DNA from: a virus
Strand: one strand, 5' to 3'
IMG/VR virus record: IMGVR_UViG_3300036652_002828
Span: 1-41,040 of that record
DNA: 41,040 nucleotides
The notes under the pieces were generated by a model, which was not told where the DNA came from, searched no databases, and saw only the letters and a program-made list of their open reading frames with translations. Made by a program: the position numbers and the translations under genes. Each line of letters begins with the position of its first letter. Position 1 is the stretch's first letter. Shown here piece by piece: positions 1 to 41,040 of the stretch.

Positions 1-323
1 GAACGGGTTTGAATGTAAGCATCGAGATTCCACATAGCGGTCATTGAAGCACCACCACCAACAGCTGAAGTCAGTGTAGCTGCAAAAGTCTTAGAGATGA
101 CAGTACCTGCTACACCACCCCAACGGATAGTAAAGGTAATAGTTGGCGTAGCAGTTGTTCCGTATGCCCCATACATTATTAAGTGAAGTGCTCGGCCATC
201 CTGTAAGTAGTTAGCAGGGATGGTTACGTTAGGCATTAAAATAGTTTCGGTCGTAGTGTTTGCTACGGCCGTACCTGAAGCTGTTGCCCAGCTTAGGACT
301 TCTTTCCAAAATTGTCGACTCAT
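1..323 (-). CDS. Virion structural/fibre-type protein, 5' part (gene runs off the left edge)
   Basis: The start ATG is at 321-323, preceded by the ribosome site TTAGGAGAAAT. The frame is open to base 1. The protein is Thr/Ala/Gly-rich with beta-type sequence (TTTETILMP, VTIPANYLQDGR, TPTITFTIRWGG), the style of small phage tail or fibre beta-sandwich proteins. It is the last gene before the edge in a minus-strand late operon. If base 1 is joined to base 41040 the frame continues for 23 more residues to the TGA at 40971-40973, giving about 130 aa. That the gene is real is fairly clear; the exact role is not known. Confidence 0.7.
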   Translation of the reverse strand, partial: MSRQFWKEVLSWATASGTAVANTTTETILMPNVTIPANYLQDGRALHLIMYGAYGTTATPTITFTIRWGGVAGTVISKTFAATLTSAVGGGASMTAMWNLDAYIQTR

Positions 324-330
324 ATTTCTC

Positions 331-768
331 CTAAGCTAAGTTAAATACACCGTTAGTGGCATCCCAAGTAATGGTAAACGTACCACCGCCAGATGCAGTC
401 TGCGTTCCACCGAAGTCAATATGGGCAATAGGATGGTTAGATACGGTCGTATCGTAAAGTTTAGCGGCAACTGCCGAGAAACCGGCACCTGTGGCCGTCC
501 AAGCTGTAGCACCGGACCCGCCGGTAATCTTACAGAGGTTAGGAGTTGTACTGGCCGTAGAAGTGGTCCGGGTGCCTACTGCGGCGCCACCAGTAGTATA
601 GCCGTTACCGTTAGCTACTTCCGTACCTGAGGTAGTGTACGTCGTGTCAGTCGAAGTATAGGTCGAAGCTGAGAAGAGAGCACAGTTTACGGTATCTGCG
701 GTCCAACTGACTGCTTTAGTTAATAAATCGAACTTGAACTGAGGGTAAATAGTTGTTACTACTGCCAT
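331..768 (-). CDS. Phage structural protein, 145 aa
   Basis: The N-terminus (KFDLLTKAVSW, then TVNCALFSAS) and the mid-part ANGNGYTTGG resemble small head or tail structural proteins in which an N-terminal strand pair is followed by a GxGYxxGG turn. The composition is rich in Thr, Ser, Ala and Gly, with no charged catalytic cluster, which fits a virion surface role. The ATG overlaps the stop of the upstream gene (TAATG at 768) and is preceded by GAAAGGTTTCG, so translation is probably coupled. The family resemblance is from memory; decoration or tail protein cannot be separated. Confidence 0.65.
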   Translation of the reverse strand: MAVVTTIYPQFKFDLLTKAVSWTADTVNCALFSASTYTSTDTTYTTSGTEVANGNGYTTGGAAVGTRTTSTASTTPNLCKITGGSGATAWTATGAGFSAVAAKLYDTTVSNHPIAHIDFGGTQTASGGGTFTITWDATNGVFNLA

Positions 769-977
769 TACGAAACCTTTCCTGGTGTACCAATCAGGTC
801 TGCTGCTGGTACGTTAATTATTGTACTTATTTTAGGATTACCGTCCTCATCAAATATCTGATTACCTTGAGCATCTTTATGCTCAATAGGCACGGCAACA
901 CCTTTAATAATAGGCAAGCCGTCAGCAGCGTAACCGGTTATTTCGACTTCTTTGCCGTCTATATTAAGAGTGTCCAT
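768..977 (-). CDS. Small acidic protein, 69 aa
   Basis: A short acidic protein with LNIDGKEVEITGYA at the N-terminus and KDAQGNQIFDEDGNPK in the middle, a pattern common in small accessory proteins next to phage structural genes. It lies 7 bases after the gene at 985-1359 and ends in a TAATG overlap with the next start. No enzymatic motif is visible. Function unknown; a small virion or assembly factor is possible from position only. Confidence 0.6.
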   Translation of the reverse strand: MDTLNIDGKEVEITGYAADGLPIIKGVAVPIEHKDAQGNQIFDEDGNPKISTIINVPAADLIGTPGKVS

Positions 978-984
978 ACTTCCC

Positions 985-1359
985 CTACACTACCTTAAAC
1001 AGAAAACTTACAACCGTACTCGAACCGGTCACCAGATAAATATTAGCCATATCGGCACAATCAAAAGTAAAAGGCGTAGCAGCTGGTACTGAGAAATAGG
1101 CCGCATTAGTTGAGTCCTCAGATACACGCACTGCATTGGTGACTGAACAAACCGTACATGATACTGCGCCTTGGGGCACTACAAGCGTCTGGGTAGTATT
1201 GACAGTCACCGGTGAAGTAACAGGTGTAGCTGTTGCGTCCTGGGTATTGATTATATTGCCAGTCGGACCCATCATAGCGACACGGTTAGCGTCAGTTTTA
1301 ACACCGGCGAAGTCATTAACAGCCGATTTGGTCTTTCTGGCCGTTGGCGTGTAAGCCAT
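985..1359 (-). CDS. Structural protein, 124 aa, unknown
   Basis: The ATG follows a good AAGGAG site 8 bases upstream. The sequence is Thr/Val/Ala-rich with one Cys pair (VSCTVCSVTNAV) in the middle and a hydrophobic C-terminus (VSFLFKVV), which suggests a compact beta domain. It is the first gene after one of the four promoter plus stem-loop leaders in this genome, so it starts a late transcription unit that runs through the small structural genes and the fibre genes beyond. Function not recognised. Confidence 0.6.
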   Translation of the reverse strand: MAYTPTARKTKSAVNDFAGVKTDANRVAMMGPTGNIINTQDATATPVTSPVTVNTTQTLVVPQGAVSCTVCSVTNAVRVSEDSTNAAYFSVPAATPFTFDCADMANIYLVTGSSTVVSFLFKVV

Positions 1360-1380
1360 ATGTTATGCTCCTTAATCTTA

Positions 1381-1419
1381 AAAATTAAAACAGCTCAAAG
1401 TCCCGAGGGCTATGAGCTG
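1381..1419 (-). terminator. Stem-loop with U-tract in the leader of the 985-1359 gene
   Basis: Read on the minus strand, CAGCTCA (1419-1413) pairs with TGAGCTG (1397-1391) and is followed by TTTTAATTTT. It could end transcription from the 1467-1787 gene, but a -10 box lies immediately upstream at 1434-1439, so it would also be the first thing transcribed from that promoter. It shares the core GGCAGYTYATAGCCC with the elements at 5001 and 33023. Confidence 0.65.
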
Positions 1420-1433
1420 CCTATATATCAAAG

Positions 1434-1461
1434 ATTATACAGTAACACAAACATTTTGCCA
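1434..1461 (-). promoter_or_regulatory. Promoter candidate upstream of stem-loop leader (cassette 1)
   Basis: A perfect TATAAT lies on the minus strand at 1439-1434. The -35 is weak (TGGCAA at 1461-1456, spacing 16). The expected start, near 1427, is about 7 bases before the stem-loop. Confidence 0.45.
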
Positions 1462-1466
1462 CCACT

Positions 1467-1787
1467 TTAGCTAAAGATTGGCGTAACTCCTATAAAAGTG
1501 GTCCGTATTACCAGCATTTGGGCCTCTTCGCGCATAATATCAAGGTCCTCGTTCAGCAGTACCTTATCCTGGGCGGCAGTCCGAATATCGGTTTTAATAT
1601 CACGTAGTTGCTGTTTGGCTAGTAAAATATCATGGGTCAGACCCATTAATTGAGTATTGCCGGCACTGACCATTTCATTTATCAATGTTTCTTGGTTACG
1701 ATGATAGCGTTTACGCTCAGCAATAGCTTCATCTAAAGCCTTGAGCTCTTTACGCTTAGCTTCGCTACTTTTTTGTAGGACCTGCAT
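1467..1787 (-). CDS. Coiled-coil protein, 106 aa
   Basis: Rich in Lys, Glu, Gln and Leu with long heptad-like stretches (SSEAKRKELKALDEAIAER; LAKQQLRDIKTDIRTA), so mostly helical coiled coil. The start lies inside the end of the preceding gene (23-base overlap), which suggests translational coupling. It sits between head genes and tail genes. A head-completion, chaperone or assembly role is possible but not shown. Confidence 0.6.
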   Translation of the reverse strand: MQVLQKSSEAKRKELKALDEAIAERKRYHRNQETLINEMVSAGNTQLMGLTHDILLAKQQLRDIKTDIRTAAQDKVLLNEDLDIMREEAQMLVIRTTFIGVTPIFS

Positions 1788-2451
1788 TGGCTAATTCTTT
1801 GGCTTTAGATATAGCTTTATCATCTGGCTGGGCGTACTCTGGCCTTTTTAACGGTGCACCCTCGGTAGTCTTAGGCTTTGGCAAGTCTGAATCCTCAGAA
1901 GCCGTTGGAGCATCAGCAGGTTGGTCTGTTGGTATGGTAGGTGCTGATGGCATTGGTCCGAAGCTCGGCATTGCTTTACCTAAATAAGCCTTTTCAATGA
2001 AGGCATCCTGCTGGCCACTATCGGCAAAGTTAAAATTCTTAGGCAAATGCTCGTTCTTTTCGTTGAACTGAGGCTGGGTAGGGTCCTTGAACCTCTTAAG
2101 AGTACTTTTAGCGGTGAAATTCTTATACATGACGTCTAGGGCCCGGTAAGCACTGGCGCCGACTATGACTTCGGTTTCACCAGGATTAATTACCCACATT
2201 TCTGGGTCAGTCCTAGTAATAATCTTCTGCATACCATCTTCACTAAAGTTTTCTTGCTCGTTTTCAGCCGGCATATACTGCCAATAAACAGGTTCGTCAT
2301 CAATGTTCTTTATGGTAACGAACTCCTGGGGTTTAAAAAGCCGCATTAGCTTTTCTTGAAATGGTATTGCATTCTCTACCTTCTCAGTACCATATAATTT
2401 GGGTGTACCATCCTGGGCCGGTACTACCTGGCCGGGTTGAATCTTTGGCAT
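1765..2451 (-). CDS. Unknown head-region protein, 228 aa
   Basis: The first 150 residues look like a folded domain (RLFKPQEFVTIKNIDDEPVY; EMWVINPGETEVIVGASAYR), followed by a Pro/Ala/Ser-rich low-complexity C-terminal third ending in Lys-Lys. The gene is preceded by its own promoter candidate at 2541-2569 and by the terminator of the gene upstream. Such proteins with a disordered tail are common between capsid and tail genes, but I do not recognise the family. Confidence 0.6.
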   Translation of the reverse strand: MPKIQPGQVVPAQDGTPKLYGTEKVENAIPFQEKLMRLFKPQEFVTIKNIDDEPVYWQYMPAENEQENFSEDGMQKIITRTDPEMWVINPGETEVIVGASAYRALDVMYKNFTAKSTLKRFKDPTQPQFNEKNEHLPKNFNFADSGQQDAFIEKAYLGKAMPSFGPMPSAPTIPTDQPADAPTASEDSDLPKPKTTEGAPLKRPEYAQPDDKAISKAKELANAGPTKK

Positions 2452-2540
2452 TTGTTAGGCTCCTACCTTTACGTTATAGCAGCCCCTAAAAGAGTTTGTT
2501 CGACTTGCCTGATACGGGCTATGCGTTTCCATGTAGAGTC

Positions 2541-2569
2541 AATATACCATAACCATTAATGCAAAACAA
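2541..2569 (-). promoter_or_regulatory. Late promoter candidate, TTATGGTATA type
   Basis: Extended -10 TGG-TATATT (2546-2541) with TTGTTT as -35 (2569-2564, spacing 17). The block GCATTA..GGTTATGGTATA recurs upstream of TerS at 11851, which supports a shared late promoter type. It lies directly downstream of the terminator at 2570-2605. Confidence 0.5.
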
Positions 2570-2605
2570 AAAAGAGCCCCACACATCGTTAGGGCCCTTC
2601 TTTAA
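2570..2605 (-). terminator. Rho-independent terminator after the 2616-3083 gene
   Basis: On the minus strand AAGGGCCC pairs with GGGGCTCTT (one G-U), with an 11-base loop and a following TTTTTT run. It lies 10-45 bases after the stop of the gene ending at 2616. Confidence 0.75.
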
Positions 2606-2615
2606 AGCTGTCAGT

Positions 2616-3083
2616 CTATGCTATGCGCTGTAAGACCAAACTAACGCAACCATTAGCCAAACCTGTCAGCGTACCAGCCAAAATCAAGTTAACGCGGGCG
2701 CCAGCAACAATTGTAGTCGGACTAGCGATTACTGTACCGTTAACTGGGGTATTAGCTGTACCAGCCAATGACACTATACCTGTCAATTGATTAGTACCAG
2801 AACCAGTGGCTTGCGTACCTGTTGCCACTTCCACCTGCAACGTACCAGACGAGCTGGTAGTACCAAATGTGGCAGCTACGCCAGCTATGACATATTGACC
2901 ACTCAAGGTATCGTTGACGAAAGCGGTAAGTGACGTACTCGAGGCACCAAGCCCCGGTATTTGCACTGTTTCATACACCGGCAAGATGACCAATGTACCA
3001 GCAGCGGTACCCCCAGCGGGCGCCTTGGAGTCAATCACAGCTCCAAGACGAATGGCCTCATTGTATCTACTCAATCTTTTCAT
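2616..3083 (-). CDS. Head decoration-like protein, 155 aa
   Basis: The short basic N-terminus (MKRLSRYNEAIRLGAVID) is followed by a small-residue-rich beta domain with many Gly/Thr/Val repeats (GTAAGTLVILP, GTLQVEVATGTQATGSG). This is the usual look of capsid decoration or fibre proteins placed after the major capsid gene. It ends 10 bases before a strong terminator. No catalytic residues stand out. The call rests on composition and position. Confidence 0.55.
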   Translation of the reverse strand: MKRLSRYNEAIRLGAVIDSKAPAGGTAAGTLVILPVYETVQIPGLGASSTSLTAFVNDTLSGQYVIAGVAATFGTTSSSGTLQVEVATGTQATGSGTNQLTGIVSLAGTANTPVNGTVIASPTTIVAGARVNLILAGTLTGLANGCVSLVLQRIA

Positions 3084-3108
3084 AGGAGTATGTTACCTTT
3101 CGACCTAA

Positions 3109-3861
3109 TTAGTTAATGTTCAAAACAACAGAGGCGGTAGAACTGGTGGCCGAAGCTTTGGCCCAACCAATGTTACCGGTCGTGGCCGCGCTGATGATGA
3201 CGTAACCGGCTGTACCGGCGAGGTCAACTGCGATACCGAGACCAATGGTAGCTGTGGTAGCCATGACGAAGGCCTTACCACCAGACTGTACCCAACCATA
3301 GTTGGTGACAGAAGCACTGTTCGGAATGACGTTAGTTGTCACGCCGGCAGGTGCGTTACCAGTTAATGAAGGAGCAACACCGTTATATTGGCTTAGAACC
3401 AAGTTAGCAGTATCAGTGCCAGGAACCAGGGTAGTAATACCCTGTGGCAGCGGGTCAGCCAGGGAAACGACTACGTAGCCTGCAGCACCGGCGCTGGTGT
3501 GGCCTGCAATCCTCAGGCTGTAGTTCTGGTCAGCTGAACTTACAATTTCTAAGTACTGGAACTGGTTAGCCGTAACAGCAGTCGAACCGTTAGTAACAAC
3601 CAAAGTCTTACTGCCGGCAACCAAGTTAGCTGCTAATTGCCCACCCGTACCGGTAGCTGTAATAGCAAGAGCGGTCGAGTTAGCTGGTGCGGCTGGGCCC
3701 GTACATACTAGGCCAGCCTTGATAGTCGAGGTACCGCCAAATTTTACATAGCGGAAGGTTCGACCGTCCTTAGTGAGACCGGCAGTACCAAAGTCTTCCA
3801 TTTGAGTGGTGGTAAACGTGTTAAGGTCTACCGAGGTTAGCATTCGTGCGCCTGATTCCAT
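3109..3861 (-). CDS. Head decoration/fibre-like structural protein, 250 aa
   Basis: Starts at ATG 3861 after GGAAGGA. The first 45 residues (TVDLN-like TSVDLNTFTTTQMEDFG, then GRTFRYVKFGGTSTIKAG) resemble capsid-associated proteins in which a short helix leads into a beta domain. The remainder is rich in Ala, Thr, Gly and Val. It lies 30 bases after the capsid gene, in the same operon. A decoration or head-fibre role is inferred; the exact family is not certain. Confidence 0.6.
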   Translation of the reverse strand: MESGARMLTSVDLNTFTTTQMEDFGTAGLTKDGRTFRYVKFGGTSTIKAGLVCTGPAAPANSTALAITATGTGGQLAANLVAGSKTLVVTNGSTAVTANQFQYLEIVSSADQNYSLRIAGHTSAGAAGYVVVSLADPLPQGITTLVPGTDTANLVLSQYNGVAPSLTGNAPAGVTTNVIPNSASVTNYGWVQSGGKAFVMATTATIGLGIAVDLAGTAGYVIISAATTGNIGWAKASATSSTASVVLNIN

Positions 3862-3890
3862 GATGTTTAAATCCTTCCTACTTACTAACC

Positions 3891-4979
3891 TTAGTTAGAA
3901 GTAATTCCTGTTAATTTACCATTACGTCGCGGCTGTCGGTGAATTAGGTTACCCATTAAGATTAACAGGCCAACTTCACCATAGGCGTTAACAGGGCTCA
4001 TCAATTCGCGGAACTGGAAGGCAGAAGGCATAGGCACATTCTTGTAAAAACCTTCGGTAACTTCGACAGTTGACCCAATTTGGTTAAGGTCACTGTCAAT
4101 CAAGCGGGCAAATTCAAGGTAGTACTCATTGAGCCAGAAGAAAGTACCAGAAGTGGCGTTGTCGTCAGCAACTAGCGGTCGAGCGCGGTAAACTAATGCG
4201 TTGAAGCCACCAAAACCGGTCGTACCTTCGCCTGGCTTCTGAACACCGCCGGGAGGAGTACCACCGTCAACACGGTCGTAACCGCGAATGCCGATAGTCT
4301 CGTAACGACCCTGCACCATTGGCTGCATAAGACCTTCAAAGAATGTCCAAGCGGCCTTGGTCGTCAAACCAAGCGTTGGGCTTTCCATTTGTGAGCCGGC
4401 TGCGCTCACGTTATCGAACTCGCTAGAAGCGTAGTCGAGGCTAACCGCACCGTTAGTAACGGGGGTTACGTCGCCATTGATATAAGCGTTACCTGTGCGG
4501 GTGACACCACCATATGCGGCCGAGTTGGTACCGGCATCGACAATCAAACCGAGACCATCGAAGTCTTTACCAGAACCGAAACCATAAAAGACACCACCAT
4601 TACGCTGCATGCTCGAGATTTTAGCCTCGTCCATGCGGGTGGCCAAAAGACGTAGCACAGCTTTTTCGCTGTTGCCGTTAACCGCCTTTTCAATACCGGG
4701 AACAACAACGCTTTGCTCGTCAGCTGCAACATACCAAGTCAGCATACGAGTGTTGTTAGTAGCACCAGTTGGGAACTGGTCCATACCAGCGAAGCTACCA
4801 CCAGTGTTTGAGTTGGCAATAGTAATTGGCTGGTTCATCGTAACGCCCTTCCAAGTACTAGGCTTACTCAAAACTTTCGCAAACAAAATGTTACTGTTGT
4901 TAATTTGGTCAACCACGCTTGGCAGAATTTCTTGGTAAGTGATGTCTGCAACGCGGTCAGTGAATATGGTACCAGCCAT
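3891..4979 (-). CDS. Major capsid protein candidate (HK97-type, N4 gp56-like), 362 aa
   Basis: Features of HK97-fold capsid proteins that begin without a long scaffolding delta domain: MAGTIFTDRVADITYQEILP and FAKVLSKPSTWKG near the N-terminus, MDQFPTGATNNTRMLTWYVA at about residues 65-85, DEAKISSMQRNGGVFYGFGS in the spine helix region and a C-terminal P-domain-like strand (YGEVGLLILMGNLIHRQPRR). It follows the portal and a scaffold-like gene and heads its own transcription unit with a promoter and leader stem-loop. The AGAAGGG ribosome site is 9 bases upstream. Position, length and expression context all agree; the family name is from memory. Confidence 0.8.
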   Translation of the reverse strand: MAGTIFTDRVADITYQEILPSVVDQINNSNILFAKVLSKPSTWKGVTMNQPITIANSNTGGSFAGMDQFPTGATNNTRMLTWYVAADEQSVVVPGIEKAVNGNSEKAVLRLLATRMDEAKISSMQRNGGVFYGFGSGKDFDGLGLIVDAGTNSAAYGGVTRTGNAYINGDVTPVTNGAVSLDYASSEFDNVSAAGSQMESPTLGLTTKAAWTFFEGLMQPMVQGRYETIGIRGYDRVDGGTPPGGVQKPGEGTTGFGGFNALVYRARPLVADDNATSGTFFWLNEYYLEFARLIDSDLNQIGSTVEVTEGFYKNVPMPSAFQFRELMSPVNAYGEVGLLILMGNLIHRQPRRNGKLTGITSN

Positions 4980-5000
4980 GTATTTAACCCTTCTCTTATT

Positions 5001-5039
5001 TTAAATTAAAACAGCCTATAGCGCGCGGGCTATAAGCTG
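5001..5039 (-). terminator. Stem-loop with U-tract in the capsid gene leader
   Basis: On the minus strand CAGCTTATAGC (5039-5029) pairs with GCTATAGGCTG (5022-5012), an 11-bp stem with one G-U and a 6-base loop, followed by TTTTAATTT. It ends the upstream operon or acts as a leader element, since a promoter lies just before it. Confidence 0.7.
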
Positions 5040-5053
5040 CCTTTATGAATTCA

Positions 5054-5082
5054 ATACTACCTGAGCGTTAAAACAAAAGCAA
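5054..5082 (-). promoter_or_regulatory. Capsid gene promoter (cassette 2)
   Basis: Minus-strand TTGCTT (5082-5077), 17-base spacer, TAGTAT (5059-5054). The predicted start is near 5046 with 5' end ATAAAGGCAGC, so the stem-loop begins about 7 bases into the transcript. Confidence 0.55.
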
Positions 5083-5084
5083 CA

Positions 5085-5477
5085 CTATTTTTTCGCGGAA
5101 GCCTCTTTAGGCTTCTCAACAGATGTAGATTTGGCATTTTTGTCAGTTTCGGGTTCGTAGGTCTCGCCGCCGGCTGGTAATTCCGGTTCGTCAGCAGGTG
5201 GTTGTGGTGGCGCAACCGGAGCTGGTGCTGCAGCCGGTAAGGTCGGGGCCGCTTGACGGGCCGCAAGCTCTTCGGCTTGCTGGGCTGGTCCGACGGGGCC
5301 AATGTGCGGCAATAGCGCGGGCTCAGGTTTACCGATTACATCAGCTACAGCTGCAATGGAATCACTTAAACGGGTTGACTGAGGCTTATCATTCAGATGC
5401 TCAACAAGGCGTTCGCCTTCATCCTCAGTAATGACTGACTTTAAGATTAGTACGGCAATGATAGCGTTAAAGTTCAT
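5085..5477 (-). CDS. Unknown head-operon protein with Pro/Ala-rich tail, 130 aa
   Basis: Start after AAAAGGAGACC. Residues 1-50 form a helical segment (MNFNAIIAVLILKSVITEDE), and the remainder is Pro/Ala/Glu-rich and probably disordered (LPAAAPAPVAPPQPPADEPE), ending in a Lys-rich tail. It sits between the scaffold-like gene and the capsid promoter. A minor head protein or assembly factor is a reasonable guess; no family recognised. Confidence 0.55.
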   Translation of the reverse strand: MNFNAIIAVLILKSVITEDEGERLVEHLNDKPQSTRLSDSIAAVADVIGKPEPALLPHIGPVGPAQQAEELAARQAAPTLPAAAPAPVAPPQPPADEPELPAGGETYEPETDKNAKSTSVEKPKEASAKK

Positions 5478-5503
5478 ATGGTTATGGTCTCCTTTTCAGT
5501 TTA

Positions 5504-6583
5504 TTAAAAATCATCGGCATCAATACGAGCTAGGATATCACGAGTCGTAGTACCAGACTTAACGGTTGGCTTAACGACATTGTTCGGATTCATACCCCGG
5601 TTGCTCTCACCGCGCTCGGCACCTTTTTCACGCCGGGCTTTATCCTCGGCAGCTTGGTCGTCATCAGCCTTTTTAGCAGCTTGACGTTCAGGGCTTTGGC
5701 GCTCCCAAATCTCAAAAGCTTCACTAAAACCAATATGTTTGTAGGGTCGGCCCTGCTCATATTGCTTAAGGTAGGTTTCATTACGCTGGCTCATTATACT
5801 CAGCACCTCGGCCATTTGCTTAGCTTCCGGGCTGTCGTCAAACCCTGCATCACCAGGCCGGACCGTAAATTTCGGGAAACGTCCCTCTTTTTGCAGGTCA
5901 GCAACATCAGTTCTAATGCCTTCGTTTTCGCGTCTCTCAAAATCCTGGGCAGCGGCATTGGATTGGTTCTGCCTGAATTCACCAAGTAGCCTGTTCGCTT
6001 TCTGTTCAAGTTGCTGAAAGCCAGTAGTGGCGGCTGCTAATTGCTGGTCATTAGCGAATTTAAAGTTAGCCGGAATGTCACTAGGACTGTAAGCCTTAAT
6101 CTCAACTTCTTTAGCATTATCACCTTCACCCTGTATACCACGAATGACAATCGGCTCACCGATATTGTCAGCAATATGCTTGGACTCAGCCGGCGATAAC
6201 TGAATACCAGCGGCATCAGTCGGTGTTTGCGGGTCTTTGGGCTTCTCTTCAATCTCTAACGCATCATCAGCGGTAAACTCACCCTCTTTGGGCTTCTCAA
6301 CTGGTTTACCATCTTTATCTAACTCAGGTTTGTCGGTATCCTCTTCTTCGATGCGCTTGCCGTTTTTGTCGTACTTGGGCTTAGCAGGCTCTTTATCTGC
6401 GGGCTTTTTATCGTCTTCGCCAGATTTTGGCTTGCCAGCGCCATCATCTTTGGCAGGGTCTTTTGGCGGTGTATTTTTATCATCTGCACCCCCCTTAGGA
6501 TTTTTAGGGTCATCAACAACTTTATTGTCTTCGTCGAGATTATTGATGGCCTGGTCAACTATATCGGTAGTTGGCGTTTGCAT
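5504..6583 (-). CDS. Scaffold-like protein, 359 aa
   Basis: The first 115 residues are extremely charged (Asp, Lys, Glu, Pro: DDKKPADKEPAKPKYDKN), and a middle and C-terminal helical segment is Gln- and Glu-rich (FQQLEQKANRLLGEFRQNQ). It ends with a positively charged stretch and a short C-terminal peptide (TTRDILARIDADDF). Acidic, helical proteins of 300-400 aa between portal and major capsid are typical phage scaffolds; P22 gp8 and N4-type scaffolds are comparable. Clear ribosome site AAAGGAGTAGAGCCC before the ATG. Assigned by composition and synteny. Confidence 0.7.
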   Translation of the reverse strand: MQTPTTDIVDQAINNLDEDNKVVDDPKNPKGGADDKNTPPKDPAKDDGAGKPKSGEDDKKPADKEPAKPKYDKNGKRIEEEDTDKPELDKDGKPVEKPKEGEFTADDALEIEEKPKDPQTPTDAAGIQLSPAESKHIADNIGEPIVIRGIQGEGDNAKEVEIKAYSPSDIPANFKFANDQQLAAATTGFQQLEQKANRLLGEFRQNQSNAAAQDFERRENEGIRTDVADLQKEGRFPKFTVRPGDAGFDDSPEAKQMAEVLSIMSQRNETYLKQYEQGRPYKHIGFSEAFEIWERQSPERQAAKKADDDQAAEDKARREKGAERGESNRGMNPNNVVKPTVKSGTTTRDILARIDADDF

Positions 6584-6620
6584 GGGCTCTACTCCTTTAT
6601 TAATTACTTAAGTTTAACAC

Positions 6621-8870
6621 TTACATCATAGGTAAGCTACCAGGGTTGCCCGGCTGGGGCATAGGTGCTTGACCCGGTGCAGGTATCGGTATACCACCAA
6701 ATACGCTACTTGGCGTCGGACCGCCAGGAGGTGGCATAGGCATACCGCCCATTGGTGGCATTCCCTGCGGTGGCAAACCGCCGGGTGGTAATAGTTGTCC
6801 ACCTGGGCCTTGAGGCGGTGGCATCGGCATTGGTGGTGCACCTGGGGCTGGCCCGGCGCCCGGCTGACCTCCGGCTTGTGGCAGTGGACTATTTGGGTCA
6901 GGTAATGGAGCGCCGGGACGTAAACCTTCGCCTGTTGGCGGACCAATCTCGCTAGCCTCTTCAAGCGCCAAGCGCTCTTCGAGTGAATCAAGACATTGAT
7001 TAACATACTTAATGAATTTGGCCTGCAAGCTCTTTTTGGCCTTCAAGAAGTCATCATTAATCATTAACTTGCGTAAGCTTAATATGTATTCTTTCGATGG
7101 GTTTTGCTTCTCATCGACCGGCTTGCCGTTCATTATGTCTTGGAAGGCCACATAAGCTTCGGACTCATCAACCACATCGAGCGCATCACGCGCTAGAGCC
7201 ATTGGGTCAGATGTTTGCTTAGCCCAGTTATCATATAGCTGCTGAGCATTATCGAGCTGCAAAATCTTATAAGCATCGAGCAGACTGATAGCCTTCTCTT
7301 TGAGTAATTGCAATATGATGGCTTCAATACGGCTGCGGTCCGGGTTAGCCGGTTTGCTAGCCTTAACACGAATACCTTTTTGGATTAAGTCACGCTTCAA
7401 TGTAATAAAGTCAAACTCACCATCGCCGGCATCATAAGTAAAATGGCGTGGCTTATCGTCATACCAGACAATTGCCATCTGCACATAGTACTGGTAGGCT
7501 TGGCCAATCATGCGGGTAATGGCACGGACCATCAAATCTTGTCGGCCGGCAGCCTGGTTCTTCTTAATCATCACCTGGCCAAGTGTCGGGTCACCATCGT
7601 CAGCCTGATTACCAGTAAAATCAACTGGCGCTCCCATCAGATTACCGATTTGCATACGAGCGTCTTGCTTATCCTGAATAACATAATCCGGTAATTGCTG
7701 AGCCTGCAGCTGTAGCACTAACTGCTCAAGGTTCTTGCCGTCTTCGTTATCGACGAACAGCTTTTGATTCGGGTCGCCAGTAATGTTCTGGCCATCATCT
7801 TTAGAGAGCCCTGAGCTGGTACCAATCACCAAAATACCATTGGCTTTATCGGCGTTCTCAGCTATCTGCCTACCCCGGCGCATGAGGTATTTCTGCATCT
7901 CTGCAGCTTGCTCAAGCGGTGTAGTGTTATCAATCAGGTGCGTACCGTAGTTAACTAGGTTGCCAAAGATATACGGCTTCTTGGGAAATTTGAGCAGATT
8001 GAGGTCTTTACGGCTGTAGAGATAATTGGGGTTGCGTATCTTTTCAAGCACGATGTTGTCAAAGTACCAGACAATACCTTCTTCGGGCTCATTCTTGGCA
8101 TTATAGTGGGTGACCGAAACCTTACGTACGGCCAGCTCCTTGGTCATCTGTTTGGGTGTTTTACGCTTAATACCCAGATGTTCTAATAATTCATTCTCAC
8201 GGTCAGGGAATTCATTAATCAGCTCCTCGGGTGTTCGCTTAAGCACATCACAGACAAAGCCGGGATTGCGGCCCAAGGCAGCATTTTTATCAAGTATGCA
8301 ATGCTCTGGGTCCTTGTGCTCAAGCACAATTTCTTCAAGGTCTTTATCATAATAGAAATGTCCAATAGCGATGCGCTTGTTTAAAATGTCGCGTGTCCAC
8401 AGCTCGGCTAGCATTTCAATATTCACAAAATCTAATACGTCACCACCGAAGTAACATTTGATAGCCTTTTCTAGGTCGCTGGCAAATAGCTTGTGCATTT
8501 CTTCGCGGCCGGCGGGCACGACCAACGGGCCAGCAATCTGACTGGTAACATAAGCTACAATGCTCTCTTCACCAATAAATATCTGGTTTTCTTTATACTG
8601 CTTCTGATGCTTGTACAGGCCGGACTCGTCAACCTTGCCCAAGTGCAGCCGGGTATTCTCAGCCCGGGCATTCTTAAGGTCAAAACCTTTGGCGTCATTC
8701 CAGTATTGCTCAGAGTCATTAATACGCTGATTGAGGTTACGGATAATGTCGCGGTCGGGCAGGTCCAGGTTAAGACTGGATAACTGGTCAATCTCACCAG
8801 ACTGCTGCACGATATTATCGACACTGGTATTGTCGAGTACTGGGGCTGTGCGGTCGTATTCAATTGCCAT
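6621..8870 (-). CDS. Portal protein, 749 aa
   Basis: Length, helical content and place after the terminase genes match P22-type portal proteins (about 725 aa). Recognisable stretches: an N-terminal clip/stem region with RNLNQRINDSEQYWNDAKG, KQYKENQIFIGEESIVAYVT, a wing-like region GNLVNYGTHLIDNTTPLEQA, and LMGAPVDFTGNQADDGDPTL followed by the long helix AGRQDLMVRAITRMIGQAYQ. The last 100 residues are Pro/Gly/Met-rich repeats and probably disordered. The start ATG overlaps the stop of the 69-aa membrane protein gene (TAATG). The portal forms the dodecameric DNA channel at one capsid vertex and docks the terminase. Confidence 0.88.
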   Translation of the reverse strand: MAIEYDRTAPVLDNTSVDNIVQQSGEIDQLSSLNLDLPDRDIIRNLNQRINDSEQYWNDAKGFDLKNARAENTRLHLGKVDESGLYKHQKQYKENQIFIGEESIVAYVTSQIAGPLVVPAGREEMHKLFASDLEKAIKCYFGGDVLDFVNIEMLAELWTRDILNKRIAIGHFYYDKDLEEIVLEHKDPEHCILDKNAALGRNPGFVCDVLKRTPEELINEFPDRENELLEHLGIKRKTPKQMTKELAVRKVSVTHYNAKNEPEEGIVWYFDNIVLEKIRNPNYLYSRKDLNLLKFPKKPYIFGNLVNYGTHLIDNTTPLEQAAEMQKYLMRRGRQIAENADKANGILVIGTSSGLSKDDGQNITGDPNQKLFVDNEDGKNLEQLVLQLQAQQLPDYVIQDKQDARMQIGNLMGAPVDFTGNQADDGDPTLGQVMIKKNQAAGRQDLMVRAITRMIGQAYQYYVQMAIVWYDDKPRHFTYDAGDGEFDFITLKRDLIQKGIRVKASKPANPDRSRIEAIILQLLKEKAISLLDAYKILQLDNAQQLYDNWAKQTSDPMALARDALDVVDESEAYVAFQDIMNGKPVDEKQNPSKEYILSLRKLMINDDFLKAKKSLQAKFIKYVNQCLDSLEERLALEEASEIGPPTGEGLRPGAPLPDPNSPLPQAGGQPGAGPAPGAPPMPMPPPQGPGGQLLPPGGLPPQGMPPMGGMPMPPPGGPTPSSVFGGIPIPAPGQAPMPQPGNPGSLPMM

Positions 8871-9079
8871 TAAGTGGTCTCTTCATCTGTTAATTTAGAA
8901 AACTTGTAGTCGATATGGCGCTTAAGCTGTTCATGGTGATGGTTGCGCTGCTTCTTGAGCTTAATAAACCCTATGATACCACCGATAAGCACTGCACCAT
9001 AACCACCGACACCGGACCAAAATAAATACCAGGGACTGTTAGCGTTATCAAGTCCAAGGACTATTTGTAGTGTATGCAT
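8870..9079 (-). CDS. Small membrane protein, 69 aa
   Basis: One transmembrane segment at about residues 18-40 (FWSGVGGYGAVLIGGIIGFI) is followed by a strongly basic, His-rich cytosolic tail (KLKKQRNHHHEQLKRH). Stop overlaps the portal ATG. A probable -10 (TATAAT at 9132-9127) lies about 45 bases upstream of the start. Function unknown; small holin-like or host-membrane proteins look like this, but the lysis genes are elsewhere. Confidence 0.65.
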   Translation of the reverse strand: MHTLQIVLGLDNANSPWYLFWSGVGGYGAVLIGGIIGFIKLKKQRNHHHEQLKRHIDYKFSKLTDEETT

Positions 9080-9126
9080 TCGCTTATTTAACTCTTTAAA
9101 AAGACCAATAACAAGCCTTAAGCACG

Positions 9127-9132
9127 ATTATA
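9127..9132 (-). promoter_or_regulatory. -10 box candidate for the membrane protein/portal unit
   Basis: Perfect TATAAT on the minus strand, preceded by TG. No good -35 at 16-18 bases, so this is a weak call. Confidence 0.35.
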
Positions 9133-9144
9133 CACTAGCATTAA

Positions 9145-9369
9145 CTATTTCTGATACAAGATACTGAAAAGCGACTTGCAACTATGGCATTTATGCTCGG
9201 TAACTTGGCTGCCTGGCTCAAGCGTTGAAATACTGGCGCCGTAAGCATTACTAATCAGCATTTGATTTGAGTTATGCCTGAACACTATGCGGCCACAACG
9301 TGGGCATCGGAATGGTACGAGCTCAGTAGCCGGGCTCTGGCTAGCATAGATGTAGACTAGGAATTTCAT
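9145..9369 (-). CDS. Zinc-ribbon protein, 74 aa
   Basis: Two CxxC knuckles, FRCPRCGRIVF and HKCHSCKSLF, about 40 residues apart, form a zinc ribbon of the general Com/DksA-like size. The start overlaps the end of the 9366-9572 gene (ATGA). Small zinc-ribbon proteins beside phage terminase or portal genes often regulate translation (Mu Com is the classic case), but that function is only an analogy here. Six other genes in this window have similar knuckles. Confidence 0.7.
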   Translation of the reverse strand: MKFLVYIYASQSPATELVPFRCPRCGRIVFRHNSNQMLISNAYGASISTLEPGSQVTEHKCHSCKSLFSILYQK

Positions 9370-9572
9370 TGCTCAGCACTTCCAGCACCATTAGGTATGC
9401 CACGTGGTCGGCCAGAATTAGGGCGATAGCCACCATGCTTGTGCTCTCGGTGCTTACGTTGCCGATAAAGCTGGTCGTTAATCATCAGACCTAGCAACGT
9501 CAGAGCACAGAGAATGCAGGCAAATACGCCAACCAGATTAATAACGATAAAGAATTCAAGCGGTCCCGTCAT
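9366..9572 (-). CDS. Small membrane protein with basic tail, 68 aa
   Basis: N-terminal transmembrane segment (residues 7-32, FIVINLVGVFACILCALTLL) then a highly basic tail with RQRKHREHKHGG and GYRPNSGRPRG. GGAAGGT ribosome site upstream. The tail motif PNSGRPRG resembles the AT-hook-like basic patches of phage DNA-binding proteins, so it could tether DNA or RNA to the membrane, which is inference only. Same unit as the zinc-ribbon gene. Confidence 0.6.
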   Translation of the reverse strand: MTGPLEFFIVINLVGVFACILCALTLLGLMINDQLYRQRKHREHKHGGYRPNSGRPRGIPNGAGSAEQ

Positions 9573-9648
9573 AATGATACCTTCCGTGATATTAAATTCA
9601 GGATGCGGATTGTACTAAGCCGGCAATTTCCGACACCTATTACTAGTT

Positions 9649-9654
9649 TATATA
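9649..9654 (-). promoter_or_regulatory. -10 element, TTATGGTATA type, after TerL
   Basis: Minus-strand TTATGG-TATATA with the TGn extension, like the elements at 2541 and 11851. No convincing -35. It could start the 9366-9572 unit. Confidence 0.35.
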
Positions 9655-9665
9655 CCATAAATGGT

Positions 9666-11246
9666 TTAATCGTCTGCCGATTCATTTAATGCCCTCTTTA
9701 TGTTTATCTGGCCACCTGTTGCCATATTATTCTTAATTTCAAAGGCTGGTGCCAGACGCTCACTAGGTGGTACAGTCGATACCACTCCGGCTTGCCCATG
9801 ACCAGATACATTAGGCATTTGGTTTTGGTAAGCAGCCGAGTCACTAGCATCATCATTAGCAGCCTTTGGAAACAGCTTAAGTTCTTCTTCGAGCTCAATA
9901 CACTGGTTTTGGCCGCCAATGGTCAAGTGCACTATACCACCATTCTCATAGCGCGGTACAAGCGTTTCAATGCGTAGCTCCTTTTGGGTGCCACCAGTTT
10001 TAAGCAATATGATGGTCAGGTACGTACCTCGCTTGCGCATTTCCTCACGTATCAGAGGCAACAGGCCTTGAGTAAACTGGTTATCTTCAATGCCAATGGC
10101 CCGCAAATGATAGCGATGCCAGTTAGTAAACATAAGGTCGATAACCCCAGTGGCACTAAGCTTTTCGCGGTAGCTCATAAACTGCCAGATAGGGTAGTCG
10201 CTGCGGGCATTCTCAATGAAGTTAATCGTCACACCTACAAAGTCTTTGCCCTCCTTGATGTCGTCTTTGCCACGAGGGTCAATCGTCATAGTGTTATGGG
10301 TAGTGGCAATATCAAGCGACTCAAAGGGCTTGTACCTAAACCACGATTGCTTAAATTTCCTATTCTCTTCGTCAATCGGGTTCTGCTGGTACAGGGCACT
10401 AAACTCGTAGGTACCCATAGCGGTCTTCATAGTCAGCAGCTTGGCTTCATTGAATTTGTCAGGCCAGAGGGCTTGGCCCAACTGCCTATGGTCATCATTC
10501 TCGGTAGCCAGCGCTTTATAGCTAATAATATTCCACTCGTCGTATGGCTCACCATCACGCTTGGCAATAGCAGCATCACGAAGTACCCGGCCGGCTAGGT
10601 CGTCTTCATGCCAACGGGTTAGGATAAATACAATCATGCTGGCGCCCTCTTGTCGAGTGTAAAAGGTTGAGCGATACCAGTTATAACGGCTCTCACGCAC
10701 TACAGCACTGTCAGCCTCTTCACGGTTTTTAAAGGGGTCATCAATAATACCAATCTTAAAGCCACGACCAGTCAATGCACCACCAACACCGACAGCTGTG
10801 TAGCCACCGCCTTCGCCAGTAATCCACTTGCCTTTAGCTTTAGCGTCAGTCCGAAGCTTAGTATCAAACATGGCGCTATATTCGTCAGAGGTCATAATGT
10901 TACGGGTAAGCATACCAAAGTCGGTGGCTAGTTCATCAGAATAGCTACTAACCATTACAGGCCACTCCGGCTTCCTGCCAAGCACCCAGCTTGGAAATTT
11001 CTGGGTAGCAGTATCACTCTTGCCGTGTCGAGGTGGCATAAATATCATAAGCCGTACGTTTTCGCCACGCTCGAGGGCCCGGTAGCCTTGCTCAAGCTGT
11101 CGTGCTATTTCAGCATGGAACCATTGCATTGAATAATGCTTATCAATCAGTATGCAATACTCGCCAAAGCTGCCGTGCAAGGCCGCTTCCCTATATATCG
11201 CTTCGATTTGTTCGAGCTCTAATAAGCTGCTCTGCTTGGTCAGCAC
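9666..11246 (-). CDS. terL: Terminase large subunit (TerL), 526 aa
   Basis: ATPase motor and nuclease that pumps DNA into the procapsid through the portal. Visible motifs: Walker A MPPRHGKS (residues 70-77), Walker B GIIDD (166-170), coupling motif ILTRWHEDDL (208-217), then the RNase H-like nuclease domain with acidic sites in MTIDPRGKDD, AIGIEDNQF and a late DDASDSAAYQ. Length is normal for the family. It overlaps the small subunit gene by 56 bases, as is usual for coupled terminase genes, and a TGG-extended -10 box follows it. Confidence 0.95.
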   Translation of the reverse strand: MLTKQSSLLELEQIEAIYREAALHGSFGEYCILIDKHYSMQWFHAEIARQLEQGYRALERGENVRLMIFMPPRHGKSDTATQKFPSWVLGRKPEWPVMVSSYSDELATDFGMLTRNIMTSDEYSAMFDTKLRTDAKAKGKWITGEGGGYTAVGVGGALTGRGFKIGIIDDPFKNREEADSAVVRESRYNWYRSTFYTRQEGASMIVFILTRWHEDDLAGRVLRDAAIAKRDGEPYDEWNIISYKALATENDDHRQLGQALWPDKFNEAKLLTMKTAMGTYEFSALYQQNPIDEENRKFKQSWFRYKPFESLDIATTHNTMTIDPRGKDDIKEGKDFVGVTINFIENARSDYPIWQFMSYREKLSATGVIDLMFTNWHRYHLRAIGIEDNQFTQGLLPLIREEMRKRGTYLTIILLKTGGTQKELRIETLVPRYENGGIVHLTIGGQNQCIELEEELKLFPKAANDDASDSAAYQNQMPNVSGHGQAGVVSTVPPSERLAPAFEIKNNMATGGQINIKRALNESADD

Positions 11247-11841
11247 TTAAACCTACCCCCATTAATTTTTCACCATCACTAGTAACATCAGTATCGATAC
11301 GGTCAACCCAACCGAAGTTATTCTTAAGGTTAAAGATGGTGCCGGCCACTGCATTAGTTTCGAGGCGACGCTGCACATCATGTTCTATTTTGGCCTTGGC
11401 TTTTTTTATCGTGTTACTAAACTTAGGGTTCAAGGGGTCGTAACCATCATCACCCGGTTTAATATCATACTTGCCATCTTCGTAGTCCAATAACACCTTA
11501 CGGCTAGTGTCTAAAGCTAATGCCAAACCAGTAACACTGTACGGCTCGCGGGCAGACAATCGATACTCAGTGTATTGCTCAGGTGGGCGGCTATGGTCAG
11601 TAACCATATGAGTCTTCTGCACTGGCTTACCACGCACTACAGTTTCGTAAGTTTCTTCAATCTCATGCCACTTATAAAGTACTGCCTGCTCTGGATGCGG
11701 GTCACAGTCAAAAAAGTAAGCGTCTATCTTACTTTGTAGCTCTTCAACTGATTTAAACTTGAGTGGTCGGCCACCTAAATTTGTGGGCGGCTGTTCGTCT
11801 TGAGTTGGTTGGCCTACTACGGGCTCTGCACTTTTCGCCAT
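11191..11841 (-). CDS. terS: Terminase small subunit (TerS), 216 aa
   Basis: Just upstream of TerL. N-terminal NLGGRPLKFKSVEELQSKID is a typical small-terminase opening (LGRPxKF..vEELqxkId). A helix-turn-helix-like stretch, YSVTGLALALDTSRKVLLDY (residues about 95-115), is the DNA-recognition part, followed by a helical oligomerisation region (FSNTIKKAKAKIEHDVQRR). It recognises the packaging site. A late-type promoter lies 10-40 bases upstream of the ATG. Confidence 0.9.
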   Translation of the reverse strand: MAKSAEPVVGQPTQDEQPPTNLGGRPLKFKSVEELQSKIDAYFFDCDPHPEQAVLYKWHEIEETYETVVRGKPVQKTHMVTDHSRPPEQYTEYRLSAREPYSVTGLALALDTSRKVLLDYEDGKYDIKPGDDGYDPLNPKFSNTIKKAKAKIEHDVQRRLETNAVAGTIFNLKNNFGWVDRIDTDVTSDGEKLMGVGLSADQAEQLIRARTNRSDI

Positions 11842-11850
11842 GATAGCTAA

Positions 11851-11880
11851 TTTATACCATAACCCTAATGCCTAGCACAA
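11851..11880 (-). promoter_or_regulatory. Late promoter candidate for the terminase genes
   Basis: Extended -10 TGG-TATAAA (11856-11851) with TTGTGC (11880-11875, spacing 18). The upstream block GGCATTAGGGTTATGG matches the element at 2541 almost base for base. Confidence 0.5.
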
Positions 11881-11883
11881 ATG

Positions 11884-12186
11884 TCAGGGAGCAGCAATCC
11901 TGTTTTCGCCAGTCCGTTTGTCATGGTGATAATAGCCTTGGTGGTCACCACTTGGAATATAAAAGGTCACGTTATCAGGTGTATTCTCTACCACTATGGC
12001 TTGGGTACCATCTGGTGCAGTCATTTGGCTTTGCTCTTCGCTCTGCAGGCGCATGAGCGTATTGGTCCACTGGCCACATACGGTACAGGCAGTGGCATAA
12101 GCTTGTACTATATTTTCATGTGGTGTATGTCTTTGGCAGCTAGCACAATACAGTAGTGTTGGTTGACGGGCTTGGTTTAGGTTCAC
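11884..12186 (-). CDS. Zinc-ribbon protein, 100 aa, GTG start, probably leaderless
   Basis: CASCQRHTPH (C14/C17 with following His) and CTVCG form a two-knuckle zinc ribbon in the first 40 residues. The C-terminal half is polar. The start codon is GTG at 12186; a perfect TATAAT lies at 12198-12193, only 6 bases before it, so the transcript probably begins at the start codon. No Shine-Dalgarno is present. Function not recognised. Confidence 0.65.
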   Translation of the reverse strand: MNLNQARQPTLLYCASCQRHTPHENIVQAYATACTVCGQWTNTLMRLQSEEQSQMTAPDGTQAIVVENTPDNVTFYIPSGDHQGYYHHDKRTGENRIAAP

Positions 12187-12192
12187 TAGCCC

Positions 12193-12198
12193 ATTATA
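12193..12198 (-). promoter_or_regulatory. -10 box 6 bases before the GTG start of the 11884-12186 gene
   Basis: TATAAT inside the 13-mer TAGCGTTATAATG, which also occurs at 21221-21233. No strong -35. Confidence 0.4.
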
Positions 12199-12201
12199 AC
12201 G

Positions 12202-12450
12202 CTAATCTTTGTAGGGTAGAGCTACCTGCTTATGACGCCGGGGCTTTACTCTATCACTTATTGCCGGGTGGGCCTTTAGGTAACTACGTGGTGCGGTAGC
12301 CCGGTTCAAATACCATTTGTTAATTTTCATTACTTTTTCGCGAGTCTTGTCAGTGCCTTTGCGTTCGCCAGTCTTCACTAACCACAATAAATTAGCCTCT
12401 CGGGCTTGTAGAAATACTGGCCGGTTATCTGTGGTAATGAGTAGTGCCAT
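12202..12450 (-). CDS. Small basic protein, 82 aa
   Basis: Basic protein with LLWLVKTGERKGTDKTREKV and a C-terminal Arg/Lys-rich patch (VKPRRHKQVAL), consistent with nucleic-acid binding. It lies 15 bases before the zinc-ribbon gene in the same direction. I recognise no family; it could be a small early regulator. Confidence 0.5.
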   Translation of the reverse strand: MALLITTDNRPVFLQAREANLLWLVKTGERKGTDKTREKVMKINKWYLNRATAPRSYLKAHPAISDRVKPRRHKQVALPYKD

Positions 12451-12537
12451 TTCGCATTACTCACTTCCCTTGACTTGGTTATGAAATTTATGGTAGGTCA
12501 TATCTGTTATGTTCGCATATTGTCTGGTTTTAAGCAA

Positions 12538-12666
12538 CCATCAGCTTAAAGTCGTAGCCCGAGGGGGTGGGCACCTGCGGGCTACTAACCGCCAAGAGCA
12601 CGGTTTTTAGGCTACGTTCGGCGGCTTATCTGCTTAAAGTGCGCCCACTACTTGACGGCTGATAGG
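12538..12666. ncRNA. Structured element with potential pseudoknot (129 bases), strand uncertain
   Basis: Part of a 294-base gap (12451-12744) with no gene I can support. Pairings read directly on the plus strand: P1 CCATCAGC (12538-12545) with GCTGATAGG (12658-12666, A12664 bulged). P2 GTAGCCCG (12554-12561) with CGGGCTAC (12578-12585), 8 bp. P3 AACCGCC (12587-12593) with GGCGGCTT (12620-12627, one bulge). The loop of P2 carries GTGGGC (12567-12572), complementary to GCCCAC (12643-12648), which would form a pseudoknot. An alternative pairing of CGTAGCC (12553-12559) with GGCTACG (12610-12616) competes with P2. GCTTAAAGT occurs twice (12544, 12632). Both flanking genes are minus strand, but a G-U pair (566-649) slightly favours a plus-strand RNA. 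It could also be a packaging or replication site. Confidence 0.5.
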
Positions 12667-12744
12667 TACTTAAATCTGGCGTGTTGGCTGTTGGCTTTGA
12701 TGGCTCAACGATTTACGGACTTCACGACTAGCCGCACCAACTGT

Positions 12745-13059
12745 TTATTTATTCTGAATCCTATGTATTAAATCTTGAACCTTATTGGCGTTGATTATAT
12801 TTTCATGGCTTTCAACGTCGCCTCGTTTTACCCAAGCTAATTCCTGAAGCTCCAACACTGTCTGTAAGACGGCTTTGGTGTGCTTTTCTAAAAACTCTGA
12901 GGCATCTATCCGTCCACAAGTCATGCACTCTCTGTAATCGTTAGGTATTGAGTGGGGCGCATGAACCCAAGACCAGTAGTGGCCTTCAGGCTCATCATTC
13001 GGCATATCAATACAGCGTGGCTGTGAAGCATCCAGACTATCAGTATCTTTGTGGGTCAT
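12745..13059 (-). CDS. Unknown protein with one CxxCG knuckle, 104 aa
   Basis: N-terminal polar segment, then GHYWSWVHAPHSIPN and ECMTCGRID, and a helical C-terminus. One CxxC plus nearby His residues could bind zinc (H-rich GHYW, HAPHS). The ATG overlaps the stop of the upstream gene (ATGA). Part of the chain of small genes; function unknown. Confidence 0.6.
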   Translation of the reverse strand: MTHKDTDSLDASQPRCIDMPNDEPEGHYWSWVHAPHSIPNDYRECMTCGRIDASEFLEKHTKAVLQTVLELQELAWVKRGDVESHENIINANKVQDLIHRIQNK

Positions 13060-13229
13060 AAATCAAAATCCAACTTTCTCTCGTAATTAGCCCTGATGAA
13101 CACCGTGATAGTGTCTAGGAGCGGCTTTGAAATGACTTGATTATTATCAAACAGCCACCTAAGCAGCGCCTCCGACTCAGACTCATCGTACTGAATGAAT
13201 ACATCTTTAGGCTGGTTAGGTTTGGTCAT
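13056..13229 (-). CDS. Acidic small protein, 57 aa
   Basis: Start placed at the ATG at 13229, which overlaps the stop of the preceding 19-aa gene (ATGA). A longer reading from 13283 would run through that gene in another frame. Sequence begins MTKPNQPKDVFIQYDESESE and has a helical C-terminal half. Function unknown. Confidence 0.55.
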   Translation of the reverse strand: MTKPNQPKDVFIQYDESESEALLRWLFDNNQVISKPLLDTITVFIRANYERKLDFDL

Positions 13230-13285
13230 GTCAGTATTACCGCCAAGAATGCCCATATTACGAAAACTATTACTGCTAACCACAT
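13226..13285 (-). CDS. 19-aa transmembrane microprotein
   Basis: MWLAVIVFVIWAFLAVILT is a single hydrophobic segment from start to end. Its ATG overlaps the upstream stop (TAATG) and its stop overlaps the next start (ATGA), the same junctions used by neighbouring genes. No independent ribosome site; coupling is likely. Could be a membrane microprotein or only a coupling device. Confidence 0.4.
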   Translation of the reverse strand: MWLAVIVFVIWAFLAVILT

Positions 13286-13368
13286 TACTTGCCCGCCATA
13301 TATTTATAGTGCTGGGGGCAGTTCCGCCATATCACATAATCTTTGGTATAGAGACATAAACAGCTCAT
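13285..13368 (-). CDS. 27-aa microprotein
   Basis: Follows the 25-aa zinc gene directly (TAA then ATG) and ends in TAATG. Preceded by AAAGGAGGGCAAGTAA, a strong ribosome site. Contains three Cys and one His (CLC, NCPQH) that could bind metal. Function unknown. Confidence 0.4.
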   Translation of the reverse strand: MSCLCLYTKDYVIWRNCPQHYKYMAGK

Positions 13369-13446
13369 TTACTTGCCCTCCTTTGGACATCTTTGGAAAT
13401 GCTTGGCCTTACATTTATCGCAGTACCATTTAGTGAAAACTGCCAT
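13369..13446 (-). CDS. 25-aa zinc-knuckle microprotein
   Basis: MAVFTKWYCDKCKAKHFQRC: CxxC followed by His and a third Cys (C9, C12, H16, C20). A ribosome site (GGAGGGCAAG) lies just before, and the ATG overlaps the stop of the 13446-13703 gene (TAATG). A single zinc finger of this size can bind metal. Function unknown. Confidence 0.5.
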   Translation of the reverse strand: MAVFTKWYCDKCKAKHFQRCPKEGK

Positions 13447-13703
13447 TACTTGCCCTCCTTGATTGCTTGACGCTCAAACTCTATAGCATTTCGGACATAA
13501 GAACGTGTTACCAAATGCTTACCCTCCGGTACGGTATGCTGCACTATCGACTGTTCTATATTGTCCAACCGTTCTAAGAAATAGTCCTCAAGCTGCTGGG
13601 CGGCCTGTTCAATAGCTGTTCCATGTCCAGCCAATTCATTCAAGCCTTGATTTTGTTCAGCATTAAACTGGAGAAGTATCGCCCGTATCTTATGATTGGT
13701 CAT
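13446..13703 (-). CDS. Helical protein, 85 aa
   Basis: Start chosen at the ATG at 13703, which overlaps the TGA of the upstream zinc gene (ATGA), rather than the in-frame ATG at 13727 inside that gene. Mostly helical, with QQLEDYFLERLDNIEQSIVQ as a coiled-coil candidate. No known family seen. Confidence 0.55.
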   Translation of the reverse strand: MTNHKIRAILLQFNAEQNQGLNELAGHGTAIEQAAQQLEDYFLERLDNIEQSIVQHTVPEGKHLVTRSYVRNAIEFERQAIKEGK

Positions 13704-13849
13704 AGCCAGCCCTGACTTGTCTGACAAATCTCTTTACCGCACTTTTTGCAGATTGACCAATTACTCATTCCATCAAATCTATTTTGGGCAGGGTCAGGCG
13801 TGTGCCAACAGACTTTGTTTCGTTTCCACCAGTCTAATATCTTACTCAT
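13700..13849 (-). CDS. Zinc-ribbon microprotein, 49 aa
   Basis: Metal-ligand pattern VCWH near residue 14 and SICKKCGKEIC near residues 33-43. Starts in an ATGA overlap with the upstream gene and ends in another. Small proteins opening with a Trp/Cys/His segment and closing with CxxCG are frequent in phage early regions; their function is unknown. Confidence 0.55.
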   Translation of the reverse strand: MSKILDWWKRNKVCWHTPDPAQNRFDGMSNWSICKKCGKEICQTSQGWL

Positions 13850-14118
13850 AGCTTATCTCCCAACTTCTGCTCTAGTGCCGCTAGGCGGTCAATAATTGCA
13901 TGTTCATAGAAATCACCGCTTACAAAATCTCGCCTTCTAAAACCCCGCAGGATATGTCGTTCTGCCTTTATCGTCTCTTGTTCAATGAGGTGCTTCAGGG
14001 CTGCTTTGGCTTCTAACTTGTTCATCTGCCGAGAGCCGTCATTGTCAACATGGAGCTGATACTGATATTTAGCGTAACTATCCAATATCTCATCTAAGGG
14101 GTCAGTAGGGTGCGTCAT
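13846..14118 (-). CDS. Unknown helical protein, 90 aa
   Basis: Helical with NKLEAKAALKHLIEQETIK and a C-terminal AIIDRLAALEQKLGD that looks like a short leucine zipper. Three bases separate it from the stop of the upstream membrane protein gene, and its own stop overlaps the next start (ATGA). Confidence 0.55.
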   Translation of the reverse strand: MTHPTDPLDEILDSYAKYQYQLHVDNDGSRQMNKLEAKAALKHLIEQETIKAERHILRGFRRRDFVSGDFYEHAIIDRLAALEQKLGDKL

Positions 14119-14120
14119 AG

Positions 14121-14333
14121 CTATTTACCTACGCATTGATATTGGTTGTTGAATACTGTTGGTACGTTAGCTACAGATTTGCAGTGGGTGGCGTAAAACT
14201 CGTCCCGTTTGATATTCTGGCTGTTGTTGTAGACCAGTGTGAAGTAGAAAAATCCACCAATCACTAAGGCAGTGGTTATTACTGCCAAACAAATTGCTAT
14301 GATTTCTGCTGGTGTCTCAGTATTTTCACTCAT
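14121..14333 (-). CDS. Membrane protein, 70 aa
   Basis: One clear transmembrane segment at residues 9-34 (IIAICLAVITTALVIGGFFY), then an extracytoplasmic-type tail with two Cys (HCKSVAN..YQCVGK) that could form a disulfide. AGGAGAGATAG upstream of the ATG is a good ribosome site. Function unknown. Confidence 0.6.
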   Translation of the reverse strand: MSENTETPAEIIAICLAVITTALVIGGFFYFTLVYNNSQNIKRDEFYATHCKSVANVPTVFNNQYQCVGK

Positions 14334-14339
14334 AATTAA

Positions 14340-14579
14340 CTATCTCTCCTTCCTATGGTTAAGGGCTTTAAGTTCAGCAATCCGCTTATTTATATATTCA
14401 TCAACTTCATTATTAAAATCGCTTACTCTGGGTATATTTTCCAGTTCTAACCTGATTTTATTAGTAGTGTAGTCATCTATAACCCTTTTAAATCCTTCTA
14501 TTTCCATCATCAAGTCAAATATTCTTTGATTGTGGTCTGTGTCTTCTGCCATAGGGTCGGACTTCACGGGCTTTTTCAT
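14340..14579 (-). CDS. Coiled-coil protein, 79 aa
   Basis: Start at ATG 14579, overlapping the stop of the preceding gene; an upstream in-frame ATG at 14594 lies inside that gene. The protein is charged and helical (RIFDLMMEIEGFKRVIDDY; EVDEYINKRIAELKALNHR). No family recognised. Confidence 0.55.
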   Translation of the reverse strand: MKKPVKSDPMAEDTDHNQRIFDLMMEIEGFKRVIDDYTTNKIRLELENIPRVSDFNNEVDEYINKRIAELKALNHRKER

Positions 14580-14734
14580 AGCTGGCCCTGACAATTAAAG
14601 CAGACAGTATGGCCGTGCTCGTCTTGCTCGGTCTCAATGCCATGCTCACCGTAAGCTATGCACTCACGAATTGCGGCCCTAAGCCAAGCAGAATCAAGCT
14701 TTTGGCTACCCATTTCAAATAGTATAGCTTGCAT
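14576..14734 (-). CDS. Unknown small protein with His/Cys C-terminus, 52 aa
   Basis: MQAILFEMGSQKLDSAWLRA followed by EHGHTVCFNCQGQL. HGHxxCxxC at the C-terminus could bind a metal. Junctions TAATG upstream and ATGA downstream tie it into the gene chain. Function unknown. Confidence 0.5.
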   Translation of the reverse strand: MQAILFEMGSQKLDSAWLRAAIRECIAYGEHGIETEQDEHGHTVCFNCQGQL

Positions 14735-14847
14735 TATTCCCCACCCCCTATTGATTTTAAGATTGCTAGGCTGGCAGCTATATCGGCTTCGGCCCGGTCT
14801 AAGGCTTCGTTGCTCATGTTGTTTAGGTATGCTAGTAAATCAATCAT
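14734..14847 (-). CDS. Helical microprotein, 37 aa
   Basis: MIDLLAYLNNMSNEALDRAE with an Ala-rich helix after it. ATGA overlap with the YopX-type gene upstream; stop in TAATG with the next gene, preceded by GGGGGTGGGGAA that may serve as its ribosome site. Unknown. Confidence 0.45.
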   Translation of the reverse strand: MIDLLAYLNNMSNEALDRAEADIAASLAILKSIGGGE

Positions 14848-15176
14848 TTCATAAGCTCCGGGTTCTCGTAGATGTTACCAAGCACTGTAAAGCGTGGGCC
14901 ACGCGCAACATTCCACCCGTTGTATTGCTTGCCAGAAGTCCATGCAACGACCTTTGGCCTAAAAGCGTTAGGTGAATGCTCTGCAAAAGCTCGTACGATA
15001 TCCCCTTCGTAGATTTCCTTACCGTTGCGGTCTTTGAGGCCGGTGTATTGCATGAATATTAAATCTCTAGCAGGAGTAGTGAAGCTCAAGGTATTATTAA
15101 ACTGGTGTACCCCAATAGGCACATTTGACCAGTTGCTAGCCTGCTTATCCCACGCCCTAAACTTAATTTCTCTCAT
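14844..15176 (-). CDS. YopX family protein, 110 aa
   Basis: A clear YopX pattern: MREIKFRAWDKQ at the start, FMQYTGLKDRNGKEIYEGDI in the middle and VLGNIYENPELM at the end. YopX proteins are widespread in phages and plasmids of many bacteria; their biochemical role is not established. Start put at ATG 15176 (TAATG overlap with the upstream gene), because the family begins at MREIKFRAW; a longer reading to 15212 adds twelve residues that belong to the neighbouring gene's frame region. Confidence 0.85.
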   Translation of the reverse strand: MREIKFRAWDKQASNWSNVPIGVHQFNNTLSFTTPARDLIFMQYTGLKDRNGKEIYEGDIVRAFAEHSPNAFRPKVVAWTSGKQYNGWNVARGPRFTVLGNIYENPELMK

Positions 15177-15481
15177 TAGTTTTGCTCCTGAGCCACACCA
15201 CAGCCGACACAAACTTCAACGGCTACCTCAGCGTCTATAGTATCTTCAAGCTCTTGGCTCCAATAAGTATTGATAGCAGTTTCAGTTTTAAACTCCTGGC
15301 AATCATGGCTATCAGTATCACCAGTAACCGGGCATTCCCAAATGCCGGCATAACGATGGCCAAACTGATATAGAGTGGCAGTATGCTGGCCCGGGTGCTC
15401 CGGGCAATCTATCTGCTTAGTGTAATGCTCGTCTTCCCATTTGTGGCGTCGGTTAGCGACAACGCGAGATTCGGTTGTCAT
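15176..15481 (-). CDS. Zinc-ribbon-containing protein, 101 aa
   Basis: Metal ligands: CPEHPGQH, ECPVTG with DSHDCQE, and VCVGCG close to the C-terminus. The middle is acidic (ELEDTIDAEVAVEV). It lies between the 117-aa gene and the YopX gene. It could be a DNA- or RNA-binding regulator, but no family is recognised. Confidence 0.6.
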   Translation of the reverse strand: MTTESRVVANRRHKWEDEHYTKQIDCPEHPGQHTATLYQFGHRYAGIWECPVTGDTDSHDCQEFKTETAINTYWSQELEDTIDAEVAVEVCVGCGVAQEQN

Positions 15482-15489
15482 TGTAACCT

Positions 15490-15843
15490 CTAGCCCTTAA
15501 CTAACTTTTTAGTGATGTACTTGCTCTTGCTCATTGAAACGCCCTTTGGCAATTTCTCGCCATGAGCCTGCATGAAGTTTAACTTGCTGGTGTCGACGAC
15601 CTGCTTGTAAAAGCGAGGTGGCAGTTGGCCGGTGACCTTCCAGTTGCGGCGCTCGGCAATGCTAAGAGTGCCCCAGTCGCCTTTGACTTGCTTTACGTTA
15701 CGCTCAAGCATTTGCTGCTCGACGATGCCCCAGGCCTCTTCTAATACATTTGAGAGAGCTTGGGCCTGTGCCACGAACTCTGCAAACTGCTTAGGCTTGC
15801 TGATGTCGAGACCCTTGGTGTTGATGGTAGTTAGTTGGTTCAT
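15490..15843 (-). CDS. First gene of the minus-strand early operon, unknown, 117 aa
   Basis: Two-part protein: a helical N-terminus (FAEFVAQAQALSNVLEEAWG) and a basic C-terminus (GDWGTLSIAERRNWKVTG; SKSKYITKKLVKG). Preceded by one of the strongest promoters in the window (15882-15910) and by the leader TAGAAAGGCG, which recurs before the gene at 29454. As the first early gene it may be abundant. Function not recognised. Confidence 0.65.
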   Translation of the reverse strand: MNQLTTINTKGLDISKPKQFAEFVAQAQALSNVLEEAWGIVEQQMLERNVKQVKGDWGTLSIAERRNWKVTGQLPPRFYKQVVDTSKLNFMQAHGEKLPKGVSMSKSKYITKKLVKG

Positions 15844-15881
15844 AGTTTTTTCGCCTTTCTATGAATTAATCTTACCCCTTC

Positions 15882-15910
15882 AATATACAGTACCTTACAT
15901 ATATTGTCAA
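15882..15910 (-). promoter_or_regulatory. Early promoter for the minus-strand operon
   Basis: Minus-strand TTGACA (15910-15905), 17-base spacer, TATATT (15887-15882). The -35 lies in GTATTGACA, shared with three other promoters at 17023, 17054 and 21699. Confidence 0.85.
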
Positions 15911-15955
15911 TACACAAAATAGATAAAGTTACGGCGAAATGTATGTAAACTAAAT

Positions 15956-16078
15956 CTACCCCTGTTGTATTAAGGTCAGGTCCTTAATAATAAGGTCTCT
16001 TATTTGTTGCTGCCGGCGTCTTTCAACCCAATTAAAGTGTTTGAGCAGCCGGTCTTCTTGCTGCTTACGAGGTTTCAT
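15956..16078 (-). CDS. Basic microprotein, 40 aa
   Basis: MKPRKQQEDRLLKHFNWVER with further Arg/Gln (RRRQQQIRDL). A promoter candidate lies upstream (TTGTAT 16134-16129, spacing 17, TATGAT 16111-16106). The ribosome site is weak. The strong Arg/Lys bias suggests nucleic-acid binding. Small size keeps confidence moderate. Confidence 0.45.
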   Translation of the reverse strand: MKPRKQQEDRLLKHFNWVERRRQQQIRDLIIKDLTLIQQG

Positions 16079-16094
16079 TGTTTTTGTCTCTGTT

Positions 16095-16162
16095 AAGGTA
16101 ATCTTATCATAGCGCGGGACTTGCAATAATACAATGGCTCATGCTACGCTCAAGGTAATCTT
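16095..16162 (-). promoter_or_regulatory. Promoter with repeated AAGATTACCTT operator candidate
   Basis: AAGGTAATCTT occurs at 16095-16105, directly after the -10 box of the 15956-16078 gene (at its expected transcription start), and again at 16152-16162, upstream of the -35. Two copies placed this way suggest a repressor or activator site. Confidence 0.4.
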
Positions 16163-16165
16163 TTT

Positions 16166-16254
16166 AGTTTTGTTACGTCTTAATAGCGAAATTAAAAAGA
16201 GGGTAAACAAAGAGAATGCCGGGTCTTTCACCCGGCCAGTTTTGCTACGTCTTA
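16166..16254. repeat. Direct repeat pair flanking a hairpin
   Basis: AGTTTTGTTACGTCTTA at 16166-16182 and AGTTTTGCTACGTCTTA at 16238-16254, 17 bases with one difference and 72 bases apart. Between them a hairpin GCCGGG/CCCGGC (16218-16223 and 16231-16236). On the minus strand it is followed by ATTCTCTTTGTTT, so it may act as a terminator. Iteron-like spacing also fits an origin. Confidence 0.5.
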
Positions 16255-16339
16255 TTTACAGAGTAGCACACTATCTTTTTGATTGCAAATACTTTTACAA
16301 TAAATCTTAGTTTTCGGTCTAATTAAAATCGAGGGGCTG

Positions 16340-16465
16340 CTACGACAGTCAGGCGAGCCCACCTGCCTAAATGGATAATGGGCGCTCTTACATTGTCGTA
16401 GACACTGGCATAACCTTGTTGTAGGAACAGAAGCAAACTGCAACCGCGTGTGGTGGTTCAACAAG
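16340..16465. other. Noncoding stretch with two stem structures
   Basis: The 480 bases between 16079 and 16559 hold no gene I can support. Element 1: CTACGACA (16340-16347) with TGTCGTAG (16394-16401), an 8-bp perfect stem, with inner GAGCCC (16355-16360) against GGGCGCTC (16380-16387, one bulge). AGGC (16351-16354) could also pair with GCCT (16365-16368). Element 2: CTTGTTG (16415-16421) with CAACAAG (16459-16465), with AACC/GGTT stacked inside. A third inverted repeat GTAAAA/TTTTAC lies at 16481-16498. Small RNAs or replication structures are possible. Confidence 0.4.
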
Positions 16466-16559
16466 TAATAAACCAGCTATTGTAAAACACTCATTTTACC
16501 TGCTACGTAGAGTAGTAGGAGAGCCCGCCCTATGGCTTAAATCTGCTAGAATATCGCTT

Positions 16560-16667
16560 ATGACTAGAAAAGAGAAGCGGGCTTATAAAAACAGAGTTAG
16601 TGAAATGCTAGCCATGATTCATACAGCTATGGTCCTAGCTGACGATAAGACCTTGCATTGTGCGTAA
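16560..16667 (+). CDS. 35-aa microprotein, probably leaderless
   Basis: MTRKEKRAYKNRVSEMLAMI then a short tail. The extended -10 TGC-TAGAAT (16547-16552) is only 7 bases before the ATG and there is no Shine-Dalgarno. The stop overlaps the GTG start of the next microgene by 8 bases. Basic N-terminus, Met-rich helix. Function unknown. Confidence 0.45.
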   Translation: MTRKEKRAYKNRVSEMLAMIHTAMVLADDKTLHCA

Positions 16668-16752
16668 CCTACTCTGCTGGGCCCGAGGCCACAAAATAAA
16701 TATCAATGGTAAGTGCCGGCGCTGCGGTTATATTACTGGTGTTTACCGGTAG
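16660..16752 (+). CDS. 30-aa zinc-finger microprotein
   Basis: MRNLLCWARGHKINING followed by KCRRCGY: C6, H11, C19 and C22 form the C-x4-H...CxxCG pattern common in tiny phage proteins. GTG start in an 8-base overlap with the upstream gene. Its end overlaps the convergent gene at 16733 by 20 bases. The ligand pattern is strong evidence that this tiny ORF is real. Confidence 0.55.
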   Translation: MRNLLCWARGHKININGKCRRCGYITGVYR

Positions 16753-16993
16753 CAATAAGTCCGATAGATTCTTCAAACTTGCGGCGTTTCTGCTCTGCAA
16801 CTAGGTTGTGGCGTATGGCCCGGTAATCGGTGCCATGCAGTGCATCAAAGACAAGCATACGGGTTTCGAGCTTGATAGTCTCTACTGCCCTACCAATGCC
16901 GGCAACGACTACATTAGGGGCCTCTGGCTCGCCATTGAAGACGAACTCAGTGCCTACTTCATATTCTGTTGGGGTTTGTATTTTTTCGTTCAT
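16733..16993 (-). CDS. YEVG-motif protein 1, 86 aa, leaderless
   Basis: Contains TEYEVGTEFVFNGEPEAPN near the N-terminus, then VVVAGIGRAVETIKLETRML. The motif YEVGT(E/Q)FVFN recurs in the gene at 21472-21663, so the two are related. The -10 box TACTAT (17005-17000) is 6 bases from the ATG and no ribosome site is present, so translation probably starts on a leaderless mRNA. It is divergent from the main early operon at 17.1 kb, the place expected of a regulator. Function unknown. Confidence 0.6.
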   Translation of the reverse strand: MNEKIQTPTEYEVGTEFVFNGEPEAPNVVVAGIGRAVETIKLETRMLVFDALHGTDYRAIRHNLVAEQKRRKFEESIGLIATGKHQ

Positions 16994-16999
16994 GGTTAT

Positions 17000-17028
17000 A
17001 TAGTAGCAAATTTTATTAAATATGTCAA
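17000..17028 (-). promoter_or_regulatory. Early promoter of the YEVG-motif gene 1
   Basis: Minus-strand TTGACA (17028-17023), 17-base spacer, TACTAT (17005-17000). Predicted start falls at or within a base of the ATG. Confidence 0.8.
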
Positions 17029-17053
17029 TACCTAAGTTTTCTTATTTTATGTA

Positions 17054-17082
17054 TTGACAATATGCATTAAGTTACTTATATT
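17054..17082 (+). promoter_or_regulatory. Main plus-strand early promoter
   Basis: TTGACA (17054-17059), 17-base spacer, TATATT (17077-17082). Divergent from the promoter at 17000-17028; the two copies of GTATTGACA form an inverted pair 19 bases apart. Confidence 0.88.
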
Positions 17083-17116
17083 GGTAAGCACTAACTAATA
17101 AATGAGGGTAAAACTT

Positions 17117-17173
17117 ATGCAAAAAAAGTTTAACAAACGACCTTGGTACCTAGAGTACATCAACCATGTCTAA
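17117..17173 (+). CDS. 18-aa leader microprotein
   Basis: MQKKFNKRPWYLEYINHV, with a proper ribosome site (ATGAGGGTAAAACTT) and a strong promoter 35 bases upstream. The stop overlaps the next ATG by 8 bases (ATGTCTAA). It may be a real microprotein or a translational lead-in for the operon. Confidence 0.45.
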   Translation: MQKKFNKRPWYLEYINHV

Positions 17174-17285
17174 TATGGTTGTCTGGTACGCTCCACAAAT
17201 CTTTGAACTGGCAGCGGCCATGCTGCTGACACTTTCAGTTTTGAAGAGTGTGCGTTATATTGTAGGCAAGCACAGAACAATATAG
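17166..17285 (+). CDS. 39-aa membrane microprotein
   Basis: Single hydrophobic helix (IFELAAAMLLTLSVLKSVRY) with a basic C-terminal end (GKHRTI). Overlaps the 18-aa gene by 8 bases, with the next ATG 2 bases after its stop. The glycosyltransferase two genes on lacks the N-terminal membrane helices of its family, so this small protein could be a membrane partner, which is speculation from position. Confidence 0.5.
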   Translation: MSNMVVWYAPQIFELAAAMLLTLSVLKSVRYIVGKHRTI

Positions 17286-17287
17286 CC

Positions 17288-17500
17288 ATGACGGATTCAA
17301 AAAACCTCTGCCCCATAAGCGATACCGGTAACCACCGTTACTTCATCTTTAAGGCGGTAGAGGTTTTTGAGCCCTTACAGGTTAGTTTGGCTGCTGATGG
17401 CCCTGCTGACCTAAAGCACACCTTTTATGAAAAAGTAGAGTATGCCCTACTCGGCTGCAATTGTGGCTCGGTTATTAAACAAAAGGTCAAAGCAGCATGA
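17288..17500 (+). CDS. Unknown protein with Cys-rich C-terminus, 70 aa
   Basis: NHRYFIFKAVEVFEPLQVSL and LLGCNCGSVIKQKVKAA. One CxC plus an N-terminal Cys (NLCPISDTGNH) could bind zinc. ATGA overlap with the glycosyltransferase start. Function unknown. Confidence 0.6.
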   Translation: MTDSKNLCPISDTGNHRYFIFKAVEVFEPLQVSLAADGPADLKHTFYEKVEYALLGCNCGSVIKQKVKAA

Positions 17501-18669
17501 CTGAGCTCTTGTCTGCTTATGGCGGCGTAGCTTTATCTCGAATAGGTTTACAAATTGTCACTTCTGGTCTTGAGCGTAAAAAGACTATAAAGCCGGTCCC
17601 CTACCCGACGGCAACTCTCATCGTGCCAACTTATAACGAACCGATAGATATATTCATAAAAGCGCTGGCTGGATTCAAACGGCTGGATTATGACGATTTG
17701 CAAGTTATTATAGTCGACGATGGCAGCCCTAATGCATCCGCTATTAGGCGGGCTACCCAATTGGCTGGGTTCGATTACATTTATCAAGAGAATGCCGGCA
17801 AGCGCGACGCTATCTATACCGGTATTAAACACGCCAAACCCGAGAGCAAGATTATATTTTTAAGCGATAGCGATACTGTCTGGCAGAAAGACGCTGCCAA
17901 GCGTTTAGCCGACACCCTTTATGCAGATAAACAAACCGGCGCCGTTACTGGCGAGGTGTCGGTATTAAACTATAACGATAACCTTATGACGAGAATAATT
18001 AATATGCGCTATCATATGGCTTTTGCTTATGAGAGGGCCAGCCAGTCTTATTTCAAAACAGTGACTTGCATATCCGGGCCGCTTGGCGCCTACCGTCGAG
18101 AAATCATCGAGAGCATTAAAGACGACCTCGTTACCCAAACCTTCTTGGGCAAGAAATGCAATTATGGCGATGACCGTCACCTAACGAACTTGGTGCTAAT
18201 CGCCGGCTATAAGGTACGTTATGCTGCTAAAGCCAAATGCTACACTCAGGCCCCGGTGCATTTACTGGGTCTTTTAAGGCAGCAGTCACGTTGGGGTAAG
18301 TCGTATTGGCGCGAGATATTTTGGCAGGTCCGAGCCTTGCGTAAGCACGGTCTATATCTGACCTATGATTTTTTGGTAACCTCGATGCTTCCCTTTCTGC
18401 TTATTGGTTCAACGATATACCACATATTCTTGGCATTTACCGGACAGCCACACCAGCTTATAGCCCTGTTTGCTATGATTACATTTATGAGCACGGTTAG
18501 AATAATTGACCCAATGTTACGCCAACGTGACCCTTGGTATTTAGCTTTTCTGCTATATGCACTGCTATACTTCTTGGTATTGCTACCGGTTAAATTAGTC
18601 GCCCTGTTTACATTAACAAGCGGTCAATGGGGCACCCGCAATAAATTAGCAAGTGCAGAATTAGCATGA
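17497..18669 (+). CDS. Membrane glycosyltransferase family 2, hyaluronan-synthase-like, 390 aa
   Basis: Motifs of processive GT2 enzymes in order: VPTYNE (43-48), VDDGS (73-77), SDSDT (123-127, the metal-binding DxD), GPLGAYRR (194-201), GDDRHLT (224-230) and QQSRWGKSYWRE (262-273), with C-terminal membrane helices (about 290-318, 320-336, 345-375) and the terminal WGTR. This order, especially GPLxxYRR, GDDRHLTN and Q(Q/x)xRWxKSYxRE, is that of class I hyaluronan synthases and NodC/chitin synthases. HasA is about 419 aa; this one lacks the N-terminal helices. Substrate cannot be told from sequence. It would make or modify a cell-surface polysaccharide from UDP-sugars at the host membrane, for example to block superinfection. 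Confidence 0.88.
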   Translation: MTELLSAYGGVALSRIGLQIVTSGLERKKTIKPVPYPTATLIVPTYNEPIDIFIKALAGFKRLDYDDLQVIIVDDGSPNASAIRRATQLAGFDYIYQENAGKRDAIYTGIKHAKPESKIIFLSDSDTVWQKDAAKRLADTLYADKQTGAVTGEVSVLNYNDNLMTRIINMRYHMAFAYERASQSYFKTVTCISGPLGAYRREIIESIKDDLVTQTFLGKKCNYGDDRHLTNLVLIAGYKVRYAAKAKCYTQAPVHLLGLLRQQSRWGKSYWREIFWQVRALRKHGLYLTYDFLVTSMLPFLLIGSTIYHIFLAFTGQPHQLIALFAMITFMSTVRIIDPMLRQRDPWYLAFLLYALLYFLVLLPVKLVALFTLTSGQWGTRNKLASAELA

Positions 18670-19088
18670 AAGTTACCAAAGACCAAATAAAAAGCGGCGA
18701 TTGGCAGACTCTATTTACACGGGACCCGGCCACATTCTTTGAATCAGTACTTATCAATATCCTTTGGGACAAATCCGGCGCCGGTAAAATTGACCATGAA
18801 CTTATAAACCGTCAGCGTTTCATATTCGAGCGCTGGCATAAATATTTTGAAGCTAACCTACGTGCTGACATTGAAAAAGAGCTAGGCCTGATTAAATCCA
18901 AGGCTACTGCCGATTACCAAAATGGCCATATTGCCGGCCAAATTCATGCACTGACTAACCTGCCCATTAAAGCCGGCGCCCTTGGTAAGAGCGTCGACTT
19001 GAAGGCGGTTACCGAGCTATTACGTCAACTTAAGGCCGAAGAGCCCATAGGAGTTACGACAGATGAGCACCGAGTCGCAACAGCCTAG
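18666..19088 (+). CDS. Unknown early protein, 140 aa
   Basis: Starts in an ATGA overlap with the glycosyltransferase. Mostly helical, with FERWHKYFEANLRADIEKEL and a C-terminal AVTELLRQLKAEE. No catalytic motif seen. Tight coupling suggests joint early expression. Function unknown. Confidence 0.6.
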   Translation: MKVTKDQIKSGDWQTLFTRDPATFFESVLINILWDKSGAGKIDHELINRQRFIFERWHKYFEANLRADIEKELGLIKSKATADYQNGHIAGQIHALTNLPIKAGALGKSVDLKAVTELLRQLKAEEPIGVTTDEHRVATA

Positions 19089-19263
19089 CTGGCTACTGCA
19101 AATAATTAATCGTGTTGGGTACGGTGCTAATGGTGAAGCGCCTACACTCGCTGACGATACTGCTAAAGAACAAATTACTGCCAAGTTATTAAATTTAATT
19201 GAGCAAGCCAAAGACAAGTCATTGCCTCTTACTTGGCTCACGGGGGAAATTAAAAAGCTATGA
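19063..19263 (+). CDS. Unknown small protein, 66 aa
   Basis: Begins 26 bases inside the end of the preceding gene after the ribosome site ATAGGAGTTACG. Sequence PSWLLQIINRVGYGANGEAP then a helix (AKEQITAKLLNLIEQAKDK). Stop overlaps the next start. No family recognised. Confidence 0.6.
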   Translation: MSTESQQPSWLLQIINRVGYGANGEAPTLADDTAKEQITAKLLNLIEQAKDKSLPLTWLTGEIKKL

Positions 19264-19580
19264 TTATCAACAAACCACATCTATGCACCAAGCTAGATAT
19301 TTGGGCCCCGCGCTACAGCGACGCCTACACTGCCACTGATGAGCGTGTTGCCCTGCTGGCACAATACAAGGTTATGCAATCGAGCCCGGTCATTCTGGTC
19401 GACTTTAGTAAAGCCAAGCACTTAAAGGGCCAACGATTTTGTATTACCCGCGAAGCAGCCATGCGATACCCACTCGACAGCAATGGCAAAATTCCCTGCT
19501 ATGCTATACCTATGAGTGCATTCGAGGGTTGGGAAACTGGGGCAGAGGTTCACGCCTTGGCAATGGCGGCGTTTGAATGA
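19260..19580 (+). CDS. Unknown early protein, 106 aa
   Basis: MIINKPHLCTKLDIWAPRYS, with a compact alpha/beta-looking core (SSPVILVDFSKAKHLKGQRF; CYAIPMSAFEGWE). ATGA overlaps at both ends. It resembles no family I know well. Soluble, no signal sequence. Confidence 0.6.
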   Translation: MIINKPHLCTKLDIWAPRYSDAYTATDERVALLAQYKVMQSSPVILVDFSKAKHLKGQRFCITREAAMRYPLDSNGKIPCYAIPMSAFEGWETGAEVHALAMAAFE

Positions 19581-19828
19581 CATACAAAGATAATGAAATA
19601 CTGGCCAGAGTTTGGCAATCTAGCAGTGATTTATATACCTTAAAACGTAATGGTGAACTCAACGAAAGCCTTGATATTGTTATCGATAATCATGACCAAA
19701 CAATCGTGTGGTATGAAGTTGAGGGCATGGAACATCTTAATTGCTCGCGGGGCTACTTTACAGAAATTCCTACCATTGAAGAAGCAAAATTACGCATTGA
19801 TGCTTATGATAGAGAAAATAAAGAATGA
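19577..19828 (+). CDS. Unknown acidic protein, 83 aa
   Basis: Compact beta-type sequence with RVWQSSSDLYTLKRNGELNE and DQTIVWYEVEGMEHLN, C-terminal helix. ATGA junctions on both sides. Function unknown. Confidence 0.6.
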   Translation: MTYKDNEILARVWQSSSDLYTLKRNGELNESLDIVIDNHDQTIVWYEVEGMEHLNCSRGYFTEIPTIEEAKLRIDAYDRENKE

Positions 19829-20019
19829 CAGAAAACGCCACCCCACCACCAGTAGCCCAAGAAGACAACCTAGCCCAAGACTTACTTAACATGCTAAGTA
19901 AAGCGGGTCTACCTCAGGAGCAACAACAAAAATTGCTTGATGAGCTGGTGCCTTACCTTGTTAACCGAGACCATAAAATATTGATGCATGGCATTGACAC
20001 CGGGCGGGCCAGCGCGTGA
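19825..20019 (+). CDS. Small helical protein, 64 aa
   Basis: MTENATPPPVAQEDNLAQDL followed by a helix with LPQEQQQKLLDELVPYL and a short tail (GIDTGRASA). Stop shared with the GTG start of the next membrane microgene. Function unknown. Confidence 0.55.
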   Translation: MTENATPPPVAQEDNLAQDLLNMLSKAGLPQEQQQKLLDELVPYLVNRDHKILMHGIDTGRASA

Positions 20020-20117
20020 AAGATAAAAGCTTTATAGAAAAGGTGCTGACCGTCATTGCAGTTGAGTTTGCCATCATTCTATTTATTATTTTTATTAGCC
20101 TTGTTACCCACCCATGA
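20016..20117 (+). CDS. 33-aa membrane microprotein, GTG start
   Basis: Read from GTG at 20016: a basic start (KDKSFIEK) then one long hydrophobic helix (VLTVIAVEFAIILFIIFISL). GTGA overlap with the upstream stop and ATGA overlap with RusA; the perfect fit between two genes supports it. Confidence 0.55.
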   Translation: MKDKSFIEKVLTVIAVEFAIILFIIFISLVTHP

Positions 20118-20461
20118 AACTCGATATAACCCCGATTGGCAAGCCACGTATGACCCAGCGAGACCGCTGGAAGGGCCGCCCAGCCGTGCTCAAATACCAT
20201 ACCTACTGTGACGAGCTTAACTATGCCCTGCCCGGCTACGAACTTGGTATGGCATTGCATTTAGTATTCTATCTGCCTATGCCGCCGAGTTGGTCTAAAA
20301 AGAAGCGGGCCGAAATGAATGGCACCTACCATGACCAAAAGCCCGATATAGATAACTTAGCCAAAGGCTTTATGGACGCTTTTAAGAGTGAAGATAAGCA
20401 TGTGGCTGTGCTACAATGTGAGAAATATTGGGCTGACAAGGGAGCCCTCGAAATATTATGA
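20114..20461 (+). CDS. rusA: RusA-like Holliday junction resolvase, 115 aa
   Basis: The RusA signature KPDIDNLAKGFMDAF (residues 76-90) carries the catalytic aspartates D78 and D80 and the conserved Asn and Lys; PIGKPRMTQRDRWKGRPA near the N-terminus is the usual first strand. Length is normal (E. coli RusA 120 aa). RusA cuts four-way junctions in recombination or when resolving branched DNA before packaging. It sits among membrane microgenes in the early operon, with the nuclease and SSB-like genes 2 kb downstream. Confidence 0.9.
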   Translation: MKLDITPIGKPRMTQRDRWKGRPAVLKYHTYCDELNYALPGYELGMALHLVFYLPMPPSWSKKKRAEMNGTYHDQKPDIDNLAKGFMDAFKSEDKHVAVLQCEKYWADKGALEIL

Positions 20462-20661
20462 AATTCTTATCTAAGAAAAACCCAGTTGCCTACCTGGCTG
20501 AAACCACCCAATATATTGATGACTTGCAGCGCATTACTCTGCTTCGTGATAAATGCCAAGACCCAGAAGAAAAAGCTAGTTACGATAATCTAATTGACGT
20601 TATGCAAGAAGTGTTAGTATTTATGAATTCAATCAGCAAACGCGATAAAGCCCGATTATGA
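20458..20661 (+). CDS. Unknown helical protein, 67 aa
   Basis: ATGA overlap with RusA. Charged helices (QYIDDLQRITLLRDKCQDPE; LIDVMQEVLVFMNSISK). Function unknown; possibly a small helper in the recombination module by position. Confidence 0.55.
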   Translation: MKFLSKKNPVAYLAETTQYIDDLQRITLLRDKCQDPEEKASYDNLIDVMQEVLVFMNSISKRDKARL

Positions 20662-20822
20662 GAATTTTGCTTACGCTAGTCATAGTTATCGTAGCTTTTC
20701 TGGCCGGCTACCATATTGGTTACCAGCATGCCTACAAACCGCTTAATGATAAACTGCAGAACATTCAGGCCGAAGACTGGCAGTTTTGGAATAAGCTACC
20801 GGCCAACCAAAAGGCAAAATAA
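20658..20822 (+). CDS. Membrane microprotein, 54 aa
   Basis: N-terminal signal-anchor helix (RILLTLVIVIVAFLAGYHIG) and a Trp/Gln-rich outside tail (AEDWQFWNKLPANQKAK). ATGA overlap upstream and TAATG downstream. Function unknown. Confidence 0.55.
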   Translation: MRILLTLVIVIVAFLAGYHIGYQHAYKPLNDKLQNIQAEDWQFWNKLPANQKAK

Positions 20823-20974
20823 TGTACGCGGCGTTGCTGCCTCGAACGCTCAATGGTTTTATAGTTATTGTAATAATTCTATGTGCCATTGGTTGGGCCG
20901 GCGCCCACTATTATGACTACTACCAATCCCGACAAGTACGCCGGGCCTTTCGCCGCGACAAGCGTGAGCGTTAA
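20822..20974 (+). CDS. Membrane microprotein with basic tail, 50 aa
   Basis: One transmembrane helix (GFIVIVIILCAIGWAGAHYY) and a strongly basic tail (SRQVRRAFRRDKRER). TAATG overlap with the upstream gene. Last gene of the 17.1-21.0 kb operon. Confidence 0.5.
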   Translation: MYAALLPRTLNGFIVIVIILCAIGWAGAHYYDYYQSRQVRRAFRRDKRER

Positions 20975-21045
20975 CCCACCGCTACCCACCAAATCCCACT
21001 TATGCTTATAGCTACCCTACCCGGCAGGCAGGTCGTTATATTTTG

Positions 21046-21173
21046 GCTTATAAGCTGACAACCCCTGTAAATATAGCGAAATAATTAGCAGGGAAGGGGG
21101 TTACATACAAAATGACGCCCTCATCTCTCGCAATGAAAAGGGCGCCATAATGTAGTGGGCTTTTTTGTTTTGT
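21046..21173 (+). terminator. Structured 3' region of the early operon, possible terminator
   Basis: Within the gap 20975-21260. Palindrome GCTTATAAGC (21046-21055), AACCCC (21060-21065) with GGGGTT (21097-21102), competing CCCTG/CAGGG, then GCCCT (21117-21121) with AGGGC (21139-21143) and a T6 run at 21161-21166. On the minus strand the same bases are open for 57 codons from ATG 21221, which I regard as doubtful. Confidence 0.4.
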
Positions 21174-21260
21174 CGTTTTGGTTTTTATATTGGTAGTCTT
21201 TTGCGAGATTACCAGATTCATTATAACGCTAGTTACTCACTAATAACAATGGGACAAATA

Positions 21261-21452
21261 TCACTCAGCGCTGCGGCGGCTGAACCAGGCCGGGTGAGTG
21301 GAACGTACCCAAAAGGCAGCGTCGAAAACCACTACCAGTACAAACAGAATGCCAACATAGGCAGTAAATTTAGGTGCCGCGTCAATCCAACCTAGGACGG
21401 GTGCGCTTTGCAAAAAGATGTAGAGTGCTAGTACGAATAGTGAAAAGGGCAT
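21261..21452 (-). CDS. Membrane protein with two helices, 63 aa
   Basis: Two hydrophobic segments, MPFSLFVLALYIFLQSAPVL and FTAYVGILFVLVVVFDAAFW, with a short polar C-terminus. Ribosome site AAGGAGTCTATATT before the ATG. Second gene after the YEVG-motif gene in the only minus-strand unit inside the early region. Function unknown. Confidence 0.65.
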   Translation of the reverse strand: MPFSLFVLALYIFLQSAPVLGWIDAAPKFTAYVGILFVLVVVFDAAFWVRSTHPAWFSRRSAE

Positions 21453-21471
21453 AATATAGACTCCTTGTTAT

Positions 21472-21663
21472 TTATGCGTAAACAACCTGAATACGCCGCG
21501 CCGCTTTCGCTTCTTGGCCCGTAAGGTTGAAGACGAACTGCGTACCGACTTCGTATAGGTTGCTGGCCGTTTCTTGGACACTTTTCTTGGACGCAGTGGG
21601 CACTACCTCGGCTTTCTTATTGAGGTAGCTTAGGTCGATGTGACTGCCTACTTCGTAACTCAT
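21472..21663 (-). CDS. YEVG-motif protein 2, 63 aa, leaderless
   Basis: Contains the motif twice in short form: SYEVGSHIDLSYL at the start and LYEVGTQFVFNLTGQEAKAA later; the second copy matches YEVGTEFVFN of the gene at 16733-16993. The ATG is 6 bases after an extended -10 (TGG-TATACT, 21679-21674?-type position immediately upstream of 21669) and no Shine-Dalgarno is visible. Like its relative, it is divergent from a plus-strand early operon. Candidate small regulator; not shown. Confidence 0.6.
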   Translation of the reverse strand: MSYEVGSHIDLSYLNKKAEVVPTASKKSVQETASNLYEVGTQFVFNLTGQEAKAARRIQVVYA

Positions 21664-21669
21664 ACCATG

Positions 21670-21675
21670 AGTATA
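21670..21675 (-). promoter_or_regulatory. Extended -10 of the YEVG-motif gene 2
   Basis: Minus-strand TATACT at about 21675-21670, preceded by TGG, 6 bases before the ATG. The -35 is poor, but the palindrome at 21685-21703 covers that position. Confidence 0.5.
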
Positions 21676-21684
21676 CCACCACCA

Positions 21685-21703
21685 GTCAATAATAGGTATT
21701 GAC
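21685..21703. promoter_or_regulatory. Palindromic operator candidate between divergent promoters
   Basis: GTCAATA (21685-21691), 5 bases, TATTGAC (21697-21703). It overlaps the -35 box of the plus-strand promoter and the -35 position of the minus-strand one, where a dimeric repressor could close both. Confidence 0.5.
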
Positions 21704-21727
21704 AGTGTTTCTTAATTTACATATACT
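21699..21727 (+). promoter_or_regulatory. Early promoter of the nuclease/SSB operon
   Basis: TTGACA (21699-21704), 17-base spacer, TATACT (21722-21727). The -35 lies in GTATTGACA, as at 17054. Confidence 0.85.
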
Positions 21728-21743
21728 CGTAAGTATAGAAATT

Positions 21744-21920
21744 ATGAAAGGTGCATATTTTGCAAACCATCAGAGTTTCTATGAGTACTTTAAGGAAGGA
21801 GTGACAGAGCCCATGACAAAGGCCAAAAAAAAGTCACGTACCAAGTTGACTGGCGTACGCTACGAAAACTTAGGACGGCCGCCAAAATTCATAAATTGGC
21901 AGGACTACGTGATTTTCTAA
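21744..21920 (+). CDS. Small basic protein, 58 aa
   Basis: The promoter -10 box ends at 21727, so the in-frame ATG at 21699 cannot be used; the first usable ATG is 21744. A second ATG at 21813 has a better ribosome site (GGAAGGAG) and would give about 36 residues starting MTKAKKKSRTKL. The C-terminus is NLGRPPKFINWQDYVIF. A Lys-rich segment plus RPPKF suggests nucleic-acid binding. Confidence 0.5.
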   Translation: MKGAYFANHQSFYEYFKEGVTEPMTKAKKKSRTKLTGVRYENLGRPPKFINWQDYVIF

Positions 21921-21930
21921 GCACGAACCA

Positions 21931-21944
21931 CCTTAAAATAAAAA
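21931..21944 (+). repeat. CCTTAAAATAAAAA repeat, copy 1
   Basis: A 14-base exact match to 24087-24100. Both copies lie just after a stop codon and before the next gene of the same operon, so a transcription or processing role is possible. Confidence 0.35.
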
Positions 21945-21985
21945 CGACCTAGCAATTTGAATTTTGATGAAAGAGGCATGCAAAG

Positions 21986-22864
21986 ATGAGTGACGCCACC
22001 GATATGGAAGTACTGTACGAACTGTCTAACTGTGAAATTTTGCGGGTAGATGTTGACGATGAGCACTATTACTATGGCGGCGAAAAGGGTAAAGAGAAAG
22101 AATTTTACCTATCACTGACCCGGGTGCTAGATATTGGCGGGCCCTTCCCAGAAGGTTTGCGTCAATATCTCCGGGTCACCTCTTACGAAGAGCAGAAAGA
22201 CCGGTTAGAATTCACCGGCAATCGCGGTTCAAAGCTACATGACGCCCTCGACCAGCTTATGACCCGCAAAGAGCTCAACCTACGGGCTGATTACACTAAT
22301 GCCTACGAAAAAGACGCCATCGTTACCTTTATTCGTATGATGAGGTTTTTGGCGCCAGGCAAGTACTCAACCGAGCTTATAGTAGCCGACCCAAATTTGA
22401 GAATTGCCGGCACCCTCGATTTTGAAGGTTTTGTAGATGAGTGGAAGCTTACCACGCTACTCGAGCCTCTTAAATATTTGGACTATGACAGCGACAGCGA
22501 TTTGCAGCTAAAAGAGAAATGGCTAGGCCTTCCCGATAGTTCAAAGCGTGTGCACGTTGTCATTGACTGGAAATTTACCGGCCGTAATGCGTATAGTCAT
22601 AAGGTACAGGTTGCAGCGTACAAAACGATGTTCAATAAGTCTCGCAAGGGCCAGAATGTCAGCAGGGCCTTCACATGGCGCTACAGTCCAAAGCATAAGT
22701 TTGGATTTGACTTTAAAGAGAGCTTGCTTAATTACAAGTCATTCAAGCGCATTTACGACACAAGCATTGAATATCTAGGTGAATTTCCTATGCCACCAAC
22801 GCTTAAGAAGTACCCGGATAAAGTGCGTTTATACCAACCAGTTAATATAAGTAAGGAGCAATAA
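21986..22864 (+). CDS. PD-(D/E)XK nuclease (RecB/Cas4-like exonuclease fold), 292 aa
   Basis: Core motifs in order: H85 in RGSKLHDALDQ, E130 in KYSTELIV, GTLDFEG with D145, VVIDWKFTG with D194 and K196, then KVQVAAYK with Q208 and Y212. This H-E-GxxD-DxK-QxxxY order is typical of RecB-family and Cas4-like nucleases and of phage recombination exonucleases. No Cys cluster is seen, so it lacks the iron-sulfur site of Cas4. Ribosome site AAAGAGG before the ATG. The next gene, 2 bases on, is SSB-like, so the pair probably works on DNA ends in recombination or replication. Confidence 0.85.
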   Translation: MSDATDMEVLYELSNCEILRVDVDDEHYYYGGEKGKEKEFYLSLTRVLDIGGPFPEGLRQYLRVTSYEEQKDRLEFTGNRGSKLHDALDQLMTRKELNLRADYTNAYEKDAIVTFIRMMRFLAPGKYSTELIVADPNLRIAGTLDFEGFVDEWKLTTLLEPLKYLDYDSDSDLQLKEKWLGLPDSSKRVHVVIDWKFTGRNAYSHKVQVAAYKTMFNKSRKGQNVSRAFTWRYSPKHKFGFDFKESLLNYKSFKRIYDTSIEYLGEFPMPPTLKKYPDKVRLYQPVNISKEQ

Positions 22865-22866
22865 TT

Positions 22867-23499
22867 ATGGCCGAGACAGACAGCCTAAGCGGTTTCGACT
22901 TCAACAAAGTAAGCAAGCCCGGCAAATTTCTGAAATTTGAGGCGGGTAAACCGGTCACTGTTCGTATTTTGACTAAAGACCCTGTAGTACAGGAGCGCAG
23001 TTTTACTGACAAGAAGACTGGCGAAATCAATATCAGTACCAAGTTTTGTTTTATCGTTTGGAATTTCACCGATGAAAAAGCCCAGATACTTAGCGCGGGC
23101 CCGAGCATGGCAAAGACCTTTCAGCGCATTGCCAACGACCCAGACTTTGGCAGTAACCTACAAAAGTGCGACGTTAAGATTAGCCCAGAAGGTGAAATGC
23201 TTGACCGCGTGTACGATATTAACGTACTACGCCATTCTGGTAGCGAAAAAGAAATCACCAAAAACATGGTCGACGAAGCCAAAGAGCTCGACCTTGATAA
23301 CGACGTTACCGAGGGTAACAAAGGTCGCTTAAGCCTCTATGAGCCCAACGGCGTTAAGCCTGGCAATGAGGCGGCCGCGCCCAAAGAAGGCACTGACAGC
23401 CTGCCAGATGACGACGTAGACCAAACACCGGCCAAGCCTGATGTTGTCATTGAAGACATTGGCGACGAGCCCATAAACTTAGACGATATCCCTTTTTAG
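22867..23499 (+). CDS. Single-stranded DNA-binding protein (SSB-like), 210 aa
   Basis: A beta-rich N-terminal domain (GKFLKFEAGKPVTVRILTKD; STKFCFIVWNFTDEKAQIL) resembles an OB-fold of the gp2.5/gp32-type phage SSBs, followed by a long acidic linker and the C-terminal tip INLDDIPF, matching the DDIPF tip of bacterial SSB that recruits replication and repair proteins. Ribosome site AAGTAAGGAGCAATAATT. Directly after the nuclease gene. The tip is the strongest evidence; the OB-fold is by pattern only. Confidence 0.75.
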   Translation: MAETDSLSGFDFNKVSKPGKFLKFEAGKPVTVRILTKDPVVQERSFTDKKTGEINISTKFCFIVWNFTDEKAQILSAGPSMAKTFQRIANDPDFGSNLQKCDVKISPEGEMLDRVYDINVLRHSGSEKEITKNMVDEAKELDLDNDVTEGNKGRLSLYEPNGVKPGNEAAAPKEGTDSLPDDDVDQTPAKPDVVIEDIGDEPINLDDIPF

Positions 23500-23507
23500 G
23501 GGGCACT

Positions 23508-23789
23508 ATGAGCAGATACACACCACCTTCAATTGACAGCCTTGGCGGTATTTCGCCGTACTTAGACGCTACCAAGAAAAACCATAAAGGTTATGGCTCC
23601 GAGGACCTTAAGAAAAACTGGAACTGGGGCCAGGGCAAGCACATGAACATTACCGGCCTTGCCGTTATGTTCGGTGTCTCATGGCCGACTATGGATAGCT
23701 GGATAGACCGGCTGCATGTGGAAGCCAAAAGACCTCGAAAAGATAAGGGGGTTGCAAACACGAGCAATTTGCCTGATAATGCCAAGTGA
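23508..23789 (+). CDS. HTH-containing protein, 93 aa
   Basis: Helix-turn-helix candidate at about residues 47-68 (NITGLAVMFGVSWPTMDSWI), the form 'G+A..fGVs..Tm..W'. N-terminal polar part and a basic C-terminus (AKRPRKDKGVAN). Ribosome site TAGGGGGCAC. Possible DNA-binding regulator of the late genes or of replication; not known. No other clear HTH gene besides TerS was found. Confidence 0.6.
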   Translation: MSRYTPPSIDSLGGISPYLDATKKNHKGYGSEDLKKNWNWGQGKHMNITGLAVMFGVSWPTMDSWIDRLHVEAKRPRKDKGVANTSNLPDNAK

Positions 23790-23790
23790 T

Positions 23791-24078
23791 ATGAAAAAAC
23801 AATACATCTTTTTAGGGGTTGTAATACTTTTTGTAGCAACCGTAGTTACGCTATCAATCTATAAATATAATCAGCAGCCAAAGGGAATTACGGCCGCTCA
23901 GGCGCTTCATCAGCGCGATACGGCTCTAACTGACCTGACCATTCAAAAACAGCTTGACGCTAACGACAAGCAGGCTGTAGCCAACTTAACAGCCGATAAG
24001 ACCACTCTGACTACTCAGAAGACTACTTTGTGTGCCCAAATCAAGGCCGCTAAGTTAGTCCAACCCCTGTGCCAATAG
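23791..24078 (+). CDS. Membrane-anchored coiled-coil protein, 95 aa
   Basis: Start at ATG 23791 (one base after the upstream stop); the longer in-frame reading from 23716 lies over the HTH gene. N-terminal anchor (IFLGVVILFVATVVTLSIYK), then a Gln/Asp/Thr coiled coil with a Cys pair near the end (TLCAQIKAAKLVQPLC). It has the topology of spanins (Rz), but is not beside the lysis genes. Function unknown. Confidence 0.6.
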   Translation: MKKQYIFLGVVILFVATVVTLSIYKYNQQPKGITAAQALHQRDTALTDLTIQKQLDANDKQAVANLTADKTTLTTQKTTLCAQIKAAKLVQPLCQ

Positions 24079-24086
24079 ATTATTAA

Positions 24087-24100
24087 CCTTAAAATAAAAA
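24087..24100 (+). repeat. CCTTAAAATAAAAA repeat, copy 2
   Basis: Exact 14-base match to 21931-21944, right after the stop of the preceding gene. Confidence 0.35.
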
Positions 24101-24105
24101 GTCCG

Positions 24106-24366
24106 ATGATTATAAACATTACTCCTGCTGGTGTTGTTGAGTCCACTATCATGTACGGCGTCGTGCATACTTTTTGGATGCTTATTAAAAAACTCGGTGG
24201 GTTTACCTATAAAGAGGTTCGTATCGAGCGTAATAAGATTATCGGGCATCATGTAAAAGCCGGCCACAAAAGCCGGCTAAAACATTGCCCTGATTTGATT
24301 TGCCTTAAACTACGAATGCCGGGGCTTGCTCAGCAGGGGCACTTGGGGCCGCATACGAAGTCGTAG
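24106..24366 (+). CDS. Small protein, 86 aa, doubtful 3' end
   Basis: MIINITPAGVVESTIMYGVV, HTFWMLIKKLGGFTYKEVRI. No ribosome site. The last 60 bases overlap the convergent holin gene and the hairpin at 24258-24281, so only the first 50 or so residues are convincing. Could be a real last gene of the early operon. Confidence 0.4.
   Translation: MIINITPAGVVESTIMYGVVHTFWMLIKKLGGFTYKEVRIERNKIIGHHVKAGHKSRLKHCPDLICLKLRMPGLAQQGHLGPHTKS
24258..24281 (-). terminator. Terminator of the lysis operon
   Basis: Minus strand: AGCCGGC, 7-base loop TTTTGTG, GCCGGCT, then TTTAC. It lies 25-45 bases after the holin stop at 24305. Confidence 0.6.
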
Positions 24367-24700
24367 GCTGGGGCGCACTCTCACTTAGAAAGTTGAGATA
24401 TGGCAACACATACTTATCGTAATATGGGCTCACAACGAACCGGTGTACTGTTTGGGCCGCGATAGCCAAGCCAGCATAAGCCGGCAAGACATTAGCATTA
24501 CTCAGGTAATAGGCACTGGCAGCTGCACCCAAGCTCAATAAATGAATGAGCGCATAGGCCAATTTCTTACTGTCAATATGCAGCTTGTGAAGTACGTACT
24601 GCAATAATATCGACAGGCCGGTACCACCACCTACCAGAGCTGAGATGGCGGGCCAGTGGGCGACAATATAGTTAATTGATATGTGGACGAAGTTTAGCAT
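24305..24700 (-). CDS. Putative holin, 131 aa
   Basis: Three or more hydrophobic segments: HISINYIVAHWPAISALVGG, KLAYALIHLLSLGAAASAYY and VLPAYAGLAIAAQTVHRFVV, with a Pro/Ala-rich C-terminal tail. It is 15 bases after the endolysin gene, with AGGAGTAGCAG before the ATG. Holins open the inner membrane so the lysin reaches the cell wall. Assigned by topology and neighbour; no holin family motif is recognised. Confidence 0.65.
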   Translation of the reverse strand: MLNFVHISINYIVAHWPAISALVGGGTGLSILLQYVLHKLHIDSKKLAYALIHLLSLGAAASAYYLSNANVLPAYAGLAIAAQTVHRFVVSPYYDKYVLPYLNFLSESAPQPTTSYAAPSAPAEQAPAFVV

Positions 24701-24715
24701 AACTGCTACTCCTTT

Positions 24716-26197
24716 TTATTTTTTATTTTTACGTAAGAACTTAGGCACCATGTCGTCTAAGAACTTAGGCAGGTCAGTCTCGAGCCGAGACTTGGCTAAC
24801 TGTAGTGTATCACGAGCGACTGTAACTTTGCCAATAGGACCACCAGCCGCCGGCATGACTAATAGATTAGGCGTATGGCTCATAGGGTCGAGCTTAGGTA
24901 TGCAATACCAAAACTTAAAGTCGGGGTCGTTATTCGTTTTCAGTCGGTAATATTCGATACCGTCTTTATTGACTGTCCCGAAGGCACTTACAACACCCTG
25001 GGTGTCACTTATGCCTGGGTCATAACGCTTTAGAGGCATTTCGGGCTGTTGACCCGATAGGTCCTCAACTGTAAGGTCTCTAGTTGCAATGTAGTGTATC
25101 GGTTTCGGGAAGGGCCTAAAGGTATCATTCCAAGCCACTGGCGCCGTAGATGTAGCCGGTGGGGTCTCGATATGAGATTCAGGCGGGGTTGGTTCTGGCG
25201 GTGCCGGTGGAGCATCAGGTACATTATCTGCCTTATTAATCCACGACCCGGGTTGTCCAAGCTTGGAGGTAACATTAATGAGGTCGTCGCGGCCAGGATA
25301 GGTATTGTAGACAAAATATTCAGCCGGAGCCACATCATCCACCTTCTTGGCGTGGTTACCGGCATTGGTGGCATTGGCATAGCCCGGAATAGTTTTAATG
25401 ACAGTATATTTATTATCCGGGTTTCCACTTGGTTGCAAAGGAGCGGCCGGCGGGGTTGGTGGCGTAGGCGCATGATAGTCTTGGCAATCAATTACGTTAT
25501 AGCCGTATGAGCTCTGCCCATCAGGTATATAGTAGCTGCCGCCCAAGATGTGATGAGCGATATGTGAAGTATTGAAAGTGCCGCCAGCGGCAACGCTATT
25601 AGCCGGATTATTGACCATATCTGGCCAGCTACGTCGATTCAGGTCCCAAAGCGAGGTATTTTTGTTGAATTGCATGGTCTTTTCTGCCATGTCCTCAAGA
25701 GTAAATGCCGGTGATTCAACAGGTGGTGGAGGAGTGACAATCTGTGGTGCATGCTTTACATATGTAGACCAGGCTACGGGAGTACCATAAGGTGAGCTTT
25801 TTAGGCGGCCATCCCAGGAATCAAGAATAGTGCCATTAGTATGGTCAGCGACTAAACAGAAATGAGTAACCTGAGCACCAGTCCTTGGACTGCGATAAAT
25901 GAATTTAACGATAGCATCGTTGCTAGACGGCCAACCGGCGCCTCCGATTTGACTGGCAATAATATTGCCATCATAAGCTGAAACTGAACCCCAGCCAAGA
26001 TTGTCGCGGTTAGGGCCATCTACGAGGTATGACCCGTGCGCGATAAAGTAATTATTAAGAGTTGGAGGGTCAATATTCTCAGCAAAACGCTCGAGCAAAT
26101 TACAAAAAGCTGTTAGAAAACAGCCTACATCTGCGATAGTATCTATACTTGGGCCAACACCTAATTTTTGCGTGTAATTGATTTGTGCGTAGGGCAT
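24716..26197 (-). CDS. Endolysin, C39-like cysteine peptidase, 493 aa
   Basis: The N-terminal 150 residues have the peptidase C39-like pattern: catalytic Cys in ADVGCFLTAFCNLLERF (C26), His in VTHFCLVADH (H112) and Asp in GTILDSWDGR (D126). The rest, about 150-493, has Pro-rich linkers (PTPPTPPAAPLQPSG; PAPPEPTPPESHIETPP) between small domains that probably bind the cell wall, the last with CIPKLDP. The enzyme would cut peptide bonds in the host cell wall. It follows a Lys-rich small gene and precedes the holin. The fold call is firm; the exact bond cut is unknown. Confidence 0.8.
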   Translation of the reverse strand: MPYAQINYTQKLGVGPSIDTIADVGCFLTAFCNLLERFAENIDPPTLNNYFIAHGSYLVDGPNRDNLGWGSVSAYDGNIIASQIGGAGWPSSNDAIVKFIYRSPRTGAQVTHFCLVADHTNGTILDSWDGRLKSSPYGTPVAWSTYVKHAPQIVTPPPPVESPAFTLEDMAEKTMQFNKNTSLWDLNRRSWPDMVNNPANSVAAGGTFNTSHIAHHILGGSYYIPDGQSSYGYNVIDCQDYHAPTPPTPPAAPLQPSGNPDNKYTVIKTIPGYANATNAGNHAKKVDDVAPAEYFVYNTYPGRDDLINVTSKLGQPGSWINKADNVPDAPPAPPEPTPPESHIETPPATSTAPVAWNDTFRPFPKPIHYIATRDLTVEDLSGQQPEMPLKRYDPGISDTQGVVSAFGTVNKDGIEYYRLKTNNDPDFKFWYCIPKLDPMSHTPNLLVMPAAGGPIGKVTVARDTLQLAKSRLETDLPKFLDDMVPKFLRKNKK

Positions 26198-26201
26198 TTT
26201 G

Positions 26202-26339
26202 TTATCCTTTTTTATACTTTGCTATAAAGTCGATTAAGGCGCTCCGCTTGCTACCTTTGGCTGATTCTTTTTTATCATCTTTGTCATCAGTCTTTTTGGC
26301 AGCTTTGGTTTTTTGCAGTATTTCAGATGGTGTAGCCAT
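26202..26339 (-). CDS. Lys-rich microprotein, 45 aa, first gene of the lysis unit
   Basis: MATPSEILQKTKAAKKTDDK with more Lys/Asp and a C-terminal helix ALIDFIAKYKKG. AGGAGTAAAAGTT precedes the ATG, and the endolysin ATG is 4 bases after its stop. Similar small basic proteins occur ahead of phage lysins; function unknown. Confidence 0.6.
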   Translation of the reverse strand: MATPSEILQKTKAAKKTDDKDDKKESAKGSKRSALIDFIAKYKKG

Positions 26340-26352
26340 AACTTTTACTCCT

Positions 26353-26390
26353 GTTAATTAAAACAGCCTCAGCACTATTCGGGCTGAGGC
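26353..26390 (-). terminator. Stem-loop with U-tract in the lysis leader
   Basis: Minus strand: GCCTCAGC (26390-26383) with GCTGAGGC (26373-26366), 9-base loop, followed by TGTTTTAATT. It shares the layout of the elements at 1381, 5001 and 33023. Confidence 0.7.
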
Positions 26391-26398
26391 CTTTATCC

Positions 26399-26427
26399 TT
26401 GCCATTATAGAGCATATGCGGTATGAT
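26399..26427 (+). promoter_or_regulatory. Chaperonin operon promoter
   Basis: TTGCCA (26399-26404), 17-base spacer, TATGAT (26422-26427), 6 bases before the ATG at 26434. Its -35 and -10 interlock with the -10 and -35 of the lysis promoter on the other strand. Confidence 0.6.
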
Positions 26428-26431
26428 GCAA
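26404..26431 (-). promoter_or_regulatory. Lysis promoter (cassette 3), overlapping the chaperonin promoter
   Basis: Minus-strand TTGCAT (26431-26426), 16-base spacer, TATAAT (26409-26404). Predicted start near 26396 (ATAAAGGCC...), directly before the stem-loop. Confidence 0.6.
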
Positions 26432-26433
26432 CC

Positions 26434-26760
26434 ATGAAACGAGAGCCATCAATAGGCCTATATCCTCTTAATGATTGTGTACTAGTTGAACTTCAACAGT
26501 CACGTAAAAACTTCTCAACTAAAGAAGGTAAATACGACACCCGTACAGAAGGTATTATTATCGCGGTGCCTGAGCCAAAGGGTATCTATTTTATATCCGA
26601 TGATTGCCAAAAGAATAGTTGGCCAATCGAACAAGTTGAAAAATTAATGGGTAAGCGGGTTCACTTTGAAGAGTTTAAGGAAGGTGCCCGCATTAAGCGC
26701 AATGGCAAGATTTATAGTTTTATTAAAATTGAAGATATAAGGGGCTACGAAGTTGAGTAA
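26434..26760 (+). CDS. groS: GroES-like co-chaperonin, 108 aa
   Basis: Cpn10 pattern: IGLYPLNDCVLVEL at the N-terminus (as xIrPLxDrVlVk), TEGIIIAVPEPKG for the roof-strand GxVxAVG, GKRVHFEEFKEG for the vGDxVxF part, and IEDIRGYEVE at the end. It is 10 residues longer than E. coli GroES (97 aa). A longer in-frame ATG at 26416 would include the -10 box, so 26434 is the likely start and the mRNA would be leaderless. It caps GroEL to make the folding chamber. Confidence 0.8.
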   Translation: MKREPSIGLYPLNDCVLVELQQSRKNFSTKEGKYDTRTEGIIIAVPEPKGIYFISDDCQKNSWPIEQVEKLMGKRVHFEEFKEGARIKRNGKIYSFIKIEDIRGYEVE

Positions 26761-28291
26761 GCTAGTTAAAAATGTCGTATTTGATGATGAATTACATACT
26801 AAAATTGCCAGTGGATTACTGAAAGCTTATAACGTCGCAAAGGCCAGTTTTGGCCCTAATGCCGGCAATGCTCTTATCGAATACCCATACGGTGACCCGC
26901 TGATTAGCCGTGATGGTGTTACCAACCTTCGTAAGCTTATTCTTGATGATGCAATAGAGAATGCAGCTGTACAAACAGTCGTGCAAGCTTCAAAACATAA
27001 TGACCAGAGTGTTGGTGATGGCACGACCGGTACAGCCATACTAGCTTTTCATTTATACACTGCTGGTCGTAAATTAGTCGCGGCTGGTCAAAATCCTATG
27101 GTAGTCTCTCGCCAAATTATTGAGGCCGGCAACAATGCCATTGAAGAAATTGATAATCTTAAAAAACCACTTAACCCAAAGATGCTTAATAAGGTGGCTA
27201 CAACGAGCGCTGGTGATGAAGCTATCGGTGAGTTGGTAGCTGAGACTGTTAACGCGGTAGGTGCTGACGGCGGCGTAACGCTGGAAGACTTTGCCGGCAG
27301 AGGCGTTTATAACGAAATCGTTGAGGGCTTTTACTTCCGTAAAGGCCTGGTCAGCGCCTATCTAGCTAAAGACCCTGCCAACCTTGAAAGCAAGCATTTT
27401 AAGGCACCAATATTGGTACTCGATAAACAGTTAAGCGAACAAGGCGAAGCGGCCGAAATCATGGAGCGCATTATAGATAAGAAGTTCAAAGAGTTAGTTA
27501 TCGTAGGCGCGGTAGCTGGTGACGCCTTGGCCTTTATCGTGCAACTACGTCTATCAAATAAACTTATCGTCAGTATTGTCGACGCCCCATACGACGCCCG
27601 TAGCCTATTCCTTGAAGACCTGGCCCTAATGACTGACGCCACTGTAATTACCGAAGGTTTTGATGTCAACGAATTCGATATCAAAATGCTAGGCTTTGCT
27701 GAAAAAGCTGTGGTTACTACTAGCGGTACTACACTGCTTGGTGCCGACGGGCAAGCCGATAAGATTAATAAGCGCGTAAAAGAGCTACAGACCCAACTAA
27801 AGCAAGCATCTAGCCCAGTCGATATTGAAATGATACGGGCCCGGCTCTCACGTTTAACCGGTAAGGTTGCTATAATCCGAGTGGGTGGTGCTACCGAGAC
27901 CGAGCAAAAAGAAGTCAAGCTACGGGTGCAAGATGCGGTAGGGGCCGCCCAAGCAGCGTTAAAAGACGGTATATTGCCTGGCGGCGGTACTACATTAGCC
28001 AGACTTGATGTGGGCTTCAAAGAGGCGTTTGAGGCGCCATTCTTGCAGCTGGCACATAACAGCGGGGTAAATCCCGAGCGCTTATTGTTTCAGCTGCAAG
28101 ATGCGCCCAGTAATTTTGGCTTTGACCTTCGCAATATTACCGATAAGCCAATTGATTTAATCAAGGCCGGCGTAGTCGACCCAGCATTAGTTATTAAAGA
28201 AGTCGTTATCAACGCCGCAAGTGTTGCTGCCAAACTGCTTACAACCAGCTCCGGTATCACTCTGGCTAATCGAGATGAGAAGCATGACTAA
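26753..28291 (+). CDS. groL: GroEL-type chaperonin, 512 aa, TTG start
   Basis: Group I chaperonin. ATPase motifs: SFGPNAGNAL for the KFGPKGRNV loop, ISRDG (D54), SVGDGTT (GDGTT 88-92), the RVQDAV segment (D394, equivalent of E. coli D398) and GGG (410-412). The apical and intermediate domains are full length; the phage protein lacks the GGM C-terminal tail and ends NRDEKHD. The start codon is TTG at 26753, inside the end of GroES (8-base overlap), after AAGGGGCTACG. Probably folds the phage capsid or other virion proteins, or replaces the host complex. Divergence from cellular sequences suggests long residence in phages. Confidence 0.95.
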   Translation: MSKLVKNVVFDDELHTKIASGLLKAYNVAKASFGPNAGNALIEYPYGDPLISRDGVTNLRKLILDDAIENAAVQTVVQASKHNDQSVGDGTTGTAILAFHLYTAGRKLVAAGQNPMVVSRQIIEAGNNAIEEIDNLKKPLNPKMLNKVATTSAGDEAIGELVAETVNAVGADGGVTLEDFAGRGVYNEIVEGFYFRKGLVSAYLAKDPANLESKHFKAPILVLDKQLSEQGEAAEIMERIIDKKFKELVIVGAVAGDALAFIVQLRLSNKLIVSIVDAPYDARSLFLEDLALMTDATVITEGFDVNEFDIKMLGFAEKAVVTTSGTTLLGADGQADKINKRVKELQTQLKQASSPVDIEMIRARLSRLTGKVAIIRVGGATETEQKEVKLRVQDAVGAAQAALKDGILPGGGTTLARLDVGFKEAFEAPFLQLAHNSGVNPERLLFQLQDAPSNFGFDLRNITDKPIDLIKAGVVDPALVIKEVVINAASVAAKLLTTSSGITLANRDEKHD

Positions 28292-28490
28292 ACCAGAACA
28301 GTACAACGAATTTGGTGAAATTATTAAACAACCTCGACCTACTGCTACATACGAACGTAGACTATCTGCACATGACCAACATATTATTCACCGTACAAAA
28401 GACCTTTTTGATAGCGACTGTAGTTATTGTCAATCAGATGTCAAAAAATGGAGAAAACAACATAGAAGCTGGTGGTCAGATGATTTATGA
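28284..28490 (+). CDS. Small protein with CxxC, 68 aa
   Basis: Start at ATG 28284, 8 bases before the GroEL stop; an upstream in-frame ATG at 28221 lies over GroEL. The sequence has DCSYCQSDVKKWRKQHRSWW, possibly a metal site with a Trp/Arg/His-rich end. Unknown function; third gene of the chaperonin operon. Confidence 0.55.
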   Translation: MTKPEQYNEFGEIIKQPRPTATYERRLSAHDQHIIHRTKDLFDSDCSYCQSDVKKWRKQHRSWWSDDL

Positions 28491-28782
28491 AATTATTCTG
28501 GCTGCTGTACTTGGTCTACTTTGCGGCGGTATTGGCGGTTATTATCTGGGTCGCTACCAAGATGGCTTGATAGACAAAATACGAACACTGGAAGGGCAGA
28601 GCAGAGAAGAACCAAAGCCCGAGCCAGCAAAGCCTGTGGTGACTGGCGGTGCCTACCAGCCGCCCCATGAATTTAGTACCAGCGATAGTAAGCAAAAGGC
28701 CGGTATAGTCGAAACCAAGACGCCGGAGCTTCTTAGCTGGGAAAATGACAACGAACTAGCCAAATTGGAGCACGGCGGCTAA
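28480..28782 (+). CDS. Membrane-anchored protein, 100 aa
   Basis: Start at ATG 28480 (11-base overlap). N-terminal helix (IILAAVLGLLCGGIGGYYLG), then a polar, Pro/Glu-rich region (REEPKPEPAKPVVTGG) and an acidic end. No known family. Membrane topology resembles an Rz-like or secreted accessory protein, but neither is supported beyond that. Confidence 0.55.
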   Translation: MIYEIILAAVLGLLCGGIGGYYLGRYQDGLIDKIRTLEGQSREEPKPEPAKPVVTGGAYQPPHEFSTSDSKQKAGIVETKTPELLSWENDNELAKLEHGG

Positions 28783-28783
28783 A

Positions 28784-29035
28784 ATGGGATTTATAGGCGC
28801 TGATGGCAAGTTTTATACTGGCCAACCCAAGATGGCTAGTATCGTACCTCAAAAAACTAGTGTTTGGAAACAGAGTGACCATGACCGGCAACGGCAGGAC
28901 CATAAGGCTGACTTAGTACGACCGTACTTGCCTTCTGGTGAGCCCAACCCCGAGTTTATATCACTCTACCCAGACGAGAGTAAAGCAATATATAATTTTA
29001 TTCCAACAGATGAGGAATTAAGTAAGGAGCACTAA
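28784..29035 (+). CDS. Conserved-type phage protein, 83 aa
   Basis: MGFIGADGKFYTGQPKMASI, then SVWKQSDHDRQRQDHKADLV, LPSGEPNPEFISLYPDES. This G-x-DGK-x-Y.../HDRQR.DH pattern is one I associate with small phage proteins of unknown function. Follows the membrane protein by 2 bases. Confidence 0.6.
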   Translation: MGFIGADGKFYTGQPKMASIVPQKTSVWKQSDHDRQRQDHKADLVRPYLPSGEPNPEFISLYPDESKAIYNFIPTDEELSKEH

Positions 29036-29037
29036 TT

Positions 29038-29355
29038 ATGGGAAAACTTAAAGACGAAGCAACTACCAACGCAACCGAAGATGTGCAACAGCACAAACTA
29101 ACTGACGGCGAAATGAATTACTTACGCCTACTCAATATTGCCCTGCAATACCACACTATGGGTCAGAAAATCATGTCTGGGTTTTTGTACTATGTTTGTA
29201 CCAATCGCCTTGGCTACAAAGATGGCACCAATTTACAGTTTGAAGTTGATTTTGATAAGACCGATAATTTAGTTACTGTCAAAATGCTACCTATGAATGC
29301 TGCCGAAGCTGCTGCTGTTGCAGAGGGTCGAGAGACCGAAGCGCCTGCTAAGTAG
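29038..29355 (+). CDS. Unknown soluble protein, 105 aa
   Basis: Central helical part (DGEMNYLRLLNIALQYHTMG) followed by an alpha/beta end (NLQFEVDFDKTDNLVTVKML). Its ribosome site is nearly the same as that of SSB: AAGTAAGGAGCA(A/C)TAATT. Last gene of the chaperonin operon. Function unknown. Confidence 0.6.
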   Translation: MGKLKDEATTNATEDVQQHKLTDGEMNYLRLLNIALQYHTMGQKIMSGFLYYVCTNRLGYKDGTNLQFEVDFDKTDNLVTVKMLPMNAAEAAAVAEGRETEAPAK

Positions 29356-29381
29356 TCACTGCCCCTTTGGTATTTTCTTAC

Positions 29382-29410
29382 TTGACACATGTTCTAAAGT
29401 TTGATAAACT
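29382..29410 (+). promoter_or_regulatory. Promoter of the 29454-29909 gene
   Basis: TTGACA (29382-29387), 17-base spacer, TAAACT (29405-29410). The leader ends with TAGAAAGGCG close to the ATG, as for the gene at 15843. Confidence 0.75.
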
Positions 29411-29453
29411 CTTAAGGTACACTACTAACATATCGTAGAAAGGCGTAAAAACT

Positions 29454-29909
29454 ATGATACTCGAAACAGCTTACGGCAACGACACCTACATCTATAATGA
29501 TGGTGGCCGTGAAGAAGCAGGGTTTAAGGGCGATACCGGTGACTGCGTTACTCGTGCTATAGCCATTGCTACCGGCAAACCATATAAAGAGGTCTACGAC
29601 TTCGTTAATAATTTTGCTAAAGATGGCGGCACTCATGGTTCAACACGCGGCCGCACTAATGCCCGTACCGGCGTAATCAAAAAAGATACCAAGAAAATTA
29701 TGGCAGCGTTCGGCTTTGAATGGACCCCCACCATGCTCATAGGCCAAGGTTGCAAAGTCCATCTTAAACGAGAAGAACTACCTACCGGCACAATCATAGT
29801 CCAAGTGACCCGCCACGTTTGCGCGGTCATTGATGGCGTCATTCACGATAACCATTACCCGGGCCGTGACGGTACCCGTTGCGTCTATGGGTACTGGCGA
29901 GTAGCATAG
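29454..29909 (+). CDS. Papain/C39-like cysteine peptidase-type protein, 151 aa
   Basis: GDCVTRAIAIATGKPYKEVY (Cys at residue 26 region), later RHVCAVIDGVIHDNHYPGRD. The D-C-V-x-RA-I-A-I-A-T-x-x-x-Y pattern followed by (R/T)H.x.A.V.I.D.G.x.x.x.D is the layout of a small transglutaminase/papain-like or C39-like domain, with Cys, His and Asp/Asn as catalytic candidates. Such genes are frequent in phages, without a known substrate. It has its own strong promoter and leader. Confidence 0.7.
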   Translation: MILETAYGNDTYIYNDGGREEAGFKGDTGDCVTRAIAIATGKPYKEVYDFVNNFAKDGGTHGSTRGRTNARTGVIKKDTKKIMAAFGFEWTPTMLIGQGCKVHLKREELPTGTIIVQVTRHVCAVIDGVIHDNHYPGRDGTRCVYGYWRVA

Positions 29910-29913
29910 AGAC

Positions 29914-30075
29914 ATGATAGCTGTATTTATAATCGGTTTTATCATCTTATTCAGTCTGGCGACATATGATGAGCATTACCACGATAAACAACGCGCTGAT
30001 AGGGCCAAAAGAGCTCAGGCACGTATTATTGAGGCCCGAAAGGGTTATAGGAATCTTGGCGAACTAAAGCGCTAG
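29914..30075 (+). CDS. Membrane microprotein, 53 aa
   Basis: Hydrophobic start (MIAVFIIGFIILFSLATYD) then a very basic helix (KQRADRAKRAQARIIEARKG). Its last 12 bases overlap the stop region of the convergent 666-aa gene at 30064. Confidence 0.5.
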   Translation: MIAVFIIGFIILFSLATYDEHYHDKQRADRAKRAQARIIEARKGYRNLGELKR

Positions 30076-32064
30076 CTGACCTTGCATATTGCCAAGTATA
30101 CCCGACGTAATGCCGGCTGATTGGCCATTCTGCATCAGTTGTGGTACTAAACCGGCGGCGGCCTGTGGGCTGATTCCCAGCATACCGGCCAGTTGGTTAG
30201 CAATAGCTGAGCTTTGATGCTCATACGTATTGGCAGCGCTGCCTGGAATCAGGCCAGTAATATGACTCAAAATACCGCCGAGACCTTGTGCCCCGCCGGC
30301 GTTAGCAAAACTACCCGGTAAGCCATTCATCTCAGAGCCAAGTAACTGTTGTTTCTGAACCTGAGGGGCTAAAGCTTGCACTACCGGTGAAGTGCTGCTT
30401 AATAAATATGGGTCGACAGTTCCCATATGCATGTATTGGGCCAAGATAGAGGCCATTGAATTAGGGTCAGTAGTGCCACTGGCCATCATCGGTTGATTGT
30501 TCATAGTTCCCCCCATTGTACCACCAGCCCCAGGTTGGGCCAGCGGGTCGGCAGCTAAGTTTGGTGAAGTAGCGATGGCTGCACCAGCAGCAGGTGCTAA
30601 TTTGGCGCCCATATCACCGATACGAGATAAGGTATCTAAAATAGCCGGATTCTGGGCCACATGCTTAGCAGCCCCAAGCGCACCCGTTATCATACCAGCA
30701 TGTGGATTGACCAAGCTAGCAGCTGTATCAAGTACAGGATTACCGGTATTACCGGCATTGGGCTCAAGTCCAGCCTCGGCTGCAGCCCGGGCCTTGGCAC
30801 CGGTGCTGGTAACGATGTTACCGACCTTCTGGCCCTCTTCGCCTAATCGACCGATATTGATGTTCTTGCTAATCTCATCAAGCAAGTCTTGAGCCGTACC
30901 CCCATTAGTAACAACACCATTCAAGTGGTCAGCAAGTTGCGGCGTAATGTTAGCTGCCGGGTCGGCGGTAATATTACCCACTTCCCCTTTCAAGGCATCC
31001 GAGACTTCGGGACGATTATAGAGCGCATCTTTAACATTACCGCGCACATCGTTAATGACATTATATATAGCCCGTTGCTGTGGGTCGATAGCTCCCGTAG
31101 CTGCAGTCACAGTCGGTTTATTGTCTTGGGCTAATTGCCCTAGCTTAGTTGTCAGTGTTCGTAATTCGTTCGGGTCGGAGCTGACCTTAGCTATTGCAGA
31201 CCCGGTAGTTTCACCGGGTGCATTACCCATGTTTTCAAGTTGCGATAGCAATTTGGCAGCAGGTGTACTGGAAGGTCCTAAGCGGCCCCTCGCAACGGCC
31301 ACTGGCTCAAAACTTCCAAGCGTACCACTTTCTTTGGCTAGAGCGTCTTTTACAATTTGGGGGAAATGGCTAAGGTCAACAGGTCCCGAGTTGGCTAATG
31401 CACGGTTCAAAGTATCATTTAAGATATCATTTGACGTATTGGAAACGTGCACTAGATTACTAGGGTCTGCTATGTCATAGCCCATGTCAGTAACATGCCC
31501 CAGGCTATCTTTAGCATTCAGAGCTTTTTGTAACTGAGGTGAAACATCCTTATAAGTATTAGCGGCCGTATCAATCGCATCTTGGGCGGCAGTCTGGCTA
31601 GCCTCTTTAGCGCCCATATTTTCTGCCGCACTGCCGAGTTTACCTGCTACTCCACCAATGACCTTGCCGGCAGCTCCACCGGCGGCCCCACCTACTGCGC
31701 CCTCAATGCCAGCCGTCAAATCACTTTTATCAAGTATACTTTTACCTTCGGTAGCATTTTCAACTGCTTTACCGCCGGCGGCTCCCAGCCCAGACAGCCC
31801 AGCGGCAGCTAATAAAGATAACCCTCCGGTCTCAGGGGCAAGCAATAATCCACCAATACTACCAATTGTAGGTAACAGGTGAGTCAAGAAATTACCTGAA
31901 TGGGGTGGCTGTACTGCTGTTCCATTTTGTTGCAAACTCGCATGCAATTGGTCAGGCGTAAAGCCTTTAGCCATTTGCTCCTGGGCCCAATGCGAATAAT
32001 TACCGAATTGGCTGGGGTCAGCTTGAGTGGGAGAGGGCATAACTGGTGGTGATGCTGGATTCAT
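30064..32064 (-). CDS. Putative DNA-ejection/internal virion protein, 666 aa
   Basis: Start at ATG 32064 (one base after the upstream stop); a GTG at 32079 in the same frame overlaps the upstream gene. Gly/Ala-rich N-terminal 180 residues with a hydrophobic stretch (TIGSIGGLLLAPETGGLSLL), helical middle with DALYNRPEVSDALKGEV, then Gly/Ala/Pro-rich C-terminus (SSTSPVVQALAPQVQ). Composition and place (after the tail genes) fit a podovirus pilot/ejection protein that crosses the host envelope. A tape-measure protein would be an alternative, but typical long coiled coils are missing. Confidence 0.55.
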   Translation of the reverse strand: MNPASPPVMPSPTQADPSQFGNYSHWAQEQMAKGFTPDQLHASLQQNGTAVQPPHSGNFLTHLLPTIGSIGGLLLAPETGGLSLLAAAGLSGLGAAGGKAVENATEGKSILDKSDLTAGIEGAVGGAAGGAAGKVIGGVAGKLGSAAENMGAKEASQTAAQDAIDTAANTYKDVSPQLQKALNAKDSLGHVTDMGYDIADPSNLVHVSNTSNDILNDTLNRALANSGPVDLSHFPQIVKDALAKESGTLGSFEPVAVARGRLGPSSTPAAKLLSQLENMGNAPGETTGSAIAKVSSDPNELRTLTTKLGQLAQDNKPTVTAATGAIDPQQRAIYNVINDVRGNVKDALYNRPEVSDALKGEVGNITADPAANITPQLADHLNGVVTNGGTAQDLLDEISKNINIGRLGEEGQKVGNIVTSTGAKARAAAEAGLEPNAGNTGNPVLDTAASLVNPHAGMITGALGAAKHVAQNPAILDTLSRIGDMGAKLAPAAGAAIATSPNLAADPLAQPGAGGTMGGTMNNQPMMASGTTDPNSMASILAQYMHMGTVDPYLLSSTSPVVQALAPQVQKQQLLGSEMNGLPGSFANAGGAQGLGGILSHITGLIPGSAANTYEHQSSAIANQLAGMLGISPQAAAGLVPQLMQNGQSAGITSGILGNMQGQLAL

Positions 32065-32065
32065 A

Positions 32066-33001
32066 TTAGAATAAACCACCTAAGAAATGACCGGCCTTGG
32101 AAGCGGCGCCACCTACTGCATGGCCGACATCAAGAGCACCGGTAGCCAAGTCCTGGCCAATACGGCTAGAGCCAAGCTGCTGGTAAAGTGACGGACCACC
32201 CGGGTTAGCATACGGTGAGGCAGGGCTGCTTGGTCGAGCAGCACTAGCGCCTTGGGCAGCGGCCTTGTTAGCCATAGCAATTTGCTGCTGTATCTGAGAC
32301 GCCTGGGCACCATATAGGGCTGCTTGAGCCTGTGCTGCTGTTGCCTGAGCGTAAGCCTGCTTAGCTTGGGCGTAATATTGCTGTTGCTGAGCATTAAGCC
32401 CACCCTGCTGCGAGGCAAGGTTCTGATAGAACTGCATCATGCTACCAGCGCTGTCACGTTGATTGGTAGCATTGGTGAATACTTGCTGTAGACCTGTCAA
32501 AGTAGTTTGCTCACCCTGGATTACATTACCGGTGAACTGGTTAGAGCCAGTCTGAGCAGTCTTGTATAAGTCAGTCAGGCCGTTAACAACACCTTGGTTA
32601 GATGCGATGTTATTATTTAGACCACCGAGGGCACCGGCGTTGGCAGCAGCGAAACCACCGGCATTAAGACCAAACTTGCTGGCAGAAGTGTTAGCAAAGT
32701 CAGAATAAGCGGATAGAGCACCTGTGGCCTGATTTAAATTAGCTCGAGCAGCAGTCATTTGAGGTTCAGAATAACCAAGGTCGCCTAATTCTTTGGCTTG
32801 TTCAGTGTGATACTGATTACCAGCACTACCCTCGTTTTTCATGTAATCAGAATAACTACTAACATTCTTATTAGCGGCGTCAGCCTGGGCTTGATATTGA
32901 TTGTATTGATTTTGATAATTACTAGCATTCGACAGGTCGCTGTTAAGCATTGACTGCCCTTGAGCGAGAGCCTGAGTTGCTGCTGCATTAATATCTATCA
33001 T
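32066..33001 (-). CDS. Putative DNA-ejection/internal virion protein, 311 aa
   Basis: Gln/Ala/Ser-rich helical protein: IDINAAATQALAQGQSMLN, LNAQQQQYYAQAKQAYAQAT, AAQAQAALYGAQASQIQQ, with a Gly-rich hydrophobic end (VGGAASKAGHFLGGLF). This looks like P22 gp7/gp16/gp20-type ejection proteins. It starts a transcription unit with a promoter plus leader hairpin (33023-33094) and is followed directly by the larger ejection candidate. Confidence 0.55.
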   Translation of the reverse strand: MIDINAAATQALAQGQSMLNSDLSNASNYQNQYNQYQAQADAANKNVSSYSDYMKNEGSAGNQYHTEQAKELGDLGYSEPQMTAARANLNQATGALSAYSDFANTSASKFGLNAGGFAAANAGALGGLNNNIASNQGVVNGLTDLYKTAQTGSNQFTGNVIQGEQTTLTGLQQVFTNATNQRDSAGSMMQFYQNLASQQGGLNAQQQQYYAQAKQAYAQATAAQAQAALYGAQASQIQQQIAMANKAAAQGASAARPSSPASPYANPGGPSLYQQLGSSRIGQDLATGALDVGHAVGGAASKAGHFLGGLF

Positions 33002-33022
33002 ATGCTAACTTCTTTTGAATAT

Positions 33023-33041
33023 AAAAAACCCGCCTAGCGGG
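33023..33041 (-). terminator. Stem-loop with U-tract in the ejection-protein leader
   Basis: Minus strand: CCCGC (33041-33037) with GCGGG (33033-33029), loop TAG, then TTTTTT. Leader core GGCAGTTCATAGCCCGC as in cassettes 1 and 2. Confidence 0.7.
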
Positions 33042-33065
33042 CTATGAACTGCCTTAATGTAAGGC

Positions 33066-33094
33066 ATTATACTATACCCCGATATCATCTACAA
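33066..33094 (-). promoter_or_regulatory. Promoter of the ejection-protein genes (cassette 4)
   Basis: Minus-strand TTGTAG (33094-33089), 17-base spacer, TATAAT (33071-33066). A second hairpin GCCTTA/TAAGGC lies between the -10 and the leader core. Confidence 0.6.
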
Positions 33095-33563
33095 AAACAT
33101 GGGTTGTAATTGTCACGTTGGTACCTGTCAGAGTATTGGCCGACCCACCGCTATTAAATTTATCGACGATAATATAAACATAAGTCGCATCAGTTACCGC
33201 ATAAAGTGTAACCCCGTCAAAAGCAGTGTGACCGCCTAAAAAACCAGATTCCAAGAAATAACTTTGGCCACCCACCAACCCCGGGGCAAAGTTGGTGACA
33301 TTAAATAATACCTCAGGACTAGGTATATAAGTATAGCCGTGCTTAAACTGATACAGTGTCGTATAAGCGTCAGTAGCAGCCCCCGAAGGCTCTGGCGGGT
33401 CATTAACAATAGATAGAGTCAGCGTCACGAATCCATTGGTGTTTTGGGTGTCAATCTTAATAAATGGGTGCGACGTATTCATTACCACTTGACTGGCAGT
33501 TGAAGCAGTAACAGTAGCATCGCTGCCTGGGGCAGTGATTAATATACCGAAGTCTTGGGCCAT
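33072..33563 (-). CDS. Tail/virion structural protein, 163 aa
   Basis: Beta-type protein with FGILITAPGSDATVTASTAS, FVTLTLSIVNDPPEPSG, KHGYTYIPSPEVLFNV. Starts in TAATG overlap with the next gene upstream. The composition and gene place (between the large beta-rich tail gene and ejection genes) suggest a tail or head-tail structural protein. Exact role unknown. Confidence 0.6.
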   Translation of the reverse strand: MAQDFGILITAPGSDATVTASTASQVVMNTSHPFIKIDTQNTNGFVTLTLSIVNDPPEPSGAATDAYTTLYQFKHGYTYIPSPEVLFNVTNFAPGLVGGQSYFLESGFLGGHTAFDGVTLYAVTDATYVYIIVDKFNSGGSANTLTGTNVTITTHVFVDDIGV

Positions 33564-34459
33564 TAGTAGGTTACCGCCAATGGAGTTGAAGCGAACATTG
33601 GGTCGCGCAAAATGACTAACGTAGCACCGGTGTCAGGACTAGGTGGGCCCGAGGCCGTATAACCTATGTAGGCCTTATAACCATCGGTAAAAGTACGCGG
33701 ATAAGCCTGGCTATAATATGGTGCAGGATAATAAGAACCGGTCGATATGCCTAAGTTGCCGGCCAATGTGCCACCTAGCCTGATGAAACCATACACCCAA
33801 ACCGCGTAATTCAAACTCGAGGTATATTGAATTACGTTACCAATACCGGTAGCTAAGTTAGCATTCGGTATCGTCTTTTCTGTCTTAACAGCTAGAATAA
33901 GCGGACTCTGGCAGCGCGAATGCACAGAGTAGTCACGCATGTCTGTCGAGTGAATATCTTTATTAGGTTTTACTACTTTTACACCATAACTCGAATCATA
34001 AGCTTGTTTAAAAGTATCACCTGGCGCCAGGGTATAATCAATATCATTGCTTAGGTCCAACTGAAAAGCTTTTAAACGTATCTTGGTAGCAGTAAATGGT
34101 GGCGCACTGTTAGTGCCGCCACTGAGGTAAATATTATTTTTGTCGGCAGCACAGATAAAACGCTGGGTTACATTGCCAATGCCCGAGGGGTCAGGATAAT
34201 AAGCCCAACCGAAAACCAGAGGTGGAAATTGCAAATTATGAGCGATACTGGCCCTGCTGCTAAAGCCAGTAATCGTATTAGTGATAAGCCCGGTGTCAAA
34301 AGCCACTGGCAAACTGGGCCAACTACTAACAAATATCATATTCTGGCCGCTAGTCCTGTTAGCGTCATAGCCCGGTTTCGACAACTTAAAACCAACCGTC
34401 GTAGCCGGCGCCAGTCGCTTGGTGTTATCAACGTAAGGACTGGTCAGCGTACCTGGCAT
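33563..34459 (-). CDS. Tail/virion structural protein, 298 aa
   Basis: Beta-rich protein: LTSPYVDNTKRLAPATTVGF, IAHNLQFPPLVFGWAYY, NDIDYTLAPGDTFKQAYDSS, GNLGISTGSYYPAPYYSQAY. TGATG and TAATG overlaps at both ends. The many Tyr/Gly/Pro turns fit a tail component. Could be a receptor-binding or tail-plug part; no family is recognised with confidence. Confidence 0.6.
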   Translation of the reverse strand: MPGTLTSPYVDNTKRLAPATTVGFKLSKPGYDANRTSGQNMIFVSSWPSLPVAFDTGLITNTITGFSSRASIAHNLQFPPLVFGWAYYPDPSGIGNVTQRFICAADKNNIYLSGGTNSAPPFTATKIRLKAFQLDLSNDIDYTLAPGDTFKQAYDSSYGVKVVKPNKDIHSTDMRDYSVHSRCQSPLILAVKTEKTIPNANLATGIGNVIQYTSSLNYAVWVYGFIRLGGTLAGNLGISTGSYYPAPYYSQAYPRTFTDGYKAYIGYTASGPPSPDTGATLVILRDPMFASTPLAVTY

Positions 34460-34779
34460 CAGAAACCCCCGGGCGAATACCCCATGACCATGCGCGTCAG
34501 GCCGTTAGCATCTTGGATAGTATATTGCCCCTGTATATTTTGTTGGCCTGAATTTTGGCCAGATAGTAGATTAGTCGGGCTAGTCTGGGCTGAGGCTGAT
34601 TGAGCGTAAACGATATTCTCAAGGCTAACATAGGGCATAATGCCGAATGTATTACTTACTTCCCCTGTCTGGCTGGGATTTATCATAAAATTCATATTGC
34701 CAAAGGTGGCTGTATACATTTCAAACAGGCCGCCGGTAGTATTGGCAGCTAGCGTAGCACTGACAGCATTAGGTTGCAT
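34459..34779 (-). CDS. Tail-region structural protein, 106 aa
   Basis: NAVSATLAANTTGGLFEMYT, FGIMPYVSLENIVYAQSASA, YTIQDANGLTRMVMGYSPGG. Ribosome site GAGGGGAG before the ATG. Short Ser/Gln-rich C-terminus and beta-type middle. Role unknown; between two larger tail genes. Confidence 0.55.
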   Translation of the reverse strand: MQPNAVSATLAANTTGGLFEMYTATFGNMNFMINPSQTGEVSNTFGIMPYVSLENIVYAQSASAQTSPTNLLSGQNSGQQNIQGQYTIQDANGLTRMVMGYSPGGF

Positions 34780-34784
34780 CGGTG

Positions 34785-36896
34785 TTAACTCCCCTCAGCC
34801 TGGTCATCAACCCTAAGGTCCGTTTCGCTCTGCAGTGGGTCTACTTCCATTGCTATGCCAGTAATCGTCGGTGCAGTGGCAGGATTTGAACAGGTACCAC
34901 TAAAACCCCAGGACCCCTCATAGAAGCGTTTATTTGGCAGGTCGACAATAAGACTGGTATCGCCAGTGTTAGGCGAGAAGGCCGTACCGCTGGCCGGGTC
35001 GGCTGTTATTTTAGTGCCGCGCTCAAATTGGTAATAGGCAGTCAATGTGGCATTGGCGGGCCAGGGTAAGAAACTGATTTTAAGACGATTGCCTTCTTTT
35101 TGCTTGTAGCGTACGCCGCCGTCCCAAATAAGCGAGTCCCAAGAAAAGACACCGGCGGCATTGCTGCTGTTATTTACCCGGTCAAGATAGTAGGTAGTCA
35201 CCCCGGCCACCGTTTTGCGTGAGCTCACGTACATGGTATCGACGAAGTTTTTAATCATACCGATTTGCAGGTTATTAGAAGCCGAATAGTTGTAGGTGGC
35301 GTTGCTTAAAGCGTAGCTGTAGCCAAAGCTGTTAGGGTAAATCAGCTCAACCGAGCCCCAGGAGTAAATACCATATTTGAGGTTGACGTTAGTAGTCGTG
35401 CTCGGGTAGCCAATCATCAATAGGTTATAACGAGGCGCCATCATATTCGGGTTGACTATCGTGGTATCTGTCGTACCGAGATAATCAGTATTCTGGTAGG
35501 CTATCGGGCGAACCTTAATAACCTGCTGTCCCCCGCCCCATGCATACAGGGCGCCGGCAGCAATGAAATACGTAATATTATTGAAGGTATATACGCTATA
35601 TGGAGCCCCCATAGGAATAGCAATTTTGAAATTATAAGTCGCGTTCTGGCCGTCCCAGAAATATAAACAACCCTCTTGATAATTACGTGTCGCGCTACTG
35701 GACCTCTTCTCAGCCGCAATAACGAGGTACTGATTGTTCACACTCAGGCTAGTAATCTCAAAGCCGGCATCAATCGGGAAACGCTGACGTTGCCAGACAT
35801 AGTTACTGGGGTTATTATCATTGGCAAAGTTGTAGGTGCTCAAGTATTGGCCATTGCCAATACACATCATAAAGCCGTTGCCGGTAAATAGCGTTGAAGG
35901 ATGCCAGCCATTATTGGTCTTCACCATTCTATAGTTGAAAAGTATAAAGTCGACGGTACTAAGCTGGCCACTAGTTATGACCCCAAGCGTAGTATCGGCC
36001 ACCGTCGACGTCACATGAAAGTGGTAGGCGGCGCTTAAACCTGATTGAATGGCACCGGTAAATGAGCGAATACCGGGGCTGGCAAATACAAACTCGTTGT
36101 AAGCCCCTGCCGTGATAGCAGCGTTTAAGATGGTAATTGTAGCCAGAGCCCGGTTAAAACCGTCGTGCAGCGTCAAAATAAGGTTGCCCGTGCCCTTGGT
36201 CTTTACATATACGGCTATTGAATAAAACGGCTCAAGGTCTGGGCTAAATGAACAGACGTTAGCTGCTGCCTCGCTAACAGCACCAGTTGGCGCGGTATAA
36301 GTATTAGTGCCAGCATTGGTAGTCACCTGTGATGTAGCTGTTACGCCCTGGGTCGTCGCAAGAGATTGAATATTATTACGGGCCGACCCGTCCCAGTTTG
36401 TGGTAGTAGTCTGATAAAGGTTAACTACACCGTTTGCGTTACTAGCACTTTTACCAAACTGACCGTCTTTAAGAGTCGGTGAGCTTTGCAACGGGCCATA
36501 CATACTGACATTTTGCTGGCCAGTAATATAAAGAAAATCTGATAGCTGGTTATAGACCATGCCGAAACCAGTACCATCGGTAATTGTAGCCGCCAGCGTT
36601 AATACATCAGAGGTACTAAGCTTATAAAGGTTGCCTTGGTCCCCTAAAATCCAACGCACACCAGTTGGGTCTTGTATCATCTCGACCGGTAAATCGACCA
36701 GAACAGCAGACGCGCCACTAACAGCAGATAGGCCCGGGAGAACCGACATTTGAGAGGCCTTACTACGAAAGTCAAGAGCCTCGCTTTTAAGAAACGCATT
36801 AGCGACCCCATTCTTAAAGTCGATACTTTCGCCACCGACGAAACTACCGAGATTGATTGTAAGTTTACCACTATCAGAGGGGCCTTTTTTTGCCAT
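34785..36896 (-). CDS. Large tail protein, beta-propeller-like, 703 aa
   Basis: Strands with Gly/Asn turns and regularly spaced Trp/Tyr: MIQDPTGVRWILGDQGNLYK, FGMVYNQLSDFLYITGQQNV, IGNGQYLSTYNFANDNNPS, YQEGCLYFWDGQNATYNFKI, IAAGALYAWGGGQQ. A length near 700 and this repeat style match the tail hub/needle-type (P22 gp10-like) proteins found after the connector gene in podoviruses. Starts 1 base after the connector gene. The family call is inference; the structural role is quite likely. Confidence 0.65.
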   Translation of the reverse strand: MAKKGPSDSGKLTINLGSFVGGESIDFKNGVANAFLKSEALDFRSKASQMSVLPGLSAVSGASAVLVDLPVEMIQDPTGVRWILGDQGNLYKLSTSDVLTLAATITDGTGFGMVYNQLSDFLYITGQQNVSMYGPLQSSPTLKDGQFGKSASNANGVVNLYQTTTTNWDGSARNNIQSLATTQGVTATSQVTTNAGTNTYTAPTGAVSEAAANVCSFSPDLEPFYSIAVYVKTKGTGNLILTLHDGFNRALATITILNAAITAGAYNEFVFASPGIRSFTGAIQSGLSAAYHFHVTSTVADTTLGVITSGQLSTVDFILFNYRMVKTNNGWHPSTLFTGNGFMMCIGNGQYLSTYNFANDNNPSNYVWQRQRFPIDAGFEITSLSVNNQYLVIAAEKRSSSATRNYQEGCLYFWDGQNATYNFKIAIPMGAPYSVYTFNNITYFIAAGALYAWGGGQQVIKVRPIAYQNTDYLGTTDTTIVNPNMMAPRYNLLMIGYPSTTTNVNLKYGIYSWGSVELIYPNSFGYSYALSNATYNYSASNNLQIGMIKNFVDTMYVSSRKTVAGVTTYYLDRVNNSSNAAGVFSWDSLIWDGGVRYKQKEGNRLKISFLPWPANATLTAYYQFERGTKITADPASGTAFSPNTGDTSLIVDLPNKRFYEGSWGFSGTCSNPATAPTITGIAMEVDPLQSETDLRVDDQAEGS

Positions 36897-36897
36897 A

Positions 36898-37803
36898 CTA
36901 AGCGGTCACATTCTGCGGCGGTAGATTGAACAGGTTATAGGCATACGGTGTCAAATCCTCTTGAGTAAATCCGGTGGTCTTGGCCGCATAAATAGCCTTG
37001 TAATCTTTCAAAGCCTCATCATAAAGACCTTTATAATCGGCTGCCGTGTCCTTATCCTTACGTTTTAAGAAGTAACGATAACAGGCATAATCGACTAACG
37101 CTTGGTGAAAATCCTCGGGAATATCAGGTACGCTAGCGATTATACTAGCCACTCCGCTTGAACTGGTCCCCTGATATAGATTTTCTAAAGTGATATGAGT
37201 CGTGTCAGTATAACCGGTAATCTGATACCAGTTCCCATCAGAGCCATCAGTAACCGACAACCACATGCCAACCTGTTTGGAATTAAAAGGTGTACCACTA
37301 CTGGCCACAACTGTAGCCGAGTTCTGGGTGACATTCAATGTTGCTGTCGTCAAGTCGTCGATGCTCATATCTTTCATGCGACTTTCATAACTTACAATCA
37401 AGCCGTTAGTAACATTGGCCGATGGTATCGGGTAAAGCAAAAGCTCATTACGACCCTTAATAAACCCTTGGGTCGGAATGCCTACTGTCATGGCAGGTAT
37501 CAAATTAAGTCGATTCCAAAGCTCCTCGCTGTCGATAATCGTCACCGGTATAGTCAGACCACCGGAAGTAGCTTTAACAGTCGTAATCCGTACCATATCC
37601 TCAGGAAAAGTATAAGATTGCTGGCCAGACACAAGATTAGTGACAACCTCTTTACGTGTCCAATAGCGCCGACTGGCATTCTTGAATTTACGAAGCGCAT
37701 GATTGATGTGTCGCTGGGCATTAGTAAGTGACTGACTCGTAACCGTACCGCTAAAGCCACAGTTATCAGCTACTTCTTTGTATAATTGGGTATATGTTAT
37801 CAT
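36898..37803 (-). CDS. Head-tail connector (gp4-like adaptor), 301 aa
   Basis: Helical N-terminus (ITYTQLYKEVADNCGFSG; LTNAQRHINHALRKFKNAS) that would bind the portal ring, a beta part (WTRKEVVTNLVSGQQSYTFP) and the C-terminal IPEDFHQALVDYACYRYFLK, a pattern common in phage adaptor/connector proteins: pEdfHqalvdyAcyr. It closes the portal and joins it to the tail. Next gene is the large tail protein. Family resemblance is good. Confidence 0.75.
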   Translation of the reverse strand: MITYTQLYKEVADNCGFSGTVTSQSLTNAQRHINHALRKFKNASRRYWTRKEVVTNLVSGQQSYTFPEDMVRITTVKATSGGLTIPVTIIDSEELWNRLNLIPAMTVGIPTQGFIKGRNELLLYPIPSANVTNGLIVSYESRMKDMSIDDLTTATLNVTQNSATVVASSGTPFNSKQVGMWLSVTDGSDGNWYQITGYTDTTHITLENLYQGTSSSGVASIIASVPDIPEDFHQALVDYACYRYFLKRKDKDTAADYKGLYDEALKDYKAIYAAKTTGFTQEDLTPYAYNLFNLPPQNVTA

Positions 37804-37831
37804 ATTTACCTCTTACGGTTAGTATATCATC

Positions 37832-39346
37832 TTAATGAGGGTTCCAAGAAGTCGGTACCTTAACATCGTTATTAGTCCACTGGGCGGGTAATTTGACATC
37901 GTTATTAGTCCACTGGGCAGCCACCTTAACATCGTTATTAGTCCACTGGGTAAGATTCTTAAGCGGTGGCCCGGAAGTGGCGGCTATCGCTTGCGTACCA
38001 GAGGTAAACGTCATATTAGCGACTATCTGAGCTAATATGACTGTCTGGCGCAGGCCCGCAAATTGTACGCCGCCCGTTAAAATTAAGTTAGCCGCCGATT
38101 GAGAAATAGCTACTATATTGACAGTGGCTATAGTTTGCGTACCACCAGTGAAAACTAGACTTGGGCCAACTTGTGCTACAGAAACAATTCTACTAGTTGC
38201 TACGGCTTGAGTGCCTGTGCTCAATGTCAGACTGCCGGCACTCTGGGTCACACCGGAGATTTGCATACCGACTGGTAATTGCGTACCACCAGTAAAGACT
38301 AGGTTGGCCGCAACCTGCGAAATACTGACGATGTTAACGGCCGCCACGCTCTGCGTACCAGTCGCTAGACCCAAAGATGCTGTTACTTGTCCAATGGTGT
38401 CATCTATGTGAGCTGTCACCGCCTGGGTACCAGTACTTAGAGTTAGATTTGCAGCAACTTGAGTAATGCTGGCATTTGCAGCAGCGACACTAACGGCTTG
38501 GGTACCACCCGACAAGACAAGATTAGCCCCAGTCTGGGTGATACTAGCAATTTGGACTGCTGCCACCGCTTGAGTACCAGTACTGAGTATCAGATTAGCT
38601 GCTACTTGAGCAATACTAACAATATTTACGGTAGCTACCGCCTGTGTACCGCCTGTGAGGGTCAGAGTGCCAGCTACCTGGCCCAACGTATCATCTACAT
38701 GGGCCGTCACCATCTGAGTACCACCACTGAGTATCAGATTAGCTGCTATTTGAGCAATACTGACAATATTTACGGTAGCAACTGCCTGAGTGCCTGTACT
38801 AAGTACCAAATTAGCTGCTACCTGTGTAATAGAAGCGTTAATATGGCCTTCAACTACCTGAGTACCAGTGGTTAACACTAGATTAGCTGCTGATTGAGAA
38901 ATAGCTACTATATTGACGGTGGCGACGGCCTGAGTGCCACTAATAAGAGTCAAGGCACCCGCAACCTGAACTACATTTGTGCTAATGGCGCCACTAAGTG
39001 ATTGAGTGCCCCCCGATAACACTAGATTAGCCGTTACTTGAGAAATACTGACTATATTTACAGTGGCGACTGCCTGAGTGCCATCAGTAAAAACTAAGTT
39101 GGCGCCTACTTGAGCTATACTGGCCACAACCTGAGAAGCTACCGCTTGAGTCCCGCCAGTCAAAACTAAATTGGCTGATACCTGAGAAATACTAACTATA
39201 TTTACAGCAGCTGCCGCCTGGGTACCAGAGGTCAACGTAAGATTGGCCGTAACTTGGGTAACAGAAGCACTAACACTACCGGCACCACTATCAGGAACAT
39301 CTAAGACATTGTTGAATCTAGGCGCACGGAGTTGGAAGAAGCTCAC
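37832..39346 (-). CDS. Repetitive fibre protein, 504 aa, 18 repeats of 24 residues
   Basis: GTG start at 39346. After a 30-residue head (FFQLRAPRFNNVLDVPDSG) come about 18 units of 24 residues that follow 'VNIVSISQVxANLVLxGGTQ', each with a buried VNIVSISQV/ANLVL strand pair and a GTQ turn, then a C-terminal tag with three copies of QWTNNDVK. The regular 72-base periodicity makes a long beta-spiral or beta-helix shaft, as seen in phage fibre shafts. The repeat nearly hides other reading frames. It probably projects from the virion and binds the host surface; receptor unknown. Confidence 0.75.
   Translation of the reverse strand: MSFFQLRAPRFNNVLDVPDSGAGSVSASVTQVTANLTLTSGTQAAAAVNIVSISQVSANLVLTGGTQAVASQVVASIAQVGANLVFTDGTQAVATVNIVSISQVTANLVLSGGTQSLSGAISTNVVQVAGALTLISGTQAVATVNIVAISQSAANLVLTTGTQVVEGHINASITQVAANLVLSTGTQAVATVNIVSIAQIAANLILSGGTQMVTAHVDDTLGQVAGTLTLTGGTQAVATVNIVSIAQVAANLILSTGTQAVAAVQIASITQTGANLVLSGGTQAVSVAAANASITQVAANLTLSTGTQAVTAHIDDTIGQVTASLGLATGTQSVAAVNIVSISQVAANLVFTGGTQLPVGMQISGVTQSAGSLTLSTGTQAVATSRIVSVAQVGPSLVFTGGTQTIATVNIVAISQSAANLILTGGVQFAGLRQTVILAQIVANMTFTSGTQAIAATSGPPLKNLTQWTNNDVKVAAQWTNNDVKLPAQWTNNDVKVPTSWNPH
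37841..37957 (-). repeat. Tandem 33-base repeat (WTNNDVK)
   Basis: Three near-identical copies coding QWTNNDVK plus three residues at the C-terminus of the fibre protein. In DNA the unit reads ACATCGTTATTAGTCCACTG. Confidence 0.75.
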
Positions 39347-39349
39347 GGC

Positions 39350-40048
39350 TCACCTTGCCAATCCTGGTGAGAATGAATGGGGCCGAAGACCGGAGTTGTT
39401 GAATTGTGCATGAGCAACGCTTGCCGGAATCGTTATAATGGCTATGTCCACAGTAGCGGTGCCACTAGGATTTACGACACTAGCAGAGTAAATACCTTTA
39501 GCTGACACTATCTGGTCTTCGGCAGCTAAAGGTATACCTAAACCGTTCCCGCCATTTTGTTGTAAGAAGTTCCCATATCCTGTACCGGCACTAATGGTAT
39601 GAGAGTTATTGTCGCCTACAAAAGCACCAATCAACAGCGAACTAGGCAAGGAGGTACTCTGCGGTATGTTAGGCGAAGTCGCTGGGTTAGCATTGACGGC
39701 AGTTTGGGCAATTTGGTCTATGTATGATACCAGGCCAGAATATTCACGGACAATTACAGGACAGGCAGCGGTGCTTGCTGAAAGATTAACTGTCAGCGTT
39801 GGAGTAGTAGCACCGGTTATATTACTCGCATACCATACTTCAAGTTTCCCTTGTGAAGATATAACTGAAATGCCAGTAGAACTAAATGTTGCTCCGGTGC
39901 AGGTGATACTGTTTATCGACGAGCCAGATTCTTCAGCAAAAAATACATATAAATTATTTCCAGTAGTTGTGCTGCCAAGTGTTACTGGAGTAGAATTTTG
40001 CGCTGCTCCAGGCGTACTGCCGACTGATTGGACTAAGGAAATAGCCAT
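39350..40048 (-). CDS. Fibre or tail protein, 232 aa
   Basis: Beta-sandwich-like: LVQSVGSTPGAAQNSTPVTL, NNLYVFFAEESGSSINSITC, QGKLEVWYASNITGATTPTL, ACPVIVREYSGLVSYIDQIA. This style (VQ..g...t..vT, WYA.n..g...t.v, EYSG.......) is common in adhesin-like virion proteins. TAATG overlap with the Gly-rich gene upstream and a stop 3 bases before the GTG of the repeat fibre. Adhesion role inferred. Confidence 0.6.
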   Translation of the reverse strand: MAISLVQSVGSTPGAAQNSTPVTLGSTTTGNNLYVFFAEESGSSINSITCTGATFSSTGISVISSQGKLEVWYASNITGATTPTLTVNLSASTAACPVIVREYSGLVSYIDQIAQTAVNANPATSPNIPQSTSLPSSLLIGAFVGDNNSHTISAGTGYGNFLQQNGGNGLGIPLAAEDQIVSAKGIYSASVVNPSGTATVDIAIITIPASVAHAQFNNSGLRPHSFSPGLAR

Positions 40049-40890
40049 TACTTTATTTTCTCCGATACGCTCATGCCGTCACCGACTTTTATAAACTGGT
40101 AATTATTCAAAGTCTGTGGATTAGAGCTGGCTGCCGGAATAGTCGGTGTCCATGTTCCAGTAGCTGTGAATGTCCAGATATCGTTACCGCCAGAGGTAGT
40201 ATGGGTACCGCCGGTGGCACTTGTAATAACACCGATGGTAGCTGATATAACTACGATACCAGGCGCACCAGCACCTCCAGCACCGTTCCCGGCCGAACCA
40301 GAACCACCACCGCCATAGTTATTACCAACCGCACCAGGGTTGTTGATATTCAACACTTCGGCGGCATCTGCACCCGCACCTGCGTTAGCTGAACCTGTAC
40401 CTGTTGTTCCGGCAGCACCACCTTGTCCTGTACCGTTACCAGCACCATTGACACCATTCGTACCATTACCGTTGGCATTTCCACTAGGACTTCCTAGAGC
40501 TGCCGCACCACCACCACCACCACCAGATTTAGCAACTAACTGACCGTTACCACCATTGCCACCTGTGGTATTAAAGGAACCACCACTTCCGGTTCCCCCA
40601 GAACCTCCATTTGGCCCTCCGCTTGTTGAACCAAAACCACCACCACCACCTGTACCACTTATGGTTCCTGATGTATTGAACCACGAAGTACCACCCGCAC
40701 CACCATTTCCACCACCACTGTTACCTGTCGTTCCAGCGGTACCTACGGTAACCGTATAACCCGTAGCTGTTACTACGGTCTGACTACCGTTGGCATAACC
40801 ACCACCACCGCCGCCACCGCCAGATTTAGCAGAGGCCGCGCCACCGCCGCCACCGCCAGCTCCCCATACTTCTACGGTTACAGTTGCCAT
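40048..40890 (-). CDS. Glycine-rich tail-fibre-type protein, 280 aa
   Basis: Opens with VTVEVWGAGGGGGGAASAKS, the standard entry of the glycine-rich domain of tail adhesins; Gly/Asn/Ser repeats fill residues 8-210, with a C-terminal beta part (TGTWTPTIPAASSNPQTLNN). Polyglycine-II helix sandwiches in S16-type adhesins (gp38) show how such sequences present receptor-binding loops. The DNA is a run of GGN codons. TAATG overlap with the 23-aa gene upstream. Host receptor unknown. Confidence 0.75.
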   Translation of the reverse strand: MATVTVEVWGAGGGGGGAASAKSGGGGGGGGYANGSQTVVTATGYTVTVGTAGTTGNSGGGNGGAGGTSWFNTSGTISGTGGGGGFGSTSGGPNGGSGGTGSGGSFNTTGGNGGNGQLVAKSGGGGGGAAALGSPSGNANGNGTNGVNGAGNGTGQGGAAGTTGTGSANAGAGADAAEVLNINNPGAVGNNYGGGGSGSAGNGAGGAGAPGIVVISATIGVITSATGGTHTTSGGNDIWTFTATGTWTPTIPAASSNPQTLNNYQFIKVGDGMSVSEKIK

Positions 40891-40961
40891 TAGTTCGCAA
40901 TCCCGCTAGTAGAGATACCGTTACCGGCTTTTATTCGTTTTCCTTTGCCTTGTGGATTCAT
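40890..40961 (-). CDS. 23-aa basic microprotein
   Basis: MNPQGKGKRIKAGNGISTSG then IAN and stop. Ribosome site GAGAGGATAAC before the ATG, and the stop overlaps the next ATG (TAATG), so both ends fit the operon. Real expression likely; function unknown. Confidence 0.5.
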   Translation of the reverse strand: MNPQGKGKRIKAGNGISTSGIAN

Positions 40962-40970
40962 GTTATCCTC

Positions 40971-41040
40971 TCAGTTCGAGGGATAACCGGCTGACAGTAT
41001 CCCTGCGCTGCTTGTACCTATTGGTTTAATGATATTTCTC
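40971..41040 (-). CDS. 3' part of a virion protein, cut by the window end
   Basis: Open frame entering from the right edge and ending at the TGA at 40971-40973: IIKPIGTSSAGILSAGYPSN are its last residues. In a circle it continues the frame of the gene at 1-323, forming one 130-aa protein. Confidence 0.6.
   Translation of the reverse strand, partial: RNIIKPIGTSSAGILSAGYPSN

Follow-up and report, generated by a model that had tools for sequence, protein, structure and literature searches.

The locus and its RNA strand

The DNA analysed here (hereafter the window) is a virus record of IMG/VR with a length of 41,040 nt. The terminase genes terL and terS and a small gene are encoded on its minus strand (Table 1), and the gap at 12451-12744 contained no open reading frame of at least 60 aa, which agrees with an earlier note on this DNA that had described a gene-free gap of 294 bases. 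Within this gap lies a structured element, placed by that note 0.7 kb upstream of terS, and the position of terS bears this out. The outer stem and the inner hairpins proposed there are present; the extent given for the element, 12538-12666, had to be corrected to that in Table 1.

The RNA strand of the element is the minus strand, sense to the terminase genes, because the single-sequence fold had a better shuffle z on this strand (-2.92 vs -1.34 on the plus strand) and every homologue is sense to its downstream gene. A plus-strand reading was rejected on the same two points, the weaker fold and the homologues all lying on the sense strand. The z of the single-sequence fold varied from -1.1 to -2.9 with the chosen ends; the element is convincing because of the comparative data, and single-sequence folding alone would not convince.

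Homologues and architecture of the element

Relatives of the terminase led to L004, in which the gap upstream of terS retains a stretch of the element, and pattern scans of IMG/VR for the core gave L027 and then L090, L091 and L092, the last two being records from isolate genomes (IMG 2675903204 and 2545824722). With the window they make six distinct sequences from three phage lineages; L002, L049 and L064 were left uncounted as copies of the window, L004 and L027 sequences, respectively. Broader IMG/VR patterns gave no further members. In 662 kb of related loci the covariance model R1 recovered all six members and, below E=0.3, no other sequence, and a search of 50,697 phage records and 72,556 plasmids returned only short chance matches. 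BLAST matches in named phages (H37 TPWB-08, H53, H54 Gordonia phage William, H56 and H57) were discarded as short, chance matches, mostly inside genes. Pattern searches of 695 actinobacterial genomes (396 from the order of Microbacterium and 299 from the order of Mycolicibacterium) found none, and nearly all other pattern matches (for genome contigs, among the matches listed) were rejected as chance, being without the P2/CGUG context. The exact core sequence did not occur in the literature searched.

Table 1. Coordinates of the genes and of the parts of the element in the window
Feature	Position	Strand	Basis or remark
terL	9666-11246	minus	
terS	11191-11841	minus	PF16677
Small gene, 82 aa, directly downstream of the element	12202..12450	minus	follows the element in L004 and L027 too
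Whole structured RNA element, closed by outer stem P1	12529..12674	minus	comparative structure
P1 outer stem, 5' strand UUUAAGUA	12667..12674	minus	pairs with 12529-12536; compensated in L004, L027 and one L090 stem
P1 outer stem, 3' strand UGCUUAAA	12529..12536	minus	comparative structure
Inner P1, 5' strand UAUCAGC (P1 of the earlier note)	12658..12664	minus	pairs with 12539-12545; window only
Inner P1, 3' strand GCUGAUG	12539..12545	minus	minus-strand fold
P2, 5' strand GCCGUCAAG, bulged U, AG; directly before UGGGCGC	12648..12659	minus	compensated in all lineages
Invariant block UGGGCGC	12641..12647	minus	identical in six sequences
Invariant core UAAGCCGCCGAACGUA	12613..12628	minus	identical in six sequences
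Invariant CGUG	12599..12602	minus	its CGU pairs with core ACG (P3)
P2, 3' strand CUCUUGGCGGU; directly after CGUG	12588..12598	minus	comparative structure
P4, 5' strand GUAGCCCG	12578..12585	minus	pairs with 12554-12561; differs yet paired in L004, L027, L091 and L092
P4 loop GUGCCCAC, complementary to GUGGGCGC	12567..12574	minus	no covariation
P4, 3' strand CGGGCUAC	12554..12561	minus	comparative structure

The six sequences share 27 bases without a single change: UGGGCGC, UAAGCCGCCGAACGUA and CGUG. The order in the RNA is P2, UGGGCGC, a variable loop, UAAGCCGCCGAACGUA, a variable hairpin closed by ACG/CGU (P3) and CGUG, and this core is flanked by the outer stem P1 and the hairpin P4. The core is a junction closed by P2, in which GGCG can pair with CGCC as P2.1, and UGGGCGC is a possible partner either of the P4 loop (the pseudoknot) or of the core CGCC. 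The pairing that recurs in the homologues is P2 (12648-12659 with 12588-12598), which thermodynamic folding alone misses. P2 abuts UGGGCGC and CGUG in 6/6 sequences and its letters differ between lineages: GCCGUCAAG(U)AG/CUCUUGGCGGU in the window, CCUAGCAG/UUGCUAGG in L004, a 12-bp run including ACUAGAAG/CUUCUAGU in L027, GUUA/UAAC followed by one mismatch and continuing into a long stem in L090, GUCGA/UCGAC in L091 and UGUCGA/UCGACA in L092. The minimum-energy pairing of the window, AGCCGCC/GGCGGUU, was rejected; it occupies the P2 strand and is impossible in the homologues. P1 (UUAAG.../...CUUAA) and P4, a hairpin with (G/A)CCCAC in its loop, also vary with compensation. L090 is without P4, and the equivalence of P4 between the window clade and the L091/L092 clade is uncertain.

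The trimmed alignment covers P1, P2, P3, P4 and the pseudoknot with 30 pairs, its segments having been picked by hand to pair. Paired cells make up 94.8% of it, compared with 28-45% in slid controls. The compensatory changes to which the earlier note had looked were found as two-sided changes in 19 of the 30 pairs (36 such cells), lying in P1, P2 and P4, against 1-5 pairs in slid controls; the pseudoknot had none, its bases being unvarying. None of 500 shuffles reached any of the alignment measures. Because the segments were hand-chosen, the covariation count leans towards structure, and the zero-offset P2 test, in which the 5' flanks were randomised and pairing abutting UGGGCGC and CGUG was scored, is cleaner. 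The chance of such a P2 was 2e-4 for the window (one bulge allowed), 8.5e-4 for L004, 5e-5 for L027, 0.05 for L090 and 7.5e-4 for L092. The minimum-energy folds of L090 and L092 independently yielded P2 together with GGCG/CGCC (P2.1) and ACG/CGU (P3). Helix cells comprised 116 Watson-Crick pairs, 6 G-U pairs and 6 mismatches, and the G-U cells therefore favour RNA over single-stranded DNA.

The complementarity GTGGGC/GCCCAC, proposed earlier as a 6-bp pseudoknot, is present and extends to 8 bp (GUGGGCGC/GUGCCCAC, 12641-12648 with 12567-12574). The window and L027 have all 8 bp, L004 has 6 bp and L091/L092 have only 4 bp, with GUGGGC/GCCCAC retained in three phages. Because both strands are unvarying where paired, the pseudoknot is plausible, not proven. 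The 7-bp alternative pairing of the earlier note, CGTAGCC/GGCTACG (12610-12616 with 12553-12559), occurs in neither L004 nor L027 and is thus probably chance.

Upstream of P1, L004 (1112-1175) and L027 (2093-2155) have a common block, TTTGACCCGGG(C/T)ATAAG(G/A)AT(A/G)G followed by TAGTC and TAAACTGCC(T/C)CGCC, which is only faint in the window. Given this block, the RNA may reach further 5'.

Known RNA classes and genomic context

The statement that the element matches no known class was supported by a covariance-model search of Rfam 15, which gave no gathering-score match in the window. In the 401-base gap region three chance-level matches appeared with E up to 10, none over the core, and at the five homologous loci no match covered the core. 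ARAGORN detected no tRNA or tmRNA gene in the whole window. No intrinsic terminator (GC-rich hairpin plus T-run) was present in the element on either strand, no promoter or terminator of its own was found for it, and no obvious ribosome-site sequestration or switch was evident at the element. A coding origin was rejected: the core has TAA in one frame, in the window a stop precedes the KPPNV frame by three codons, and there is no synonymous change in the 16 core bases. An RNA antisense to the phage's own genes was rejected as well: the rest of the window contained no near-complement of the core.

Like the element, twister-sister(-like) ribozymes are junction RNAs in which a GCGC strand faces an AAG strand, a superficially permuted arrangement; in their catalytic loop GCUC^A faces GC(N)AG, with C-G and U-A pairs (PMC11620745). 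In the members found here the strand opposite UAAG is instead GCAC, GCUC or GCAA and is followed by U, C or G, in no case by A; L004 alone could form the U-A closing pair. A twister-sister ribozyme, including a permuted one, was therefore rejected, because the loop departs from the definition and no member has a C^A cleavage step; Rfam gave no match either. GOLLD and ROOL, for which no function is known, are likewise structured RNAs from phages and prophages (PMC12286853), but they are about 660-800 nt long and often near tRNA genes, unlike the present element, with no Rfam match and no tRNA in the window. The mycobacteriophages L5, D29 and StarStuff make an abundant non-coding RNA from an early promoter, the mechanism of which is unknown (PMC5712189). 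That RNA is also a phage non-coding RNA, in a divergent region, and the core in L091/L092 lies in a comparable long non-coding leader; the window element, however, is only about 150 nt and elsewhere placed, and its core had no beyond-chance match in the 50,697 phage records.

Every member is sense to and 5' of a gene start, at a distance of about 20-80 nt in the window, L004, L027 and L090 and about 200-300 nt in L091/L092. The downstream genes differ between lineages. In L027 the terL product is only 24% identical to that of the window, yet the element precedes the same small gene. In L091/L092 a small gene and a DnaJ-domain gene follow it at about 300 nt. The element is near terS in three phages (window, L004 and L027). 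In the available sequence it is absent from L005 and L006, with terL 79-86% identical to that of the window, and from phages with terL 65-78% identical to that of L027. L006 and L310 carry the same small gene as the window without the element. In the L091 prophage the element is at 1.5 kb on the minus strand and the terminase at 26.3 kb on the plus strand, about 25 kb away. Because close relatives lack it and in L091 it is far from the terminase, the element is accessory and not tied to packaging.

A pRNA-like packaging RNA, as the earlier note had suggested, is consequently unlikely, since the linkage to terminase is not constant and relatives with 65-86% identical terminases are without the element. 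It resembles the phi29 pRNA in its similar size, the possible loop pairing and, in the window phage, the position near packaging genes, but differs in that proximity to terminase is not conserved and Rfam gives no match. The terminase of the window phage is of the terS/terL type, in contrast with phi29.

L006 has a different compact multi-hairpin element (1036-1120) directly upstream of the same small gene, with an outer stem GTAGGCGG/CCGCCTAC and a z of -2.85. L362, whose DnaJ protein is 92% identical, has a compensated version of the ACCCACC-loop hairpin, with the core absent. This hairpin (L362:2310-2365 and the equivalents in L091/L092) sits upstream of the DnaJ-domain operon with a compensated stem, and its long non-coding leader also has a long-armed 5' stem.

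Possible function of the element

Comparison of the homologues establishes, at the level of sequence, that the minus strand 5' of a small gene encodes a conserved structured RNA. By the same comparison it is a new accessory family of phage structured RNA that is not listed in Rfam 15, and the earlier suggestion of a new phage RNA is upheld by the covariation in six distinct sequences together with the lack of an Rfam 15 match. That the element is a functional RNA family is very probable, and phage biology gains with it an RNA family supported by covariation.

That the core is strictly conserved in phage lineages whose surroundings are otherwise unrelated implies that its partner or its chemistry is conserved too. 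We propose, tentatively and with somewhat less than even confidence, that the conserved RNA acts as a compact host-binding non-coding domain and is an accessory gene. It would work as RNA within a longer phage transcript, its invariant core would bind a conserved macromolecule of the host, be it a protein, the ribosome or RNA polymerase, and it would be gained and lost by phages. In the clade of the window's phage the P4 loop may pair with the UGGGCGC strand; this pairing and P2.1 are mutually exclusive, so that the RNA could adopt two conformations. Phage non-coding RNAs with no known mechanism have precedents in that of L5/D29 (PMC5712189) and in GOLLD and ROOL (PMC12286853). It is possible, though doubtful, that the core, with its invariant junction of 27 bases, represents a new class of natural ribozyme or of RNA that binds a ligand or protein, and that unrelated phages, prophages of cultured bacteria among them, share it as an exchangeable module.

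A self-cleaving ribozyme that would process a polycistronic phage transcript between co-directional genes is a serious alternative because prophages carry self-cleaving RNAs between genes, hammerheads being known there at the flanks of genes (PMC3088659). The compact junction, the long invariant core between variable helices, the possible pseudoknot, the intergenic position and the sporadic distribution with different neighbours would fit it. We consider it rather unlikely, as no Rfam ribozyme model matches, the internal loop is not that of twister-sister, no cleavage site can be named, and the core of L091/L092 lies within a long leader. The element always precedes a gene, so it might instead be a cis-regulatory leader, a riboswitch or a protein-responsive one, in which P2.1 and the pseudoknot would switch the gene just downstream. 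That every member lies in sense orientation shortly before a gene start, and that the two pairings exclude each other, agrees with this, but the variable downstream genes, the occurrence of the same gene without the element in L006 and L310, and the lack of a terminator or obvious ribosome-site sequestration make such control unlikely.

Action as DNA, that is as a pac/cos site, replication origin, attachment or protein-binding site whose inverted repeats form single-stranded DNA hairpins, appears quite improbable. The long invariant block and the nearness to terS in three phages could suggest it, but the helices contain G-U pairs and the element is always sense to the downstream gene. The pac or replication site considered in the earlier note likewise finds no support, with the L091 core about 25 kb from the terminase on the other strand and the element missing beside closely related terminases. 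A chance cluster of hairpins in one intergenic gap is hardly credible; the single-sequence fold is only moderately better than shuffles, but the homologues refute it, with an invariant core and compensated helices in unrelated phages.

Elsewhere on the plus strand of the window, a chaperonin-like protein (Cpn60_TCP1, E 4.8e-47) is encoded at 26753-28291 and a family 2 glycosyltransferase at 17497-18669.
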